Shown here piece after piece: positions 1 through 63,600 of a stretch of DNA of 63,600 nt. The position numbers were made by a program, and so were the translations under genes. The notes beneath the pieces are model-generated. The model did no database searches and was not told the DNA's origin. It was given only the letters and a program-made list of their open reading frames with translations. Source of the DNA: an uncultured Campylobacterales bacterium (GTDB lineage: Bacteria > Campylobacterota > Campylobacteria > Campylobacterales > Sulfurimonadaceae); the NCBI GenBank assembly GCA_903892995.1, contig CAITKP010000102.1:1-63600 (forward strand). The letters are read 5' to 3'. Every line of letters starts with the position of its first letter. The stretch's first letter is position 1.

Positions 1-245
1 CCCGTCTGACCGCCAAGAATCACATGATCGCCAAGCTCTGTCGATCCTGCAATACCGCATTGCGCGACAATAATAGTATGTTTGCCGACCTTCACGCCAT
101 GGGCAATATCGACTAAATTATCGATCTTGGAACCTTGACCGATTTTTGTCGCTTCAAACCGCGCACGGTCAATCGTCACACACGCCCCGATCTCCACATC
201 ATCTTCAACCACAACTGTTCCCATCTGAGGGATCTTCTCATGCCA
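1..245 (-). CDS. lpxD: LpxD-like acyltransferase fragment, foreign to the contig
   Basis: The reverse strand reads as an internal part of UDP-3-O-acylglucosamine N-acyltransferase (lipid A synthesis). Recognisable pieces, in order, are [45 protein letters not shown] and [18 protein letters not shown], typical left-handed beta-helix hexapeptide repeats. Both ends are missing: one at the window edge and one at about 243-250, where gltB begins in a different frame. GC is about 50% against about one third in the adjacent gltB. The TIDRARF..T.IG.G.KIDNLV wording resembles LpxD of Verrucomicrobia and relatives rather than Campylobacterota (inference from memory). It is most likely joined by misassembly; a recombination scar is the alternative. 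Confidence 0.8.
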
Positions 246-1672
246 TCACGGATCATTGGTTCTACAACTTGTTCAACAACTTCTTGTGTAACATTGAAAT
301 ATCTTTGTCTTTGAATAAGCTCAGCTTCATCAAAATCACATTGGCTTTTATATTGATCTTCAACATGTTCTTGAAGGTAGATCATATGTTCATTTAGCCA
401 TTTCATATATGGATTTGAACCTTTTAGATAATCATTGATCTGTTCATCTTTTAGTACTTTCCCATATTTAAGATCAAGACCTATCATCTGTCCTGATTTT
501 AAGCGCCCGCGCTCTTTGATATTTTCTTCATCAATATCGATAACACCATATTCACTTGCAATTAAAAGTGTGTCATCTTTTGTAATAATATATTTTGATG
601 GACGAAGACCATTTCTATCAAGGACACAACCAATATAGCGACCATCTGTTAAAGAGAATGCAGCTGGACCATCCCACGCTTCAAAAACTGTAGATTGGTA
701 CTCATAAAATGCACGGAGTTCGGGATCCATATGTGGAGCATTTTGCCAAGCACTTGGAATCACCGCACGAGCAGCTTTAAAGAAATCCATACCATTTACA
801 AGTAAAAACTCTAAAAAGTTGTCTGCACTCGCGCTATCTGATGATGCTGGTTGAAGGATCGGAAGGATGCGTGAAAGTTCTTCATCCGTAAACACGTCAC
901 TTTTAATCGATTCAGATTTAATCTCAACATTAAATCTATTACCTTCAACAGAGTTGATCTCACCATTATGCGCAACTGCACGAAACGGCTGAGCCAAACG
1001 CCATTCTGGAAGTGTATTTGTTGAAAATCTTTGGTGGAATAGTGCAAAAGATATTTTAAAATCTGTGTCTTGAAGATCTTTATAAAACTCTTTAATATGC
1101 GTTGGCATAACAAGACCCTTATATGATATAACTTTTGATGACATAGATGAAATATAAAAGTTTCTATCAGCTACAAGTGCATGCTCTGATTCTTTTCTAC
1201 TTAAATAAAGAAGAGCATCAAAACGTTCACTTGCCATAATGGAATTTGCAACAATAAAAAGTTGAATAATATTTGGTAAAGATGCTTTTGCTTGTTCACC
1301 AAGAGCATTTGTATCAACAGGCACATCACGAACTAAAACAACTTTGAGATCATTCTTTATACAAATCTTCTCAATCTTTTCTAATTGTTTTCTATCTTTC
1401 GTAAAAACTGTTGCAACAGCAAATTGATCAGGAAGTTCTACGTTAGCCGCCTGCGCTTGCTTACGCATAAAATCTATCGGTATAGAAAGTAAAAGTCCAC
1501 TTCCATCACCTGTTTTACCATCAGCAGCAACAGCACCACGGTGCATCATTCGCTCTAAAGCTGTAATGGCATTTTCAAGATTTTCATGCGATGCACGGTT
1601 TTTAATACTTGCAATAAGACCAAAACCACAGTTATCTTTAAAAGATCTTAATAAGTCATTATATTCCACCAT
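176..1672 (-). CDS. gltB: glutamate synthase (NADPH) large subunit, N-terminal part only
   Basis: This is the class II glutamine amidotransferase domain of GltB, which releases ammonia from glutamine for glutamate synthesis. The nucleophile region [10 protein letters not shown] is near the N-terminus, followed by [31 protein letters not shown] and [11 protein letters not shown] prefer the ATG at 1672, which has a GGAG ribosome site 7 nt upstream; an in-frame ATG at 1711 has none. Homology stops after VVEPMIRDG at about 243. The last ~22 residues to the stop at 176 are read out of frame from the foreign lpxD piece and are not GltB. A full GltB is about 1,450-1,500 residues, so two thirds are missing. 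No promoter is obvious upstream, where recO diverges. Confidence 0.9.
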
Positions 1673-1863
1673 ATGTTCACTCCAAATGTTGTAATTTTCA
1701 AACTTTCTCATCTAAATAAGAAAATTTAATCTATTTTTAAACAAACTTAGTCTATTAAAAAGAGAATTTAAGCTTTTATTATATCTACTAAAGAATTAAA
1801 AAAGGATTTAAAAGGGATAATATTTTTTCAAAAAATAAAATTCGTGTAGATTGGAAGCATTTT

Positions 1864-2481
1864 ATGCAAGGCTATATCATAAATATTAATCGTGCAAAAA
1901 ATGAAGATCTGATAATCACTATACTATCAAAGGAAAACTTACAAACAGTTTATCGCTTTTATGGTGCCCGCCATGGTGTAATCAATCTTGGATTTAAAAT
2001 CGATTATGAACTTGAGAACTCTCTAAAAAGCTCTATTCCAAGACTTAGAGATGTGCTTCATTTAGGATTTAAATGGCTCAATGACAGAAATCGCTTAAGA
2101 GCTTGGCAGGATTTCATTTCACTTTTTTATCAACATCTCAAGCAAACACAGGAGCTAGAACCTTTTTATTTTCAGCTTGTTGATGAAGCCGCACACAAGT
2201 GGGATAAACAAAATCCAAAGCGTATCGCTATTGAAATATATACAAAAATACTACATTATGAGGGACGCTTACATGTAGAGAATATTTGTTTCTTGTGCGG
2301 TGAGAAAATAGAGAGTGATATCTCAATCATAAGAGGTTATTTACCTACACACAAAGAGTGTTCACATACATATAGCATCAACAGAAATTCTATGTTTGAA
2401 CTTTATCAAAATAGCTCCAGCCTTTTTTTGACAGACAAAGAGATAGATAGACTCTGGTATGTATTGCTTGAGGGATTATAA
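1864..2481 (+). CDS. recO: DNA repair protein RecO
   Basis: A 205-residue protein of the RecO family in its short epsilonproteobacterial form. RecO acts with RecR to load RecA on SSB-coated single-stranded DNA. The N-terminal OB-like part is MQGYIININRAKNEDLIITI. A late Cys pair (CFLCGEKI) with a later CSH could form the small zinc site seen in some RecO proteins. It diverges from gltB across ~190 bp; GATAAT near 1816 is a weak candidate -10. A near copy of the dispersed palindrome (2269-2278) encodes its LHV. The family call rests on overall pattern and is less certain than the enzyme calls. Confidence 0.72.
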   Translation: MQGYIININRAKNEDLIITILSKENLQTVYRFYGARHGVINLGFKIDYELENSLKSSIPRLRDVLHLGFKWLNDRNRLRAWQDFISLFYQHLKQTQELEPFYFQLVDEAAHKWDKQNPKRIAIEIYTKILHYEGRLHVENICFLCGEKIESDISIIRGYLPTHKECSHTYSINRNSMFELYQNSSSLFLTDKEIDRLWYVLLEGL

Positions 2482-2539
2482 AATTTAAGAAAAAAGAGTT
2501 TATGATACTTCAAAGTGAAATGAACTAAAAGGCAAAAGA

Positions 2540-3583
2540 ATGGAAGATATAAATCATTTTTTAGCAACATATACAATTGAAATAATAGTGCTTATGGTTG
2601 CAGTAATGGCGCTGTACTTTATTGTCATTCTAAAACAAAATAAAGATCATCCAAAAGATTTGTTTATTCATGAAGAAAAAATTGAACAAAAAGCAGATCA
2701 AAAAAAGAGAATTGAAAAAGAGATTCCCTCTCCTGCCACAATAAAACCAATTCAAGAGTTACAAACTCCAAATAAAATAATTGAAAAACGTAGAGAAGTT
2801 CCTTCTCATGGTGCTATTACAAAAGAGAGTTTCACTATTTTTAAGGGATCAAAACTTCTCATAGCTGAAGACAATATCATAAATCAAAAAGTTATAAATG
2901 GGATGCTTGGAGATTCTGGCATAGAGATTATTATGGCAAACAATGGTCAAGAAGCCCTTGAAATATTGAAAGCTGATAAAGATATTTACATCGTTTTAAT
3001 GGATGCACATATGCCAATTATTGATGGTTTTGAAGCGACTCGACATATACGAGAAGACAGATCACTAGATCATCTTTTAGTTGTAGCACTAAGTGGAGAT
3101 ACCGCTGCTGATGACATCAAAAAAATGAAAAATGCTGGAATGCAAGAGTGCCTCGAAAAACCTCTCAAAATAGATAAACTTTATGATATTTTTTATGCAT
3201 ATATTGATATTGTCAATGGTGTAAAACTTAATTCGTCTGATTTTAAAACATCAAATCTCTTACATGTAAAGGAAGGGATCGAGATCTGCGGCGGTGATAT
3301 AGAACTATATAAAGAGATACTTTTTGAATTTTTAAACATGTATGCAGATGCTCATGTGAAGATAAAATCTTTTATTGCTAAAGATGATCTCAATAGTGTC
3401 AAAAAATTATTGCTTGATATCTCGGGCATCTCGGCTAATATTGGTGCGCCAAAACTTGCAGAAATCTCTACACAACTTCGTGAAACACTTAATAATGATG
3501 AAAAAAACAGCTTCATAGAAAAAGAGGAAAGATTTACACAAATCTTTTTAGCTCTATGCGCTGAAATCAAATCTTATCTTTAA
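2540..3583 (+). CDS. membrane-anchored response regulator with a degenerate Hpt-like C-terminus
   Basis: The 347-residue protein begins with one membrane segment (about residues 11-30). A charged Lys/Glu-rich linker follows, then a receiver domain (about 108-225) starting KLLIAEDNIINQKV with the phospho-acceptor Asp in VLMDAHMPIIDG and the conserved Lys in LEKPLK. The C-terminal ~100 residues resemble a histidine phosphotransfer domain around LLDISGISANIGA. Against the usual H-x-L-K-G-x-x-x-N-I-G-A, the phosphorylatable His is Leu and the Lys is Ser. There is no kinase core or DNA-binding domain. It may be a phosphate sink, docking protein or partner of a chemotaxis or histidine kinase encoded elsewhere; its target is not evident. 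An exact dispersed palindrome lies at 3260-3269. Confidence 0.8.
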   Translation: MEDINHFLATYTIEIIVLMVAVMALYFIVILKQNKDHPKDLFIHEEKIEQKADQKKRIEKEIPSPATIKPIQELQTPNKIIEKRREVPSHGAITKESFTIFKGSKLLIAEDNIINQKVINGMLGDSGIEIIMANNGQEALEILKADKDIYIVLMDAHMPIIDGFEATRHIREDRSLDHLLVVALSGDTAADDIKKMKNAGMQECLEKPLKIDKLYDIFYAYIDIVNGVKLNSSDFKTSNLLHVKEGIEICGGDIELYKEILFEFLNMYADAHVKIKSFIAKDDLNSVKKLLLDISGISANIGAPKLAEISTQLRETLNNDEKNSFIEKEERFTQIFLALCAEIKSYL

Positions 3584-3653
3584 AGCTAAAGATACTTTAG
3601 TCTATTTGGCTAAGGCTATCTGATACAGCTTGCATATATTTACCTTTTTTTGA

Positions 3654-3659
3654 TACAAT
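3654..3659 (+). promoter_or_regulatory. -10 element upstream of htpG
   Basis: TTGATACAATTCG has the extended -10 look of epsilonproteobacterial sigma-70 promoters, after a T-rich stretch and without a clear -35. It lies 31 bp before the htpG ATG, which has an AAAAAGGA ribosome site. Confidence 0.5.
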
Positions 3660-3690
3660 TCGACTCAACTTTAATCAAAAAGGAATAATT

Positions 3691-5583
3691 ATGGCAAAAC
3701 ATCAGTTTCAAACCGAAGCAAATCAAATTTTACAACTTATGATCCACTCTTTATATTCAAATAAAGAGATCTTTTTACGCGAACTTATCTCAAATGGTTC
3801 AGATGCACTCGATAAGCTTAATATGCTTGTTCTTACAGATGAGCAATATAAAAATGTCACATTTAATCCACGTATAGACATTATTGTGAACAAAGAGGAA
3901 AAAACTCTTACACTCAAAGATAGTGGTATCGGGATGAACGAAGCTGATCTTATCAACAACATAGGAACTATCGCAAAATCTGGAACAAAAGCTTTTATTG
4001 AAAGTCTTAGTGGTGATCAAAAGAAAGATTCTAAACTTATCGGCCAGTTTGGTGTTGGCTTTTACGCTGCATTTATGGTTGCACATAAAGTGGAAGTTAT
4101 CAGTAAAAAAGCTGGTGAAGAGCAAGCATTTATCTGGACAAGTGCCGGCGATGGAGAGTTTGAACTTGAAATATCGACTCGTGAAGGTCATGGAACAACT
4201 ATCATTCTTCACCTCAATGATGATGAGGGTGAATTTTTAGAAGCTCATAGAATCACTTCTATTATCGAAAAATACTCAAACCACATTCCATTCCCAATCT
4301 TTATGGATAAAGAAAACTATGTTGCAGCAAAAAAAGATGATGACGGTAATGAGATCGAACCATCAAGAACTGATATAGTAAACGAGCAAGTAAATAAAGC
4401 CAACGCACTTTGGACAATCTCAAAATCTGAGATCAGCGACGATGAATACAAAGATTTTTATAAAAGTATCGGTCATGATTCAACTGATCCACTTCTTTGG
4501 ATGCACAATAAAGCTGAGGGTGCTATCGAGTATACAACACTCTTTTATGTACCATCAAAAGCACCGATGGATATGTACCGTGTAGATTATCAAGCGGGAA
4601 TCAAACTCTATATCAACCGTGTATTTATCACAGATGATGAAAAAGAGTTGATGCCAACTTACCTTCGTTTCTTACGCGGTGTGATCGATTCAAAAGACCT
4701 TCCACTCAATGTGAGTCGTGAAATTTTACAAAACAATGCTGTACTAGCAAAAATCAAAAACGCTTCTGTGAAAAAAGTGCTCTCAGAGTTCTCTAAAATG
4801 GCTAAAAACAACGCTGCAAACTATGAAACTTTTATCACTGAATTTGGCAATGTTTTAAAAGAGGGACTTTACTCAGATTTTGGAAATCGTGAAAAAATTC
4901 TTGATCTTTTACGATTTAATTCACTAAATTCTGAGGAAAAAGTCGCTTTAGAAGATTTCATCAAAAATGTAGATGAAGAGAAAAAAGAGATCTACTACAT
5001 CACGGCAAAATCTAGTGTAAGTATGCTCAAAAACAACCCTGCCCTAGAGCGTTTCAAAGCTAAAAACATCGATGTACTCATCTTAAATGAAGAGGTAGAT
5101 ACAATTGTTTTCCCAATGGTAAATGAGTATAAAGAGTATAAACTCATCAACGTCACAGATGCTAAATTTGATGAGAATGAAGATGATAAAAAAGCAAAAG
5201 AGGAAAGTAAAAAAGAGTTTGATCTTTTAACAAAAGAGATCAAAAATGCTCTTGGTGAAGAGATCAAGGAGGTTGAAGTCACATTTGATTTAACTTCTTC
5301 TGCTGTTGCAATCAAAGAGGACAAAGAGGATCCATCATACATGATGGCTCAGATGATGCGCCAGATGGGACAAGGCAAAGATATTCCACTTCCTAAACCA
5401 ATCTTACAAATCAATCCAAACCATGAACTGATCAAAAAACTCAAAAACTCTGCTGATACAAATCTCATCGCAGATGCTTCTCATGTTCTACTCGATCAGG
5501 CTAAACTCTTTAATGGTATGGAGATCGATGATATTCCAGCATTTATCACAAAACTCAACCGTATTATGGAAAAAGCTCTCTAA
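3691..5583 (+). CDS. htpG: chaperone protein HtpG (Hsp90)
   Basis: A 630-residue bacterial Hsp90, an ATP-dependent cytosolic chaperone. The N-terminal GHKL ATPase domain shows FLRELISNGSDALDKL, LKDSGIGMNEADL and GQFGVGFYAAFMV. The middle domain includes LWMHNKAEGAIEY and the conserved LPLNVSREILQNN. The C-terminal dimerisation domain lacks the eukaryotic MEEVD tail. Length is normal for the family. The ribosome site is AAAAAGGAATAATT before ATG. It is monocistronic, with its own promoter and a strong downstream hairpin at 5592-5618. No dispersed palindrome lies in this gene. Confidence 0.98.
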   Translation: MAKHQFQTEANQILQLMIHSLYSNKEIFLRELISNGSDALDKLNMLVLTDEQYKNVTFNPRIDIIVNKEEKTLTLKDSGIGMNEADLINNIGTIAKSGTKAFIESLSGDQKKDSKLIGQFGVGFYAAFMVAHKVEVISKKAGEEQAFIWTSAGDGEFELEISTREGHGTTIILHLNDDEGEFLEAHRITSIIEKYSNHIPFPIFMDKENYVAAKKDDDGNEIEPSRTDIVNEQVNKANALWTISKSEISDDEYKDFYKSIGHDSTDPLLWMHNKAEGAIEYTTLFYVPSKAPMDMYRVDYQAGIKLYINRVFITDDEKELMPTYLRFLRGVIDSKDLPLNVSREILQNNAVLAKIKNASVKKVLSEFSKMAKNNAANYETFITEFGNVLKEGLYSDFGNREKILDLLRFNSLNSEEKVALEDFIKNVDEEKKEIYYITAKSSVSMLKNNPALERFKAKNIDVLILNEEVDTIVFPMVNEYKEYKLINVTDAKFDENEDDKKAKEESKKEFDLLTKEIKNALGEEIKEVEVTFDLTSSAVAIKEDKEDPSYMMAQMMRQMGQGKDIPLPKPILQINPNHELIKKLKNSADTNLIADASHVLLDQAKLFNGMEIDDIPAFITKLNRIMEKAL

Positions 5584-5591
5584 TCTTTCAA

Positions 5592-5618
5592 TATTGTGAA
5601 GAATACCTCTTCACAATA
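5592..5618 (+). terminator. hairpin downstream of htpG
   Basis: An 11-bp perfect stem (TATTGTGAAGA / TCTTCACAATA) with a 5-nt loop begins 9 bp after the htpG stop. No T-run follows directly, so it may act as a terminator or as a stabilising 3' end. The rest of the 165-bp gap holds only AT-rich promoter-like sequence. Confidence 0.55.
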
Positions 5619-5710
5619 CACTGCACAAATATTAATCAAAAAGTATAAAATACTACTCTCAAATTGATTCTTTTTTAATCATAACATTGACTTTTTTAAC
5701 TCAAAAAACA

Positions 5711-5716
5711 TATAAA
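5711..5716 (+). promoter_or_regulatory. possible -10 for the Cache-CheW gene
   Basis: TATAAA within CATATAAAATTATC lies about 33 bp before the ATG at 5749. The region is AT-rich without a clear -35, as usual in this group. Confidence 0.35.
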
Positions 5717-5748
5717 ATTATCATCAAATTAATCATAAAGAGATAAAG

Positions 5749-8364
5749 ATGACAAATGAATATTTTAAATACAAAAATCTAGAGGTCTCCAAAGAGATAG
5801 CTCCTTTTATAAAGCATATGGATCAAGTTGAAAATAATAGAGAGATGTTACATGATCTCAGTAACAACTGGAATAGACTCTCTCTTTTGAGTCAATTAGG
5901 TGATGCAAGTGTAAACATGAGCGAAATAAAAGAAAACTTTACAGCCCTCTCATCAAAATTGATTGACCATCTCTCATTAGAACTTCTCAATAAAAATATA
6001 AATGAGATGAATTTTAAAGCGCAAGTAGCTGTTGATATTGTGATAAGAAACCTTTATGAAAGAAGCGCTGATATAGGTTTTTTATCTACTGATAACGATA
6101 TCAGAAACTTTTTGATTCAAAATCCGACTAAATACACCTCATCATACACATCAGAACTAACAAAAATTAAAAATAGATTTGCTGAGTATATAAATAAATA
6201 TAGTGTCTATTTCGACATAGTCCTTATGAATATCAATGGTGAAATACTTGCAAACGCTGGCACTCCTTTACAAATATCCAAGTCGCATGATAGTTTGATT
6301 AAAGAGGTATTAACAACAAACAAAGAGTTTGTAGAGACCTATAAGTATCATGATTTTCTTCCAGATCATAAAAATTCTCTTGTGTACTCCTATAAAGTCA
6401 CAACTTCAAATGAGCATCATTCAGACACTTTGGGTGTTTTATGTCTCTGTTTTAAATTTCAAGATGAGATGGATGGAATTTTTAATAATCTCGTCAACAA
6501 CACCAAAAAAGAGGCAATTACACTATTAGATCATGAGGGGAAAGTTATCGCTACAAGCGATCCATATCAAATTCCTCTTGATGCAAAACTTGAATTGATA
6601 ACAAATGACAAATATAAGATCGTAACCTTTGGAGGAAGAGACTATATTGCAAAAAGTAAAAAAACAAACGGTTATCAAAACTATTTTGGACTTGGATGGT
6701 ATGGCCATATTATGATACCGATTGAACACGCTTTTAGTGAGGAGCAAACAAATAGTTTTGAAATATCTGAGGATCTGCTTCTTTCAATACTTCAAAATGG
6801 AGAAAGATTTAGTGATGCTTTAAAAAGTATTCCCCTCCAAGCAAATAACATTCAAAAAAATCTCAATAGAGCAATTTGGAATGGAACAATCAAGCAGGGA
6901 AATATCCAAAATCAAAATAAACAATTCTCAAAATCACTTATGCAAGAGATTCGACAAACTGGTGAAAGCACAAAAAGTATCATCGGTTCTTCAATCGCAA
7001 ATCTTACAAAAACAATCATCCTAGGGGATAGTGTTTTTTATGCTGATCTTATTGTTGATATCATGGATAGAAATCTTTATGAAAGAGCAAACGACTGTAG
7101 ATGGTGGGCTCTCACCTCAGAGTTTAAAAAAATTCTGCAAGAGGGAAATCTCAATGCAAATGACACAAAACGGATGTGTGAGATTTTAAAATATATAAAT
7201 GAACTCTACACTGTTTATACAAACCTTTTTATTTACGATAAAAATGGGATTATTGTAGCAATGTCAAATGAAAAAGAATTCAATCTTTTAAACACTAAGC
7301 TCTCAACATCATGGGTTACACAAACTCTTCAACTGAGTGATTCTTCAAAATATTGTGTAAGCCCATTTGCACATACTCCTTTATATAACAATGAACATAC
7401 TTATATCTACAATGCTGCGATCACAGACCAGCAAAATGAAAATATTTTAGGTGGAATTGCAATTGTATTTGATGCTAAAGAGCAGTTTTCAAATATGATA
7501 GAAGAAGCGCTTCCAAAAAAAAGTGATGGAACACTCAAAGAGGGTGTTTTTGCGACTATTGCAACCAAAGAGATGATGATCATCGCATCAAGTTATGATA
7601 AACATATTGTTGGAACCCATCTTGATATCGATAGCTCCTATTTTACTTTAAATCCTGGTGAATCCACGAGTGAAATCATCATCTATGAGGAAAAATATTA
7701 TGCATTAGGAGTCAAATGTTCAAAAGGATATCGAGAATATAAAAGCGAAACTGATGATTATGTCAATAATGTGTACACCCTTTTCTTCTCCTATATCAGT
7801 GATATAAAAGATTCAACTCTCCAAGAGATCAATGGATTCTCATTTGAGAATGAGATCAGCTTTGAAACAGGTACGCAAACAAAAGATATCGCTACTTTTA
7901 TGATCGGTAATCAATGGCTTGGAATTGACGCACAAATAATAGTAGAAGCAGTCAGTGTCAATGAACTAAAAAGTACAGTTAATATTGATCCAAATCACCA
8001 TTTTAAAGGGACTATTATCCATGAAGATAGAGCTGTCATGGTTATAGATATCAAAAACTTTTTACAAGAGAAGGTGAGTGACCCTTATCAAGAGATTATC
8101 ATCATCAAATATGGTAATACATCTCACAACTATCTTGGAATATTTGTAAATACTTTAGAGTATATCCATGGCATATCCAATGAAAATATCAAAACACTTC
8201 ATAATGATATTATCGGAAGCTCTACACTTGTAGAGAGTATCGTTTTTCCAGAGGATCAAAGGTCAACAAAAGAGGTTCTCTCAATCCTCTCTATTGAGAA
8301 AATCATATCTGAACTAGTCAAGCCCCAAATAAATAAAATGATTCATAAGCCAATTAAACACTAA
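5749..8364 (+). CDS. tandem Cache-like sensor protein with C-terminal CheW domain
   Basis: The 871-residue protein has no signal peptide or membrane segment. It contains two copies of one module. Each starts with a helix-rich segment carrying RNLYERSADIGF (about residue 96) or RNLYERANDCRWW (about 438), followed by a Cache/PAS-like beta region (VYFDIVLMNINGEILANAG; VYTNLFIYDKNGIIVA). Residues about 713-850 are a CheW-like SH3 domain (IATFMIGNQWLGIDA ... VMVIDIKNFL), which normally couples receptors to CheA. There is no HAMP or methyl-accepting coiled coil. It is probably a cytoplasmic sensor or scaffold feeding the chemotaxis array; ligand unknown. It is monocistronic, followed by a short hairpin and minC. 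Confidence 0.78.
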   Translation: MTNEYFKYKNLEVSKEIAPFIKHMDQVENNREMLHDLSNNWNRLSLLSQLGDASVNMSEIKENFTALSSKLIDHLSLELLNKNINEMNFKAQVAVDIVIRNLYERSADIGFLSTDNDIRNFLIQNPTKYTSSYTSELTKIKNRFAEYINKYSVYFDIVLMNINGEILANAGTPLQISKSHDSLIKEVLTTNKEFVETYKYHDFLPDHKNSLVYSYKVTTSNEHHSDTLGVLCLCFKFQDEMDGIFNNLVNNTKKEAITLLDHEGKVIATSDPYQIPLDAKLELITNDKYKIVTFGGRDYIAKSKKTNGYQNYFGLGWYGHIMIPIEHAFSEEQTNSFEISEDLLLSILQNGERFSDALKSIPLQANNIQKNLNRAIWNGTIKQGNIQNQNKQFSKSLMQEIRQTGESTKSIIGSSIANLTKTIILGDSVFYADLIVDIMDRNLYERANDCRWWALTSEFKKILQEGNLNANDTKRMCEILKYINELYTVYTNLFIYDKNGIIVAMSNEKEFNLLNTKLSTSWVTQTLQLSDSSKYCVSPFAHTPLYNNEHTYIYNAAITDQQNENILGGIAIVFDAKEQFSNMIEEALPKKSDGTLKEGVFATIATKEMMIIASSYDKHIVGTHLDIDSSYFTLNPGESTSEIIIYEEKYYALGVKCSKGYREYKSETDDYVNNVYTLFFSYISDIKDSTLQEINGFSFENEISFETGTQTKDIATFMIGNQWLGIDAQIIVEAVSVNELKSTVNIDPNHHFKGTIIHEDRAVMVIDIKNFLQEKVSDPYQEIIIIKYGNTSHNYLGIFVNTLEYIHGISNENIKTLHNDIIGSSTLVESIVFPEDQRSTKEVLSILSIEKIISELVKPQINKMIHKPIKH

Positions 8365-8369
8365 AAATT

Positions 8370-8385
8370 TTCCCCTTTTGGGGAA
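8370..8385 (+). terminator. short hairpin between the CheW gene and minC
   Basis: TTCCCC-TTTT-GGGGAA begins 5 bp after the stop codon and sits just upstream of the minC -10 box. The stem is short but GC-rich for this genome. Confidence 0.45.
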
Positions 8386-8390
8386 TATGC

Positions 8391-8396
8391 TATAAT
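8391..8396 (+). promoter_or_regulatory. promoter -10 of the minCDE operon
   Basis: TGCTATAATTGCGC is an extended -10 box, 20 bp before the minC TTG start and giving a short leader with AAAAAAGGAG as ribosome site. Nearly the same wording (GCTATAATTGCGCAAAAA) precedes thrC. Confidence 0.7.
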
Positions 8397-8415
8397 TGCG
8401 CAAAAAAGGAGCATT

Positions 8416-9033
8416 TTGCGTAATAAACAGTATTCAGTCAAAGTTTTTGAAACGACTTTAACCGATGATAATCAATTTATCTCTTTTTTTAATACAAACT
8501 ATAAGCTTTTTAAAGATTATCTTATTGTAATCCATGGAGATCTCAGTCCACAAATTTTAGCTTTTTTACAAGAGAAAAAGCTTCACTATTTGAACAATGC
8601 CATACTTCCTAAAAATCAGGGACGCAAAGCACTCGAAGAGCAGATTGCCGTTCAGCAAGAGCAAACACAGCAAGTTGAACAAGAGCTTCTCAAACTTTCA
8701 GATAGACTACAAAATAATCTCACAGTCAAAGATACACTTATTCGAAGCGGTCACGATATCAAAGTCGATGGTGATCTTCTTTTACTCAACCGTGTAAACA
8801 GTGGAGCAACTTTACATGTAGAGGGTAATTTAATCGTAACCCAGCTTGTAGAGGGAGCAATTCGTTGTTATGGAAACTTCATGATGCTCAAAGCATCACC
8901 AAAAGCGAACATCGTTTTTCATGATGTAATCGTTGATAATGTTTTACTCAAAGAGAGACTCAACAGAGTAGAACTCAAAGATAATGAAATTAGAATCACA
9001 CCAGTATTAAAGGAAACAACTTGGGTAATGTAA
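8416..9033 (+). CDS. minC: septum site-determining protein MinC
   Basis: MinC blocks FtsZ polymerisation away from midcell and is recruited to the membrane by MinD. The 205-residue protein has an N-terminal domain (about 1-75), a Gln/Glu-rich linker (QQEQTQQVEQELL), and the beta-helix C-terminal domain with GDLLLLNRVNSGATLHVEGN and GAIRCYGNFMMLKA. The start is TTG at 8416, fixed by AAAAAAGGAG just upstream. Its 3' end overlaps minD by 13 bp, so translation is probably coupled. A near copy of the dispersed palindrome (8812-8821) encodes TLHV. Confidence 0.9.
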   Translation: MRNKQYSVKVFETTLTDDNQFISFFNTNYKLFKDYLIVIHGDLSPQILAFLQEKKLHYLNNAILPKNQGRKALEEQIAVQQEQTQQVEQELLKLSDRLQNNLTVKDTLIRSGHDIKVDGDLLLLNRVNSGATLHVEGNLIVTQLVEGAIRCYGNFMMLKASPKANIVFHDVIVDNVLLKERLNRVELKDNEIRITPVLKETTWVM

Positions 9034-9833
9034 TAGCAGTCATCAGTGGAAAAGGCGGTGTAGGTAAGACTACAACAACAGCAAATATCGGTCTTGGTAT
9101 TGCAATGAACGGTAAAAGATGTGTTGTTGTCGATTTTGATATCGGGCAGCGAAATCTTGATATGATTTTAGGGCTTGAAAACCGTGTTGTGTATGATATC
9201 ATCCAAGTTATGGACGAAGAAGCAACTCTCTCACAAGCGCTTATTAAAAGTAAAATGAATGACAAACTTTACTTTCTAGCAGCATCACAAACAAAAGATA
9301 AAACTGTTTTAAGTTCAGAAAAGATCTCTAAACTTATTGTCACGTTAAGAGAGGATTTTGATTATATTATTCTTGATGCTCCAGCGGGTATTGAGAGTGG
9401 TTATGAGCATACGATAGAGTTTGCAGATGCAGCTATCATCGTTGTCAATCCTGAAGTCTCTTCTATCCGTGATGCAGATAGAGCGATCGGAATTTTAGAC
9501 TCAAAATCACAAAGAGTAAAAGATGGAGCAGAGGTTGCAAAATATCTTATCATCAACAGAATCGATGCAAAAATGGTTCAAAGCGGAGAGATGCTCAGCA
9601 GTGATGATATTTTAGATATCTTAGGAATCAACCTTCTTGGAAAAGTTCCAGAAGATAGAGGGATCATTGACGCTTCCAACCAAGGTAAGCCAATTATTCT
9701 CAATCCATCATCAGCAGCGGGTCAAGCATATAAACGCATCGCTTCTCGTCTTTGCGGGGAAGATGTAGATATGCCAGAACTAGAGATTGTTCAAGGCGGT
9801 TTCTTACAAAAGATAAAGGGGATTTTTAAATAA
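9021..9833 (+). CDS. minD: septum site-determining protein MinD
   Basis: A membrane-associated ParA/MinD ATPase that positions the division site with MinC and MinE. The deviant Walker A is GKGGVGKTTTTAN near the N-terminus, and IILDAPAGIE contains the catalytic Asp. The C-terminus (GFLQKIKGIFK) is the usual amphipathic membrane-targeting helix. The 270-residue length is typical. The start is TTG at 9021 inside the end of minC, with AAAGG upstream; the stop overlaps the minE ATG (TAATG). Confidence 0.97.
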   Translation: MGNVIAVISGKGGVGKTTTTANIGLGIAMNGKRCVVVDFDIGQRNLDMILGLENRVVYDIIQVMDEEATLSQALIKSKMNDKLYFLAASQTKDKTVLSSEKISKLIVTLREDFDYIILDAPAGIESGYEHTIEFADAAIIVVNPEVSSIRDADRAIGILDSKSQRVKDGAEVAKYLIINRIDAKMVQSGEMLSSDDILDILGINLLGKVPEDRGIIDASNQGKPIILNPSSAAGQAYKRIASRLCGEDVDMPELEIVQGGFLQKIKGIFK

Positions 9834-10069
9834 TGTTTCCTTGGTTTAAGAAAAAAAGCAGTGCTAGCACTGCAAAAGACAGGTTGACAATCGCTATCAT
9901 GTCAGATCGAGATAACTCCAATAGTTTCCCTTTCATGGCTCAGATGAAAGCAGAAATCATTGAGGTGGTCAAAAAATATATTGGTGTCAAAACTATCAAT
10001 ATCACAAAAGATGTCGAAGGTGATTTTGAAGCCCTTTCCATCGAAGTACAACTCGATAAAAATGCTTAA
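9833..10069 (+). CDS. minE: cell division topological specificity factor MinE
   Basis: The 78-residue MinE stimulates the MinD ATPase and drives Min oscillation. It begins MFPWFKKK, a membrane-targeting helix, and contains AKDRLTIAIMSDR, the anti-MinCD segment. The C-terminal half (IIEVVKKYIGV ... LSIEVQL) is the dimerising topological domain. The start overlaps the minD stop by one base. It closes a complete minCDE operon and converges on ung. Confidence 0.95.
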   Translation: MFPWFKKKSSASTAKDRLTIAIMSDRDNSNSFPFMAQMKAEIIEVVKKYIGVKTINITKDVEGDFEALSIEVQLDKNA

Positions 10070-10088
10070 TGCATTTTTATCATCCTCT

Positions 10089-10766
10089 TTATAACTTCCA
10101 GTCAATAGTTCCAATATGCTTACATGTAAGGTATTCATTCGTTTTTGAAAATGGCTTTGAGCCAAAAAATCCACGATAAGAAGAGAGTGGTGATGGATGT
10201 GGCGCTTTTAAAATAAGATGTTTATTTTCATCAATGGATGAGGCTTTTTTCTGTGCATCAGCACCCCACAAAATAAAAACCACACTCTCTTTTTTTTCAT
10301 TTATAAGTTCTATAACTCGTTGTATAAACTTTTCCCAACCTCTATTTTTGTGAGAGTTTGCTTCGCCCTCTCGTACAGTTAAAACTGCATTTATCAAAAA
10401 AACGCCCTCTTTTGCCCATTTTGAAAGATCACCTTTTTTAGGAGTTTCAAGCCCTAAATCACTTGAGTATTCTGCAAAAATATTACGAAGTGAAGGAGGA
10501 AAAGGCGTGTTATCAAGGACGCTAAAAGCAAGACCATGAGCCTGAGAAGCCCCATGATATGGGTCTTGACCGATGATGACAACTTTGAGATTTTTAAATG
10601 AAGTAAGATTAAAAGCGTTGAAAATATTTTCTTGTGCAGGATAGATAAGAGAGTATTTGCTCTCTTCCTCTAAAAACTCTTCAAGCTCCTTAATATAGGG
10701 CTTTTCAAACTCTTCTGATAAAAGCTTTCTCCAGCCCTCATCTTGAAGCAGCGCTTTAAATCTCAT
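10089..10766 (-). CDS. ung: uracil-DNA glycosylase
   Basis: This family 1 UDG removes uracil from DNA to start base excision repair. Motifs present are the water-activating GQDPYHG, FPPSLRNIF, and the leucine-loop region HPSPLS near the C-terminus. The 225-residue length is normal. The start lies 11 bp inside the end of the upstream dihydroorotase-like gene, so the two are probably cotranscribed. An exact dispersed palindrome (10120-10129) encodes the L-T-C-K near the C-terminus. Confidence 0.97.
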   Translation of the reverse strand: MRFKALLQDEGWRKLLSEEFEKPYIKELEEFLEEESKYSLIYPAQENIFNAFNLTSFKNLKVVIIGQDPYHGASQAHGLAFSVLDNTPFPPSLRNIFAEYSSDLGLETPKKGDLSKWAKEGVFLINAVLTVREGEANSHKNRGWEKFIQRVIELINEKKESVVFILWGADAQKKASSIDENKHLILKAPHPSPLSSYRGFFGSKPFSKTNEYLTCKHIGTIDWKL

Positions 10767-11943
10767 CGATATTTTCTATCACACCAAAAAGCTCTTCGCC
10801 ATTATAAAGCGATTGATTATTGCTTACATGTAAGCTTTTTTCTGTGTTAAAAAGAACAAAATCTTTACTACCGATTTCTATAGTTCCTCTTTGTTTTCCT
10901 ATCGCTTTTGCAGGATTTTTAACACACAGACGAACAAAATCTTTCATATTTAAAAGATTAGATTTGACAAGTTTTGTATAGTAAAGCGCGAGTGCCTCTT
11001 CGATACTTTCACATCCATAAGAAGCATCAAAAAATGCCACCTCTTTATTCACTGGTGAAGATGGCTGATGCAGCGTCGTGAGAATATCTATCTCCCCATT
11101 TTTAAGCGCTTCTTGCATCAATCTCATATCTTCAGTCGTTGCAAGCGGAGGATAAATCTTAGCGCTTGTATTAAAATTTTCACAAAGCTCATCAGAGTGT
11201 AAAAGATGGTGAATACTCACTTCACACTTCACATCAACACCCTCTTTTTTCGCCTTTGTGATCATCTCGATAGAGCGAGGATTTGCGATAGATTTAAACA
11301 ATACTTTAATCCCATAATAACGCGCAAGCTCAATAAGACGGCTTACATGTAAGAGTTCACCAATGGCTGGAATCCCAGCAAGTCCCAGACGTGAGCTCAC
11401 TTCGCCCTCAGTCATAACGCCCATATTGCTAAGACTTCTATCCTCAGCACGGCAAAAAAGTGTCACATCATACATCTTGACATATTCAGCGATCTTGATT
11501 GCAAGATTGTTATGTGTCGTTGTACTCATAAATGGAGCGACTGCGCCCTTTTTTAGAAGGATTGCGATGTTGCTAAGTGTTGCATCTGATGCTTTTATTG
11601 TATTAAAAGAGGAGTGGATTTGCGCGCCCTCTTTTGCAATTATGCTGTTTTGAACAAACTCTAAAACGATCTCATCATCGATAGCAGGTGTTGATTCTGG
11701 ATTTAAAACAAGCTCTTTAACTCCGCCTTTTGCGGCACTGCAAGAGAGTTCTTCTATCCGCTTAGAGTTTAAAACATCATCTTTAACTCTGACATTTAAA
11801 TCGATCAAAGAGGGAATAAGACAAAGCGTGGTTTGAGAGTTTTCTTTTATCTCGATAATCTCAGCAATAAGGCCATTTTCTACCCTTACATTGGCAAATC
11901 TTTCGCCATTAATATCGCAAATTTTTACGTTTGATATCATCAT
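10756..11943 (-). CDS. dihydroorotase-like protein lacking metal ligands (PyrC' type)
   Basis: This amidohydrolase-fold protein aligns with class I dihydroorotases (AEDRSLSNMGVMTEGEVSSRLGLAGIPA; SIHHLLHSDE). The HxH normally in GxIDxHVHLR is replaced (LIDLNVRVKD), and the usual D-H-A-P near the end reads L-H-Q-P. It should not hydrolyse dihydroorotate. In other bacteria such PyrC' proteins are structural partners of aspartate carbamoyltransferase in pyrimidine synthesis; that role is inferred here. I choose the ATG at 11943, with AAAAGG 10 nt upstream; the reading frame stays open to 11985. Two exact dispersed palindromes lie inside (10824, 11343), both read as L-H-V-S. It diverges from lpxB. 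Confidence 0.82.
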   Translation of the reverse strand: MMISNVKICDINGERFANVRVENGLIAEIIEIKENSQTTLCLIPSLIDLNVRVKDDVLNSKRIEELSCSAAKGGVKELVLNPESTPAIDDEIVLEFVQNSIIAKEGAQIHSSFNTIKASDATLSNIAILLKKGAVAPFMSTTTHNNLAIKIAEYVKMYDVTLFCRAEDRSLSNMGVMTEGEVSSRLGLAGIPAIGELLHVSRLIELARYYGIKVLFKSIANPRSIEMITKAKKEGVDVKCEVSIHHLLHSDELCENFNTSAKIYPPLATTEDMRLMQEALKNGEIDILTTLHQPSSPVNKEVAFFDASYGCESIEEALALYYTKLVKSNLLNMKDFVRLCVKNPAKAIGKQRGTIEIGSKDFVLFNTEKSLHVSNNQSLYNGEELFGVIENIDEI

Positions 11944-11962
11944 CGCAATAACACCTTTTAGA

Positions 11963-11968
11963 TATAAT
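11963..11968 (+). promoter_or_regulatory. -10 element of the lpxB-gnnB-gnnA operon
   Basis: GATATAATTGCG contains a perfect TATAAT 31 bp before the lpxB TTG start, in the short divergent gap with the dihydroorotase-like gene. Confidence 0.6.
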
Positions 11969-11999
11969 TGCGTCATTATAAACAAAAAAGGTTTAAACT

Positions 12000-13046
12000 T
12001 TGAAACTTCTTGTCAGCGCCCTTGAACACTCCGCAAACATCCATTTAAAAGCCCTCAAACAAGAACTTAGCTCTGATGTAGAACTTCTTGGAATCTTTAA
12101 CAAAGAGCTTGGAAATCCACATGTTGATCTCTCCTCTTTAGCGATTATGGGTTTTGTCGATGCACTTAAAAAACTCCGATATTTTTTCAAACTTAGCGAT
12201 GAAATGGTCGAACTCGCGCGTGATGCAGATAAAGTTTTACTCATGGACTCATCGGGTTTCAATCTCCCTCTTGCAAAAAAGATACGCAAAAAATATCCCC
12301 AAAAAGAGATCATCTACTACATACTTCCTCAAGCTTGGGCATGGAAGAAAAAACGTATTCCTGTGCTTGAAAAGACCATCACACATTTAGCTTCAATTCT
12401 ACCTTTTGAAAAAGCCTATTACTCAAAAAATGCGCCTATTACCTATGTCGGGCATCCACTTTTAGATGAGATAACAGAGTTCAAAGAGGAGCTTACATGT
12501 AAGGGAAAAATAGCTTTTATGCCAGGAAGCCGCCGCGGAGAGATCAAAAAACTGATGCCGATTTTCACAGAACTGAGAAAAAAACTCGAGTGCGAGGCGT
12601 ATATTATCGTTCCAAAACAGTTCACTAAAGAAGAGTTAAAAGAAGTTTACGGTACCCTATCAGAATTTAAAATTGTTTACGACGCACATCAAACTTTAAG
12701 AGAATGTGACTTTGCTTTCATCTGTAGCGGAACCGCTACACTTGAAGCCGCACTCATCGGAGTCCCTTTTATTTTGAGTTATATTGCAAAACCGCTTGAT
12801 TATTTTTTAGCAAGCCGCCTTGTGAAACTCAACTTTATAGGACTTAGCAATATCATGTTTGAAAAGTTCAAAGGCGAGGCTTTGCATCCTGAATTTATTC
12901 AAAAAGATGTAACAGCGCAAAACCTTTTTGACGCGTATCAAAAGTTTGACCGAGAGAAGTTTTTAAACAATTCAAAAGAGTTAAGAAAATACCTAAGCCA
13001 CGGAAGTTCAAAAACCGTAGCATCAATCATAGAGGACAGAAAATGA
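12000..13046 (+). CDS. lpxB: lipid-A-disaccharide synthase
   Basis: LpxB is a GT19 glycosyltransferase that joins UDP-diacyl-sugar and lipid X to form the lipid A disaccharide at the inner membrane. Visible signatures are ALEHSANIHLKALK, DSSGFNLPLAKKIRKKYP, YYILPQAWAWKKKR, VGHPLLDE, FMPGSRRGEIKKLMP and CSGTATLEAAL. The 348-residue length is slightly short. The start is TTG at 12000 after AAAAAAGG. It overlaps gnnB by 4 bp (ATGA), tying it to the amino-sugar genes that follow. An exact palindrome (12493-12502) encodes L-T-C-K. Confidence 0.95.
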   Translation: MKLLVSALEHSANIHLKALKQELSSDVELLGIFNKELGNPHVDLSSLAIMGFVDALKKLRYFFKLSDEMVELARDADKVLLMDSSGFNLPLAKKIRKKYPQKEIIYYILPQAWAWKKKRIPVLEKTITHLASILPFEKAYYSKNAPITYVGHPLLDEITEFKEELTCKGKIAFMPGSRRGEIKKLMPIFTELRKKLECEAYIIVPKQFTKEELKEVYGTLSEFKIVYDAHQTLRECDFAFICSGTATLEAALIGVPFILSYIAKPLDYFLASRLVKLNFIGLSNIMFEKFKGEALHPEFIQKDVTAQNLFDAYQKFDREKFLNNSKELRKYLSHGSSKTVASIIEDRK

Positions 13047-14134
13047 AAATCAATTTTATAGACCTACAAGCACAATATCAAGAGTATAAAGCAGAAATAG
13101 ACAAAGAAGTGGGCGAAGTATTTGCAAGTGCTGGATTTATCGGCGGACCAAAACTTGATAGTTTAGAAAAAAATCTCGCAACTTATACAGGTGTAAAACA
13201 CGCGATCGGTTGCAGTAGTGGAACTGATGCACTTTTACTCGCTCTTATGGCACTTGATATCAAAGCTGGTGATGAGATTATCACGACTCCTTTTACTTTC
13301 ATCGCGACGGCTGAAGTTATCGCATTTTTGGGTGCAAAACCTGTGTTTGTAGATATTGATGAAAAGACTTACAATATCGATCCTTCAAAAATCGAAGCTC
13401 TCATCACAAAAAATACAAAAGCGATTATGCCTGTTTCTCTCTATGGCCAGTGTGCGGATATGGATGCCCTTAATGCTATCGCCAACAAACACAATCTTGT
13501 AGTTATCGAAGATGCATGTCAAAGTTTTGGTGCTGAGTATAAAGGCAAAAAATCTTGTGCTCTTTCAACAATCGGCTGTACAAGTTTCTTCCCATCAAAA
13601 CCTCTTGGTGCGTATGGCGATGGCGGAGCGATCTTTACCGATGATGATGAACTTGCATCTAAGATGAGAATGCTTCTAAATCATGGACAAAATGAGCGTT
13701 ATAAACACAGATATATCGGTATCAATGGTCGCTTAGATGCTGTTCAAGCGGCAATACTCGATGTGAAACTTCGCCATTTTGACAAAGAGGTCAAGCTCCG
13801 TCAAGAGATCGGTCAAAGATACTCTGCACTACTCGCTGATGCTGATGTTATAACTCCTTTTATAGAAGATGAAAGAACAAGCGTCTATGCACAATACTCA
13901 GTTCGCGCTAAAGACAGAGCATCAATGGTAGCAAAACTAAGTGAGCAAGCGATTCCAACAGCTGTACACTATCCGATGCCTCTTCACCTACAAGAAGCGT
14001 TTATCTATCTTGGATACAAAGCAGGAGATTTTCCTATCTCGGAAAGAGTTTCAGAGGAGATCATGTCACTTCCGATGAGTCCATATCTTACAAATGAACA
14101 ACAAGATTTTATAGTAAACGCAATCAAAGGATAA
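13043..14134 (+). CDS. gnnB: DegT/DnrJ/EryC1 aminotransferase, probable GnnB (UDP-GlcNAc 3-amino pathway)
   Basis: A 363-residue PLP-dependent sugar aminotransferase. The likely PLP lysine is K186 in SFFPSKPLGAYGDGGA, with D157 in VIEDACQSFGAEY contacting the pyridine nitrogen and CSSGTDALLLAL binding phosphate. Beside lpxB and a Gfo/Idh oxidoreductase, the best reading is GnnB, which aminates UDP-3-keto-GlcNAc to UDP-GlcNAc3N, the precursor of amide-rich lipid A known in Acidithiobacillus, Leptospira and Campylobacter. The WbpE/WlbC type (3-amino-uronic acid for O-antigen) is the alternative. It overlaps lpxB by 4 bp and is 2 bp before gnnA. Confidence 0.78.
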   Translation: MKINFIDLQAQYQEYKAEIDKEVGEVFASAGFIGGPKLDSLEKNLATYTGVKHAIGCSSGTDALLLALMALDIKAGDEIITTPFTFIATAEVIAFLGAKPVFVDIDEKTYNIDPSKIEALITKNTKAIMPVSLYGQCADMDALNAIANKHNLVVIEDACQSFGAEYKGKKSCALSTIGCTSFFPSKPLGAYGDGGAIFTDDDELASKMRMLLNHGQNERYKHRYIGINGRLDAVQAAILDVKLRHFDKEVKLRQEIGQRYSALLADADVITPFIEDERTSVYAQYSVRAKDRASMVAKLSEQAIPTAVHYPMPLHLQEAFIYLGYKAGDFPISERVSEEIMSLPMSPYLTNEQQDFIVNAIKG

Positions 14135-14136
14135 TC

Positions 14137-15033
14137 ATGACTAAAGTAGCAATTATCGGTCTTGGGGCGATGGGAAAAAACCATTACCGCATTTTGAGTA
14201 TGCTTGATAATGTACAAGTCTGCGCACTTTGTGACGTTGTCCAAAATGATCCTTACAATGAACCTTTTTTTCATGACGTAAACGAGATGCTTGACACGGC
14301 AAAACCAGATGCTGTTATCATCGCTGTTCCTACTTTTTTACATAAAGATGTTGCCCTGAAATGTGCTGAAAAAGGCGTACATATCTTCATAGAAAAACCT
14401 GCTGCTTCAACGGTGGAAGATGCAAAAGAGATTCTAAGAGTTGTTGAGGCTTCGGGAATAAAAAGCTGTGTCGGGCACGTTGAGAGATTTAATCCTGTCG
14501 TTCAAGCTTTGAAAAATGAGCTTGCAGGCAAAGAGATCTTTTCAGTTGCCATCACACGTGTCGGACCATTTCCTCCACGTATTGCAGATGTAGGCGTTTT
14601 GACTGACCTCTCTGTGCATGACATCGATCTTATCCGTTTTATCACACATAAAGATATCTTAGACCAAGCGATCTTTAAATCAAGAAAAATCCATAATCAC
14701 CATGAAGATAATGCAGTGCTTAGTTTTGAACTTACAGATAGCGTCATTGCAAATATCACGACAAACTGGCTTACTCCGTTTAAAAAACGCTGTATCGAAG
14801 TAGCTTGTCAAGATTCTTACTTTGAAGCAGATCTCATCGCTCAAAGCCTTACAGAATACTCTGCTTTTAGTACAAACAACTCTTATGTCGTTCGTGGATG
14901 CCACATCAAAAAAGATGAGCCACTTATCAAAGAGCTTGAAATGTTTATTAACTATCTACAAACGGGTGAGCGCGGTTCTTTAGCGACTATAGAAGATAGT
15001 ATCATCACTTTAAAAATAGCAATCCAATCATGA
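14137..15033 (+). CDS. gnnA: Gfo/Idh/MocA-family oxidoreductase, probable GnnA
   Basis: A 298-residue NAD-dependent sugar-nucleotide dehydrogenase. The Rossmann motif is VAIIGLGAMGKNH at the N-terminus; HIFIEKPAAST carries the conserved EKP, and VGHVERFNPVV the catalytic region. GnnA oxidises the 3-OH of UDP-GlcNAc so that GnnB can aminate it. Its place between gnnB and an LpxA-like gene, behind lpxB, supports this over WbpB. The 3' end overlaps the next gene by 4 bp (ATGA). Confidence 0.78.
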   Translation: MTKVAIIGLGAMGKNHYRILSMLDNVQVCALCDVVQNDPYNEPFFHDVNEMLDTAKPDAVIIAVPTFLHKDVALKCAEKGVHIFIEKPAASTVEDAKEILRVVEASGIKSCVGHVERFNPVVQALKNELAGKEIFSVAITRVGPFPPRIADVGVLTDLSVHDIDLIRFITHKDILDQAIFKSRKIHNHHEDNAVLSFELTDSVIANITTNWLTPFKKRCIEVACQDSYFEADLIAQSLTEYSAFSTNNSYVVRGCHIKKDEPLIKELEMFINYLQTGERGSLATIEDSIITLKIAIQS

Positions 15034-15758
15034 TAGATAAAACAACTATCATAGAAGATGGCGCAGTTATAGATGCAAGTGCCATCATAGGTCCATTTTG
15101 TTTTATTGGTAAAGATGTTGTCATCGCTTCTGGTGTAACTATTGCATCAAATGTTATTCTTAAAGGGAAAACTACGATTGAAGAGGATGTCAAGGTCTTT
15201 AGTTTTGCGACTATTGGTCATGCAGATTCTACTATTCGTATCGGAGCGAGAACTCATGTGCGTGAATTTGCACAAATTGGGACTCAAGAGAGTGAAAACT
15301 CAAATACAATAGATATAAGCAATGACAACTTTATCATGGCTTATGTACAGATCATGGGTGGTGTCACCATCGCAAATAATTGTGTTTTAACCAATGCAGT
15401 AAGACTTTATGACAATGTTACATGCCAAGAGCGTGTTATCATTGGCGGTTTGAGCACGATTGAAGCAAACAACCATATCGGCACAGGTGTCATGGTCGGT
15501 GGAGCTTCTTATGTCAATCACGACATCCCACCATTTTGTCTCGTTGAAGGAAACCGTTCTACGATCAAAGGTCTCAATATCATAGGCCTTAGACGCCGTC
15601 TTAACAACAGTGAAGATATAGAAGAGATAAAAGCAGCATATAAAAAGCTAATCAACAATGGCATCAATAAAGAGTTGGCAAAAGTGGTTCAAGAAGAGAC
15701 TACAAACAGCTATGTAAAACTATTTGCAGAGTTTGTTGAAAAAAGCAATCTAGTTTAA
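15030..15758 (+). CDS. LpxA-like acyltransferase lacking the catalytic histidine
   Basis: The 242-residue hexapeptide-repeat protein matches LpxA end to end, including MVGGASYVNHDIPPFCLVEGN, GLNIIGLRRR and the C-terminal helical domain. LpxA transfers an acyl chain to UDP-GlcNAc as the first lipid A step. In a gap-free alignment of the DN-LLMINAHIAHDC region recalled from E. coli LpxA, the catalytic His125 is Gly110 here, His122 is Gln107 and His144 is Asn129. Classic LpxA chemistry therefore looks impossible. It could acylate the more nucleophilic 3-amino sugar made by GnnA/GnnB by another mechanism, regulate true LpxA, or be a dead paralog. It is the last gene of the lpxB operon. Confidence 0.8.
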   Translation: MIDKTTIIEDGAVIDASAIIGPFCFIGKDVVIASGVTIASNVILKGKTTIEEDVKVFSFATIGHADSTIRIGARTHVREFAQIGTQESENSNTIDISNDNFIMAYVQIMGGVTIANNCVLTNAVRLYDNVTCQERVIIGGLSTIEANNHIGTGVMVGGASYVNHDIPPFCLVEGNRSTIKGLNIIGLRRRLNNSEDIEEIKAAYKKLINNGINKELAKVVQEETTNSYVKLFAEFVEKSNLV

Positions 15759-15774
15759 AAATTACCTTGTAGAA

Positions 15775-15802
15775 CTAGAAAAACCTATTATAGGTTTTCT
15801 AG
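15775..15802. terminator. shared bidirectional terminator hairpin
   Basis: The arms CTAGAAAAACCTA and TAGGTTTTCTAG pair over about 12 bp with a single bulged A. The hairpin lies between the convergent LpxA-like gene and dsbD, and overlaps the last dsbD codons. T-rich arms on both strands suit bidirectional termination. Confidence 0.65.
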
Positions 15803-17653
15803 CAATTTTAAAAATTGTGCAGGTTCTTTGTATCCTGTGATTGTGGCATTTTGTAGCACATTGCCATCTTTATCAATAAAGATTATCACTGGAGGGCCAA
15901 AAACTCCATAACGTTTAGAGAGGGCTTTTTGCTCATCTGTATTTGCTGTGATATCGACTCGAATCAAAACAAACTCATTCATCTTTGCCATCACATCTTT
16001 ATCTTTAAATGTTGTAGCATCAAGCTCTTTACAAGCCGCACACCATCCAGCAGAAAAATCAAGAATAACTTTTTTACCCTTTGCATTTGCAAGCTCTACA
16101 TCAAGTTCATTAGCTGTACTTACAACTTTAAAATTGAGACCTTCTGCTTTTTCACTTGATGAGAGAGTTGCTGTTTTTTGTGTAAACTGATCAAGTGGAG
16201 TCATAACATTACTTGAACCGCTCAAAGAACCTACAAAAAGGATCACACCATAAAGAGTCAAAAGTACAGCAACCACTTTTTTAATGCTGTTTTCTTTGAC
16301 GCCATTGCTTACATGTAAAGGTTCAAGCGCTCCAAAATGCACACCTGTTCCAACTGCCAATGCACCCCATAGAAGCATTACAACACCCTGATCTAAGACT
16401 CTTGAAACCATCCAAACAGCCACACCGAGCATCATTACACCAAAGATTGTTTTCACAGTATCCATCCACATTCCAGGACGTGGCATAAATTTCCCAGCTC
16501 CTGTACCAACGACAAGTAAAGGAATCCCCATACCAATAGAGAGCATAAAAAGTGCCGCACCTCCAAGAAGTGCATTACCCGTTTGACCTATATATACTAA
16601 AGCGCCAGCAAGCGGTGCAGCGACACAAGGTCCAACAATAAGAGCCGATAAAAAGCCCATGATAGCCACACCGATCACACCACTTTTTTTACCTGTTGCA
16701 GAGCTTAGTTTTGATTGGATGAAGTTTGGCATCTGCAGTTCATAAAGATCAAACATAGAGAGTGAAAGAGCAACAAAAATACCCGCAAATGAGTAAATAA
16801 CCCAAGGAGTTTGGAGTGCTGCTTGAAGATTTGCACCAAAAAGACCTGCTAAAACGCCTGCAAATGTATATGCAACGGACATCGACAAGACATAAACAAT
16901 AGATAAAAAGAAAGCACGTTTTGTGCTGAGTCCCTCACCTTGTGAGACAATGACTGATGAAATGATTGGAATCATAGGAAAGACACATGGAGTTAGAGAA
17001 AGAAGTAGTCCGAAAATAAAAAACATTCCAAGTATCAGCACAAGATTTCCAGACTTGAGTGTATCTGCAATACTTTGCGTTTCTGAAACCGCTGGTGCTG
17101 CTACACTCTTTGTTGCTTCTTTTGTTTGTGTACTATTTGCTACATTTTTTGAGGTTTCAGGCTCTATTGTTGCAACTTTTTTGACTTCAGGAGCAGTAAC
17201 AGTTGTTTGCGCTTTAAGAGCTGTTTTATCTTGCAGTTTTGCAGTGTCGATATCAAAACTATAAGTATGCGTTTGAGGTTCATAACACAAACCTTTGTTT
17301 GAACAACCCTGAAATGCAAGAACGAGATCGATCTTTTGCATTCCACTCACACCTGCACTCTTTTTAAGATCAACAACTACATGTGGAGAAACAAGATAGA
17401 CTTTATCGCCATCATGATCTACACTTTGAGGAAGAGCGCTCTTTGCAATGGCGATATTTTTACTATCTTTAAGAGAGATTTTGAACTCTTTTTCATAAAG
17501 ATAGATCCCCTCGCCTAACTTTACATCGATAACTATCTCTCCCTTGTCATTTAAAATGGCAGATGGCTTAAAAGCCTCATCTGGCATCAAAAAACTAGCA
17601 GAAAATAGCGTCGATCCAAAAAAAATCAGAAAGAAAAACAAAACTTTTTTCAT
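15788..17653 (-). CDS. dsbD: thiol:disulfide interchange protein DsbD
   Basis: DsbD carries electrons from cytoplasmic thioredoxin to periplasmic proteins, for example for cytochrome c maturation. The 621-residue protein has a signal peptide (MKKVLFFFLIFFGSTLFSA), an N-terminal periplasmic domain with the Cys pair in GCSNKGLCYEP, an Ala/Thr/Glu-rich linker, and an eight-helix membrane domain with paired Cys in LTPCVFPMIP and VGPCVAAPLAG. A C-terminal thioredoxin domain carries SAGWCAACKELD. All three redox pairs are intact. An exact palindrome (16310-16319) encodes LHVS in a loop between membrane segments. mtgA lies 94 bp upstream on the same strand. Confidence 0.96.
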   Translation of the reverse strand: MKKVLFFFLIFFGSTLFSASFLMPDEAFKPSAILNDKGEIVIDVKLGEGIYLYEKEFKISLKDSKNIAIAKSALPQSVDHDGDKVYLVSPHVVVDLKKSAGVSGMQKIDLVLAFQGCSNKGLCYEPQTHTYSFDIDTAKLQDKTALKAQTTVTAPEVKKVATIEPETSKNVANSTQTKEATKSVAAPAVSETQSIADTLKSGNLVLILGMFFIFGLLLSLTPCVFPMIPIISSVIVSQGEGLSTKRAFFLSIVYVLSMSVAYTFAGVLAGLFGANLQAALQTPWVIYSFAGIFVALSLSMFDLYELQMPNFIQSKLSSATGKKSGVIGVAIMGFLSALIVGPCVAAPLAGALVYIGQTGNALLGGAALFMLSIGMGIPLLVVGTGAGKFMPRPGMWMDTVKTIFGVMMLGVAVWMVSRVLDQGVVMLLWGALAVGTGVHFGALEPLHVSNGVKENSIKKVVAVLLTLYGVILFVGSLSGSSNVMTPLDQFTQKTATLSSSEKAEGLNFKVVSTANELDVELANAKGKKVILDFSAGWCAACKELDATTFKDKDVMAKMNEFVLIRVDITANTDEQKALSKRYGVFGPPVIIFIDKDGNVLQNATITGYKEPAQFLKLLENL

Positions 17654-17747
17654 GGTATCCCTTGTGGCAAATATTTTGGTATTCTACCCCAGAATATTAA
17701 ATGGTTCCATAAGTAATGGTTTTACATCTGCATTTTAAATAGTTTCT

Positions 17748-18623
17748 TTACTTGGCTTGCTCTGTTGTTTGCTCTGATTTATCCTCATCTTGCACAACAT
17801 CTGGTTCGTTACTTTGATCTTTCATTTGAGTCTGATCCTCTTGTGGCTCTTGAGAACTTTTGTTCTCATCCGCAGAAGATGTATCCTTAGGAGTTTCATC
17901 TTGCTTTGGCACTGCCATAACTTCTTTATAGCTTTGAATCACAACACCTCTTCGCATCATAATCTTATAGATAATTGCAGAGCGATTTTTTACATATTTT
18001 TGATCGCCTAAGGGATTATATTTTATAGGATTTGGCAAAACTGAAGCTAAATGTGCAGCTTCTTGTGCACTGAGATTTTTCGCACTTTTACCATAATAAT
18101 GGTGCGCTGCGGCTTCTATACCAAAAATTCCATCGCCCCACTCTGCAACATTGAGATAGATCTCTAAAATACGACGTTTTGAGAGAGTTTTTTCAATTCT
18201 ATATGTGATGATCGCTTCTTTTATTTTACGAACAGGATTTTTACTTGGAGAGAGGTAAAGATTTTTTGAAAGCTGTTGAGAGATAGTACTGCCACCTGCA
18301 AGCGTTCCCTTTTTAATACTGCGCTCAAGTGCATTTTCCATCCCCTTGACATCAAAACCATCATGTTTATAAAAGCCATCATCCTCACCGATAAGTACCG
18401 CTTTTATAAGATTTGGAGATATCTGTTTGATACTCACCCATCTTTGATCGATCTTCATATCTCTATTTTCATCCGCCCATTGTGCTTCTCTGTACTCCAT
18501 AAATGCTGTTGGTATTGGATTATCTAGTTTCAAAGCCGCTACATCTGGCATGATAAGATAACGAAGAATATCAAGCAACATAAGAACAAAAACAACTAAA
18601 ACAATTTTAAAAAAAATTTTCAT
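17748..18623 (-). CDS. mtgA: monofunctional biosynthetic peptidoglycan transglycosylase with acidic tail
   Basis: MtgA (GT51) polymerises lipid II into glycan strands in the periplasm. It has one N-terminal membrane anchor (FFKIVLVVFVLMLLDILRYL) and the signatures GEDDGFYKHDGFD (catalytic Glu), GGSTISQQLSKNLYL, RKIKEAI and EIYLNVAEWG. The core ends at about residue 240. The last ~50 residues are a low-complexity Asp/Glu/Gln/Ser tail not normal for the family. The start at 18623 has GGAGT upstream. It probably stands alone or leads dsbD. Confidence 0.93.
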   Translation of the reverse strand: MKIFFKIVLVVFVLMLLDILRYLIMPDVAALKLDNPIPTAFMEYREAQWADENRDMKIDQRWVSIKQISPNLIKAVLIGEDDGFYKHDGFDVKGMENALERSIKKGTLAGGSTISQQLSKNLYLSPSKNPVRKIKEAIITYRIEKTLSKRRILEIYLNVAEWGDGIFGIEAAAHHYYGKSAKNLSAQEAAHLASVLPNPIKYNPLGDQKYVKNRSAIIYKIMMRRGVVIQSYKEVMAVPKQDETPKDTSSADENKSSQEPQEDQTQMKDQSNEPDVVQDEDKSEQTTEQAK

Positions 18624-18735
18624 AGGACTCCATTGTGTTTAAAAAAGATAAGATATCAAAATTTTACTTATATCTTTAAGCCAATCATCATAAAAATTGC
18701 TCTACCCTACACAAAATTAAAATCAAAGAACACCT

Positions 18736-20694
18736 ATGCAAAACAGATTAGCTTACGAAGATTCCCCCTATTTACAACAGCACAAGAGCAATCCCATAGA
18801 TTGGTTTCCTTGGTGCGATGAAGCATTTGAAACTGCCCAAAAAGAGAATAAACCTATCTTTATCTCCATCGGTTACAGCAGTTGCCATTGGTGTCATGTG
18901 ATGGAAAAAGAGGTTTTTGAAAATGAAGAGATTGCAAAATTTGTCAATGCGCACTTTATCTGTATAAAAGTGGATCGCGAAGAGCGACCAGATATCGATA
19001 AACATTACCAAGAGGTGTATCAGCTTTTAAATCGTCGCTCAGGCGGATGGCCAACCTCTATCTTTGCTACTCCGCAGAACAAGCCATTTTTTGCTGGAAC
19101 CTATATTCCACCCTACACAAAAGAGGAAGTAACAAACTCCATAGGATTCTCTGAAATCACAAAAGTTATCGCTGAAAAAATCGCTCAAAATGATACACAA
19201 CTTTTTAAAAATGCTGATGAAGTCGTAAACTTTTTAAAACCAAGCGAACATCCAAAAGAGGCTACAAAACTCAATGAAGATTTCTATAAAAACTTCCTTG
19301 TTCAGGCTGAGCGAAACTTTGAAAAAACATACGGAGGATTTTCGCACTCTCCAAAATTTCCACACACAGCTACTCTAAACACACTTTTAAATATCGCAAC
19401 ACTTTATGAAAATAAAGAAGCGAAAAAAATGGTAACTTTCACCCTAGACAATATGATAAAAGGTGGTATGTATGATCTTGTAGAGGGTGGATTTTGTCGC
19501 TACTCAACAGATGAAAAATGGCTCGTACCACATTTTGAAAAGATGACTTACGACAACGCCCTACTTTGTGAACTTTACACTAAGGCATATCTTGCATGCG
19601 AAGTGCCCGCTGGGTATAAGGAAGAAAACTACTTACATGTAGCCAAAAAAACAGCAGATTTTATGCTCTCATCTATGCAAGAAAACAATCTTTTTTATTC
19701 TGCAAGTGATGCTGATAGTGACGAAGGAGAGGGAAGTTATTTTACCTATGCAAAAGAGGAAGTATGTTCTGCACTAGAGAAACACGGCTATGAAAAAAAT
19801 GAGATTGCATCAATCATAAAACACTTACATGTAAGCGATCATGGAAACTTTGAAGAGCGTAATATTATACGATATGAAGAGAGCGTCAAAAGTGAATGGT
19901 ATGAAAATGTCATAAATATTTTAAGCTCCCTTCGAACACAAAGAGAGTATCCATTTATCGATAAGAAGGTGCAAACTTCGTGGAATGCGATGATGATAAA
20001 AGCACTTTTCACCCTTAGCAATATTGATCTTCGTTATAAAGAGATCGCCATTACACATATGGATGCACTTTTAAAAACAATGTTTATAGATGGTGAGCTT
20101 TATCACTCTACACTTATTCATAAAGAACCAAAAGTAAAAGCGTTTTTAGAGGATTATGCATATATCGGTGTCGCTTTGATAGCCGCTTATGAGGTTTCTT
20201 GTGATGAACTTTACCTCATCCATGCACAAAGATTTGCAAATAAAGCACTTGAAGAGTTTTATGATAAAGGCAGATGGTTTTTTAGCAAAGGAGAGTTTAC
20301 AACACAAGCACAGATCAGTGACAACACCTATCCATCGACTGTAAGTGTTATGATCGATCTGCTTCTCTCTCTTGGTTCTTTAGTAGAAGAGAAATATAGA
20401 ACCTTTGCTTTTAAAACACTAGAATATAACTCTTATGATCTAGGACGAAAACCCATCTTTGCTCCCTATATGCTAGATCAGATGTTACGTTATCTCAAAG
20501 AGGATCGAGTAATCAAGTCAAATAGTAAAAATCTGCAAATGAGCAGCATCGATATCGCGCATATAAACTATCCATATATCTTAAAAAAGGCTACAATGGA
20601 TGAAGATTTTTTAGTTTGCGGAACAAATAGCTGTTTTGCAAACACCAAAGAGAGCACAAAACTCCAAGAACTTATTTTAAATTCACTCACATAA
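18736..20694 (+). CDS. DUF255 thioredoxin-like/glycoside-fold protein (YyaL family)
   Basis: The 652-residue protein matches the YyaL/SPATA20 family. The N-terminal DUF255 domain is thioredoxin-like: [20 protein letters not shown], then [17 protein letters not shown] with a CHWC active-site pair, then [12 protein letters not shown] large alpha-toroid like N-acylglucosamine 2-epimerases follows ([50 protein letters not shown]). The biochemical role is not established; a thiol-redox or sugar-modifying role is suggested by the folds. Two palindromes lie inside (19633 near copy, 19825 exact), both read L-H-V. It is followed 12 bp later by ppk2. Confidence 0.88.
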
Positions 20695-20706
20695 AAAGGA
20701 AAAAAG

Positions 20707-21579
20707 ATGCCAAAACAAAAAGAACAAAAACAAAAAGAGCCAAAACAAAAAGAAAAAAATGAACAAAAAGAAGAAAAAAGCAAAATGGTAACTGTTGAGA
20801 TCAAAAAATCTCAGTTGGTTTATGAAAAGGATCTTCAAACCTTGCAGATCGAACTTTTAAAGATGCAAAACCATATCAAAGAAACAGGAAAAAAACTTCT
20901 GCTTATCTTTGAGGGGCGTGATGCTGCTGGAAAAGGAGGAACCATCAAGCGTATAACCGAACATCTCAATCCTCGTGGAGCAAGAGTCGTTGCTCTTGAC
21001 AAACCATCCGATACAGAAAAAACACAATGGTATTTTCAAAGATATGCCTCTCACTTGCCCTCTGCTGGGGAGATAGTTCTTTTTGACAGAAGCTGGTATA
21101 ACCGTGGTGGCGTTGAACCTGTTATGGGATTTTGTACACCTGAAGAGCATGAAGATTTTTTACGCTCAGTTCCCGCTTTTGAGAGAATGCTCATGAATTC
21201 AGGAATCCAGATTCTTAAATTTTATTTTTCTGTATCAAAGGATGTGCAAGCAAAAAGATTTAAAGAGAGAAAAAGTGACCCCCTCAAGCATTTTAAAATC
21301 TCTCCAGTTGATGAAAAAGCACAAATCTTATGGGAAAAATATACAGTTGCAAAATACTCTATGCTTCTTGCCTCTCATACACCTGGAACACCTTGGACGA
21401 TTGTACGCTCAGATAATAAAAAAACGGCGCGTATTAACTGTATTAAGCATATAATCTCGCACGTAGAATATCCAGATAAAATTTCAAATGATTTTTTAGA
21501 AATTGACAAAAATATTATTCTTGATGGAAATGATGAAGTCAGGTTTATGGAATCAAAAATGAATATCAAAATGGACTAA
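20707..21579 (+). CDS. ppk2: polyphosphate kinase 2
   Basis: A PPK2-family enzyme moves phosphate between polyphosphate and nucleotides. It shows Walker A (EGRDAAGKGGTIKRI), a lid/Walker B region (LFDRSWYNRGGVEPVMGF) and ERKSDPLKHFKISP, the normal single-domain layout. The first ~25 residues are an unusual run of K-Q-K-E type repeats (PKQKEQKQKEPKQKEKNEQK), probably a disordered charged extension. ADP versus GDP/AMP preference cannot be read from sequence. Start ATG with AAAAGGAAAAAAG upstream; likely cotranscribed with the DUF255 gene. Confidence 0.95.
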   Translation: MPKQKEQKQKEPKQKEKNEQKEEKSKMVTVEIKKSQLVYEKDLQTLQIELLKMQNHIKETGKKLLLIFEGRDAAGKGGTIKRITEHLNPRGARVVALDKPSDTEKTQWYFQRYASHLPSAGEIVLFDRSWYNRGGVEPVMGFCTPEEHEDFLRSVPAFERMLMNSGIQILKFYFSVSKDVQAKRFKERKSDPLKHFKISPVDEKAQILWEKYTVAKYSMLLASHTPGTPWTIVRSDNKKTARINCIKHIISHVEYPDKISNDFLEIDKNIILDGNDEVRFMESKMNIKMD

Positions 21580-21605
21580 TAAACAAGAGACCATAAAGAG
21601 GAAAA

Positions 21606-22787
21606 ATGAAAAAAATAGTAGTGAGTGTTCTGTGTATAGTAGCACTATATGCAGATGAGACTCCACTCTCAACACAAAAACAAGAAACATTGCAACTAAA
21701 ACGTAAACAGATACAAGAGGATATACAAGCATCTTCAAAAAGCTGGATCTCTCCTTTGATCCTCTCCCTTTCACTCAATGAAAATAAAAGTGCTAGTAAT
21801 GACACAAGTGAAGTTAAAAATGCATCTCTCCAATGGAATCAAGATATCTTTCGAAGTGGTGGTATTACTTACACAATGCAGCTTGCAAATGCCAATGGAG
21901 CTGCAAATCTTTTAGGCGTAGATATCCAAGAAGCCGCTTATCTTAAATCTCTTTATACACTTAAAGTGCAATGTGAACGTGATGCCAAAGCTCAAAAGCA
22001 GAGTGAACTGACTCTTAAAAATATGGATATTGATCTCTTGATGACCAAAGCAAAATATAAAGCTGGTCTTTCAGATCTTAGCCAACTTAATCAATCTACA
22101 ATCAATCGAGACACAGCAAGAACAAATCTCATCGTTGTCAAAAATGCTCTTCAAAGTGAGAGATATGAACTTCAAAAAATCGCCAACAACACCGATAACC
22201 TAAAAATTCCAGAGTTTGCTCTTCTCTCCAAAAAAGAGTATTTGGCTCAAAACCTTGAGCTCTTACATTACAATAAGCAAGATCTCTCTACACAAATAGC
22301 ATGGAAAAACAAGTGTTCAAGCTACTTTCCAAAACTAGCACTCAACGCCTCTTATGGGTACTCAAAGAATAGCTATTCATCTCCATACGCTTCGGATTAT
22401 GAGGGTAACACTTACAACTATGGGCTTACTCTTTCTATGCCTCTCATCGATGTAAGTGCGCTCAACTCTGTAGAATCAGCGAAACTACAATACCTTCAAA
22501 CAAAAAGCGCACAAAACGATAGACATATTGAACTAGAATCTGAATATGACAAGCATGTAAACAATATAGAAAACTATAAAGAAAAAATCGCTTTAGCAGA
22601 TGAGATGATCAAGATGTATGATGAGCTTTATGGTTTTACTAAAAATCAAGTCATAGCAGGCTTTAAATCTCAATATGATTTGGATTCTTTACAAAACTCT
22701 GTTTCTATCCAAAAAATTGAAAAAGAGATACAAAACTACAATATTACCATCGAAAAAATAGCACTCTATTTCGATACAAAACACTAA
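21606..22787 (+). CDS. TolC-family outer membrane efflux protein
   Basis: The 393-residue protein has a short signal peptide (MKKIVVSVLCIVALYA) and long heptad-rich helices with two beta-strand repeats (SLQWNQDIFRSGGITY; YNYGLTLSMPLIDVSAL), the OEP/TolC pattern. Such trimers form the outer membrane channel of tripartite pumps. It is the first gene of a four-gene export operon; the adaptor starts 10 bp downstream. AAGAGGAAAA is the ribosome site. It is somewhat shorter than E. coli TolC. Confidence 0.88.
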   Translation: MKKIVVSVLCIVALYADETPLSTQKQETLQLKRKQIQEDIQASSKSWISPLILSLSLNENKSASNDTSEVKNASLQWNQDIFRSGGITYTMQLANANGAANLLGVDIQEAAYLKSLYTLKVQCERDAKAQKQSELTLKNMDIDLLMTKAKYKAGLSDLSQLNQSTINRDTARTNLIVVKNALQSERYELQKIANNTDNLKIPEFALLSKKEYLAQNLELLHYNKQDLSTQIAWKNKCSSYFPKLALNASYGYSKNSYSSPYASDYEGNTYNYGLTLSMPLIDVSALNSVESAKLQYLQTKSAQNDRHIELESEYDKHVNNIENYKEKIALADEMIKMYDELYGFTKNQVIAGFKSQYDLDSLQNSVSIQKIEKEIQNYNITIEKIALYFDTKH

Positions 22788-22796
22788 GGAAACAAT

Positions 22797-24005
22797 ATGG
22801 AAGAGATGAATAAAGTGACACAATATAAAAAAAGCGGGTTGATATGGAAAATCTTTGTTGCCGCTTTTGTTGTGATTCTTGGCTTTATAGCTTATAAGTT
22901 TTTGGTTCCTAAAGAGGAAAAAAATGAGTTTACTTATGTTAGTGAACCGCTTAAAAAAGGCTCCTTAACAGTCAGTGTCTCCGCAACGGGAAATATCCAG
23001 CCAGTTGAACAGGTGAATGTAGGAAGTGAAGTTTCAGGAACAATTGAAAAAGTGTTTGTTGATTATAATGATGTTGTCAAAAAGGGTCAACTCTTAGCGC
23101 AGATCGATAGAACAAAATATGAAAGTAGCCTCAAAAAAGCGCAAGCTTCGCTCGCCTCTGCAAATGCAAATCTACAAAATATGCAAGCAGGCCTTTATAA
23201 AGCAGAATCGATCATTTCAAGAGATAAAATGCTTCGTGAATCTACAAATGGAGCACTTCCATCCAAAAATGATTGGGATAATGACTACGCATCTTACATG
23301 ATGGCAAAAGCGCAGATAAGTAGTGCAAAAGCACAAATAGAACAAGCTGAACAAGGACTTATCTCAGCACAATATGACTTGCAAAAAACAAATATCTACT
23401 CTCCAGTCGATGGTACCATTTTAGTAAAAAGCGTTGATGCAGGACAAACAGTTGCTGCATCTTTTCAAACACCAACTCTCTTTAGCATCGCAAAAGATCT
23501 CACTAAGATGCAACTCCAAGCGACTATTGATGAAGCAGATATTGCTAAAGTGAAAAAGGATCAAAACGTCTCCTTTAATGTTGATGCCTATCCGCATACC
23601 GAGTTTAAAACTTCTATCTCTCAAGTGCGTGTAAACTCTGCAATTGTCGATGGTGTCGTGACCTATCTTGCTATTATGGATTATGACAACTCAAAACTAC
23701 TTTTACGCCCTGGAATGAGTGCAGATATTGATATTGCAACGCAAACGATTCCAAACACATTTCTTGTATCAAAAGCTGCTTTACTTTTTATTCCTGTAAA
23801 ACCTAAACCCAAAGGACTTTTTAGTTCCAAAGCGAAAGAGGACGTAAAAATAGATCCCAAACCCCATATTTGGATTTTACAAAATAACCAACCTAAAAAA
23901 ATCTATGTAAAAATTCTTGGCAATAATGGAGCAACAAGCGCTATTAGTTCTGCTGAGATTAAAGAGGGAGATAAAGTTATCATCACTCAGGAAAAACATC
24001 AATGA
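22797..24005 (+). CDS. macA: MacA-type periplasmic adaptor (HlyD/RND family)
   Basis: A 402-residue membrane fusion protein with one N-terminal membrane anchor (IWKIFVAAFVVILGFIAYKF), a lipoyl/barrel-sandwich half (SVSATGNIQPVEQVNVGSEV; VKKGQLLAQID), an alpha-hairpin, the second half (YSPVDGTILVKSVDAGQTV) and beta-barrel/membrane-proximal domains. In MacAB-TolC systems it bridges permease and outer membrane channel. Its last bases overlap the ATPase start by 4. Substrate (macrolides, lipids, peptides) is not visible. Confidence 0.9.
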   Translation: MEEMNKVTQYKKSGLIWKIFVAAFVVILGFIAYKFLVPKEEKNEFTYVSEPLKKGSLTVSVSATGNIQPVEQVNVGSEVSGTIEKVFVDYNDVVKKGQLLAQIDRTKYESSLKKAQASLASANANLQNMQAGLYKAESIISRDKMLRESTNGALPSKNDWDNDYASYMMAKAQISSAKAQIEQAEQGLISAQYDLQKTNIYSPVDGTILVKSVDAGQTVAASFQTPTLFSIAKDLTKMQLQATIDEADIAKVKKDQNVSFNVDAYPHTEFKTSISQVRVNSAIVDGVVTYLAIMDYDNSKLLLRPGMSADIDIATQTIPNTFLVSKAALLFIPVKPKPKGLFSSKAKEDVKIDPKPHIWILQNNQPKKIYVKILGNNGATSAISSAEIKEGDKVIITQEKHQ

Positions 24006-24682
24006 TAGAGCTTGGAGGCATCAACAAAGTCTATGGAACATCTGAAGCATCATCCACTGTTTTAAAAGATGTTAATTTAAAAATAAAAGAGGGAGAATTC
24101 GTCGCCATAATGGGACCAAGCGGAAGCGGAAAATCTACTCTTTTAAATATTCTTGGTACGCTTGATGTACCAAGCTCAGGTAAATATACTTTTTTAGATA
24201 CCGATGTCACCTCGCTTACAAAAGATCAAAGATCACTTTTTAGACGCTATCTTCTTGGCTTTATCTTTCAAGGGTTTAACCTTCTAAAAAAAACAACAGC
24301 CATTGACAATGTCGAGATGCCACTTATCTATCTTGGAGTCAAAGCAAAAGAGCGCCGAGAGAGAGCTTACGAAGCGCTCAAAAGTGTTGGTTTAGAAAAT
24401 CGTGCAGAGTATGAGCCCTCAAAACTCTCAGGCGGACAGCAGCAGCGTGTAGCGATTGCTAGAGCAATAGTAACAAATCCAAAAGTGCTGATCGCCGATG
24501 AGCCAACTGGAAATCTCGACACTTCAAGAAGCCATGAAATTATGCAAATCCTTCAAGAGTTCAACAAAAATGGCATTACTATCATAATGGTCACGCACGA
24601 AGAGGAGATCGCATCATACGCTTCAAGAGTCTTACATGTAAGAGATGGAATACTAGAAAAAGAGGTACATAATGCTCATTAA
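24002..24682 (+). CDS. MacB/LolD-type ABC transporter ATP-binding protein
   Basis: The 226-residue ATPase has Walker [11 protein letters not shown]-loop FIFQGFNLL, signature [15 protein letters not shown], Walker [13 protein letters not shown] and switch His in VTHEEEIA. In E. coli MacB this domain is fused to the permease; here it is a separate gene overlapping the permease gene by 11 bp. An exact palindrome (24632-24641) encodes the LHVR close to the C-terminus. Confidence 0.95.
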
Positions 24683-25883
24683 CGCTTTTCTTCAAGCTCT
24701 CCGCGAGATAAGACGCAATCTCATGCGCTCTTTGCTTACTGCTATGGGTATTGTCATCGGTATCGCTTCTGTTATTGCTATGGTAAACATCGGTAAAGGT
24801 GCGAGTCTTTCCATCACAAACAGTATCTCCAAACTTGGAAGCAATATCTTGTTCCTCACTCCAGGGCAACAACATGGTCCAGGGGGACAATCCGCCGTTG
24901 CCATTCCTTTTAAAACAAAAGATGTCGATCTCCTTAGAGAGTCCATTACAGCCCTTGAGGCGATCTCAGCGGTGGAGAGCTCAACGATGACAGCTCTCTA
25001 TGGCGATCAAAACTATCAAACGAGTATCAAAGGGATTGAAAACGACTATTTCAAGATTCAAGAGTTTAGCTTTCATGAGGGACGCGATTTTACAAACAAT
25101 GAATTGCGTAGTGGCTTAAATAGCTGTGTTTTAGGAAAAACTGTTGTGGATAAACTTTTTATCAAAGGCGAGGACCCAATTGGTAAAAAACTGCGTCTGC
25201 AAAAGTTTTCTTGTGAAGTTGTAGGTGTTCTTAATCCAAAAGGTGCCAATACTTTTGGGATGGATCAAGATGATGTGATATTAGTACCACTCAAGATGTT
25301 TCTTCGCCGTATCAGCGGCAATGACAATGTTCATCTCATCATGGTAAAGGTAAAAGAGAATATTCCGCTTGAAGAAGCAACCGTACAGATTAGCCAGCTC
25401 ATCCATGAAAGACGCCATCTCAAAGCAGATGAAGAGGATAATTTTTCGGTTCGCAATATGTCCGCTCTCTTAGATACTATCTCGCAAATCACAGGAATGC
25501 TCACAATTATGCTTGGCGCAGTTGCTGCAATCTCGCTCATCGTTGGAGGAATTGGGATTATGAATATCATGCTTGTCTCAGTAACTGAGAGAACTCGCGA
25601 GATCGGTATCCGTATGGCAATCGGTGCGATGCCTCAAGATATTCTTATCCAGTTTCTTATTGAAGCGATTGTGCTCTCAGGTCTTGGAGGCATTGTTGGA
25701 GTAATTTTTGGGATCTCTATCACAATGGTAGTAAGCCATTTTATGCATTTCACACTTATCATTGATCCAACTATTACCATCATCTCACTTCTCTTTTCGA
25801 TGTTAATTGGAATCGTATTTGGAATCATTCCAGCAAGAAAAGCATCCAATATGAATCCCATTGATGCTTTGAGATATGAATAA
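24672..25883 (+). CDS. MacB-type ABC transporter permease
   Basis: The 403-residue protein has the MacB permease layout: N-terminal helix (LLTAMGIVIGIASVIAMVNI), a large periplasmic domain (about 45-275), then three C-terminal helices with GGIGIMNIMLVSVTERTREI and IPARKASNMNPIDALRYE, the FtsX/MacB signature. It works with the preceding ATPase and adaptor as a mechanotransmission exporter. Last gene of the operon, convergent with the VanY-type gene. Confidence 0.94.
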   Translation: MLINAFLQALREIRRNLMRSLLTAMGIVIGIASVIAMVNIGKGASLSITNSISKLGSNILFLTPGQQHGPGGQSAVAIPFKTKDVDLLRESITALEAISAVESSTMTALYGDQNYQTSIKGIENDYFKIQEFSFHEGRDFTNNELRSGLNSCVLGKTVVDKLFIKGEDPIGKKLRLQKFSCEVVGVLNPKGANTFGMDQDDVILVPLKMFLRRISGNDNVHLIMVKVKENIPLEEATVQISQLIHERRHLKADEEDNFSVRNMSALLDTISQITGMLTIMLGAVAAISLIVGGIGIMNIMLVSVTERTREIGIRMAIGAMPQDILIQFLIEAIVLSGLGGIVGVIFGISITMVVSHFMHFTLIIDPTITIISLLFSMLIGIVFGIIPARKASNMNPIDALRYE

Positions 25884-25901
25884 ACTAAAGTGTTATTTCT
25901 T

Positions 25902-26729
25902 CTACACCTTTACATGCCATGGTTCATAGCGAACACCGAGCTGATTTTCCATGCCATATCTAAGACTTATAAACCCATCTTTTGCTGCTTGCTTAAAGAC
26001 ATCAGTATCAGCAAAACGGTCAGTGAAATTTTGCGTTAAAGAGAGTCTCTTACTCCCAATATCAAAATCCCCTACCCCATGATAAGAGTAACCAGGAGGT
26101 GCTATTGTTCTTGAAGCCATCGAAAGATTATAGTTGCACTCTTTTGTTTTTTTCATAAAAAGATATGTTTGTTTTACAACACTTCGAATACCCGAAGTCA
26201 TATAAACATCTTCGCCAATAGTCTCTTTAATCTTTTGAAATTTATCCACAGTTTTACCATCAAAACAGAGTATTCCATTTTTCTGAGTCAACTTAGAAGT
26301 ATTGATTCTCGCGTCAAAATCAGTAAGCGGTTTATCTCCATAAAATCCATATTTTGAAGCATCAAAATTGAAAAGATCTTCGAGATAGTTCATCTCATCT
26401 TTGGAAAAGGATACAAGTGCAGAAGCTTGAGTGATATCCAAAGCACTATATTTTACATATCCTACTGAGTACAATAAAGAGGAGAGTTTTTTGTATGAAG
26501 AGTTAAACACTTCTTTTTCTGAGTTTCGTACATAAAGGTCATTACTATCTGGAACATCAGGGCGAGACATTTTTTTTAAATATACTTTTATATCGGCAAT
26601 ATTGGGGATACCATACTTGTCACAAAAGAGAAGTTCATCCGAAGCGGCAAATAAATAGGGAGCCTGAAACATCATAGTAGTAATACCAATATGTTTTAAA
26701 AACAAACGTCTGTCAATAATGGTACACAC
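25902..26729 (-). CDS. VanY-type D,D-carboxypeptidase with twin-arginine-like signal
   Basis: The 275-residue M15B-type LAS metallopeptidase would trim D-Ala-D-Ala from peptidoglycan peptides in the periplasm. Zinc motifs are SYHGVGDFD and the C-terminal EPWH; ASRTIAPPG and TSGIRS match the family. The N-terminus has RRLFLKHIGITTMM..APYLFA, a twin-arginine-like signal, unusual for this family. The start is GTG at 26729, the only plausible codon that keeps the twin Arg near the N-terminus; the ribosome site is poor. About 170 bp without a gene separate it from the thrC end, holding AT-rich sequence and the 24-bp palindrome. Confidence 0.8.
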   Translation of the reverse strand: MCTIIDRRLFLKHIGITTMMFQAPYLFAASDELLFCDKYGIPNIADIKVYLKKMSRPDVPDSNDLYVRNSEKEVFNSSYKKLSSLLYSVGYVKYSALDITQASALVSFSKDEMNYLEDLFNFDASKYGFYGDKPLTDFDARINTSKLTQKNGILCFDGKTVDKFQKIKETIGEDVYMTSGIRSVVKQTYLFMKKTKECNYNLSMASRTIAPPGYSYHGVGDFDIGSKRLSLTQNFTDRFADTDVFKQAAKDGFISLRYGMENQLGVRYEPWHVKV

Positions 26730-26862
26730 TCCATACTATTTTATAGTTTTAGCTTCAATATTTTTATAGAAGCATAGCAAATTTCACATATTAAAACAAT
26801 AGAATAATGCAAAAAAAATATACAATTAATTGAAAAATGGGAATTAAAACTGTTTTTATTGT

Positions 26863-26886
26863 CTAAGCCTTACATGTAAGGCTTAG
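26863..26886. repeat. 24-bp perfect palindrome centred on the dispersed motif
   Basis: An exact TTACATGTAA copy (26870-26879) is extended symmetrically by CTAAGCC on one side and GGCTTAG on the other. It lies 15 bp downstream of the thrC stop. As RNA from the minus strand it forms a hairpin but is followed by an A-rich, not U-rich, run. Confidence 0.9.
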
Positions 26887-26900
26887 AGATAGAACTTTAG

Positions 26901-28370
26901 TTACAAAAATTTCAAAATCTCTGCTTCGATCATATCTTTTTCTATAACAGTTTTTTGCACGATCTCTTTGCTAAAAAGCCCAGCGATCATTGGTGGAATA
27001 GAAAGTTTTGCCTCTTGTGAAATCGCTTCAAGCGCATCAATATCTGACGCATCAAGTTCGCCTGTAAGTGCATTTGCAATCGTCGGAGAAAACTTCGTCC
27101 ACTCAGCGGTTGAGTAAGCGATAGTCACATACTCTTTTGTTGCACACGTTTCATAGGCTTTAAAACATGTTGCAGTGTGTGGATCCATCAAATAGCCATT
27201 TTCAAAAGTTTCTTTGATATATTTTTTCCCCTCTTCGCCATTGCAATAATCTGCAGCAAAAACCTCTTGAAGTGTTGCAAGTTCAGTAGATGTAAGCTCA
27301 TATACATTTTTACTGTCAAGGTCGTTCATCAACTCTTTTGTACGTTTATCACCAAACATATCATATAAAATACGCTCTACGTTGGAAGATTTTAAGATAT
27401 CCATCGCTGGAGATGTCGTTGAAACAACTCCATGACCATTAAGATCATATTTTCCAAGATTGATAAGGCGCGTTAAAACATTGTTCTCATTTGAAGCGAT
27501 AATGATCTTTTCAACAGGAACACACATCTTCATCGCATAGTATCCGCCAAGCGCATTACCAAAGTTTCCACTTGGAACATTGAGATAAACTTTTTCACCA
27601 ATCTCTATCTCGCCTTGACGAACAAGTTCAAGATAACTATGGATATGATAGATAATTTGAAAAATGATACGCCCAAAGTTTACAGAGTTTGCCGCTGAGA
27701 GAAGGATATTTTTCTCTTTTAATGCCGCTTTAAAAGTATCGCTTGCTAAGAGATGTTTAAGAGCATTTTGTGCATCATCAAAAACACCATTTATCCCAAT
27801 GACTTTAAGGTTTTTTGCATCTTCAGTGACCATTTGAAGGCGTTGTACATCACTTGTTCCGCCATCTGGATACAAACACGCCACTTGTACATTTGAGCGA
27901 TTTTTAAATGTCTCTAACGCCGCTGGCCCTGTGTCTCCGCTTGTTGCTGCAAGGATAAGATAGTTTTCATCTCTCTTTTGTGCGATAGATGAAAGTACAA
28001 TTCCAAAAGGTTGCAAAGCCATATCTTTAAATGCTCGCGTTGGACCATGGTAAAGTTCGCTTACAAAAAGATCATTTTTGACCTTTACAACAGGAACTGG
28101 ATTTGAAGCATCATCAAATTTATCATAAAGAGCAAGTGCTTCATCGATCACTGCGCCATCAATATCGATCTCAAAACGAGTTAACATATCTTTTGCTAAC
28201 TCTTTATATGAAGATTTGAGATGTTTTTCTAAAAATTCACCGCCTAAAGCTGGAAGCTCTTTGGGTACATAAAGTCCACCAAATGAAGCGATCGGAGAGA
28301 GTATCGCTTGAGAAAATGTTACCTCTTGAGGATTTTTACCATCGTTTCCGCGTGTTTCAATAAAATTCAT
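26901..28370 (-). CDS. thrC: threonine synthase
   Basis: ThrC converts O-phosphohomoserine to threonine with PLP. The 489-residue long form begins MNFIETRGNDGKNPQEVTFSQ; the PLP lysine lies in HGPTRAFKDMALQPFG, with AATSGDTGPAALE and NVPSGNFGNALGGYYA as cofactor-binding stretches. The ATG at 28370 is 27 bp after the argB stop, and a TATAAT overlapping that stop gives thrC its own promoter. Last gene of the nadE-degT-lpxK-argB-thrC run; nadE-lpxK-thrC adjacency also occurs in Campylobacter. Confidence 0.97.
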   Translation of the reverse strand: MNFIETRGNDGKNPQEVTFSQAILSPIASFGGLYVPKELPALGGEFLEKHLKSSYKELAKDMLTRFEIDIDGAVIDEALALYDKFDDASNPVPVVKVKNDLFVSELYHGPTRAFKDMALQPFGIVLSSIAQKRDENYLILAATSGDTGPAALETFKNRSNVQVACLYPDGGTSDVQRLQMVTEDAKNLKVIGINGVFDDAQNALKHLLASDTFKAALKEKNILLSAANSVNFGRIIFQIIYHIHSYLELVRQGEIEIGEKVYLNVPSGNFGNALGGYYAMKMCVPVEKIIIASNENNVLTRLINLGKYDLNGHGVVSTTSPAMDILKSSNVERILYDMFGDKRTKELMNDLDSKNVYELTSTELATLQEVFAADYCNGEEGKKYIKETFENGYLMDPHTATCFKAYETCATKEYVTIAYSTAEWTKFSPTIANALTGELDASDIDALEAISQEAKLSIPPMIAGLFSKEIVQKTVIEKDMIEAEILKFL

Positions 28371-28396
28371 ATTTCAGCCTAAAAAATTTTTGCGCA

Positions 28397-28402
28397 ATTA
28401 TA
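28397..28402 (-). promoter_or_regulatory. -10 element of thrC overlapping the argB stop
   Basis: On the minus strand GCTATAATTGCGCAAAAA is nearly identical to the minC promoter wording. The TATAAT uses the argB TAA stop. Confidence 0.6.
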
Positions 28403-29249
28403 GCGTAATCTGGGTTCCAACACCCTCAGATGTGAAGAGTTCTAAAAGCAAAGAGTGTTCAACTCTGCCATCGATAATATGTGCTTTTTCAACTCCACCC
28501 TCAACTGCCTCTAAACATGCATCTACTTTTGGAACCATACCACCGTGAATCGTGCCATCAGCTTTGAGCGCATCGATCTCTGATTTTGTAAGCGAGGTAA
28601 AAAGTTGCTTATCATTATCTAAAACACCCGCCGTATCTGTTAAAAAGATGATCTTTTTTGCACCGATTGATTTTGCTATAAATGAAGCCGCAAGGTCTGC
28701 ATTGATGTTAAATCCAGGATGTCCCATCTCTTCACCTGCTGCAATCGGCGCGATAACAGGGATGAATTTTTCATGCACAAGGTTATTGATCACACTTGCA
28801 TCAACATGTTTGATCTTTCCTGTAAGTCCCCATTTTGCAAAGTCTAGCGATTCTGCTGTGACAAAATGCGCATCTTTTCCACTGATTCCGATCGCTTTTG
28901 CACCATGAGAATTTAAAAGTGAAACGATCTCTTTGTTGATCTCACCGCTTAGGATCATCTCAACAATACGCATAACCTCTTTAGTCGTTACGCGTTGACC
29001 TTCAATAAATTTTGACTCGATATTCAAAGCATCAAGCATATCTGTGATGCTCTTTCCTCCGCCATGTACGACGATTGGACGGATTCCCACAAGATACATC
29101 AGCAAGATATCCTCTGCAAACTGCTCTTTGAGTTGGGGAGAAGTTTGTGCAGAACCGCCATATTTGATAACAATCTTTTGATTTGCAAACTGCTTTATAA
29201 ATGGCAAGGCTTCAAGAAGCGTTTTTACTGTTTCAATCTTTTTTTGCAT
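28398..29249 (-). CDS. argB: acetylglutamate kinase
   Basis: ArgB phosphorylates N-acetylglutamate in arginine synthesis. The 283-residue protein shows KYGGSAQT (residues ~24-31), VHGGGKSITDMLD, NINADLAASFIA and LTDTAGVL, the amino-acid kinase nucleotide site, plus GGMVPKVDACLEAV near the end. The start is inside the end of lpxK (17-bp overlap), implying coupled translation. The N-terminal helix of the arginine-inhibited hexameric form is present (KTLLEALPFI). Confidence 0.97.
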   Translation of the reverse strand: MQKKIETVKTLLEALPFIKQFANQKIVIKYGGSAQTSPQLKEQFAEDILLMYLVGIRPIVVHGGGKSITDMLDALNIESKFIEGQRVTTKEVMRIVEMILSGEINKEIVSLLNSHGAKAIGISGKDAHFVTAESLDFAKWGLTGKIKHVDASVINNLVHEKFIPVIAPIAAGEEMGHPGFNINADLAASFIAKSIGAKKIIFLTDTAGVLDNDKQLFTSLTKSEIDALKADGTIHGGMVPKVDACLEAVEGGVEKAHIIDGRVEHSLLLELFTSEGVGTQITL

Positions 29250-30156
29250 GATTATCCTTTATATAGTTATCTATTATTTCATAAACTCTTTTATCAACTT
29301 CAACTTCTAAATCTAAAAGTGAAATAGTAATACCAAAATCCTTGATTTTCACATAATCCTTATAAGTCACAAGCAAAGAGTTTGCACCGCTTACATGTAA
29401 GATCTCTTGCAGTTCCTCTTTTGTAAAAAAGTGATGATCCTCAAAATAGTGCTTACATGTAAGCTCTGGCAAATATGGATCAAGTCTCTGTGGCCTTGCA
29501 ATAGCTGTTACAAGCGCCATCTTTTGGGTTGGATTTTCTACATGTACGACTCTTTTAAAATCAGTGCCATCTTTTAAAATCACAACTTTTTTACCACTCC
29601 AGATCTTTTCACGGTAGGGTCCAGAGGGAAGACAAAAACTATTTTTTGATTCTACATTTATTAAAATATCGAGTTTTTCAATATGGTGTTTGGAGTATCC
29701 ATCATCTAAAAACACGAGCTTTGCACCCATCTCTTTGGCTTTACTAATCCCCTCTTCTCTTATTTCACTCACAATTACTATTGCATGAGGGAGTTTTTGC
29801 GCATAGATCATCGCCTCATCGCCGCTCACCTCAACATCGCACAAAATCTCTTTGCCGTTTGAGATTACATGTAAGCCTTTTGATCTTCTTCCATACCCGC
29901 GAAGGAGTATTGCTACATTTTCATAATGAAGAGCTAACGCTGTGGTAAGCGGTGTTTTGCCACTTCCACCAACACTGAGATTTCCGATGCTGACAACATC
30001 AATACCATACGATTTAGCAACTGCCTTTTTATACTTTATCCAAACGATAAAACAGTATAAAAAGCTTAGCGGCAGGAGAAAAAAAGCGATGATCGATTGA
30101 GAGAAACTTGGTTTATAGAGATATCTCTCAACCCAAAAGACAAGTGATTTTTTCAA
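29233..30156 (-). CDS. lpxK: tetraacyldisaccharide 4'-kinase
   Basis: LpxK phosphorylates the 4' position of the lipid A precursor at the inner membrane. It has an N-terminal membrane helix (SIIAFFLLPLSFLYCFIVWI), Walker A in VGGSGKTPLTTALALH, RGYGRRSKG and FLDDGYSKHHI. The 307-residue length is normal. Start overlaps the degT stop by 4 bp. Three exact palindromes lie inside (29391, 29453, 29865), the densest gene in the window for this motif, plus a weaker copy near 29541. Confidence 0.95.
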   Translation of the reverse strand: MKKSLVFWVERYLYKPSFSQSIIAFFLLPLSFLYCFIVWIKYKKAVAKSYGIDVVSIGNLSVGGSGKTPLTTALALHYENVAILLRGYGRRSKGLHVISNGKEILCDVEVSGDEAMIYAQKLPHAIVIVSEIREEGISKAKEMGAKLVFLDDGYSKHHIEKLDILINVESKNSFCLPSGPYREKIWSGKKVVILKDGTDFKRVVHVENPTQKMALVTAIARPQRLDPYLPELTCKHYFEDHHFFTKEELQEILHVSGANSLLVTYKDYVKIKDFGITISLLDLEVEVDKRVYEIIDNYIKDNHAKKD

Positions 30157-31274
30157 ACTCTTGTTTTTGCTATCTTTTTAATTGTGTCTGTGACAAACTT
30201 GATCTCTGCATCACTCATAGACGCAAAGATAGGGATAGAAAGTACCTTTTGAAATGTTTTAAGTGCGATTGGAAAATCATTTACACGCAATGAATATTTT
30301 GCTTTATAGTAAGAAAGCAGGTGCAAAGGAATGTAATGCAGTGCTGTTTTTATCCCATTTTCATCCAACTCTTTTGCAAAAGAATCTCTGTTTTTATCCA
30401 CTTCGATAATATAAAGAGAGTAGCAATGGTCATCGTTTTCATTATTTGGCAGAGTGATGTGAGGAGTATCGCTGAGTGCTTTATTGTAAATTTGAGCAAT
30501 CTCTTTTTGTCTTTTTATATTCTCATCCTGCTTTTCAAGCTGTGCGAGGATATACGCCGCGTCAAGCTGACTCATCGTATATTTATTGCCAATATCTGTA
30601 ATGTCATAGATATAATCAAGTGCATCTTCATTTACAACCATGGCATGATTGCGAAGCAGTTTTGCTCGATTACTTATCTCTTCATCATCTGTGACCATCA
30701 TCCCACCATTACAAATGGCATTTTTAAGATGCGGAGAGAAGCTAAAACAAGTTATATCTGCACCAGTAGAGCCGATTTTATCGCCATTATAAGTAGCACC
30801 AAGTGCATCGGCTGCATCCTCTACGATTTTTACATCATAGTTTTTTGCCATCTTATATAAACGCTCCAAATCAACACACTGCCCTGCTATATGTGTCACA
30901 ATGACTGCTTTTAGTTTACGAGATGCATTAGCTTCTAAATATTTTTCTAATTTATCAAGATCGATATTGTATGTTTTTGGGTCTATATCTATAAATGTCG
31001 GCTCTGCATCAAAATGGCGGACGACTTCTGGAACTGAGGGAAATGCATTGACCGAGCAAAGCACTTTATCTCCACGTTTAAGATCAAGTGCCAACATCGC
31101 TAGATGCAGCGCTGCTGTACCACTTGAAGTCGCAATAGCGTGAGAAGCACCAATATAAGATTCAAACTCTTCTTCAAGTTTAGCAACAAAATCACCGTTC
31201 TCACCGTCTAAAACGTCAGCAATATGATCATGCTCAACAACCCCACTCTCTTGTCTGTAAAATGGAACTTTCAT
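30153..31274 (-). CDS. DegT/DnrJ/EryC1/StrS aminotransferase
   Basis: A 373-residue PLP-dependent sugar aminotransferase: TSSGTAALHLAML, IVEDAADALGATYNG with D153, and the PLP lysine K184 in FSFSPHLKNAICNGG. The GGMMVTDDEEISNRAKLLRNHAM stretch is typical; substrate cannot be told. It sits between nadE and lpxK, overlapping lpxK by 4 bp, where related genomes have the two adjacent. It may serve surface polysaccharide or flagellin glycan synthesis (PseC-like), or a second amino-lipid A step. It differs clearly from the GnnB-like gene at 13 kb. Confidence 0.85.
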   Translation of the reverse strand: MKVPFYRQESGVVEHDHIADVLDGENGDFVAKLEEEFESYIGASHAIATSSGTAALHLAMLALDLKRGDKVLCSVNAFPSVPEVVRHFDAEPTFIDIDPKTYNIDLDKLEKYLEANASRKLKAVIVTHIAGQCVDLERLYKMAKNYDVKIVEDAADALGATYNGDKIGSTGADITCFSFSPHLKNAICNGGMMVTDDEEISNRAKLLRNHAMVVNEDALDYIYDITDIGNKYTMSQLDAAYILAQLEKQDENIKRQKEIAQIYNKALSDTPHITLPNNENDDHCYSLYIIEVDKNRDSFAKELDENGIKTALHYIPLHLLSYYKAKYSLRVNDFPIALKTFQKVLSIPIFASMSDAEIKFVTDTIKKIAKTRV

Positions 31275-31284
31275 ATCATTCTCC

Positions 31285-32091
31285 CTATAGGTTTATATCT
31301 CTAGCATAATTGAAATCATGGTTGATCGTGCGTGATGTAAGCTTTGCGATAAGAGGCATTTTGCGCTTAAACTGATTTGCATAGATTCTTTTTATGATCA
31401 TATCAAGCATCGCTTTATCAACACCTCTTTCAAGGATTTTTTCAATACTGAGTCTCTCTTCAATATAAAGACGAAGCGCCTCATCTAATTTTTCGTAACT
31501 ATATCCAAGATCAGCCTCATCACTCTGTCCATCCCACAAATCCGCTGATGGTGGTTTTGAAATGATGCTTTTTGTAACACCAAGATACTCTGCAAACTCA
31601 AATATCTCGCTTTTGTACATATCTCCAATAGGGTTTAAAGCACTTGCGAGGTCTCCATAGAGTGTTCCATATCCAAGCATCAGCTCACTTTTGTTGCTTG
31701 TACCCAAAACCAAAGCGCCCTCTTTTGCGGACATATCAAAAAGAGTGATCATGCGAAGACGTGCTGAAAGATTGCCTCTACGGAGATTGTTCATATCAGG
31801 ATTTTCATCCTCATAAGCTTTTAAAAGAGGCGATATGCTCTTTGTAATAGAGCGAAGTGAAAAATCTTGGCAAAGTGCTTGGGCATCATCCAAGGAGTTT
31901 TGTGAAGAGTAATGAGAGGGCATTTTGATACATAAAAGATCATCACCAAAAGCACGATGCGCCAAAACTGCCACAACAGCAGAATCGATGCCGCCGCTGA
32001 GACCTAAAACTACTTTTGAAAGCCCAGTTTTTTTTACTTCATTTTCTAAAAAACGTGTTAAATAATCCGCGATAAGAGCATATTTTTTCAT
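31285..32091 (-). CDS. nadE: NAD+ synthase
   Basis: NadE amidates nicotinate adenine dinucleotide to NAD using ATP. The PP-loop is VLGLSGGIDSAVVAVLA; LGTSNKSELMLGYGTLYGDLA binds substrate, and SADLWDGQSDEADLGYSYEKLDE is the C-terminal signature. At 268 residues it is the ammonia-dependent form without a glutaminase domain. First gene of the five-gene run; a TATAAT on the minus strand lies about 45 bp upstream. Confidence 0.97.
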   Translation of the reverse strand: MKKYALIADYLTRFLENEVKKTGLSKVVLGLSGGIDSAVVAVLAHRAFGDDLLCIKMPSHYSSQNSLDDAQALCQDFSLRSITKSISPLLKAYEDENPDMNNLRRGNLSARLRMITLFDMSAKEGALVLGTSNKSELMLGYGTLYGDLASALNPIGDMYKSEIFEFAEYLGVTKSIISKPPSADLWDGQSDEADLGYSYEKLDEALRLYIEERLSIEKILERGVDKAMLDMIIKRIYANQFKRKMPLIAKLTSRTINHDFNYARDINL

Positions 32092-32135
32092 ATTTATAAA
32101 AAACCCACCATTAAAAGTTATATCTAAAGTGGATG

Positions 32136-32141
32136 ATTATA
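32136..32141 (-). promoter_or_regulatory. -10 element of the nadE operon
   Basis: Minus-strand CGATATAATCATCC lies 44 bp before the nadE ATG, in the 91-bp gap to the upstream chemoreceptor gene. Confidence 0.5.
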
Positions 32142-32182
32142 TCGTAAAAAAGGCGAACAACTCTTTATCTTAGGCGCTCTTT

Positions 32183-34090
32183 TTAAATAGTTTCTTTCAA
32201 TAAATTATCCATCAATCCAAAAAGTTCCTGACTTGCGCGCTCCATGTGTTGGAAATTAACTATGATTTCATCTGAATGTTTCAAACATACCATACTCTCT
32301 TTTTCTTCTACAAATGAAAGATTTTTGTTCACAAGTTCGTGTACTTTTTTGTGAGGATCACTCATATTTCTAAAGTTCATTGAGTGCGAGAATCTTCTTT
32401 TTCCTTCACTGTCATACCATTTTCCAATACTGCATTCATGGATCGTGATCGGTTTCATTCTTGCTTCACAGCGCATCAAAGTATTGTATGCTCCCGCTTT
32501 ATATAAAATATGATCGATTTTTGCAAGAACTATAAAAAGAGAGTTTTCCATTCTATATGATGAAGTAACAATCCCTGATGATCTTTCATTGAGTGCGATA
32601 AGTGTCCCTTCAAAATCATGTATTTTACTGCTTGATTGTTCTACGACTCTATTCATCTGAGTTGCACTTTGCTCGATTTGATTCATATCCTGTTTTAAAG
32701 AGTTGATAGCAACTGAGATCTCCCCTGTTGCTTTATGTGTTCTCTCTGAAAGTTTTCGTACCTCATCTGCAACAACAGCAAAGCCTCTTCCATGTTCTCC
32801 AGCACGAGCCGCTTCTATGGCAGCATTGAGAGCTAAGAGGTTTGTTTGCTCTGCAATATCACTGATAAGATCTATAACAAGATTGATCTCTTGCGTTCTT
32901 GATACCATATTTTCTATTGCAAGATTATTTTCGCCTACTTGCTCTTTGAGCGTTTCCAGTTCATCAATAATCGTTTCTATTGTTTTTCTACTATTATCCG
33001 AAAGAGAGGCTGCTTCTTTTGTCGTTTTTGTTACCTCTTTGAGGTCATTGACATTATGTTCTAAGTCATGTTGTATCACATCCAGACTCTCTGTAACAGC
33101 AACAGACATCACGCTGAGTTGAGAGTTGAGCGCATCTCGCTGCTTTTGATCCTCTTGAGAGTGCATCACATCAATACTGCCTTTTACCAAAATGATCGCA
33201 TCAACGAACTCTCCTTGCATACCATTAGCACTGATAGGTCTTGTAAAATCTCCCTTTGTGGCATTGCTGATAGAGGTGTTGATCTCATGTATAAAATTTT
33301 CTATCTGTTTGATAAGCTTTGTGAGAGAACCTCCCATATGTCCAAGTTCAGTGTTTGGAACGATTGTTAACTCAACTCCATTAAATACACCCATCGAAAC
33401 CTTTTCGATAGTAGTTGTAAAAGACTCCAACGCAGCTACAATAGAGCGTTGGATTAAAAGAGCGAGTATCAAGATTAACAAGGCACAAACTAAACCACTT
33501 ACAAAAACTATAATTTTAGAACTTAAAACACTATTATGTGTGGTATTGATCGCAACTTTTAGCTCTTGTTGTTTTAAAACTACAACCTGATCAAAATATT
33601 TTCTTGATGCTTCTGCTGGAGGTGTGAGATGCTCTTTATATTTTGCATAGATAGCGATATTATTTGCAGCGATACTATTTTTATCGAGACTTTGCATCAT
33701 TTGGAGTGATTTATCTAAAAATTCAAATGTATTCTCTTTTGCTTTTTGTGTGAGTTCCAATGCTTTTGGATCTGGAATCTTCTCTAACTTCTCAAAATTT
33801 TGTTTGATTGTTTTGATATGTTTTTTAAGCTTTTCTATATTTGAATCATAAGCATTTCCAAGCATAATATCTCTACTTGTTCTACTTACATAGTTAAGAT
33901 CTTTTTCTATTTCAACTGTATAAAAAGCAGCCGCCGTAGCATTATCCTGAAGTTCATTAAAATTGGATTCTATGCGTCCAAGCGCAGACCATGCAAAGAT
34001 AGAGGCTAAAACTATTACAGAAGTAACAACTATAATAAGAAAGCGCATCTTATGTTGAATAGACAATCTTTCAAGCAAACTAAAATTCAT
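32183..34090 (-). CDS. methyl-accepting chemotaxis protein with CZB zinc-sensing tail
   Basis: The 635-residue transmembrane chemoreceptor has TM1 at about 15-33, a helical four-helix-bundle periplasmic domain (about 34-190), TM2 at about 193-215, HAMP, and a signalling domain with [20 protein letters not shown] and [16 protein letters not shown]. The C-terminus is a CZB domain: [21 protein letters not shown] and PHKKVH carry the His/His/His and Cys zinc ligands. CZB receptors are known to sense hypochlorite and related oxidants through the zinc-thiolate; the signal here is inferred. Monocistronic; ribosome site AAAGGAAA. Confidence 0.93.
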
Positions 34091-34180
34091 ATTTTTTTCC
34101 TTTATTATGACATCGGAAAAAATAGTAACGTCTTAGTGTTGCATTTTTGTTGCATTTTTACTTTTTTTTATAAAACATTT

Positions 34181-35002
34181 TTACTGGCACACATCTGTAT
34201 GAGCCATAGTTTTCAACTCCTTACATGTAAAGCCTGCTGCTCTTCTTGCTTCTATATTTAAATCTTTTTTCTTTGCTAGCCAAAGTGGATAGTATCTCTC
34301 AATAATCTCAAAATAGATCTCTTTGTCTTTTGCCTCCCGCTCACAAGCAAAAGCAAACCAACAATCCCCTTTTTGTACATGAGAAACTTCCTCACTTACG
34401 ATTACATGTAAGGCTTTTGTGATCCGCTTTAACATCTCATTTTGAGGAAGTTTTGCTAGTTTTTTTAGTATAAGCGGTGTTGCATCAAGACCATTTGCCT
34501 CAAGATAACGCGGTACTACTGCCATTCTTTCTAAAAAGGAGTGTGCGGTTCTTTGCATCGCTTCAAAAAGTGCGTTATGGACTTCAATCTCGCCATAATT
34601 ACTTCCAAGCTCTTCGAGCAACTCATTTAACATACGAAAATGTCTGATCTCATCATCCGCCACTTCAAGCCAATCATCATAGTAGCTTTGTGGCAAACCA
34701 TGAAATCTATACGCTGCATCAAGTGCCAGATCTATAGCACTGTATTCTATATGTGCAATGGCGTGAAGTAAAAAAATCTGCCCCTCTTTTGTAGTGAGAT
34801 TTTTTCGCTTTGGCACATCTTGAGGTGGCACAATCTTGCACCACGAACTATAAGATGGCACATCAAAAGAGCGTGCTAAATACTCATTTTCAAAGAGCAC
34901 ACTGCCATTTTTATACTCCGCATAAAAGGTTTCAAAGAGTTCTAACTTTTTAAGTGGATGAACTTCAAGAAGGATATTTTCTAAATACTGATAAAATTTC
35001 AT
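34181..35002 (-). CDS. DUF455 ferritin-like protein
   Basis: The ~273-residue protein has the DUF455 pattern, a diiron ferritin-like four-helix bundle related to MiaE. Likely metal ligands lie in HAIAHIEYSAIDLALDAA, DDEIRHFRMLNELLEELG and SEEVSHVQKGD. Function is not established in the family. I start it at the ATG at 35002 (MKFYQYLENILLEV) because the 18 residues of open frame upstream, to 35056, overlap the divergent neighbour. Two exact palindromes lie inside (34221 read T-C-K, 34402 read L-H-V). Confidence 0.85.
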   Translation of the reverse strand: MKFYQYLENILLEVHPLKKLELFETFYAEYKNGSVLFENEYLARSFDVPSYSSWCKIVPPQDVPKRKNLTTKEGQIFLLHAIAHIEYSAIDLALDAAYRFHGLPQSYYDDWLEVADDEIRHFRMLNELLEELGSNYGEIEVHNALFEAMQRTAHSFLERMAVVPRYLEANGLDATPLILKKLAKLPQNEMLKRITKALHVIVSEEVSHVQKGDCWFAFACEREAKDKEIYFEIIERYYPLWLAKKKDLNIEARRAAGFTCKELKTMAHTDVCQ

Positions 35003-35046
35003 AAATGAATTATACACAAGAGTAAAAAAATATAGGAATTCAATAG

Positions 35047-35643
35047 ATGACAACACTAAAAATACAACCGATGGGACCTTACCAAACGAACTGTTATATC
35101 CTTACATGTAAGGGAAAAGATTTTATTATCGATCCGGGTGTTGGGGCGACTTCTTGGGTTTTAAAAAATGTTACAAATCCCGTAGCTATCCTCAACACGC
35201 ATGGACATTTTGATCATGTTTGGAGCAATCAAGAGTTAAAAGAAAAACTCTCTATTCCGCTTTATACGCCAAAAGATGATGTTTTTTTACTTCAAAGTAG
35301 CACTTGGATGAGTGATCTGCCACCCTCTTATCCAGATGTAGAAGTAAATGGCGATGAGGAGTTTGATTTTGATGGTGTCAAAGTAAAATTTCGCCATTTT
35401 CCAGGGCATTGTCCAGGATGTTCTACTATTGAGATAGAGGATGCGATGTTTAGCGGAGATTTTATTTTTGATCGCTCTATCGGGCGAACAGATTTTCCCT
35501 ATTCAAATCCAGAAGATATGAAAAAATCACTTACAAAGTTCAAAACTATTAGCTATGACAAACAGGTTTTTCCAGGGCATGGAGGCAGTACAACTATCTT
35601 TGATGAGCAGAAAAATGTGGATTATTGGATGAAAACGCTATAA
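35047..35643 (+). CDS. MBL-fold metallo-hydrolase (glyoxalase II-like)
   Basis: The 198-residue enzyme has the metallo-beta-lactamase motif THGHFDHVW, then FPGHCPGCS, FSGDFIFDRSIGR and a late PGHGG, which supply a complete two-metal site. It lacks the C-terminal glutathione-binding domain of GloB, so it is a short general hydroxyacyl-thioester hydrolase-like protein. An exact palindrome (35102-35111) encodes L-T-C-K near the N-terminus. Divergent from the DUF455 gene with only ~44 bp between starts. Confidence 0.88.
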   Translation: MTTLKIQPMGPYQTNCYILTCKGKDFIIDPGVGATSWVLKNVTNPVAILNTHGHFDHVWSNQELKEKLSIPLYTPKDDVFLLQSSTWMSDLPPSYPDVEVNGDEEFDFDGVKVKFRHFPGHCPGCSTIEIEDAMFSGDFIFDRSIGRTDFPYSNPEDMKKSLTKFKTISYDKQVFPGHGGSTTIFDEQKNVDYWMKTL

Positions 35644-35644
35644 T
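35639..35644 (+). promoter_or_regulatory. -10 element of the cytochrome c gene
   Basis: GCTATAAT overlaps the stop codon of the hydrolase gene and lies 28 bp before the cytochrome ATG, which has an AAAGGA ribosome site. Confidence 0.5.
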
Positions 35645-35671
35645 AAAAAAATACAATTCAAAGGATGAAAA

Positions 35672-35965
35672 ATGAAAAAAAGTCTAATAAGCGTTGTAGC
35701 TTTGTTGGCATTTTCAACTGCAGTGATGGCTGATGGAGCTTCGGCTTACCAAAAATGTTCTGTTTGTCATGGAGCAAAGGGAGAAAAAGCAGCTATGGGA
35801 GCAAGTAAATTGCTCGATACTATGAAAAAAGCAGAGATCGTTGCAGCACTTAAAGGGTACAAAGATGGTAGCTACGGCGGCGCTATGAAGGGTGCTATGA
35901 AAGGGCAAGTCAAAGATCTCTCTGATGCTGACATCAAAGCAATCGCAGATCTTATCGGGAAATAA
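35672..35965 (+). CDS. small periplasmic c-type cytochrome
   Basis: The 97-residue precursor has a signal peptide (MKKSLISVVALLAFSTAVMA) and one haem c site, KCSVCHG. Methionines in GAMKGAMKGQVKDLSD are candidate distal ligands. The mature part of ~77 residues fits the cytochrome c553/c5 class of soluble electron carriers, which in this group feed terminal oxidases or periplasmic reductases. Its partner is not in this window. A hairpin and an exact palindrome follow the gene. Confidence 0.92.
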   Translation: MKKSLISVVALLAFSTAVMADGASAYQKCSVCHGAKGEKAAMGASKLLDTMKKAEIVAALKGYKDGSYGGAMKGAMKGQVKDLSDADIKAIADLIGK

Positions 35966-35995
35966 ACCTCTTTAGATTGAAACAAAGCTTTACAT

Positions 35996-36018
35996 GTAAG
36001 ACGTTATTGGCGTCTTAC
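35996..36018. terminator. hairpin between cytochrome c and thioesterase genes
   Basis: GTAAGACG and CGTCTTAC form an 8-bp stem around a 7-nt loop, between two convergent genes. The left arm starts within an exact dispersed palindrome (35990-35999), so this copy is part of the 3' end structure. Confidence 0.5.
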
Positions 36019-36023
36019 GCGCT

Positions 36024-36512
36024 TTACTTATTTTCTCCAGCTGTTTCCAAAAGGTTGAGTTTTAACACATGTCTTTCTGTTATGACTGTTTTAAAAAGTC
36101 CTGTAAAAACTTTAATATCTAAAACATAAGCTTCAACTTCAACATTTCTTTTTCGTCCCTCTTTATGACGCACTTTTGCGATGATTTTGACAACATCACC
36201 AAGTTTGACGGGAGATAAAAATTCACATTCACTCGCAACTAAAACAACATTTTTCTCATTTACAGCAGCCATTGCCGCATAATCAGCCGCACTAAATACA
36301 AAGCCACCGTGGATAAGTCCCATATCATCAGCGACCATATCTTGCGTTGTTGTAAGCTCTATCTCAACAACTCCTAAATCAAGTTTTTGGATCTCGCCAC
36401 AAAGATCTTGATTGATGCTTTCATGCGTGTTGAGATAAATATGCGTTTCCTCTTGAAACTCTACATCAAGCTCCTCATCATGTGATGCTACTATTTTTTT
36501 AGTTTTTGCCAT
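36024..36512 (-). CDS. hotdog-fold thioesterase
   Basis: The 162-residue PaaI/YbgC-like protein has the core [24 protein letters not shown] with the hotdog helix, then [14 protein letters not shown]. It probably hydrolyses an acyl-CoA or acyl-ACP; substrate unknown. The start lies 14 bp inside the end of cmoB, so it is part of the minus-strand run from thiL down to this gene. Confidence 0.85.
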
Positions 36513-37407
36513 TTTTGTCCTTGATTAACTTAATATAAACTCTTTTTGGCGCGGGATATCCCTCTACCGTTTTACTACTATCCTCAGGTGAGAGAAAATC
36601 CTCTAAACTTTGTCCCTCAATCCAATCGGTTTTTCTCTGTTCATCGCTACATGTAAGCGATGTTTCTAAAACCTCAAAACTCTCAAATCCAGCGCGCAGA
36701 CACCAGTTTTTAAGTGCAGGAATCGTCGGTACAAAGTAGATATTTGGTATTTTAGAGTAACTTCCCTTTGGAGTGAGCGCCACTTCCTCTTCGCCCTCGA
36801 TATAAAAAGTATCAAGGATCACTTCCCCTTTATCTTCAAGCCCTTTATACAAATCTTTGATCATATTTACAGGATCGCTTCTGTGATAAAGCACGCCAAG
36901 ACAGAAGATAAAATCAAATTTTTCCTCATAAAACGGCAGATGTTCTACGCCTAAGAGTTCATACACGATCTGTGTTTTTGCAAAATGGTTGATAAAATCA
37001 AACTGTGTTTTAAAAAGAGCAGAAGGATCAAAACCCACGAGTTTTTTAGGCATATCCTCTTGCATACGAAAAAGATAATAGCCATTATTGCACCCAATAT
37101 CTGCGACTTTTTTATCTTTAAGATCAAAATGAGGACGCAGTAAATTGTACTTGATATTGCTCTTCCATTCCGTATCTATAAAAAGACCAAAAATATCAAA
37201 AGGCCCTTTTCTCCACGGCATCATCAAGCGTGCAGTTTTTTCAATCAGTTCATGATCGATTGTATCCGCACTTACAAGCGTGACCGTGTCGCCATAATTG
37301 GTATTTGCCTCAATTTCTGGCAAGTTTGCAAGCGCTTCTCGAAGCGGAGCGATGTTCTTCCATGCCATCCATTTTTCTCTCTCTTGACGTATTGCTTGTA
37401 TATTCAT
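36499..37407 (-). CDS. cmoB: tRNA U34 carboxymethyltransferase
   Basis: CmoB uses carboxy-SAM to turn 5-hydroxyuridine-34 into 5-oxyacetyluridine in tRNA. The 302-residue protein has [19 protein letters not shown], then the SAM-binding [31 protein letters not shown] and a C-terminal YPAPKRVYI. Length is normal for the class. A near palindrome (36647-36656) encodes the L-T-C-S. Overlaps the thioesterase gene; 6 bp from rmuC. Confidence 0.95.
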
Positions 37408-37413
37408 TGCACC

Positions 37414-38763
37414 CTACTCTTCAATTTGACGTAAAATATGTTCTGGAAGTGATTTGCTTGTTGCAGCTCCGAGTTTTTCTAACTTTTGAAACTGGGTCGT
37501 GATACTTCCTGCGCCTACATGTAAGCGATTGAAAACCTCATCATAACTTTTTTGCACTGTTACTATCTGCTTTCCAAGCTTCTCAACGCTCTCGATAAAT
37601 CCCGCAAATTTATCAAATAAAAGCCCCGCACGCTTAGCAATCTCTTGAGCATTTTTTTGCTGGTGTTCATATTTCCATGTGTTTTCCACCGCACGCAGTG
37701 AGACCATCAATGTTGTTGGACCAACAAGCACAACACGCTTTTTAAAAGCATAATCAAAAAGTGTTGGATCTTGCTCCATCGCCATCAAAAGCGCGCTCTC
37801 AATTGGCACAAACATAAAGATAAAATCAAGCGTTTGCACCCCTTTGAGCTTAGTATAATCTTTTGCACTGAGCTCATCTACATGCTTTTTCATAGAGCTT
37901 ACATGTAAGGATGCAAAGGTCATTTTACTCGCCTCATCTTCGGCGTTGACATACTGTTCATACGCTGTGAGTGAAGTTTTTGCATCGATGATAATCTCCC
38001 TTGTATCGGGAAGATGCACGATCACGTCAGGACGAAAACGGCTTCCATCGCTTTCATGTTCTAAACTCACTTCACGCTCATACTCGTGTCCCTCGCGAAG
38101 TCCTGAGTTTTCCAAAACGCTCTCTAAAATCATCTCGCCCCAGATCCCCTGTTTCTTACTCTCGCCTTTGAGTGCGCGGGTGAGATTTTTAGCATCATTG
38201 CTCATTTGATGGTTGATCTCTTTGATCGCTTTGATCTCACTTTGAAGCATTGAGCGCTCTTGCGTTTCTTTGATATACACATCGTTTATCTGCTTTTTAA
38301 AGGCATCAAACTGCTCTTTTATGGGTGTTATCATTTTAGTAAGCGTTTCACTGTTTTGTGTGGAAAATTTTTGAGAGTTGTTTTGTAAGATGTTTTCTGC
38401 AAGCTCTTTAAACTCAAGTTTCATATGCTCTTTGTTCTCTTCTAAGAGTTGAAGTTTTTCTCTTGAGTATTGGCGCTCTTTTTCTAGTAAAGTCTCTAAT
38501 TGTGTGATCTTGTTTGTAGCTTCGTTGCTCTCTTTTTGAAGCTGATCAAATCTAAGAGCTTGCGCTTGCAATGCTCCTAAACGCTCTTGATACACCGCAT
38601 TTTTTTGACTAAATTCACTGCTGTTTTGACGCTCAGCTTCGTAAAGCTCCCGAAGTTCAAAAAGCTCATTTTCAAATCTACTTTTCACGCCTCTAAAAAC
38701 AAAAAAATAGATTGCTAATGCGCCAACAAAAAGACTGCTAACTGCAATGATCGCTTCAATCAT
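37414..38763 (-). CDS. rmuC: DNA recombination protein RmuC
   Basis: RmuC limits inversions at short inverted repeats and has a PD-(D/E)XK nuclease-like core. The 449-residue protein has an N-terminal membrane helix (IIAVSSLFVGALAIYFFVF), a long coiled coil (about 30-190), then GIWGEMILESVLENSGLREG, RPDVIVHLPDTREIIIDAKTSL and FMFVPIESALL. Two palindromes lie inside (37515 near copy, 37899 exact), both read L-H-V. A protein thought to act at inverted repeats encoded in a palindrome-rich genome is noted without claiming a link. Confidence 0.95.
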   Translation of the reverse strand: MIEAIIAVSSLFVGALAIYFFVFRGVKSRFENELFELRELYEAERQNSSEFSQKNAVYQERLGALQAQALRFDQLQKESNEATNKITQLETLLEKERQYSREKLQLLEENKEHMKLEFKELAENILQNNSQKFSTQNSETLTKMITPIKEQFDAFKKQINDVYIKETQERSMLQSEIKAIKEINHQMSNDAKNLTRALKGESKKQGIWGEMILESVLENSGLREGHEYEREVSLEHESDGSRFRPDVIVHLPDTREIIIDAKTSLTAYEQYVNAEDEASKMTFASLHVSSMKKHVDELSAKDYTKLKGVQTLDFIFMFVPIESALLMAMEQDPTLFDYAFKKRVVLVGPTTLMVSLRAVENTWKYEHQQKNAQEIAKRAGLLFDKFAGFIESVEKLGKQIVTVQKSYDEVFNRLHVGAGSITTQFQKLEKLGAATSKSLPEHILRQIEE

Positions 38764-38770
38764 AAAAAAT

Positions 38771-39589
38771 CTATCTTAACTTAGCGATAGTTTGAGCGAA
38801 ACGAACATTGTCGCCACTCTTTACATGTAAGTCAAACATCTGCTCTTCGCTGATGATAACAATGGTTGAACCCATCTCAAAACAACCAAAATCATCCCCT
38901 TTTTTGAGATGTAAATCTTCGTACATGTAAACACTTTGCTCAGTTGCAGAAGCATTTGTTTTGATGCGTGGCTCAAAAGATACTTGCATCACACCAACAT
39001 TGAGCGCTCCAACTAAAACCATATAAAAGATCTTTTGTTCAGGCGTTTCACATTTGATGACAACACGCTCATTTTCTATAAAAAGGTTCAAACGCCCTTT
39101 GAGTGATGGCATATTGACAGGATAGAGTTTTCCAGGGATATGCACCGCTTTTAAGATTTTTAGATCCATTGGAATATGGTAACGGTGATAATCTTTTGGA
39201 GAGAGATAGAAGTTGATAAACTGCCCATTATGCACTCTCTCTTTTTCCTCTTTTGAAAAGTTTTCGCCTAAAAGTTCATCGCTTGAGTATTCCATCCCTT
39301 TGATCTGTAGAGCATAACTTTCATCTAAATCTCCACACTCAGAGATGAGTGAGTCACACGGAGAGATAAAATCTGCTTTATCTGCACTAAAAGCTCTAGG
39401 TTCACGCAAATGGCGAGTAAAAAGTTTGTTAAGTGTTTTATAACTTGAAGGTTTTTCAAACTCACTCATATCAAGCCCCATCAAAGAGACATAACTTTGA
39501 TTTACAATACGCCCAAACCAAGGAGAGAACTCTTTTGAAGCGAATTTTCCAAAATTTTGCGATATCAGACTTGTGATATGTTTACTCAT
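38771..39589 (-). CDS. psd: phosphatidylserine decarboxylase proenzyme
   Basis: Psd makes phosphatidylethanolamine at the inner membrane. The 272-residue proenzyme shows DYHRYHIPMD, HIPGKLYPVN and the self-cleavage site FEMGSTIVI, where the Ser becomes the pyruvoyl group. Length is typical. Its start overlaps the truD stop by 4 bp. An exact palindrome (38821) reads L-H-V-K; a variant at 38931 sits in the third phase (V-Y-M-Y). Confidence 0.95.
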   Translation of the reverse strand: MSKHITSLISQNFGKFASKEFSPWFGRIVNQSYVSLMGLDMSEFEKPSSYKTLNKLFTRHLREPRAFSADKADFISPCDSLISECGDLDESYALQIKGMEYSSDELLGENFSKEEKERVHNGQFINFYLSPKDYHRYHIPMDLKILKAVHIPGKLYPVNMPSLKGRLNLFIENERVVIKCETPEQKIFYMVLVGALNVGVMQVSFEPRIKTNASATEQSVYMYEDLHLKKGDDFGCFEMGSTIVIISEEQMFDLHVKSGDNVRFAQTIAKLR

Positions 39590-40662
39590 GATTTTATCTC
39601 CCTTTTTGCTATTTCTTCAATTAAAACTGTGGCATAAGAGCCTTTTGGAAGTGAGAAGTGAAGTTCAAACCACGCTTCTTCCTCTTTATATTCGCCCTCT
39701 ACTTCTTGCGGAAAAATCCAAGCATAACGTCTTGCACCATCAGCTGAAATCGTCTCGTTGTAATCTTTTTCAATTGTATATGCTTCATCTTTTGCAAGCC
39801 ACGCTTTTTTCCCGCATAAAAGTCCCGTTACAGAAACTCCGCGCTCTTCAAATCTTTTTATATCTTCAGGGTCACCCTCATAATTAAAAAGACGGCCATG
39901 CGGATAATGTTCGATCACATCGCCCATCATAATCTTAAATGGGTGTTTTTGTGACTTCATCGATTCTAAAATCTGTTTTGGAAGGTTGAGTGTTACTTCT
40001 AACTCTGCAACACTAAAACTCTCAATTAGCTTATTCATCTCCAAACGACGGCTAAGCCAGAGATTGAACAGATGACTTTGGTATGAGTTGATAAGCAGTT
40101 TTTTAATCTTTGGATTACGCTCTTTGGCTTCACCGCGTGCGACTTTTTCGCCTAAGATATAGTTGTTGCCGTCATTTCCAAAACGTTGGTATCCAAAGAA
40201 GTTTGGAAGGCCATACTCTTTGATATGTTTGAGTGCTAGAGAGATTTTTTTTGCATTGGTCGGATTTACTTTTTTAAGACGGATAAAAAAACGATTGCCT
40301 TTTAAATGTCCTGTTCTAATCTTATTATTATGGTAAGTTTTTGAAAGGATTTTAATATCTGCATCCTCAAAACTCTCCATCTTTGCTTCATACTTTTTTT
40401 CGAGTGAGATATACTGTTTTGTCATCGCATTTTTATCTTTGAGACCAGCATAGCCAACCTCTTTTGCTTTGATACCAAGATGCACACAGATCTTGTCAAT
40501 CATCTCCCAAGTAGTAAGGTTTTTTTTCCTTACATGTAAGACTAAATGCTCACCCTCTCCACTAAACTCATAAAGAGGAATCTCTTCAACGACGAAATCT
40601 CGCGCGGTTTGTTTAAAAATAAAATCGATTGGGGAGTGGTTCATACTGTAAAAACGGTTCAT
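39586..40662 (-). CDS. truD: tRNA pseudouridine-13 synthase
   Basis: TruD isomerises U13 in tRNA-Glu. The catalytic Asp lies in GYAGLKDKNAMTKQY; RTGHLKGNRFFIRLKKV, GLPNFFGYQRFGNDG and NSYQSHLFN are TruD signatures. I choose the ATG at 40662 (MNRFYSMNH) because AAAAGG lies 6 nt upstream; the frame is open to 40704. With that start thiL and truD do not overlap. An exact palindrome (40530-40539) encodes L-H-V-R. Confidence 0.95.
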   Translation of the reverse strand: MNRFYSMNHSPIDFIFKQTARDFVVEEIPLYEFSGEGEHLVLHVRKKNLTTWEMIDKICVHLGIKAKEVGYAGLKDKNAMTKQYISLEKKYEAKMESFEDADIKILSKTYHNNKIRTGHLKGNRFFIRLKKVNPTNAKKISLALKHIKEYGLPNFFGYQRFGNDGNNYILGEKVARGEAKERNPKIKKLLINSYQSHLFNLWLSRRLEMNKLIESFSVAELEVTLNLPKQILESMKSQKHPFKIMMGDVIEHYPHGRLFNYEGDPEDIKRFEERGVSVTGLLCGKKAWLAKDEAYTIEKDYNETISADGARRYAWIFPQEVEGEYKEEEAWFELHFSLPKGSYATVLIEEIAKREIKS

Positions 40663-40682
40663 AGATACCTTTTTGATTAATG

Positions 40683-41507
40683 TTAAAAATGATGTGCTTT
40701 GCATCTATTTTTATATTTTTTTCTCGTTGCTTTTGCAAAAATAGTAAGTGGTGTTCTTGTCTGCGTTGCACGCCTGATAAGTGCTTTTTTTTGCCTTGCA
40801 TCAAAGGAGATGAGCATTTCATACTCTTCACCGCTGCAACCGATATCTTTGGATATCTTGCTAAAAAAGTTAAAGCCTAAAGCATTTGAATTTGAAAGTT
40901 TACCCAAATCACTAAAAATCCCATCTGAAATATCCATACCAGTATTCAAATATCGCTTACATGTAGAGATAAACTTCTCTCTTAAAATAATATTTCTAAA
41001 CTTAGACTTGCTATGCAGATTTCCTCCGCGAAGGAGTCTATGAAGCTCTTTTTTAGAATCTCCAAGTTTACCTGTATATGCTAACAAATCCCCTTTTTTC
41101 ATCCCTTTTCTTAACAGCGGTTTTTTTGTTTTTGAGATAATAGTAACGCTAATATCAAGCTTAGTATTTGCAATAGTATCGCCACCTATGATATCAATGC
41201 CATATTTTTGTGCGGCATCCAAAAACCCTTCTGAGAGCTCTTTTATCTGCGCTTTAGTAAGATCTTTTGGGATTGCTACCGCTAAAAGTGCGTAAAGCGG
41301 TTTGGCATTCATAGCTATCGCATCGCTGATATTGACTATCATAGAGCGATAAGCGATATCTCGCAAACTCATCCACTCACGCTTAAAGTGAACATTCTCG
41401 AAAAAAGCATCTTTTGAGTAAACATATCCATCCAAATAAGCGCCATCATCGCCGATATGTTTTGTTTTTTTACTAAAATGTGAGATAAACTGATCTTCTA
41501 CATTCAT
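40683..41507 (-). CDS. thiL: thiamine-monophosphate kinase
   Basis: ThiL phosphorylates thiamine monophosphate to the pyrophosphate cofactor. The 274-residue protein starts MNVEDQFISHF and shows IGDDGAYLDGYVYSKDAFFENVHF, SDAIAMNAKP, GGDTIANTKLDIS and GMDISDGIFSDLGKL, which are the Mg-ATP-binding acidic motifs. First gene of the thiL-truD-psd-rmuC-cmoB-thioesterase run. A near palindrome (40957-40966) encodes T-C-K. Divergent from the GGDEF-like gene across ~147 bp. Confidence 0.93.
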   Translation of the reverse strand: MNVEDQFISHFSKKTKHIGDDGAYLDGYVYSKDAFFENVHFKREWMSLRDIAYRSMIVNISDAIAMNAKPLYALLAVAIPKDLTKAQIKELSEGFLDAAQKYGIDIIGGDTIANTKLDISVTIISKTKKPLLRKGMKKGDLLAYTGKLGDSKKELHRLLRGGNLHSKSKFRNIILREKFISTCKRYLNTGMDISDGIFSDLGKLSNSNALGFNFFSKISKDIGCSGEEYEMLISFDARQKKALIRRATQTRTPLTIFAKATRKKYKNRCKAHHF

Positions 41508-41654
41508 CCTCTTGCGCTTTCCTCATTTTCATTTTTATCCATTTTAACTAATAGTTTATTAAAAAATGGAAACATTCCAATAAGCAAATATTAAAGAAGA
41601 ACTTTATAAAATGTAGTTTCTTGCGGAAAAATTTTAATAAAAGGTATAAAAATT

Positions 41655-42854
41655 ATGAAATTTTCAATTCTTGATGTTTTTAAAAATATAAAATTTTATT
41701 TTTTACTTGTAACTCTATTATTGATCTTTCTCTCCATCATAGAACTCAACAGAAATACCGCTTATGACAGGATACAGCAGCTTGAAGCGCAAAAAACAAT
41801 CGTAGATAAAGTATATGAGCTAGGCAGAAATGATTTAGATTACAGTCTTATCAACGCTCAAGGACTTGGTTCACAGCTTAAAACAAATATTTCACTTATG
41901 GATAGTGTCGCCTCTAGCGATTTTTTAGGAAAACTCCTTGGATTAAACCATCAATATAAGGATCAAATCGAGAAACTTTCCAATCTTGAAGATAATTTTA
42001 TTTTGCAGGCTAACAATTATTATGATAAAAAAAATGAAAATCTTGCTCAAAGATCAAGTGACTTTTCAAGTGCAAAAGCAGATCTTTTGAATCAACTCAA
42101 TGAGATGATTATGAGTAATATTGATGATGAACATAAAAAGCTATCCTTTACAAAATGGTTTGTTTATGTTTCGCTTTTTCTGACTTTTGTAGGTGCAATT
42201 TGGTATTCTAGAAAACTTACGCTTATTTACGACGATATCAAATCTCTTTTTGCAATTGGTAGTGAAAGATCATCTGAGGCTATCTTGACTAAAGAGGTAG
42301 ATTCTATCAAAATGAGAATGGTTAGAAAACCTACATTGAGTCAAAATCCAAGTATGATCGATCCTGTGACAGGAATCAAAAACTATAAAGGAATGATCCA
42401 AGCCTATTCTGAAAAAAAAGGTATGAAAGAGAATAACTTTACTATTGTTTGTGTTTTTGAGATAGATAATTTTAAAGAGTATGAAAAAAATCTCTCTAAA
42501 GATTACACACAATCCGTACTCAAAAAAATCTCTTTTATAATCTCATTATATGAACAACCCACAGATGTCATAGCTCGCATTGAGTATGATCAGTTTGTAA
42601 TAATTTTATCTCGAGAAACAAAAAGAAAAGCGTTTGAAGATTGTGAAGCGATAAGAAAAAGTATAGAAGAGACCCAATTTAACAATCCTCAAGGTGGGAA
42701 AATTCCATTTACACTCAGTGGTGGATTTGCAATTAAGCAAAACAATAAAAGCTTGGAAAGTGCTATCACTTTTGCAAAAGAGCTACTCCAAACAGCAAAA
42801 GAAAAAGGAAAAAATTGTATCGCTCAAATTAGCGATCACGCTGAAAAATTTTAA
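41655..42854 (+). CDS. membrane protein with degenerate GGDEF domain
   Basis: The 399-residue protein has membrane segments at about 13-30 and 167-183 with a helical sensor region between them, and a C-terminal GGDEF-fold domain beginning DPVTGIKNYKGM (about 236). The signature GG[DE]EF reads EYDQF (in VIARIEYDQFVIIL), and the inhibitory RxxD site reads QPTD. Cyclase activity is therefore not expected. Degenerate GGDEF domains can bind GTP or nucleotides or act as dimerisation modules; role unknown. It stands alone, divergent from thiL; TATAAAAT near 41604 is a possible -10. Confidence 0.85.
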   Translation: MKFSILDVFKNIKFYFLLVTLLLIFLSIIELNRNTAYDRIQQLEAQKTIVDKVYELGRNDLDYSLINAQGLGSQLKTNISLMDSVASSDFLGKLLGLNHQYKDQIEKLSNLEDNFILQANNYYDKKNENLAQRSSDFSSAKADLLNQLNEMIMSNIDDEHKKLSFTKWFVYVSLFLTFVGAIWYSRKLTLIYDDIKSLFAIGSERSSEAILTKEVDSIKMRMVRKPTLSQNPSMIDPVTGIKNYKGMIQAYSEKKGMKENNFTIVCVFEIDNFKEYEKNLSKDYTQSVLKKISFIISLYEQPTDVIARIEYDQFVIILSRETKRKAFEDCEAIRKSIEETQFNNPQGGKIPFTLSGGFAIKQNNKSLESAITFAKELLQTAKEKGKNCIAQISDHAEKF

Positions 42855-42856
42855 TC

Positions 42857-42915
42857 TGTTACAAATCTAATCACTTATAGGCTTCATACATCTATAAGTG
42901 GTTCAAATAGTAACA
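42857..42915. promoter_or_regulatory. two-tier symmetric dyad upstream of sdhA
   Basis: TGTTAC and GTAACA (outer arms) enclose CACTTATA and TATAAGTG (inner arms), with exactly 9 nt between arms on each side and a 13-nt centre. It starts at the stop of the degenerate GGDEF gene and ends 58 bp before the sdhA -10 box. It could be the terminator hairpin of the upstream gene or an operator for sdhABE. Confidence 0.4.
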
Positions 42916-42972
42916 TCATCTAAGTTCCTTCCAATAATCTCCACATTTAACCTTACTCAAGTTATTTCTAGC

Positions 42973-42978
42973 TACAAT
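42973..42978 (+). promoter_or_regulatory. -10 element of sdhABE
   Basis: GCTACAAT lies 39 bp before the TTG start of sdhA and gives a leader with AAAAAGGAAGG as a strong ribosome site. Confidence 0.5.
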
Positions 42979-43011
42979 AAAAACATTATTTCTCTTAAAA
43001 AGGAAGGCAAA

Positions 43012-44724
43012 TTGAGTATTCCTATTTATACTTATGATGCAGTTATCGTTGGAGCTGGACTCGCTGGATGTGCGGCTGCGCGTGAACTACAAAGTGCTGG
43101 CAAAAATGTTGCTGTTATTACAAAACTACACCCTCTTCGTTCTCACTCAGGTGCAGCACAAGGTGGGATCAATGCCGCTTTAAGCGACAAGGATAGTATT
43201 GAATTACACGAGTTTGATACCGTAAAAGGTTCTGATTATCTTGCTGACCAAGACGCAGTTGAGTTTATGTGCCAAAAAGCACCTGAGACAATTCGTTGGG
43301 CAGAGAGAATGGGTGCAGCATTTAGCCGTACTCATGATGGAAAGATCGCACAACGCCCATTTGGTGGACAATCTTCACCTCGTGCATGTTATGCAAAAGA
43401 CAGAACAGGTCTTACTCTTCTTCAAACGATGTATGAGCAGGCTTTTCGTGTAGGTGTCAAGTTTTGGGATGAGTGGTATGCAGCTGATCTAATCTATAAA
43501 GATGGCAAAGTTTCAGGTGTTGTAGCATTTAACATTCGTGATATGCAGATGGCGATCTTCAACGCAAAATCGGTTCTTTTTGCAACTGGCGGATACGCTC
43601 GTTCATTTAAAATCAACTCAAACGCTCATGCAAACACTGGTGATGGACTCTCTATAGTTGCACGTCATGGTCTTCCTTTAGAAGATATGGAGTTTGTACA
43701 GTTTCACCCATCAGGTCTTTCTGGAAATGGTGTTTTAATCTCTGAAGCAGCGCGTGGCGAGGGTGGACGGTTGTTCAACTCTCTTGGTGAGCGTTTCATG
43801 GAAAAATATGCTCCAAACGCGCTTGAGCTAGCTAGCCGCGACGTTGTAAGCCGTGCTATCATGAATGAGATTCGTGAAGGACGTGGTGTTGGTCCAAGAC
43901 AAGATGCTGTTTATCTTGATGTGACTCACCTTGGAAAAGATCTTATTATGGAAAGATTGCCAGAACTTCGTGACCTTGCGATCACATTTTTAGGTCTTGA
44001 TATGATTAAAGAACCTATTTTAATCTCTGCAACCGCTCACTACTCTATGGGTGGTATTCCAGTTGATATTCCAGGGCACGTTCGCAAAAATAATACTGAG
44101 TTTGTAGAAGGTTTTTACGCTGCTGGTGAGTGTTCATGTGTTTCAGTACATGGTGCAAACCGTCTTGGTGCAAACTCTGTTCTTGAAGCACTTCTTTTTG
44201 GACGTTTCGTTGGTAAAACTATGGTTGAGGACATCGACAATATTCCTTTGAGAAAAGCAACACAAGAAGATGCACAAACTGCACTTAAAGAGATCGAATG
44301 GATTCTTTCAAACAATGGAAATGAAACAGTTCCAAATCTAAGATCAGAACTTCAAGAGAGTATGACTCATAATGCTGGTGCGTTTAGAACACAAGAGTCT
44401 CTTGAAGAAGCTGTAGCTAAAGTTAAAGAGCTTAGAGAAAGATTTAAAAATATTCGTATCCAAGACAAATCAAAAGTTTTCAATACAGAACTTCAAGAAG
44501 CGATTGAACTCGGACACATGCTTGATTACTCTGCTTTCATCGTTGAATGTGCAGTGGCTAGACGTGAGAGTCGTGGGGCGCATTATAGAGAAGATTTTAC
44601 AGAACGTGATGATGAAAACTTCCTCAAACACACAATGGCATACATGAATGAAAATGGCGATTTAACACTTGATTATATGCCTGTAACTCTTGGTAAACAT
44701 GAGTTAAAAGCAAGAAATTACTAA
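43012..44724 (+). CDS. sdhA: succinate dehydrogenase/fumarate reductase flavoprotein subunit (SdhA, class E type)
   Basis: The ~570-residue FAD subunit interconverts succinate and fumarate. The dinucleotide site is [35 protein letters not shown] includes the covalent-FAD His region; [10 protein letters not shown] and [17 protein letters not shown]..-like GGIPVDIPG and [15 protein letters not shown] follow. The start is TTG at 43012, set by AAAAAGGAAGG; the frame is open to 42898 but that stretch has no homology. No twin-arginine signal is present, unlike periplasmic MfrA, so the enzyme should face the cytoplasm. The sdhB gene starts 12 bp later. Confidence 0.93.
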
Positions 44725-44736
44725 GAGGAGCAGACT

Positions 44737-45720
44737 ATGGGTACACATAAAATAACTACACAAGATGTAACTTTTAAAGTATTTCGTTTCAATGCTGATG
44801 AGGATTATCTTCCATATTATAAAGAGTATAAAATGGAAGTCACCTCCGAAGAGGTTGTACTTGATATCTTAAATAGAATCAAATGGGATCATGATGGAAG
44901 TTTCTCTTACCGTCGTAGCTGCCGTCACGGTATCTGTGGGGCTTGTGCTATTAAAGTAAATGGCCGTTCTACACTTGCATGTAAAGAAAGCATGAACGAT
45001 ATGATCGAGCTTTTTGGTAATGAGATCACTTTAGAACCACTCAGTATCAAACGTGCTATCAAAGATATGATCATCGATAAAAAAGATTTCTGGGATAAGC
45101 ACGCTCAAGTGCAGCCTTTCTTGGTAAGCGAAATCGATGAAAACCCTGAAGCTGAGCACCTTGTTTCTCCACATGAAGTGGAAAATCTTTTAGATGCTGA
45201 TCTTTGTATCCAATGTGGAGCTTGTCACTATGCTTGTCCTGTTGTAGAGATAAATGAAGATTTCATTGGACCTGCTGCGTTTGCTGCAGCGTACCGTTTT
45301 GAAGCGGATGTGCGTGATGAAGCTGGAACTTCTCGTATTAGTGAAGTAAATGAACTTTCTCAAGGGATTTGGGATTGTGTAAAATGTTTTGAGTGTGCAG
45401 AGGCTTGTCCAAAAGAGGTCAATCCAATTGAAAAAATCACAAAACTTCATAATATCGCATTTGCAAAAGGTGTAGCTTCAAGCAATGTTGCAACACGCCA
45501 TGCTGTTGGATTTAAACACTCAATTGTAAAACATGGTTTACTCGATGAGGGTGAACTTGTTCGCTATTCTGAGGGTAATATCGGCGTTCTCAAACATGTT
45601 CCTGTTGCGATCAAAATGTTTAGTAAAGGCAAAATCGTATTGCCATGGAATATGCCAAAAGCAGATAAATTAGATGAGATCAAAAAACTTGTCAAATCAT
45701 CATCAACAGCAAAGTTCTAG
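44737..45720 (+). CDS. sdhB: succinate dehydrogenase/fumarate reductase iron-sulfur subunit
   Basis: The 327-residue subunit passes electrons between flavin and the SdhE quinone module. The plant-type [2Fe-2S] site is SCRHGICGACAIKVNG plus the later LACK. Two further clusters are in CIQCGACHYACPVVE and CVKCFECAEACPKEVNP. It is longer than E. coli SdhB (~238) with a C-terminal extension of ~80 residues after the clusters, as in the class E/Mfr type. Ribosome site AAGAGGAG. Confidence 0.95.
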   Translation: MGTHKITTQDVTFKVFRFNADEDYLPYYKEYKMEVTSEEVVLDILNRIKWDHDGSFSYRRSCRHGICGACAIKVNGRSTLACKESMNDMIELFGNEITLEPLSIKRAIKDMIIDKKDFWDKHAQVQPFLVSEIDENPEAEHLVSPHEVENLLDADLCIQCGACHYACPVVEINEDFIGPAAFAAAYRFEADVRDEAGTSRISEVNELSQGIWDCVKCFECAEACPKEVNPIEKITKLHNIAFAKGVASSNVATRHAVGFKHSIVKHGLLDEGELVRYSEGNIGVLKHVPVAIKMFSKGKIVLPWNMPKADKLDEIKKLVKSSSTAKF

Positions 45721-45732
45721 GGAGTTTAAGTA

Positions 45733-46614
45733 ATGGAAAAATTAAAATACGCACTTTTTACAGGCTGTACTGCTAAAGAGAGTACTCCTGAGCAGATGAT
45801 GTCAACTATGGCAGTTGCAAATAAACTTGGAATAGAACTTATCGAGTTAACAGAAGCTTCATGTTGTGGTGCTTCTCACCTTCAAGATTATGATGATTTT
45901 TTATCTTTAGTTTTAAATGCTCGTAACATCGCTTATGCAGAAAAACATGGTCTTACAATGGTCACTATCTGTAATACTTGTCAGCTCAATACTGCTATGA
46001 CAAAACACAGACTTGATCATAATGCAGAGCTTAAAGCAAAAGTCAATGAAAAACTAGGCGAAGTTGGTTTAGAGTACAAAGGTACGTCTCAAATCACTCA
46101 CTTTTTATACGCTATTATCGATGATTTTGGTTTAGATAAAATCAAAGAGATGGTCGTAAAACCGCTTAGTCAATTTAATATTGCACCATTTTATGGTTGT
46201 CACAATATCCGCCCTTCTGAGCTTCAAAATGAATCTCATAAAGGTCATGAAAATCCTTACCGCCCTACTTCACTTGATGATCTTATCATTGCTTGTGGTG
46301 GTGTAAGTGTTGATTATGTTGAGAAAAACAAATGTTGTGGTTTCCATGCTGAGCTTCAAGCGCCTCGTACAGCTGCGATTCTCACAGGAAACGCTGTTGC
46401 TGGAGCGATGGACGCAAATGCTGACTGGATGGTAACACCTTGTCCGCTTTGTCACCTCAAGCTTGATACACAAACTCACCATGCTTCAGTTGCAATCGGT
46501 CGTGAAGTTTCACTTCCTGTTCTTCATATGCAACAAATGGTTGGTTTAGCTCTTGGTTGTAGCAGCGAAGAGTTAGGTCTCAAGCACCACGTAACTGCAG
46601 TAGATTTTATTTAA
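45733..46614 (+). CDS. sdhE: CCG-domain subunit SdhE (heterodisulfide reductase B-like)
   Basis: The 293-residue subunit has two CCG domains: FTGCTAKES ... SCCGASHLQ ... CNTCQLN and YGCHNIRPSE ... KCCGFHAELQ ... PCPLCHLKLD. These bind noncubane [4Fe-4S] clusters and anchor class E succinate:quinone reductases and MfrABE enzymes in place of a haem-containing membrane subunit. There is no membrane helix. It completes a sdhA-sdhB-sdhE operon with 12-bp gaps; the direction (succinate oxidation or fumarate reduction, the latter useful for a reductive TCA cycle) cannot be decided here. Confidence 0.92.
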   Translation: MEKLKYALFTGCTAKESTPEQMMSTMAVANKLGIELIELTEASCCGASHLQDYDDFLSLVLNARNIAYAEKHGLTMVTICNTCQLNTAMTKHRLDHNAELKAKVNEKLGEVGLEYKGTSQITHFLYAIIDDFGLDKIKEMVVKPLSQFNIAPFYGCHNIRPSELQNESHKGHENPYRPTSLDDLIIACGGVSVDYVEKNKCCGFHAELQAPRTAAILTGNAVAGAMDANADWMVTPCPLCHLKLDTQTHHASVAIGREVSLPVLHMQQMVGLALGCSSEELGLKHHVTAVDFI

Positions 46615-46619
46615 CTTTT

Positions 46620-46639
46620 TCAGAGGGTTTTCCCTCTGA
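46620..46639 (+). terminator. hairpin after sdhE
   Basis: TCAGAGGG-TTTT-CCCTCTGA forms an 8-bp stem 5 bp after the sdhE stop. It is not followed by T residues but is preceded by five. Confidence 0.5.
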
Positions 46640-46694
46640 CCCACATACAAAAAATCCCTTACACCCATAGGGTACTTCGCATGAAAGAATAAAT

Positions 46695-47471
46695 ATGTCA
46701 AACTCAATAGAAATAATCTCATGGAATGTTAATGGTATCCGAGCAGTTGCATCTAAAGAAGCTCTCAAATGGATAGATGAACGAGATACAGATATCTTAT
46801 GTCTTCAAGAGATCAAAGCGACACAGGAGCAGATTCCCGATACTCTTTTTCTAAAACAGCATAATGAAGTCTTAGTTAACAGTGCAGAAAAAAAAGGCTA
46901 CTCTGGAACTGCCACATTCTCAGCAATCAAGAGTGATTATAACTCTACATGTAAGCATATTGACCTTTTAAATGAGGGTCGTATTGTTGAACAGTATTTT
47001 GGAGATATTGCACTTTTTAATGTCTATTTTCCAAATGGTCAAAGAGATGATGAGAGACTTGATGTCAAGATGAAGTTTTATGATCACTTTTTAGATCATT
47101 GCCAAAATCTTCGTGATGAGGGAAAATCGATCATCATCTGCGGTGATGTCAACACAGCACATCGTGAAATAGACCTCAAAAATCCAAAAGCAAACTCCAA
47201 AACAAGCGGATTTCTACCCATAGAACGTGCTTGGATAGATAAACTCTTAGACCACGGCTATATCGATACCTTCCGCTATGTTCATGGGGATATACAAGAT
47301 GCTTATAGTTGGTGGAGTTACAGAGCAAATGCCCGAGCAAATAACGTAGGCTGGAGAATAGACTACTTCTTTATCTCCGAAGATCTAGCCCAAAGCCTCG
47401 AAGATGCTTTCATCCTCCCAGAGATAGAAGGCTCAGACCACTGTCCTGTTGGGATTAGAATCTCACTTTAA
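46695..47471 (+). CDS. xth: exodeoxyribonuclease III (AP endonuclease)
   Basis: Xth cleaves DNA at abasic sites in base excision repair. The 258-residue protein has IISWNVNGIRAV, ILCLQEIKAT, the catalytic region NVYFPNGQ, CGDVNTAHREIDL and the C-terminal GWRIDYFFIS and GSDHCPVGI, all metal and catalytic residues present. Complementary in function to ung. A near palindrome (46945-46954) encodes T-C-K. Convergent with mogA with only 3 bp between stops. Confidence 0.97.
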   Translation: MSNSIEIISWNVNGIRAVASKEALKWIDERDTDILCLQEIKATQEQIPDTLFLKQHNEVLVNSAEKKGYSGTATFSAIKSDYNSTCKHIDLLNEGRIVEQYFGDIALFNVYFPNGQRDDERLDVKMKFYDHFLDHCQNLRDEGKSIIICGDVNTAHREIDLKNPKANSKTSGFLPIERAWIDKLLDHGYIDTFRYVHGDIQDAYSWWSYRANARANNVGWRIDYFFISEDLAQSLEDAFILPEIEGSDHCPVGIRISL

Positions 47472-47474
47472 GCA

Positions 47475-48005
47475 CTATTTTTTTGGACGAAAAGCTTTGA
47501 TGACCTCTTCATTAGTCTCTATATATGGCCCTTCTATGAGGTCTATACAGTAGGGAACTGCTGGAAAAACTGCGTCTAAACATTCACGGATTGACTTTGG
47601 TTTTCCAGGGAGATTTATGATGAGTGAGTTTCCTCGTATGCCTGCAGTTTGACGAGAGAGAATCGCTGTTGGGACGTATTGCAGACTTACTTGACGCATC
47701 AGTTCGCCAAATCCAGGCATCATCTTTTGGCACACATTTTCAGTCGCTTCTGGCGTGACATCTCGAAGAGCTGGGCCTGTTCCACCTGTTGTAACAACTA
47801 AACAACACCCTGCTTCGTCACACAACTCTTTCATCGTCGCTTCTATGATATTTTGCTCATCGGGAATACATCGATAAACAATCTCAAAATCACTTTTCAA
47901 ATAATCTTTCATAGTATCTTGAATTGCCATTCCCGAGATATCTTCATAGATTCCCGCACTTGCTCTATCACTCGCTGTGATAACACCTATTTTTATCTCT
48001 GCCAT
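47475..48005 (-). CDS. mogA: molybdopterin adenylyltransferase
   Basis: MogA adenylylates molybdopterin before molybdate insertion. The ~176-residue protein has IGVITASDRASAGIYEDISG, VVTTGGTGPALRDVTPEAT and INLPGKPKSIRECLDAVFPAV. I choose the ATG at 48005 (MAEIKIGV) with AGGAGA upstream; the frame is open to 48044, inside bioV. It lies 10 bp after the bioV stop and is the last gene of the aroB run. Confidence 0.94.
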   Translation of the reverse strand: MAEIKIGVITASDRASAGIYEDISGMAIQDTMKDYLKSDFEIVYRCIPDEQNIIEATMKELCDEAGCCLVVTTGGTGPALRDVTPEATENVCQKMMPGFGELMRQVSLQYVPTAILSRQTAGIRGNSLIINLPGKPKSIRECLDAVFPAVPYCIDLIEGPYIETNEEVIKAFRPKK

Positions 48006-48015
48006 ATATTTTCTC

Positions 48016-48531
48016 CTACTCTGTTTGTAAAAAATGGTTTGCACCGTTTATGAGATATGTCGTAGCAAAGGGTAGAAAAAACTCCTTAGCTGCAGTAGCA
48101 TCGATGATCTTATCTTCACTGCCTAAATATACTTCAATCGCAACACCGCTTTGCACAATTTTCTGAAGTTTCTCGACATCCCATTCATAATGCAAAAGCT
48201 CTTCTAGTTCGCTCTCTTTTGTGCTTACATGTAAGGTTTTTTTGAGTTCATTTGGTTCAAAACACCCTTTAATAAAATGGCTTAGATAGGTCGTTTTATC
48301 CCTTTTATATGCCATAACTTGTGCTCGTTTAAATGCTTGTGGCTTTGTCTGAAAAAAAGCAGGAGAAAAAAGTTGCAGGCTATCGACTCTCTCACTGCAA
48401 GAGAGTGCATATTCAAAAGCTTTTATTGCGCCATAACTAAAACCCGCAACATTATAATCGCTCTTTTTGAGATATTTATCAAAAAAACTCATATCATCTT
48501 TGAGAGAAAATCCACTAAAGTAAACCATCAA
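48016..48531 (-). CDS. bioV: probable pimelyl-ACP methyl ester esterase BioV
   Basis: A small 171-residue alpha/beta hydrolase. The nucleophile is in GFSYGAIK, an acidic residue in GSEDKIID and the His in GANHFLQ near the end, a full triad. Size and position next to the FtsH paralog match BioV of Helicobacter and relatives, which frees pimelyl-ACP for biotin synthesis; this is recognition from memory and other esterase roles remain possible. An exact palindrome (48225-48234) encodes LHVS. It overlaps the ftsH-like gene by 17 bp. Confidence 0.75.
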   Translation of the reverse strand: MMVYFSGFSLKDDMSFFDKYLKKSDYNVAGFSYGAIKAFEYALSCSERVDSLQLFSPAFFQTKPQAFKRAQVMAYKRDKTTYLSHFIKGCFEPNELKKTLHVSTKESELEELLHYEWDVEKLQKIVQSGVAIEVYLGSEDKIIDATAAKEFFLPFATTYLINGANHFLQTE

Positions 48532-50161
48532 GTTTCTCCTCTATCTGGGCTTTTGTAATACTTTCTCTCTCATACAAAATCTCTTCAATAATAATAATAA
48601 CATCTCCAAAGCCCGCTAATGTCTCTTTGGTCTCAGTATAAAGTCTTTGCATAAGTATCTCTTCTTGGGCTGGGATAGCGAGTAATGTTTCACCCATACC
48701 AAATTCACTTATCATCTCTTTGACACTCTGTTTTGCTTCATCAAGGTCGCTTTTTGCACTGCTTGAATGCTCACCAAACTTCAACTCACACCCAGCAATT
48801 CCAGCAAGAAGCATCCGTATTCGTGATTCCATTTCATGTTTTAAAAGAGGAGTTGTGACAGGCGGTGTCATCGATTCGCTTGAGAGTAAAAGCTTTTCAA
48901 ATTCTACTTTATAGAGTGTAGCAGTCAGCGCTTTTGCAGCTTGATAGCAAACTCTATGCGCTTTTTGCTCATCACTAAGCATCAAAAGTTTTCGTTTTCC
49001 AAATGCAACTTTATCTTTCACCGCATAAAAATGCTCCATCGCTACAAGCGTATTGTTGTGACGAAGACAAAGCAGTGCTGCTTCATTGACAAGTGCTGCT
49101 AAAGACGCGCCATTAAAACCAACCGTCATATTGCTAAGCACCTCAATATCTGCTTCATTTGGAACTGAGCTTAGGTATTTTTCGATGATGGAAGCGCGTT
49201 CGGATTTCGTTGGAAGATCAACAAAAATACGTCTATCAAAACGCCCAGCACGAAGCAAAGCACTATCTAAAACATCGATCTTATTGGTCGCAGCGATAAC
49301 GATAATGTCACTTGAAGCTTCAAATCCATCCATCTCGGTGAGGAGTTGATTGAGCGTGGCTTCGCGTTCATCATTACGGTTTCCATCTCGCTTTTTACCA
49401 ACAGCATCGATCTCATCTATAAAGATAATCGCAGGCGCATTTTTTTTTGCTGCCATAAAAAGTTCATGCACACGTTTTGCTCCCATCCCCACATATATCT
49501 GAACAAAAGAAGCCCCGCTTTGGTAAAAAAATGGCACACCCGCTTCATGAGCGACAGCTTTTGCGATCATCGTCTTTCCAACACCCGGAGGGCCTACAAG
49601 CAAAACTCCACGAGGCATCCTCGCACCAAATGAACGGTAGCGTTTAGGATTTTTCATAAAATCGATTATCTCTGCGAGTTCCACTTTTACCTCGCTAATT
49701 CCACCAATATCATCAAAAGAGATATTTGGTCTAATCGCCTCAATGGGTTCATTGGACGACGTAGGTGCACTCACATCGCTCTTTTGTGAAAGATTTGTAC
49801 CAAATGGTATGCCATTTTTCTGCACCCAGCGAAAACCAAAAGAAAAGAGCGCTAAAAATAAAATAATATAAAAGAGAGTCGTAAGCTCAGAATGCCCCTC
49901 TTCTATCTCCACTTTATAATCCGCAAACATCGATGGCATCACCTGTGAACTTGCGATTTTAAAGATCTCATCTTTTGTTTTGAGGTAAACATACTCTTTT
50001 GTAGCTATCACGTTTGTGACTGTATGATTTTGTAGGATAATCTCTGCTTCATTGAGTGTTATGGGCTTGGAAGTATCTCGAAAAACAGCAAAGATAATAA
50101 GTACGATAATGATAAAAGCAGATGCATAAAGAGCGATATTATTATATTTAGATTTGAACAT
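48515..50161 (-). CDS. FtsH-family AAA+ protein with inactivated protease site
   Basis: The protein has two membrane helices (about residues 10-30 and 97-117 counted from the 50173 ATG), a complete AAA+ module (Walker A GPPGVGKT at 194-201, Walker B IIFIDEID at 249-256, arginine fingers in [12 protein letters not shown]) and a C-terminal FtsH protease-like domain. The zinc motif HEAGH reads YQAAK (410-414), losing both His and the Glu, while the third ligand Asp (about 476) remains. It should bind and remodel ATP-dependently but not cleave. A second FtsH paralog in this neighbourhood is known in Helicobacter. Start ATG at 50161 (MFKSKY) is better spaced from AAAGGA than the one at 50173. Confidence 0.88.
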
Positions 50162-51398
50162 AATTGTATTCATCCTTTACGCTAAAATCTTTACTTGTAA
50201 GCCAATTTCCACTCAGATCCTCTTTAGATTCTAAAACAACTTTATTGAAATGCTGATCAAAACCGCTGTAGAGTCCATCCTCTCTTTGACTCTCGACCAA
50301 AATATCAAGTTCACCCACAAAAGCTTTTCTAAATGCTAAATTTTTAGCATCTACTATGGAAGTAAGCTCATGCAGACGCTCTTTTGCGATATTTCCAGCT
50401 ACTTCATTTTTCATCGTAGCTGATGGCGTTCCATCACGTTTTGAGTAAGTAAAAGCGTGTACATGTGTGAGTGGTAAAACCTCTAAATTAGCAACCGCTT
50501 CTTGCCAAATCGCCTCTGTTTCTCCGGGATGTCCAACGATAAAATCTGTTCCAAGAGCAAACCCTTTATCTGCTAAATCTTCAAAAAGTTTCAAGTCGCT
50601 CTCATAACGGTTACGTCGATTCATCAATTTTAGCATCTGCGGCGAAGTGTGTTGGAGCGCTACATGTAAATGGCGCTCAAGCCAAGGCTCATCCAAAATC
50701 TCTTTAAACTCATCATTGATCTGGATCGGTTCTAAGCTCCCGACTCTTATACGTCTCACGCCGCGGATCTGACTCATCTTTTTCATCAAACGCGCGATGT
50801 TCGTGCCCTCACCCGTGCCGTAACTGCCAACATTTGTACCCGTTAAAATAAACTCTCCAAAGCCGTTTGTTGAAAGTCTGTACACCTGCTCTAAAATTCT
50901 GCTCTCATCCAAACTTCTCGCATCACCCCGCACAAAAGGGATGATGCAGTAGTTACAACGAAAGTTACAACCCTCTTGAATCTTTATAAATGCACGGCTT
51001 TTACCGATAAACTCGCTCACCACGGCATCATCGACGAAGTTTAAGTCACCTAGCTCATAAAATGGTGTGTTCTCTTTTAAAAGTGTGTTGATCTTTTGCT
51101 TTTCACTTTGACCAAAAACTCCAAACACCTTTTTCTTTTCAAAAAGGTTCTCGCCCTTTGTATGTGCTCCACAACCCGTTAAAAAGAGTTTTGCGCCCGT
51201 AGTTTTTTCGATATGATTTACATAAGAGCGCACCGTTGTGTCTGCTCCGTTTGTCACAGTACAGGAGTTTACGACGATAACATCCGCTTCATCTTCATTT
51301 TCTGTGATATCAAAATCTTCTAAATTTTGCATCATCACCTGAGAATCAAAAAGGTTTGTTCGGCATCCAAAGGTTTTAAAATAGACTTTTTTTCTCAT
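50148..51398 (-). CDS. mtaB: tRNA t6A37 methylthiotransferase
   Basis: MtaB adds a methylthio group to t6A at position 37 of tRNAs. The 416-residue radical-SAM enzyme has the N-terminal UPF0004 cluster Cys (FKTFGCRTN, NSCTVTN, TGCGAH), then the radical-SAM motif EGCNFRCNYCIIP, LTGTNVGSYG, and a C-terminal TRAM-like tail. The family choice over MiaB/RimO rests on the MRKKVYFKTFGCRTN start and length. It overlaps both neighbours by a few bases. A near palindrome (50660) encodes LHV. Confidence 0.92.
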   Translation of the reverse strand: MRKKVYFKTFGCRTNLFDSQVMMQNLEDFDITENEDEADVIVVNSCTVTNGADTTVRSYVNHIEKTTGAKLFLTGCGAHTKGENLFEKKKVFGVFGQSEKQKINTLLKENTPFYELGDLNFVDDAVVSEFIGKSRAFIKIQEGCNFRCNYCIIPFVRGDARSLDESRILEQVYRLSTNGFGEFILTGTNVGSYGTGEGTNIARLMKKMSQIRGVRRIRVGSLEPIQINDEFKEILDEPWLERHLHVALQHTSPQMLKLMNRRNRYESDLKLFEDLADKGFALGTDFIVGHPGETEAIWQEAVANLEVLPLTHVHAFTYSKRDGTPSATMKNEVAGNIAKERLHELTSIVDAKNLAFRKAFVGELDILVESQREDGLYSGFDQHFNKVVLESKEDLSGNWLTSKDFSVKDEYNYVQI

Positions 51399-53005
51399 AT
51401 ATTTATCCCTGTATCCTCTGGCATTTTTCTCTGTGAACTCTCTACATGTAAGCGTTGTGTCGGATATGCGATAGTGATATCATCCTCTTTGTTAAACTCC
51501 TCGACAATCTCCAAAGAGATAGTGCTTCTAAGTGTTAAAGTTCCATACGCATTTGTCAGATACCACGAACTAATCACAACTCCATTTGGGTCTATAAAAG
51601 AAAATATTCGGGGCTCAACATTTGTATTTTTCAGACTATAGTTACTTCTGAGTTTATTGAGTTGCTTACGAGTAATATCTGTATAACCTTTTGAATACTT
51701 ACGAGCCACTTCTTTACAAATATGCATCGCTTTTTTATGGTTTGAGTCAAAAGTGATAGTAATATCAATCCCATCCCAAACCGTTTTGAGTGAGTTATGG
51801 GTATAGTTTGCTATCATCCTCGTAAAAACATAGTTATTTGGAACGAAAATAATACGTCCTGCACGGCGGTTTGTAAGTACAGATGTAAGTGTCACATCTT
51901 CTAAAAGTGTAATCCTCAAAAGTGAAATATCTAAAACATCTCCCAAATAAGTCATCCCATCCATATCTACACGGATTCTATCACCTACATGGATACTGCC
52001 ACCAAAGACGATCACAAGCCAACCCAAGATACTCATAAACCAATCTTTCATGGCAATAGCGATACCCGCAGAAGCAAATCCCAATATGGTCACAAGATAA
52101 CTAACATTTTCTATATAGTTAAAAAAGAGGATCAAAATAATCAAAGAAAAATTCACAAAAGTAATGATCTTATTGGCGGTATAAAAGCGCTCATTGTCTT
52201 TAATATATTTTTTAATAGCGAGTTTGAGTAAAAAGAGAATAACAAAAAGAATAACAATAATAATCCCGATTTTCATCAGTTTTACTATCTGTTCTTGAAC
52301 CTTTTTATTGATATTGATCTCGATGACCTCGATGCGTTTTTTATAAACACTTTGCGCAATGTTGATCGTATCGAGTGCTACACTAAATCGCTCAAGCTGT
52401 CTTTGCAGATCAGAAAAAGAGTTTTGCGTTGCATTGTCATCTTTGAGTAAAACAAGATTTGCATAAATTGCTCTTTTCTTCTCTAACAAGCCAACGACAT
52501 CAGATAAACTATCTTTTTGCTTCATATAATCATCATAGTTATTGTTAATCTGCTTTATAAACGAGTAGCCTGTAAAAATATCTAAGGGGTTACTAATAGT
52601 AGGAATATCCCCAAAATCTGGAGGTGTAAGAAGGTCGGCAAATGGTGCTGATTCTTTACCTCTAAACTGTGTCATCTGGTTGGCTAGAATATTTTCTTTT
52701 GAACGCAAAGAGGAGAGTTCATCAAAATTTGTACTATATCTATTGCCCTTGGTTAAGAGAGATATCTGTTTTTTAACCTCTTCAAGATTCTTTTTCACAT
52801 CAAGAGATGTGAGATAAGAGCTGTAGTTTTTCACCCAGACATTATCAGATGGCACCTGCGCATCGATCTCTTGAAGCTGTGAAAGATACTCTACGATATT
52901 TTCCTCTTTTTGTTTTAAAGACTCCTGATTTGTCGCATTTATATCTGCATTTGGAGCCCCATAAAGAGCAAAGGTGTAGAAAAAAATAAACAGTAGTTTA
53001 AACAT
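51395..53005 (-). CDS. mechanosensitive channel MscS family
   Basis: The 536-residue protein has a signal peptide (MFKLLFIFFYTFALYGA), a periplasmic coiled-coil-rich domain (about 20-225), four or five membrane helices, the pore helix region GFASAGIAIAMKDWFMSILGWLVIVFGG, and the MscS beta domain with IHVGDRIRVDMDGMTYLGDVLDI. It would release solutes under hypo-osmotic stress. It overlaps mtaB by 4 bp and shares a base with the aroB stop. A near palindrome (51442) encodes LHVE close to the C-terminus. Confidence 0.92.
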   Translation of the reverse strand: MFKLLFIFFYTFALYGAPNADINATNQESLKQKEENIVEYLSQLQEIDAQVPSDNVWVKNYSSYLTSLDVKKNLEEVKKQISLLTKGNRYSTNFDELSSLRSKENILANQMTQFRGKESAPFADLLTPPDFGDIPTISNPLDIFTGYSFIKQINNNYDDYMKQKDSLSDVVGLLEKKRAIYANLVLLKDDNATQNSFSDLQRQLERFSVALDTINIAQSVYKKRIEVIEININKKVQEQIVKLMKIGIIIVILFVILFLLKLAIKKYIKDNERFYTANKIITFVNFSLIILILFFNYIENVSYLVTILGFASAGIAIAMKDWFMSILGWLVIVFGGSIHVGDRIRVDMDGMTYLGDVLDISLLRITLLEDVTLTSVLTNRRAGRIIFVPNNYVFTRMIANYTHNSLKTVWDGIDITITFDSNHKKAMHICKEVARKYSKGYTDITRKQLNKLRSNYSLKNTNVEPRIFSFIDPNGVVISSWYLTNAYGTLTLRSTISLEIVEEFNKEDDITIAYPTQRLHVESSQRKMPEDTGINI

Positions 53006-54054
53006 TAGTTCACCTTATAGGACTGAAGTATCTCTTTTACCTTTGTGCCATCTACTTCATCTGTGATCTTCACACCACCGATTCCATCGGCGAGAATAAA
53101 GGTGATACTGCTATCAGAGCTTTTTTTATCAAGAAAAAACGCTGCATAAAAACTCTCAATATCTTTGATCTCATATGTTACTGGAAGACGATACTTTTGA
53201 AGCAATTTTTTCACTCTCAGTGCTTCATCCTCAGACATAAATCCAAGTTTACAAGAGAGCTCATTTGCCATCACCATCCCAATAGCCACAGCTTCTCCAT
53301 GAAGATAACCCGTATAATTTGTCTCATTTTCAATAACGTGTGCAAAAGTATGACCATAGTTTAGTGCAGCTCGAAGCCCCTTCTCTTTTTCATCTTGAGA
53401 AACGACATTTGCTTTAGTTTCAACAGATTTTTTAATCGCTTCTGCTAAAACTGTCGCGGAATTGAGATCATTCTCTTCAAGCCATTCAAAGAAATCTGCA
53501 TTAAAAGTCACTGCCATTTTCACAATCTCTGCAATCCCAGCTCCAAACTCGCGTGAGGGAAGCGTTGAGAGAAAATAGGGATCGATATAAACAGCTTGAG
53601 GCTGATGAAATGCACCAATGAGATTTTTACCAAAACTGTTATTCATCCCTGTTTTTCCGCCAACGCTTGCATCAACTTGAGATAAAAGTGTTGTAGGAAT
53701 CTGGATAAAATCGATCCCCCTTTGATAGATACTAGCCGCATAGCCAGTCATATCACCAATCACACCGCCGCCAAATGCTATAAGTAAAGAGCCACGATTG
53801 AAACGGTGATTGAAAAGATTTTCTAAGATAAGATCGATACTTGCTTGATTTTTGTACTCTTCACCATCTGGTACTGTAATGATATAGAGTTCTTTTGCGG
53901 AGATAGTATTTAAGAGATATCGAAGGTGTAAACCTGCAACTTTTGGATTTGTGACAATCGCCACCTTTTTATCAAAACGCAAGTCGCTAAGTTTATCAAT
54001 TGTTATTTTATAAGAGTTGTCTATGACTTTTTTTAGTGTGATATCTACGACCAT
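53005..54054 (-). CDS. aroB: 3-dehydroquinate synthase
   Basis: AroB makes 3-dehydroquinate in the shikimate pathway. The 349-residue protein has PDGEEYKN, AFGGGVIGDMTGYAASIYQRG with the NAD site, IPTTLLSQVDASVGGKTGMN, ALNYGHTFAHVIE (metal His) and LHGEAVAIGM. Normal length. It leads a tightly packed minus-strand run, aroB-mscS-mtaB-ftsH-like-bioV-mogA, an order familiar from Helicobacter. Confidence 0.97.
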   Translation of the reverse strand: MVVDITLKKVIDNSYKITIDKLSDLRFDKKVAIVTNPKVAGLHLRYLLNTISAKELYIITVPDGEEYKNQASIDLILENLFNHRFNRGSLLIAFGGGVIGDMTGYAASIYQRGIDFIQIPTTLLSQVDASVGGKTGMNNSFGKNLIGAFHQPQAVYIDPYFLSTLPSREFGAGIAEIVKMAVTFNADFFEWLEENDLNSATVLAEAIKKSVETKANVVSQDEKEKGLRAALNYGHTFAHVIENETNYTGYLHGEAVAIGMVMANELSCKLGFMSEDEALRVKKLLQKYRLPVTYEIKDIESFYAAFFLDKKSSDSSITFILADGIGGVKITDEVDGTKVKEILQSYKVN

Positions 54055-54129
54055 TTTAACCGTCCAGTTTGTAAAATTATAAAGTTGTAGATATTACTTT
54101 ATAATCACTTAAAAACGTGTGAATTTCGA

Positions 54130-55536
54130 TTAAATCTGGACTGGAATAAAGATCTGATGGTAATCATCAAGCTTATAATAGAGCTTTTCACTATCTGTTG
54201 AAAAGAGCGAAAATATCTGTCGCTCAGCCATTTTTTGAGTAAATGGAAGCAGTTGTAAAAAATTCTCTTTATGTCGAAGCTCTCGGATTGGATTTCCTTC
54301 GCTTGTAGTCACTTTAATCGATTTGGAAAAAATTGTCGCAAGGTTGTGAAACTGCTCTATGACTTGCTCTTTATTGGTATCTGTTTCATTTGTATCATTA
54401 AAAAGTTCCAAGTTAAATCCCATCTGAGATGAGATATCAAACACAGTTGTAGAAACCTTTTCAAGATCCCTGTTTTCGGTTAAAATCGCCACACTATCTC
54501 TGAGTCTTGAAAAAGATCTATTTGCGATTTTAAGCACAGGTAAACGCATACTATAAAGCATATTTCTAGCTATATAGTTTCTAAAAACATCCTTTGAAGC
54601 CATAACCAAACCAATATGGTATTGTTTCATATCATTTTTAAAGATCGTTTCTATCGGCAGATTTTGATAATTTATCTCTACATGTACGCTCATAGAATTT
54701 AGATCTTTGATCGCCCATAAAAGTTCTATATCACTTGGATTAAATACCTTGATATAGAGTTTATGCTTAAAGCTTTTATGGATAAATAATGCACGGCGAA
54801 GAAGATCTCTAATATTTTTTTGATCCTCTTTAAACATATCGATGTAAAGATAAAGATTTGAGCCAAAAGGTTCAGGAAACTGTCCAAGTTCACGTTTAAT
54901 GGCACGATAAACAGATTTTAAAACAGTTGGTTCACCCACTAAAAGTAAAAGATCATTTGGATGGATCATCCTTTTATTTGTCGGTAAAAGGAGTTCTCTA
55001 TTTCTATAAATTGCTGCAATTCTCCATCTATTTTGCTCAATTGCACCAATATGTCGATAAACAAAAGAGCTTCCAAAGGGAACTAAGACTTCCATGATCT
55101 CACCATTGCCTAAACCAACGTTTTTAGCTGTTACTGGAACATTTGGAAGATAGTCCAAAAGTCTTGAAGCCATAATCTCATTTTGTTTAACATATAAAAT
55201 ACTTGGGTCTCTGTTTTCAAAACCCCAGTGATCAAGGACAATAAGACGCAGCTGCTTTTTAACAGTTCTAATATTTTTGATTGTTTGTTCAACATCTGAA
55301 AGATCATTTAAAGCGATGATCGATTGGACAAACTCCATCTTTAAAAGGTTTGAAAGTTTATAAAGGTTGGTAGGATCAAACTCAAAAAATTTGAAACGTG
55401 TAGGATTTGCATTTTCAAAAGCAATCGCTTTTGGCTGAACAACATAGTAAACATTGTCACTCGTATATGTATCCAAAACACGCTCTATAAATTGACGGCC
55501 AATTTCACTGTCACTGATTATAAGTATCTTTTTCAT
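54130..55536 (-). CDS. COG3400-type TrkA-like nucleotide-binding protein
   Basis: The 468-residue cytosolic protein begins with a Rossmann-like RCK/TrkA-N domain (KKILIISDSEIGRQFIERVL ... SIIALNDLSDVEQTI) and continues with a TrkA-C domain (MEVLVPFGSSFVYRHIG ... LLLVGEPTVLKSV). The remaining ~230 residues have no recognised domain, though VGLVMASKD-like wording (HIGLVMASKDVFRNY) suggests a second UspA-like fold. There is no channel. The family is conserved next to aroB in Campylobacterota and is probably involved in K+ or membrane homeostasis, which is inference. 75 bp separate it from aroB. Confidence 0.8.
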   Translation of the reverse strand: MKKILIISDSEIGRQFIERVLDTYTSDNVYYVVQPKAIAFENANPTRFKFFEFDPTNLYKLSNLLKMEFVQSIIALNDLSDVEQTIKNIRTVKKQLRLIVLDHWGFENRDPSILYVKQNEIMASRLLDYLPNVPVTAKNVGLGNGEIMEVLVPFGSSFVYRHIGAIEQNRWRIAAIYRNRELLLPTNKRMIHPNDLLLLVGEPTVLKSVYRAIKRELGQFPEPFGSNLYLYIDMFKEDQKNIRDLLRRALFIHKSFKHKLYIKVFNPSDIELLWAIKDLNSMSVHVEINYQNLPIETIFKNDMKQYHIGLVMASKDVFRNYIARNMLYSMRLPVLKIANRSFSRLRDSVAILTENRDLEKVSTTVFDISSQMGFNLELFNDTNETDTNKEQVIEQFHNLATIFSKSIKVTTSEGNPIRELRHKENFLQLLPFTQKMAERQIFSLFSTDSEKLYYKLDDYHQIFIPVQI

Positions 55537-55584
55537 GGGCGCGATTATAACATAAGCAATTTAGATAGAGATGATTTTTTGCAC

Positions 55585-55863
55585 CTATTGCTTGATAAGA
55601 ATTTCACATTGATTTTTAAATTTTGGTAGGCCATTACGAATTATCCATTCTACAATGGCTAGATTTACACCTTCGTAATCATGAGCTTTTTTAAGTTTGT
55701 TAAATTGCTCTGCGATAGCAGTTAAATGCATAAGTATGGCTGGTCTTGTTGTTATAGAATCTTCAAGCGCTTGAGTGATACTTCCACTATTTTTTACTAT
55801 TTGTTCAATATATTCTATTTTTTCAAGGATAAGGTATATTTTAGAGATAGACTCTTTAGACAT
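55585..55863 (-). CDS. HepT-like toxin (DUF86) of a MntA/HepT pair
   Basis: The 92-residue helical HEPN protein has LKKAHDYEGVNLAIVEWIIRN, matching the end of the HepT motif R-x4-H-x-Y followed by V(D/N)..IVW. The Arg is Lys here, while His and Tyr are kept. HepT proteins are RNases whose Tyr is AMPylated by the partner nucleotidyltransferase. It overlaps the mntA gene by 8 bp, the standard order. Confidence 0.8.
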   Translation of the reverse strand: MSKESISKIYLILEKIEYIEQIVKNSGSITQALEDSITTRPAILMHLTAIAEQFNKLKKAHDYEGVNLAIVEWIIRNGLPKFKNQCEILIKQ

Positions 55864-56164
55864 AAATTGCTCTGTCTATAATAAATTTTTTGCCCGTTTT
55901 ACCCATTCCCGTACTATCGGCTAAATCAACAGGTAAACCGATTGCTTTACTGATTTCTGCTTGGATCTCTTGTATGCGTTTGATTGCACCAAACCCGTAC
56001 TTATTAGCAAATTCTGGAGTTGCCTCTACTAGAATATCAACATCACTATTTTCATTTGCTTCATCGCGAGAGTATGATCCAAAAAGCGCTTTTATTAAAA
56101 AGCCCTCCTCTTGATAAACTGATTTAACATTTGCAAGATAAGCTAAAATTGATGTTTTGTCCAT
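55856..56164 (-). CDS. MntA-like nucleotidyltransferase antitoxin
   Basis: The 102-residue minimal nucleotidyltransferase has LFGSYSRDEANENSDVDILVE, the GSx10DxD motif with both metal Asp. In characterised systems MntA neutralises HepT by transferring AMP to its Tyr. First gene of the two-gene module lying between the COG3400 gene and an esterase gene, inside an otherwise conserved neighbourhood that includes tgt, which suggests acquisition. Confidence 0.85.
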   Translation of the reverse strand: MDKTSILAYLANVKSVYQEEGFLIKALFGSYSRDEANENSDVDILVEATPEFANKYGFGAIKRIQEIQAEISKAIGLPVDLADSTGMGKTGKKFIIDRAIYV

Positions 56165-56185
56165 AGCGATGATTATAGCATTTTT

Positions 56186-56755
56186 TTAATCTATCTCATT
56201 TTTTAAAAATGCTTCAATCTTTTCAAAATACCTCTCAATCCCATCAAAATTATGGCTTCCGCCCTCTTCTATGTGAAGTGTTGCATCAGATAAAAATCTC
56301 TGGGCTTCTTTATAATCAAGCAGATCATCCCCTTTTTGCAGTAAAAGCATTATATTGTTTTGATTGATGGAAGCTGTTTTAAACTTTTTCAAGCTCTCTA
56401 CATGAGTGGCATTCCACTCATACTCGCTGTTATCATAATAGTTCATTCCATGTCCTATTGCTCTTAAAAGCGTTATTTCAGGGTTGATGGAAGGGTTGAT
56501 AAGTACTGCTTTAAGGTCATATTTTTGGGAGAGAAACAGTGCATAAAAACCACCCAAAGAAGCCCCAATAAGCGAAACTTCTGAGTCACAAGCTTCGATG
56601 ATATCTTCTAAAGTCAAAAGCGCAAGAGTGGGAATAGTTGAAAGTGAAGGAGCCATAAAAGCGATCCCTTGATTCTTAAAGTACTCACGAAATAACTTTG
56701 CTTTTTTCGCCTCGGCACTGCTTCCAAAACCATGTATATATAAAATCATCGCCAC
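56186..56755 (-). CDS. YqiA/UPF0227-type alpha/beta-hydrolase esterase
   Basis: The 189-residue protein starts MAMILYIHGFGSS (oxyanion region HGFGSS), has the nucleophile in GASLGGFYAL, an acidic residue in GDDLLDYKEA and the His in EGGSHNFDG. This is the compact YqiA/YcfP esterase pattern. Substrate unknown. Divergent from tgt across 75 bp that contain the tgt promoter and a palindrome. Confidence 0.85.
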   Translation of the reverse strand: MAMILYIHGFGSSAEAKKAKLFREYFKNQGIAFMAPSLSTIPTLALLTLEDIIEACDSEVSLIGASLGGFYALFLSQKYDLKAVLINPSINPEITLLRAIGHGMNYYDNSEYEWNATHVESLKKFKTASINQNNIMLLLQKGDDLLDYKEAQRFLSDATLHIEEGGSHNFDGIERYFEKIEAFLKNEID

Positions 56756-56780
56756 TCCTAAAAATCTATTTGTAAAATGA

Positions 56781-56786
56781 TATAAT
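56781..56786 (+). promoter_or_regulatory. -10 element of tgt
   Basis: AATGATATAATTTTG holds a perfect TATAAT 44 bp before the tgt ATG. The predicted leader contains an exact dispersed palindrome just before the start. Confidence 0.55.
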
Positions 56787-56811
56787 TTTGACCTTTAAAA
56801 GCAACCAACCC

Positions 56812-56821
56812 TTACATGTAA
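56812..56821. repeat. dispersed palindrome in the tgt leader
   Basis: An exact TTACATGTAA ends 9 nt before the tgt ATG and runs into the ribosome site (GTAAAGAGAATTT). One of only three copies outside coding sequence. Confidence 0.85.
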
Positions 56822-57964
<1,143 letters not shown>

Positions 57965-58747
57965 ATGACACTTGGAGTAAATATCGATCATGTCGCAGTT
58001 TTAAGAGAAGCAAGGCGAGTAAATGACCCTGATATTATGATGGCGCTTTATACGGCTGTGCAAGCAGGAGCGGACCAGATCACTATCCATCTTCGTGAAG
58101 ATCGTCGTCATATCCAAGACGCAGATGCACAAAAGATCATCGCTTCAAGCGGTGTGCCTGTGAATCTGGAGTGTTCCATCAACCAAAAAATTTTAGATAT
58201 CGTTTGCGATCTGCATCCTCACCGCGCGACTTTAGTTCCTGAAAAACGCGAAGAGGTTACAACCGAGGGCGGACTTGATATCTTTACTTATGAAGATGAA
58301 GTGCGTCGTAGTATTGAACAGCTTCATGATTCACTTATTCCTGTCTCACTTTTTGTTGATCCAACAAAAGAAGCGATGAAACAGAGTAAAGAGCTTGGCG
58401 CTGAGATGGTAGAGCTTCACACAGGAGAGTTTGCCAACCTTTTTGCGATGCTCAACTCCTCACTTTCTCACTCCAACCACAGCATTAAAGAGCTTGAACT
58501 TCCTCGATATGAGCTGGCTTCTCGTCTTGAACACGCACTCAACGCTTTGCAAGAGAGTGCTGTGTATGCACGTTCACTCGGTCTTGAAGTCGCCGCTGGA
58601 CATGGACTTAACTACATCAATGTCAAACATATCACGACTATCAAAGAGATAAGTGAGCTCAATATCGGGCAAAGTATCATCGCTCGCTCTGTATTTACTG
58701 GACTTGATGGGGCTGTTCGTGAGATGAAAAAGTTAGTCAACGCATAA
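57965..58747 (+). CDS. pdxJ: pyridoxine 5'-phosphate synthase
   Basis: PdxJ condenses deoxyxylulose phosphate with 3-amino-2-oxopropyl phosphate in DXP-dependent vitamin B6 synthesis. The 260-residue TIM barrel has LGVNIDHVAVLREARR, DQITIHLREDRRHIQD, NLECSINQKIL, EKREEVTTEGGLD and VAAGHGLNY. Its start directly follows the tgt stop and its stop overlaps pdxA by one base, so PdxJ and PdxA are made together. Confidence 0.97.
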   Translation: MTLGVNIDHVAVLREARRVNDPDIMMALYTAVQAGADQITIHLREDRRHIQDADAQKIIASSGVPVNLECSINQKILDIVCDLHPHRATLVPEKREEVTTEGGLDIFTYEDEVRRSIEQLHDSLIPVSLFVDPTKEAMKQSKELGAEMVELHTGEFANLFAMLNSSLSHSNHSIKELELPRYELASRLEHALNALQESAVYARSLGLEVAAGHGLNYINVKHITTIKEISELNIGQSIIARSVFTGLDGAVREMKKLVNA

Positions 58748-59706
58748 TGAAAAAGCTAGCCATCAGCATCGGCGACATCAATGGAGTCGGCTTAGAAATC
58801 GCTCTAAAGTGCCATGAAGAGGTAAGTAAAATCTGCCATCCCATCTACTGCGTAGATGAAAAAATAGTGCAAGATGCTGTAAAAATTTTAGATATACCGA
58901 TGCCAAAAAACCTTACATGTAAAGAACTTTTTGAGTCTAAACTTTTAAATTTAGAAACAAAAATCCAGCCAAGCAAAGTCACAAAAGAGAGCGGAGAATA
59001 CTCTTACCATTCATTTTTAAAAGCGATACAGCTTTGTGAAAGTGGCGAGTGCGACGCTGTTGTAACCATGCCTATCCACAAAGAAGCATGGATGCTAGCG
59101 GGTCTCAAATACAAAGGCCACACCGATATGCTCCGCGACTACTTCAAACAAGATGCCATCATGATGCTTGGATGTGAGAAGCTTTATGTTCCTCTTTTTA
59201 CCGAGCATATTCCCCTTCGCGAAGTCGCCTTACATGTAAAGAGTGAAAAGCTCACGCCCTTCTTACTCGCTCTACACAAAAGTATTGGCGATAAACGTGT
59301 GGCAGTTCTTGGTTTAAACCCTCACGCAGGAGATAACGGGGCAATTGGTGATGAGGAAAAAGAGATAAGTAAAGCGATTTTAAATGCCAATAAAGAAATG
59401 GGCAAAGAGCTTTTTTTTGGCCCTATCGTCCCCGATGTAGCTTTTGCACCCTACTTTAGAGATAGTGTCCAATACATCTGCGCCATGTATCACGATCAAG
59501 GTTTAGCACCGCTCAAAGCGCTCTATTTTGAAGAGAGTATCAATGTCTCTTTGAACCTGCCAATCATCCGAACTTCTGTAGATCACGGCACTGCTTTTGA
59601 TATCGCTTACCAAAACAAGGCGCACACACTAAGCTACATGAACGCCATAAAAGCTAGTTTAGAACTTACTCACTCTAAAGAAAAAGATTTTATCAACATA
59701 TTGTAA
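58747..59706 (+). CDS. pdxA: 4-hydroxythreonine-4-phosphate dehydrogenase
   Basis: PdxA oxidises 4-phospho-hydroxythreonine to the PdxJ substrate. The 319-residue protein has ISIGDINGVGLEIALK, TMPIHKEAWMLAG, GHTDMLRD and MYHDQGLAPLKAL, with metal-binding His residues kept. Two exact palindromes lie inside (58913 read L-T-C-K, 59230 read LHVK), covering both common reading phases in one gene. Confidence 0.96.
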   Translation: MKKLAISIGDINGVGLEIALKCHEEVSKICHPIYCVDEKIVQDAVKILDIPMPKNLTCKELFESKLLNLETKIQPSKVTKESGEYSYHSFLKAIQLCESGECDAVVTMPIHKEAWMLAGLKYKGHTDMLRDYFKQDAIMMLGCEKLYVPLFTEHIPLREVALHVKSEKLTPFLLALHKSIGDKRVAVLGLNPHAGDNGAIGDEEKEISKAILNANKEMGKELFFGPIVPDVAFAPYFRDSVQYICAMYHDQGLAPLKALYFEESINVSLNLPIIRTSVDHGTAFDIAYQNKAHTLSYMNAIKASLELTHSKEKDFINIL

Positions 59707-59715
59707 ATAATTATA

Positions 59716-59721
59716 TATAAT
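59716..59721 (+). promoter_or_regulatory. -10 element of the carbonic anhydrase gene
   Basis: TTATATATAATG contains TATAAT 31 bp before the ATG; AAAAAAAGGAGAAAG is a strong ribosome site. Confidence 0.5.
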
Positions 59722-59751
59722 GTTAAAAAATTAAAAAAAGGAGAAAGTTAC

Positions 59752-60480
59752 ATGAAAAAAACCTTAGCCTCAATTATTGTATTTAGTATCATCTTAGGTA
59801 GTTCAGCTATTGCAAAAGAACATGGAGAAATTCGTTGGAATTATGATGAATATGGTCCAAAACATTGGTGTAATTTTAGCGCTACATGTAAAGATGGAAA
59901 AGCACAATCACCGATTGATATCCAAACAAAATCTACAATACCATTGAAACCTGAGAATACGTTAATTCTCAATGAAAATGTTAATGTTCACGCATCTGTT
60001 GTAGATAATGGTCATGCAATTCAGATAAATACTGCAAATGCTGGCAAACTTACAATTAATGGAAAAGATTATAATCTAGTTCAGTTCCATCTTCATGGTA
60101 AAAGTGAAGAAAAGATTAATGCAAAGCAATATGATTTAGTTGCGCACATGGTACATAAAAGTGAAGATGGCAACCTATCTGTCGTAGCCGTATTATTTAA
60201 ACAAGGCAAACAAGAAAACCCTGTACTTTCTAAAGTTATTTCAAATGTTGGAAGCAATATAGAGATAAATCCAGAAGATCTTTTACCAAAAAATACGGAT
60301 CACTATTATCATTTTATGGGTTCTTTAACAACTCCTCCTTGTACAGAAAATGTTAATTGGTATGTTCTAAAAGATGTACAAAGTGTGTCTAAAGCACAAC
60401 TTAAAGCGATTCGTAAATATTACAACCATAACTATCGCCCAGTTCAACCTTTAAACGGTAGAGATGTTGAGGCACGTTAA
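59752..60480 (+). CDS. cah: periplasmic alpha-type carbonic anhydrase
   Basis: The 242-residue precursor has a signal peptide (MKKTLASIIVFSIILGSSAIA) and the alpha-class features WNYDEYGPKHWCN, QSPIDIQT, zinc ligands in QFHLHGKSEE and LVAHMVHKSEDG, and GSLTTPPCTENVNW. Cysteines in HWCN and PPCT can form the usual disulfide. It would interconvert CO2 and bicarbonate in the periplasm, useful for CO2 supply in an autotroph. A near palindrome (59882) encodes T-C-K. Own promoter and terminator. Confidence 0.96.
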   Translation: MKKTLASIIVFSIILGSSAIAKEHGEIRWNYDEYGPKHWCNFSATCKDGKAQSPIDIQTKSTIPLKPENTLILNENVNVHASVVDNGHAIQINTANAGKLTINGKDYNLVQFHLHGKSEEKINAKQYDLVAHMVHKSEDGNLSVVAVLFKQGKQENPVLSKVISNVGSNIEINPEDLLPKNTDHYYHFMGSLTTPPCTENVNWYVLKDVQSVSKAQLKAIRKYYNHNYRPVQPLNGRDVEAR

Positions 60481-60506
60481 TATTACTAAGTCTAATTACC
60501 ATCTTT

Positions 60507-60532
60507 CCAAAGTAATTTAAAAGTTACTTTGG
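60507..60532. terminator. hairpin between carbonic anhydrase and GGDEF genes
   Basis: CCAAAGTAA and TTACTTTGG form a 9-bp stem around 8 nt, between convergent genes; the inner bases can pair further. Likely a shared terminator. Confidence 0.55.
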
Positions 60533-60569
60533 AGAACAATTCAATTCTCATCTCATAACTTCAAGAAAT

Positions 60570-61862
60570 TTAATACAAACTCATAATCTTAGAACTAAAA
60601 TCGAGTGATACAGTACAGTTTCTTCCACTCTCTTTTGCTTTATAAAGCGCCTCATCTGCAGTCTCTAAAAGATTGTTGTAACTTATATCTAGACTTGGAA
60701 CAACACTGCTCACTCCAAAACTCATCGTAAAAGGTGTAATCTCTATACCATTTACTGTGAAGTTTTTTGGATTTTTTAGATTTTTAGCTATCTCAGTACA
60801 CAATAAAACTGCACCTTCAAGCTCTGTGTCATAAAGCACAATCACAAACTCTTCACCACCATAACGCGCGACAAGATCAGTGGAGCGTCTAAGTGATTTT
60901 ACGAGTGTTCTTGCAACATTTTTTAAAACCTCATCGCCTGCAATATGTCCATAAGTATCATTTACATTTTTAAAATGATCAATATCACACATTATTAACG
61001 ATATATGCGTTTGAGTTCGTATTGCCATCTCCCATGTGTTAGCGATGTAAACTTCAAAGTGCCTTCTATTTGCTAGTTTTGTCAAAGAATCAGTCATACT
61101 CATCTGTTCAAGTTTATGATTTGCATTTTGAAGTGCTTTTGTTCTCTCGATAATTTTTTCCTCTAATGTAGCATTCATCTCATCCATAAGAGCTGTATAA
61201 GAAGCAATTTTTTCGACCATATCAACAATCGCATTATGAATGACACCTACTTCATCAGTACGATTTGATTTTTGTAGGTCAAAGTTATTTTGTTTTGGAT
61301 CATATGCGACTACAGCATTTGTAAGTTTTTTTAGATGTTTCAACTCTCTTTTAAGTATAAAGATAAATATTGAGAGTAAGATCAACACCACAATAAGTAT
61401 ATTAAGTGTTGTTTGCTTATTTTTCTTTTGCATCTGCTCATATTCATCATTAGAAAACTCTACATGTATATATCCTACAATTTTGTTTGTAAGATTATCT
61501 ACAATCGCATTTTGACAATATTTTATGCCATCAGGAATATCTTGTTTTGATTGCACATTTTTTGGATAAATAAAAAGTGTACGATCATTCTCATCTGTAA
61601 CTTTCATAAATGTTATATCTCTGTTTTGTCCTACAATCAGATGCAGATAATCTTTATTTGCCTCTTCAAGTCCCAAAGAGATATTTAGACTCAAAACTGG
61701 TAACATCGTTTGTAAAAGAAGCTTATTTTTTGCTTTTTTAGAGTTTACAAATTGTGTTGTTATATTTTCAGAAAGTTGATACCGTTCTAAACCTGTAGTT
61801 AACAGGGTAAAAAAGATAATACCAATGATGATTTTAAATTCTATGCTTAACGTACGCATCAT
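60570..61862 (-). CDS. membrane diguanylate cyclase (GGDEF)
   Basis: The 430-residue protein has membrane helices at about 9-25 and 151-168, a periplasmic domain between them, a HAMP-like linker and coiled coil, and a GGDEF domain from about 255 (MTDSLTKLANRRHFEVY). The active site is GGEEF, with the inhibitory RSTD five residues before it, so it should make c-di-GMP with product inhibition. It overlaps the YfiR-like gene by 4 bp; by analogy with YfiN/YfiR, the periplasmic partner probably controls it. Confidence 0.93.
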   Translation of the reverse strand: MMRTLSIEFKIIIGIIFFTLLTTGLERYQLSENITTQFVNSKKAKNKLLLQTMLPVLSLNISLGLEEANKDYLHLIVGQNRDITFMKVTDENDRTLFIYPKNVQSKQDIPDGIKYCQNAIVDNLTNKIVGYIHVEFSNDEYEQMQKKNKQTTLNILIVVLILLSIFIFILKRELKHLKKLTNAVVAYDPKQNNFDLQKSNRTDEVGVIHNAIVDMVEKIASYTALMDEMNATLEEKIIERTKALQNANHKLEQMSMTDSLTKLANRRHFEVYIANTWEMAIRTQTHISLIMCDIDHFKNVNDTYGHIAGDEVLKNVARTLVKSLRRSTDLVARYGGEEFVIVLYDTELEGAVLLCTEIAKNLKNPKNFTVNGIEITPFTMSFGVSSVVPSLDISYNNLLETADEALYKAKESGRNCTVSLDFSSKIMSLY

Positions 61863-62419
61863 TTATCACCTTGCATATAAAGTTTTGAGATTCGAAGTAA
61901 AATGGGATCAAGAGTAATACCATTTCTTTTTAAAGCAGTTGTATTGATGTAAGGCAGTGTCTTTCTACCTAAATAAAGAGATAAGGAAACCCCCTCTTCA
62001 AGCAATGAAGCATCATACGAAACTGTCATAGAGTTGTGTCGCTTTGCATATGCTAAGGTTTCAGAGATATGTGCTTTTGATGAATTAAACAAAAAAAGAA
62101 GCTCACTGTTCTTACATGTAGAGAGTTCTGTATAATTTGCTAGAGTCATTTTTATTTTGTAGTTTTTGATTCCTTGAGGATAGTTGCAACTAATCCTTTC
62201 TTTCAACGAGATTGCGGCAGTTTCATCCACTTCTTCTTCAAGCAAACAGATATGAATCTCATCTTTTACTCGAATACTTTGATCACTCATAACGATAAAA
62301 CGAGGTAGAAGTTTTGAGTAAATCTCAAGAACATCCTCGTCGTAGTTTCCAGCATTCACTGAGACACTACCTAAAAGTAAAAAAAAGGCCAAAAAGTTTC
62401 TAAAAAAATGTAATAACAA
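61859..62419 (-). CDS. YfiR-like periplasmic regulator (DUF4154)
   Basis: The 186-residue precursor has a signal peptide (FLAFFLLLGSVSVNA) and an overall YfiR/DUF4154 layout ending with LPYINTTALKRNGITLDPILLRISKLY. In Pseudomonas YfiR represses the cyclase YfiN from the periplasm. Here it directly precedes a membrane cyclase with a 4-bp overlap and diverges from a TonB-dependent receptor. The family is called from weak similarity, so position matters. A near palindrome (62112) encodes T-C-K. Confidence 0.68.
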   Translation of the reverse strand: MLLHFFRNFLAFFLLLGSVSVNAGNYDEDVLEIYSKLLPRFIVMSDQSIRVKDEIHICLLEEEVDETAAISLKERISCNYPQGIKNYKIKMTLANYTELSTCKNSELLFLFNSSKAHISETLAYAKRHNSMTVSYDASLLEEGVSLSLYLGRKTLPYINTTALKRNGITLDPILLRISKLYMQGDK

Positions 62420-62517
62420 AATACAACCGATTTAAAGCTAGAATAAATATTAGTTATAGTACCATATTTTCATATATATTACGTCCACAATCCATGAATT
62501 ACAAAGGCAAGAGTTCT

Positions 62518-63600
62518 ATGAATAAAACAATTTTCCATATAGTTTTATCTTTAGCAACTGCCAATCTACTCTACGCTTCAAGCTCGCAAGAGAGTGGCGA
62601 TGATATAGAATCACTTCTCAAAGATGTCAGCAGTATTGCTACAAAAAAATCTATAAATGTTGATTATATGCCCTCTGTTGCAACCATTATAGATGCACAA
62701 ACATTTTTGGATGCTGGTGTACAAAATATCTCTCAGGCACTCGATATGCTTCCAGGGTTTCAAGAGCAAATAAGTCCTATGGGTTATACCATTTCAACTG
62801 TTCGTGGATTTAAAAATCCAAATGCTTATTTTGCTGATAAAGTAAAAATTTTAGTTGATGGTGTTGCTATCAACAACGAAGTCACAGGAACTGCAAGTTT
62901 TTATCTGGACTTTCCAATGCGCCTTGTAGAAAAGATCGAAGTGTTACGAGGACCTGCATCGACTATGTATGGCGGTGGAGCTTATTATGGCGCTGTCAAT
63001 ATCATCACAAAACTTGGTGATCAAAAAAATGAAAATCAGGTCTATGTAGGTGGAGGCAGTTATGGAGCCATCACTGCTGGAACAAATCTCACCACAACTC
63101 AAAATGGCTGGAATATCTTTGCAGATGGGTATGCGTATTCAAATGATAAGTCTCTCTATTTTAATGCCTATCATTCATATAATAATGGATACACACAAGA
63201 GGCAACTAAAGATTATAGTGTAGGAGTAAAAGCGACTAAAGATAAATGGAAATTTATCACTCGACTCAAGCATGAAAATTCTGGAAACTACTATAGTTTT
63301 GAGGGTGGGCTTAATCCTATTCCAGATAAACCAGAAGATCATTCCAATATTTATTTATATTCTCAACTAAAATATACAACGAATTTTAATGATTATGAGC
63401 TAGAGACAAAGATAAATTACTCACATCGAAATGAAAATATTGACGCAAATATTGCTAATATAAGTTCTGCAAGTAAGTACTATGCAACCAGATTGGATGG
63501 TTTTTTTTCAAATACAAATATTCAAGAAGATAATTATGGAATCGAATCAACATTAACACTTCCCGAGTTTGCATCAAATGATATTTTACTTGGTGTTGGA
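62518..63600 (+). CDS. TonB-dependent outer membrane receptor, 5' part
   Basis: The 361 residues before the window edge comprise a signal peptide (MNKTIFHIVLSLATANLLYA), a plug domain (PSVATIIDAQTFLDAGV, ISQALDMLPGF, VRGFKNPN, VEKIEVLRGPASTMYGGGAYYGAVNIITK) and the first barrel strands. Such receptors import siderophores, metals or cobalamin with TonB energy; ligand not readable. I choose the ATG at 62518 with AAAGGCAAGAG upstream over one at 62494. Divergent from the YfiR/cyclase pair across ~98 bp. The gene continues past the window. Confidence 0.93.
   Translation, partial: MNKTIFHIVLSLATANLLYASSSQESGDDIESLLKDVSSIATKKSINVDYMPSVATIIDAQTFLDAGVQNISQALDMLPGFQEQISPMGYTISTVRGFKNPNAYFADKVKILVDGVAINNEVTGTASFYLDFPMRLVEKIEVLRGPASTMYGGGAYYGAVNIITKLGDQKNENQVYVGGGSYGAITAGTNLTTTQNGWNIFADGYAYSNDKSLYFNAYHSYNNGYTQEATKDYSVGVKATKDKWKFITRLKHENSGNYYSFEGGLNPIPDKPEDHSNIYLYSQLKYTTNFNDYELETKINYSHRNENIDANIANISSASKYYATRLDGFFSNTNIQEDNYGIESTLTLPEFASNDILLGVG

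Follow-up and report, generated by a model that had tools for sequence, protein, structure and literature searches.

The window analysed here, a stretch of 63,600 nucleotides from an uncultured Campylobacterales bacterium, contains a gene that raises the question of whether a soluble sensor can enter the chemotaxis machinery through a CheW domain of its own, and what such a sensor would report. In a sequence-only reading, the product had been described as two homologous modules with Cache/PAS-like regions, fused to CheW and lacking both a membrane segment and a methyl-accepting (MCP) signalling domain. We propose, with modest confidence, that the protein is a cytosolic sensor-adaptor passing an intracellular signal, in many lineages one tied to the nitrogen-fixing state, into chemosensory arrays.

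A soluble protein with two sensor modules and a CheW domain

The open reading frame starts with ATG and encodes a cytosolic (dCache)2-CheW protein of 871 residues (Table 1; the stop codon is included in the coordinates). The two sensor halves are homologous (residues 1-370 against 371-710 in blastp, E = 2e-9, 25% identity), and each contains one (R)NLYER motif (residues 100-105 and 441-446), in agreement with the earlier description. The CheW end was likewise recovered: PF01584 matches residues 715-855 with 38.5 bits (E 1.1e-9) against a curated cut-off of 23.5, and scores 40 to 69 bits in three full-length homologues. In Pfam searches with E up to 1, the window protein matched neither the MCP signalling domain (PF00015) nor the receiver domain (PF00072), and no CheR-type Pfam family was matched. 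Pfam Cache_WalK matches residues 481-572 with 24.4 bits, below its cut-off of 27. Pfam results for Cache models are mixed among the homologues: L053 and L080 exceed the Cache_WalK cut-off, L044 and L046 exceed that of dCache_1, and L134 scores 43.1 against a cut-off of 45.

The highest 19-residue Kyte-Doolittle mean in the window protein is 1.23, compared with 3.22 in an MCP encoded in the same window, and we found neither a membrane segment nor an export signal, as the sequence-only reading had held for the membrane segment. Across the family, 23 of the 124 full-length sequences reach a 19-residue mean of at least 1.6. Five of the six highest peaks lie within conserved folded regions, and the remaining one is the N-terminus of L065, where the start codon may have been wrongly chosen. 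The window protein is read as a soluble protein with two sensor modules and a CheW domain, and its gene is far from a chance reading frame, since an uninterrupted ORF is conserved in several phyla. Two trivial explanations were rejected: an ordinary chemoreceptor with an overlooked signalling domain, given that MCPsignal was not matched, and a frame error fusing two genes, given the full-length intact homologues in several phyla.

Table 1. Positions of the (dCache)2-CheW gene and its parts in the window.
Feature	Position	Strand	Basis
Whole gene	5749..8364	+	ORF, Pfam, AlphaFold2
Module 1 helices, residues 25-113	5821..6087	+	AlphaFold2 secondary structure
Motif 1 RNLYERSADIGFL, residues 100-112	6046..6084	+	Family alignment
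Module 1 dCache domain (predicted), residues 154-324	6208..6720	+	AlphaFold2, VIA-align
Linker (with WNG 377-379) and helices of module 2, residues 341-453	6769..7107	+	AlphaFold2, alignment
Motif 2 DRNLYERANDCRWWAL, residues 440-455	7066..7113	+	Family alignment
Module 2 dCache domain (predicted), residues 490-685	7216..7803	+	AlphaFold2, DctB match, sub-threshold Cache_WalK
CheW domain, residues 711-857	7879..8319	+	Pfam, AlphaFold2, structure matches

Predicted fold of the sensor modules

An AlphaFold2 model of the whole protein, built on an alignment of 43 sequences, has a mean pLDDT of 82.8 and a pTM of 0.75. Helices 25-51 and 57-113 lead into the first predicted dCache domain, and helices 341-384 and 391-453 lead into the second, which is followed by the CheW fold. 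Both NLYER motifs sit on the long helices that enter the dCache folds (57-113 and 391-453).

We compared the model with solved dCache structures by Foldseek and VIA-align. In VIA-align, module 2 matched the sensor domains of DctB (3e4o_A, Z 18.0, rmsd 2.9 over 216 residues; 3by9_A, Z 18.0), CitA (1p0z_A, Z 16.6) and DcuS (3by8, Z 14.6). Module 1 matched PctA (5ltx_A, Z 13.7 over residues 71-331) and 9rc2 (Z 13.8 over residues 81-332), and the C-terminus matched CheW structures (6s1k_C, Z 16.5, rmsd 3.2 over 141 residues; 2ch4_Y, Z 16.2). A sequence search of the PDB with the whole protein gave no match; a search with the CheW alignment did. Each module of the model shows the dCache features, namely a long N-terminal helix and two PAS-like subdomains. 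Thus each module is itself predicted to be a double Cache, with about four PAS-like subdomains in the protein. The sequence-only reading had named structure prediction of both modules as a check, with the lack of a Cache/PAS fold as the result that would speak against it; Cache folds appeared in both modules. The other result named as adverse, an overlooked export signal or membrane segment, did not emerge either. Its label of a double-Cache protein was right about the Cache folds and needs a small correction in the number of Caches per module.

The histidine kinases DctB, CitA and DcuS and the chemoreceptors PctA and Tlp3 share this predicted dCache fold. However, their dCache domains are extracytoplasmic and are connected through a membrane segment to a kinase or an MCP, whereas the modules of the window protein are soluble, doubled and joined to CheW.

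Distribution and conservation of the family

A scan of genome contigs found relatives in Campylobacterota, beta- and gammaproteobacteria, Deferribacterota and Verrucomicrobiota, at least 552 in all, of which the best 80 were kept, nearly all of them full length. The same architecture, which the earlier reading had wished to see sought in other genomes, is thus widespread across several phyla. That reading had also called the architecture unusual. It is unusual as a concept but not as a rarity, since at least 552 relatives exist in genomes. An oddity confined to Campylobacterota was ruled out by the relatives in other phyla. A phage or mobile-element gene was likewise rejected: 50,697 phage records gave no match, and of 72,556 plasmid records only 9 matched, all weakly and over part of the protein. 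We also noted a Burkholderia stagnalis plasmid gene (L182:3758-4795, 346 aa), annotated as a methyl-accepting chemotaxis protein, whose product has a very short MCP signalling piece (22-72) and, after it, a Cache region of the (dCache)2-CheW family that scores below threshold. Two family genes, L010:222-2935 in Campylobacterota and L127:8995-11610 in Glaciecola sp. UBA2563, are each interrupted by a frame shift or a stop codon, which leaves two ORFs.

A homologue is present in 60 of 397 Campylobacterota genomes (E up to 1e-10), either full length (about 870 aa) or as a short form of about 630-700 aa that has the two modules and lacks CheW. CheW was absent from all 12 shorter homologues examined. 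The short forms L044:5982-7979, L040:2925-4817 and L046:5943-7919 encode soluble proteins with two dCache-type modules, and in the two short forms scanned by Pfam neither CheW nor another output domain was found. L042 is the one short-form locus in which a CheW-containing, CheV-like gene lies two genes upstream.

Conservation of the sensor part was tallied at 45 positions picked from the conserved columns of 124 full-length sequences; 35 of these positions are identical in all 124, so the sensor modules appear to be under stronger constraint than the CheW part. The invariant patterns include RNL-ER-AD in module 1, RN-YER-D-RWW in module 2, the WNG of the linker (Table 1) and GYRE at 660-663. 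Within motif 1, R100, N101, L102, E104, R105, A107, D108, F111 and L112 are identical in 124/124; within motif 2, W452 and W453 are identical in 124/124 and C450 is found in 120/124.

These patterns bear on the idea that the protein is a structural CheW variant, an array scaffold or localiser rather than a sensor. CheW-like domains fused to non-sensory parts do exist, as in ParP, whose C-terminus integrates into array core units and which tethers arrays to a pole anchor (PMC5706961). Like the proposed sensor-adaptor, ParP is a non-receptor protein that enters the array; it differs in that the consulted part of PMC5706961 describes no sensor part. We regard a scaffold role for the window protein as very improbable, for its sensor modules are far better conserved than its CheW part, and CheW rather than the modules is what the short forms lack, the opposite of what a scaffold would predict.

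The CheW domain and the chemotaxis machinery

We then investigated the CheW part. G754, which aligns to G57 of Escherichia coli CheW, is identical in 124/124 sequences. On the other hand, the canonical LRG turn has been lost: an arginine at the position of E. coli R62, which we take to be the receptor-contact arginine of this turn, is found in 14/124, and the following glycine in 22/124. The window protein has E-D at these two positions. Among the other CheW domains of the same genome, seven of the eight examined have R-G at the turn, and the eighth belongs to an 803-aa frame that also bears a CheA dimerisation domain. The loss of the LRG turn suggests that the CheW domain may dock in the ring in a way other than through the usual receptor contact.

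The genome of the window encodes 10 CheW-type domains and 16 MCP signalling domains. CheA (PF02895) was found in 79 of the 80 carriers examined (of 133 carriers, short-form carriers included), the exception being G430. In 270 genomes of one proteobacterial order, 194 have CheA, including 32 of 33 carriers compared with 162 of 237 non-carriers (Fisher p 3e-4). No family gene was found in a che operon among the loci examined.

The main rival to a sensor-adaptor is that the CheW-like domain has left chemotaxis: the protein would be a cytosolic sensor whose SH3-like CheW fold binds another partner, perhaps a regulator of nitrogen fixation, and which governs nitrogenase or the expression of nif genes. 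The lost LRG turn, the absence from che operons and the natural short forms without CheW are consistent with such a departure. Nevertheless, we consider it rather unlikely, as CheA accompanies the gene in nearly all carriers, with the difference just given for one order, and as the CheW fold and its invariant glycine are retained.

Co-occurrence with nitrogen fixation genes

PF00148, the nifDK-type family, also matches subunits of chlorophyll-synthesis enzymes, and "nif-positive" here therefore means possession of nifDK-type genes and not proven diazotrophy. With E up to 1e-30, PF00148 is found in 77 of the 397 Campylobacterota genomes, namely in 45 of 60 carriers of the (dCache)2-CheW family and in 32 of 337 non-carriers. 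By family, the PF00148-positive carriers are 19/19 in f1, 11/11 in f10, 13/24 in f7 and 2/6 in f2 and f6 together. The hypergeometric p of 1e-25 over the 397 genomes ignores phylogeny, and we do not rely on it. A closer comparison is provided by genus g2, where the gene is present in 8 of 12 nif-positive genomes and in none of 17 nif-negative genomes (Fisher p 1e-4); nif-negative counts are those of the genomes listed, 20 for family f1 and 17 for genus g2.

The association extends beyond Campylobacterota, where 42 of 50 carriers have PF00148 (50 of 80 loci covered). Within the 270-genome order, nif-positive genomes make up 19 of 33 carriers and 23 of 237 non-carriers (p 1.5e-9). Here a genome was counted as nif-positive if it had at least two PF00148 matches or a single match below 1e-100, which applied to 42 genomes; single weaker matches, that of carrier G430 among them, were dropped. 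Carriers are thus enriched for nifDK-type genes, an association that the earlier reading of the window had overlooked.

The enrichment could also reflect a shared lifestyle. Free-living, motile, microaerophilic and metabolically broad bacteria might retain both traits, so that the protein would be a chemotaxis sensor-adaptor for a general signal such as oxygen, redox or organic acids, with no further link to nif. Carriers without PF00148 fit this explanation: 8/50 outside Campylobacterota, Methylovorus and Methylobacillus among them, 11/24 in f7 and 14/33 in the 270-genome order. Such carriers without nif also speak against the control of nitrogenase or nif expression considered above. The contrast within genus g2, however, controls for much of the phylogeny and argues against shared lifestyle as the only link, an explanation that we think rather unlikely.

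Genetic loci of the family genes

Of 123 family genes, 19 have nif genes no more than 10 kb away; among the 70 flanked on each side by 5 kb or more of sequence, the count is 14. The family gene is placed between nifDK and nifEN in L150 and L175, comes after nifHDK in L163, and has nifB, nifS and nifX-type genes nearby in L164; further copies within nif clusters are those of L152 and L134. In L079, the family gene starts about 60 bp after a same-strand NifA-like gene (named by eye). In the window's own clade no copy lies in a nif cluster, and most family genes are likewise outside. In a tree of the 124 sequences (quick method, midpoint root), nif location requires 10 changes, at least nine of them forced by well-supported branches, against a mean of 18 after shuffling. 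Placement in nif clusters is therefore clustered on the tree, yet was gained or lost several times.

As a positional control, family genes were compared with the CheA positions listed from the same genomes: 5 of 19 family genes have a PF00148 hit on their contig at a distance of up to 25 kb, and none of these CheA positions does. This comparison, read by eye in the 270-genome order, is weak. The p-values for adjacency rested on guessed background rates of 2% and 5%.

The repeated nif-cluster location, together with the L079 copy, favours the rival in which the CheW-like domain serves a nitrogen-fixation regulator. It counts against shared lifestyle, which alone would leave nif-cluster placement in several lineages unexplained, while the window copy, away from nif between htpG and the min genes, fits shared lifestyle.

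A simple -24/-12 score of at least 10 was used to scan for sigma-54 sites upstream of up to 124 family genes, those with less than 200 upstream bases being skipped. Such sites precede 11 family genes (about 8 independent), compared with 24 of 1569 background ORFs from the same loci, and none was found at this score upstream of the window gene or the 19 nif-located copies. The apparent excess is suggestive at most, and we do not count it in favour of any reading.

The window gene has htpG on one side and a minC/minD pair on the other; close relatives share the recO-htpG side. Between recO and htpG, a gene at window positions 2540-3583 (plus strand) encodes a 347-aa protein whose N-terminus is hydrophobic and which contains a response-regulator domain and weakly matches Hpt; it is kept in the close relatives L059 and L060. 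Directly downstream of the (dCache)2-CheW gene, positions 8416-9833 (plus strand) contain a minC-like gene and then a MinD/ParA-type gene. The first is below the Pfam cut-off for MinC_C but is matched by several MinC models of NCBIfam; the pair is not kept in L059 or L060. At positions 176-1711 (minus strand), a 511-aa ORF resembles, by eye, the N-terminal third of glutamate synthase and stops near the contig end. The gene at this place in L059 and L060 is 1485-1489 aa long, and a frame break or assembly error in the window is likely. In Campylobacterota nif clusters, ClpX-like genes (by eye; L080:7830-9041 and L066:10940-12172) are found close to nifS or nifX-type genes.

Proposed function

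As a sensor-adaptor, the protein would use its two dCache modules, carried on long helices, to bind a small molecule inside the cell or to monitor the cell's metabolic state, and its C-terminal CheW domain would dock it onto the CheA/CheW rings of the chemosensory array. The output of the array would then shift with the internal state without a dedicated chemoreceptor, presumably affecting swimming. The nif association suggests that in many lineages the signal would be tied to the nitrogen-fixing state, for example to carbon/nitrogen or redox status. This reading draws on the architecture, the predicted fold, the conservation of the sensor, the co-occurrence with CheA and nifDK-type genes and the repeated placement in nif clusters. 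Counted against it are the loss of the LRG turn, the majority of copies outside nif clusters, the carriers without PF00148, the lack of a che operon, the CheW-less short homologues, the absence of CheA in G430 and the lack of a sigma-54 site at the window gene.

A narrower version, doubtful in our view and put forward tentatively, is that the tandem cytosolic dCache modules read a metabolite of nitrogen/carbon status and signal through a specialised CheW to CheA, so that diazotrophs would steer by their own metabolism. The closest structural matches of module 2 are sensors of dicarboxylates and citrate, which makes 2-oxoglutarate or a C4-dicarboxylate a speculative candidate ligand.

Relation to known systems

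CheV is an adaptor with its own regulatory input, consisting of CheW and a receiver domain. The input of CheV is phosphorylation of that receiver domain, whereas the window protein has no PF00072 match.

The principle of a soluble sensor coupled through CheW has a precedent in CheWS of Treponema denticola, which comprises CheW and a CheR-like SAM sensor and sits in the array (Muok et al. 2023, PMC10653840); here and below, statements on cited papers refer to the portions consulted. CheWS and the window protein are both soluble CheW proteins, and the former senses an intracellular molecule, as we propose for the latter. They differ in that CheWS has a single CheR-like domain C-terminal to CheW, while the family described here has two dCache modules N-terminal to it, occurs in other phyla and is linked to nif. 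The same paper proposes that chemotaxis signalling can run through CheW and bypass inputs from chemoreceptors, and reports 30 CheW architectures that had not been described, 12 of them with input domains. The (dCache)2-CheW architecture may be one of these 30 (PMC10653840, Fig. S10); it may equally have been missed by the count, because the Cache parts of the window protein are below the Pfam cut-offs.

In the energy taxis system CetABC/CetZ of Campylobacter jejuni, CetZ is described as a Tlp sensor that is cytoplasmic and has two PAS domains; CetB and CetC signal with CetA (Tlp9) (PMC3558505). These are also intracellular PAS sensors acting through CheA; however, none is described as CheW-linked in the portion of PMC3558505 considered here. 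For Azospirillum brasilense, a link between nitrogen metabolism and chemotaxis has been reported for CheA1 and CheA4 (PMC8561660), and a nif-tied signal would fit these reports. The genes mcpA and aer have been reported in a nif-fix cluster (PMC3912193), and are of another type than (dCache)2-CheW. Our searches of the open-licence PMC literature gave no description of the (dCache)2-CheW architecture or its nif link, nor any mention of the family in the portions seen of PMC9321776, PMC10782961 and PMC3916325.

If the sensor-adaptor function is true, chemotaxis in many diazotrophs would have a direct intracellular input that bypasses chemoreceptors and is in places encoded inside the nif cluster, and the link between nitrogen metabolism and chemotaxis would become testable at one protein. 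The cytosolic use of dCache would then be the property of a conserved family in several phyla, largely missed by standard Pfam cut-offs.
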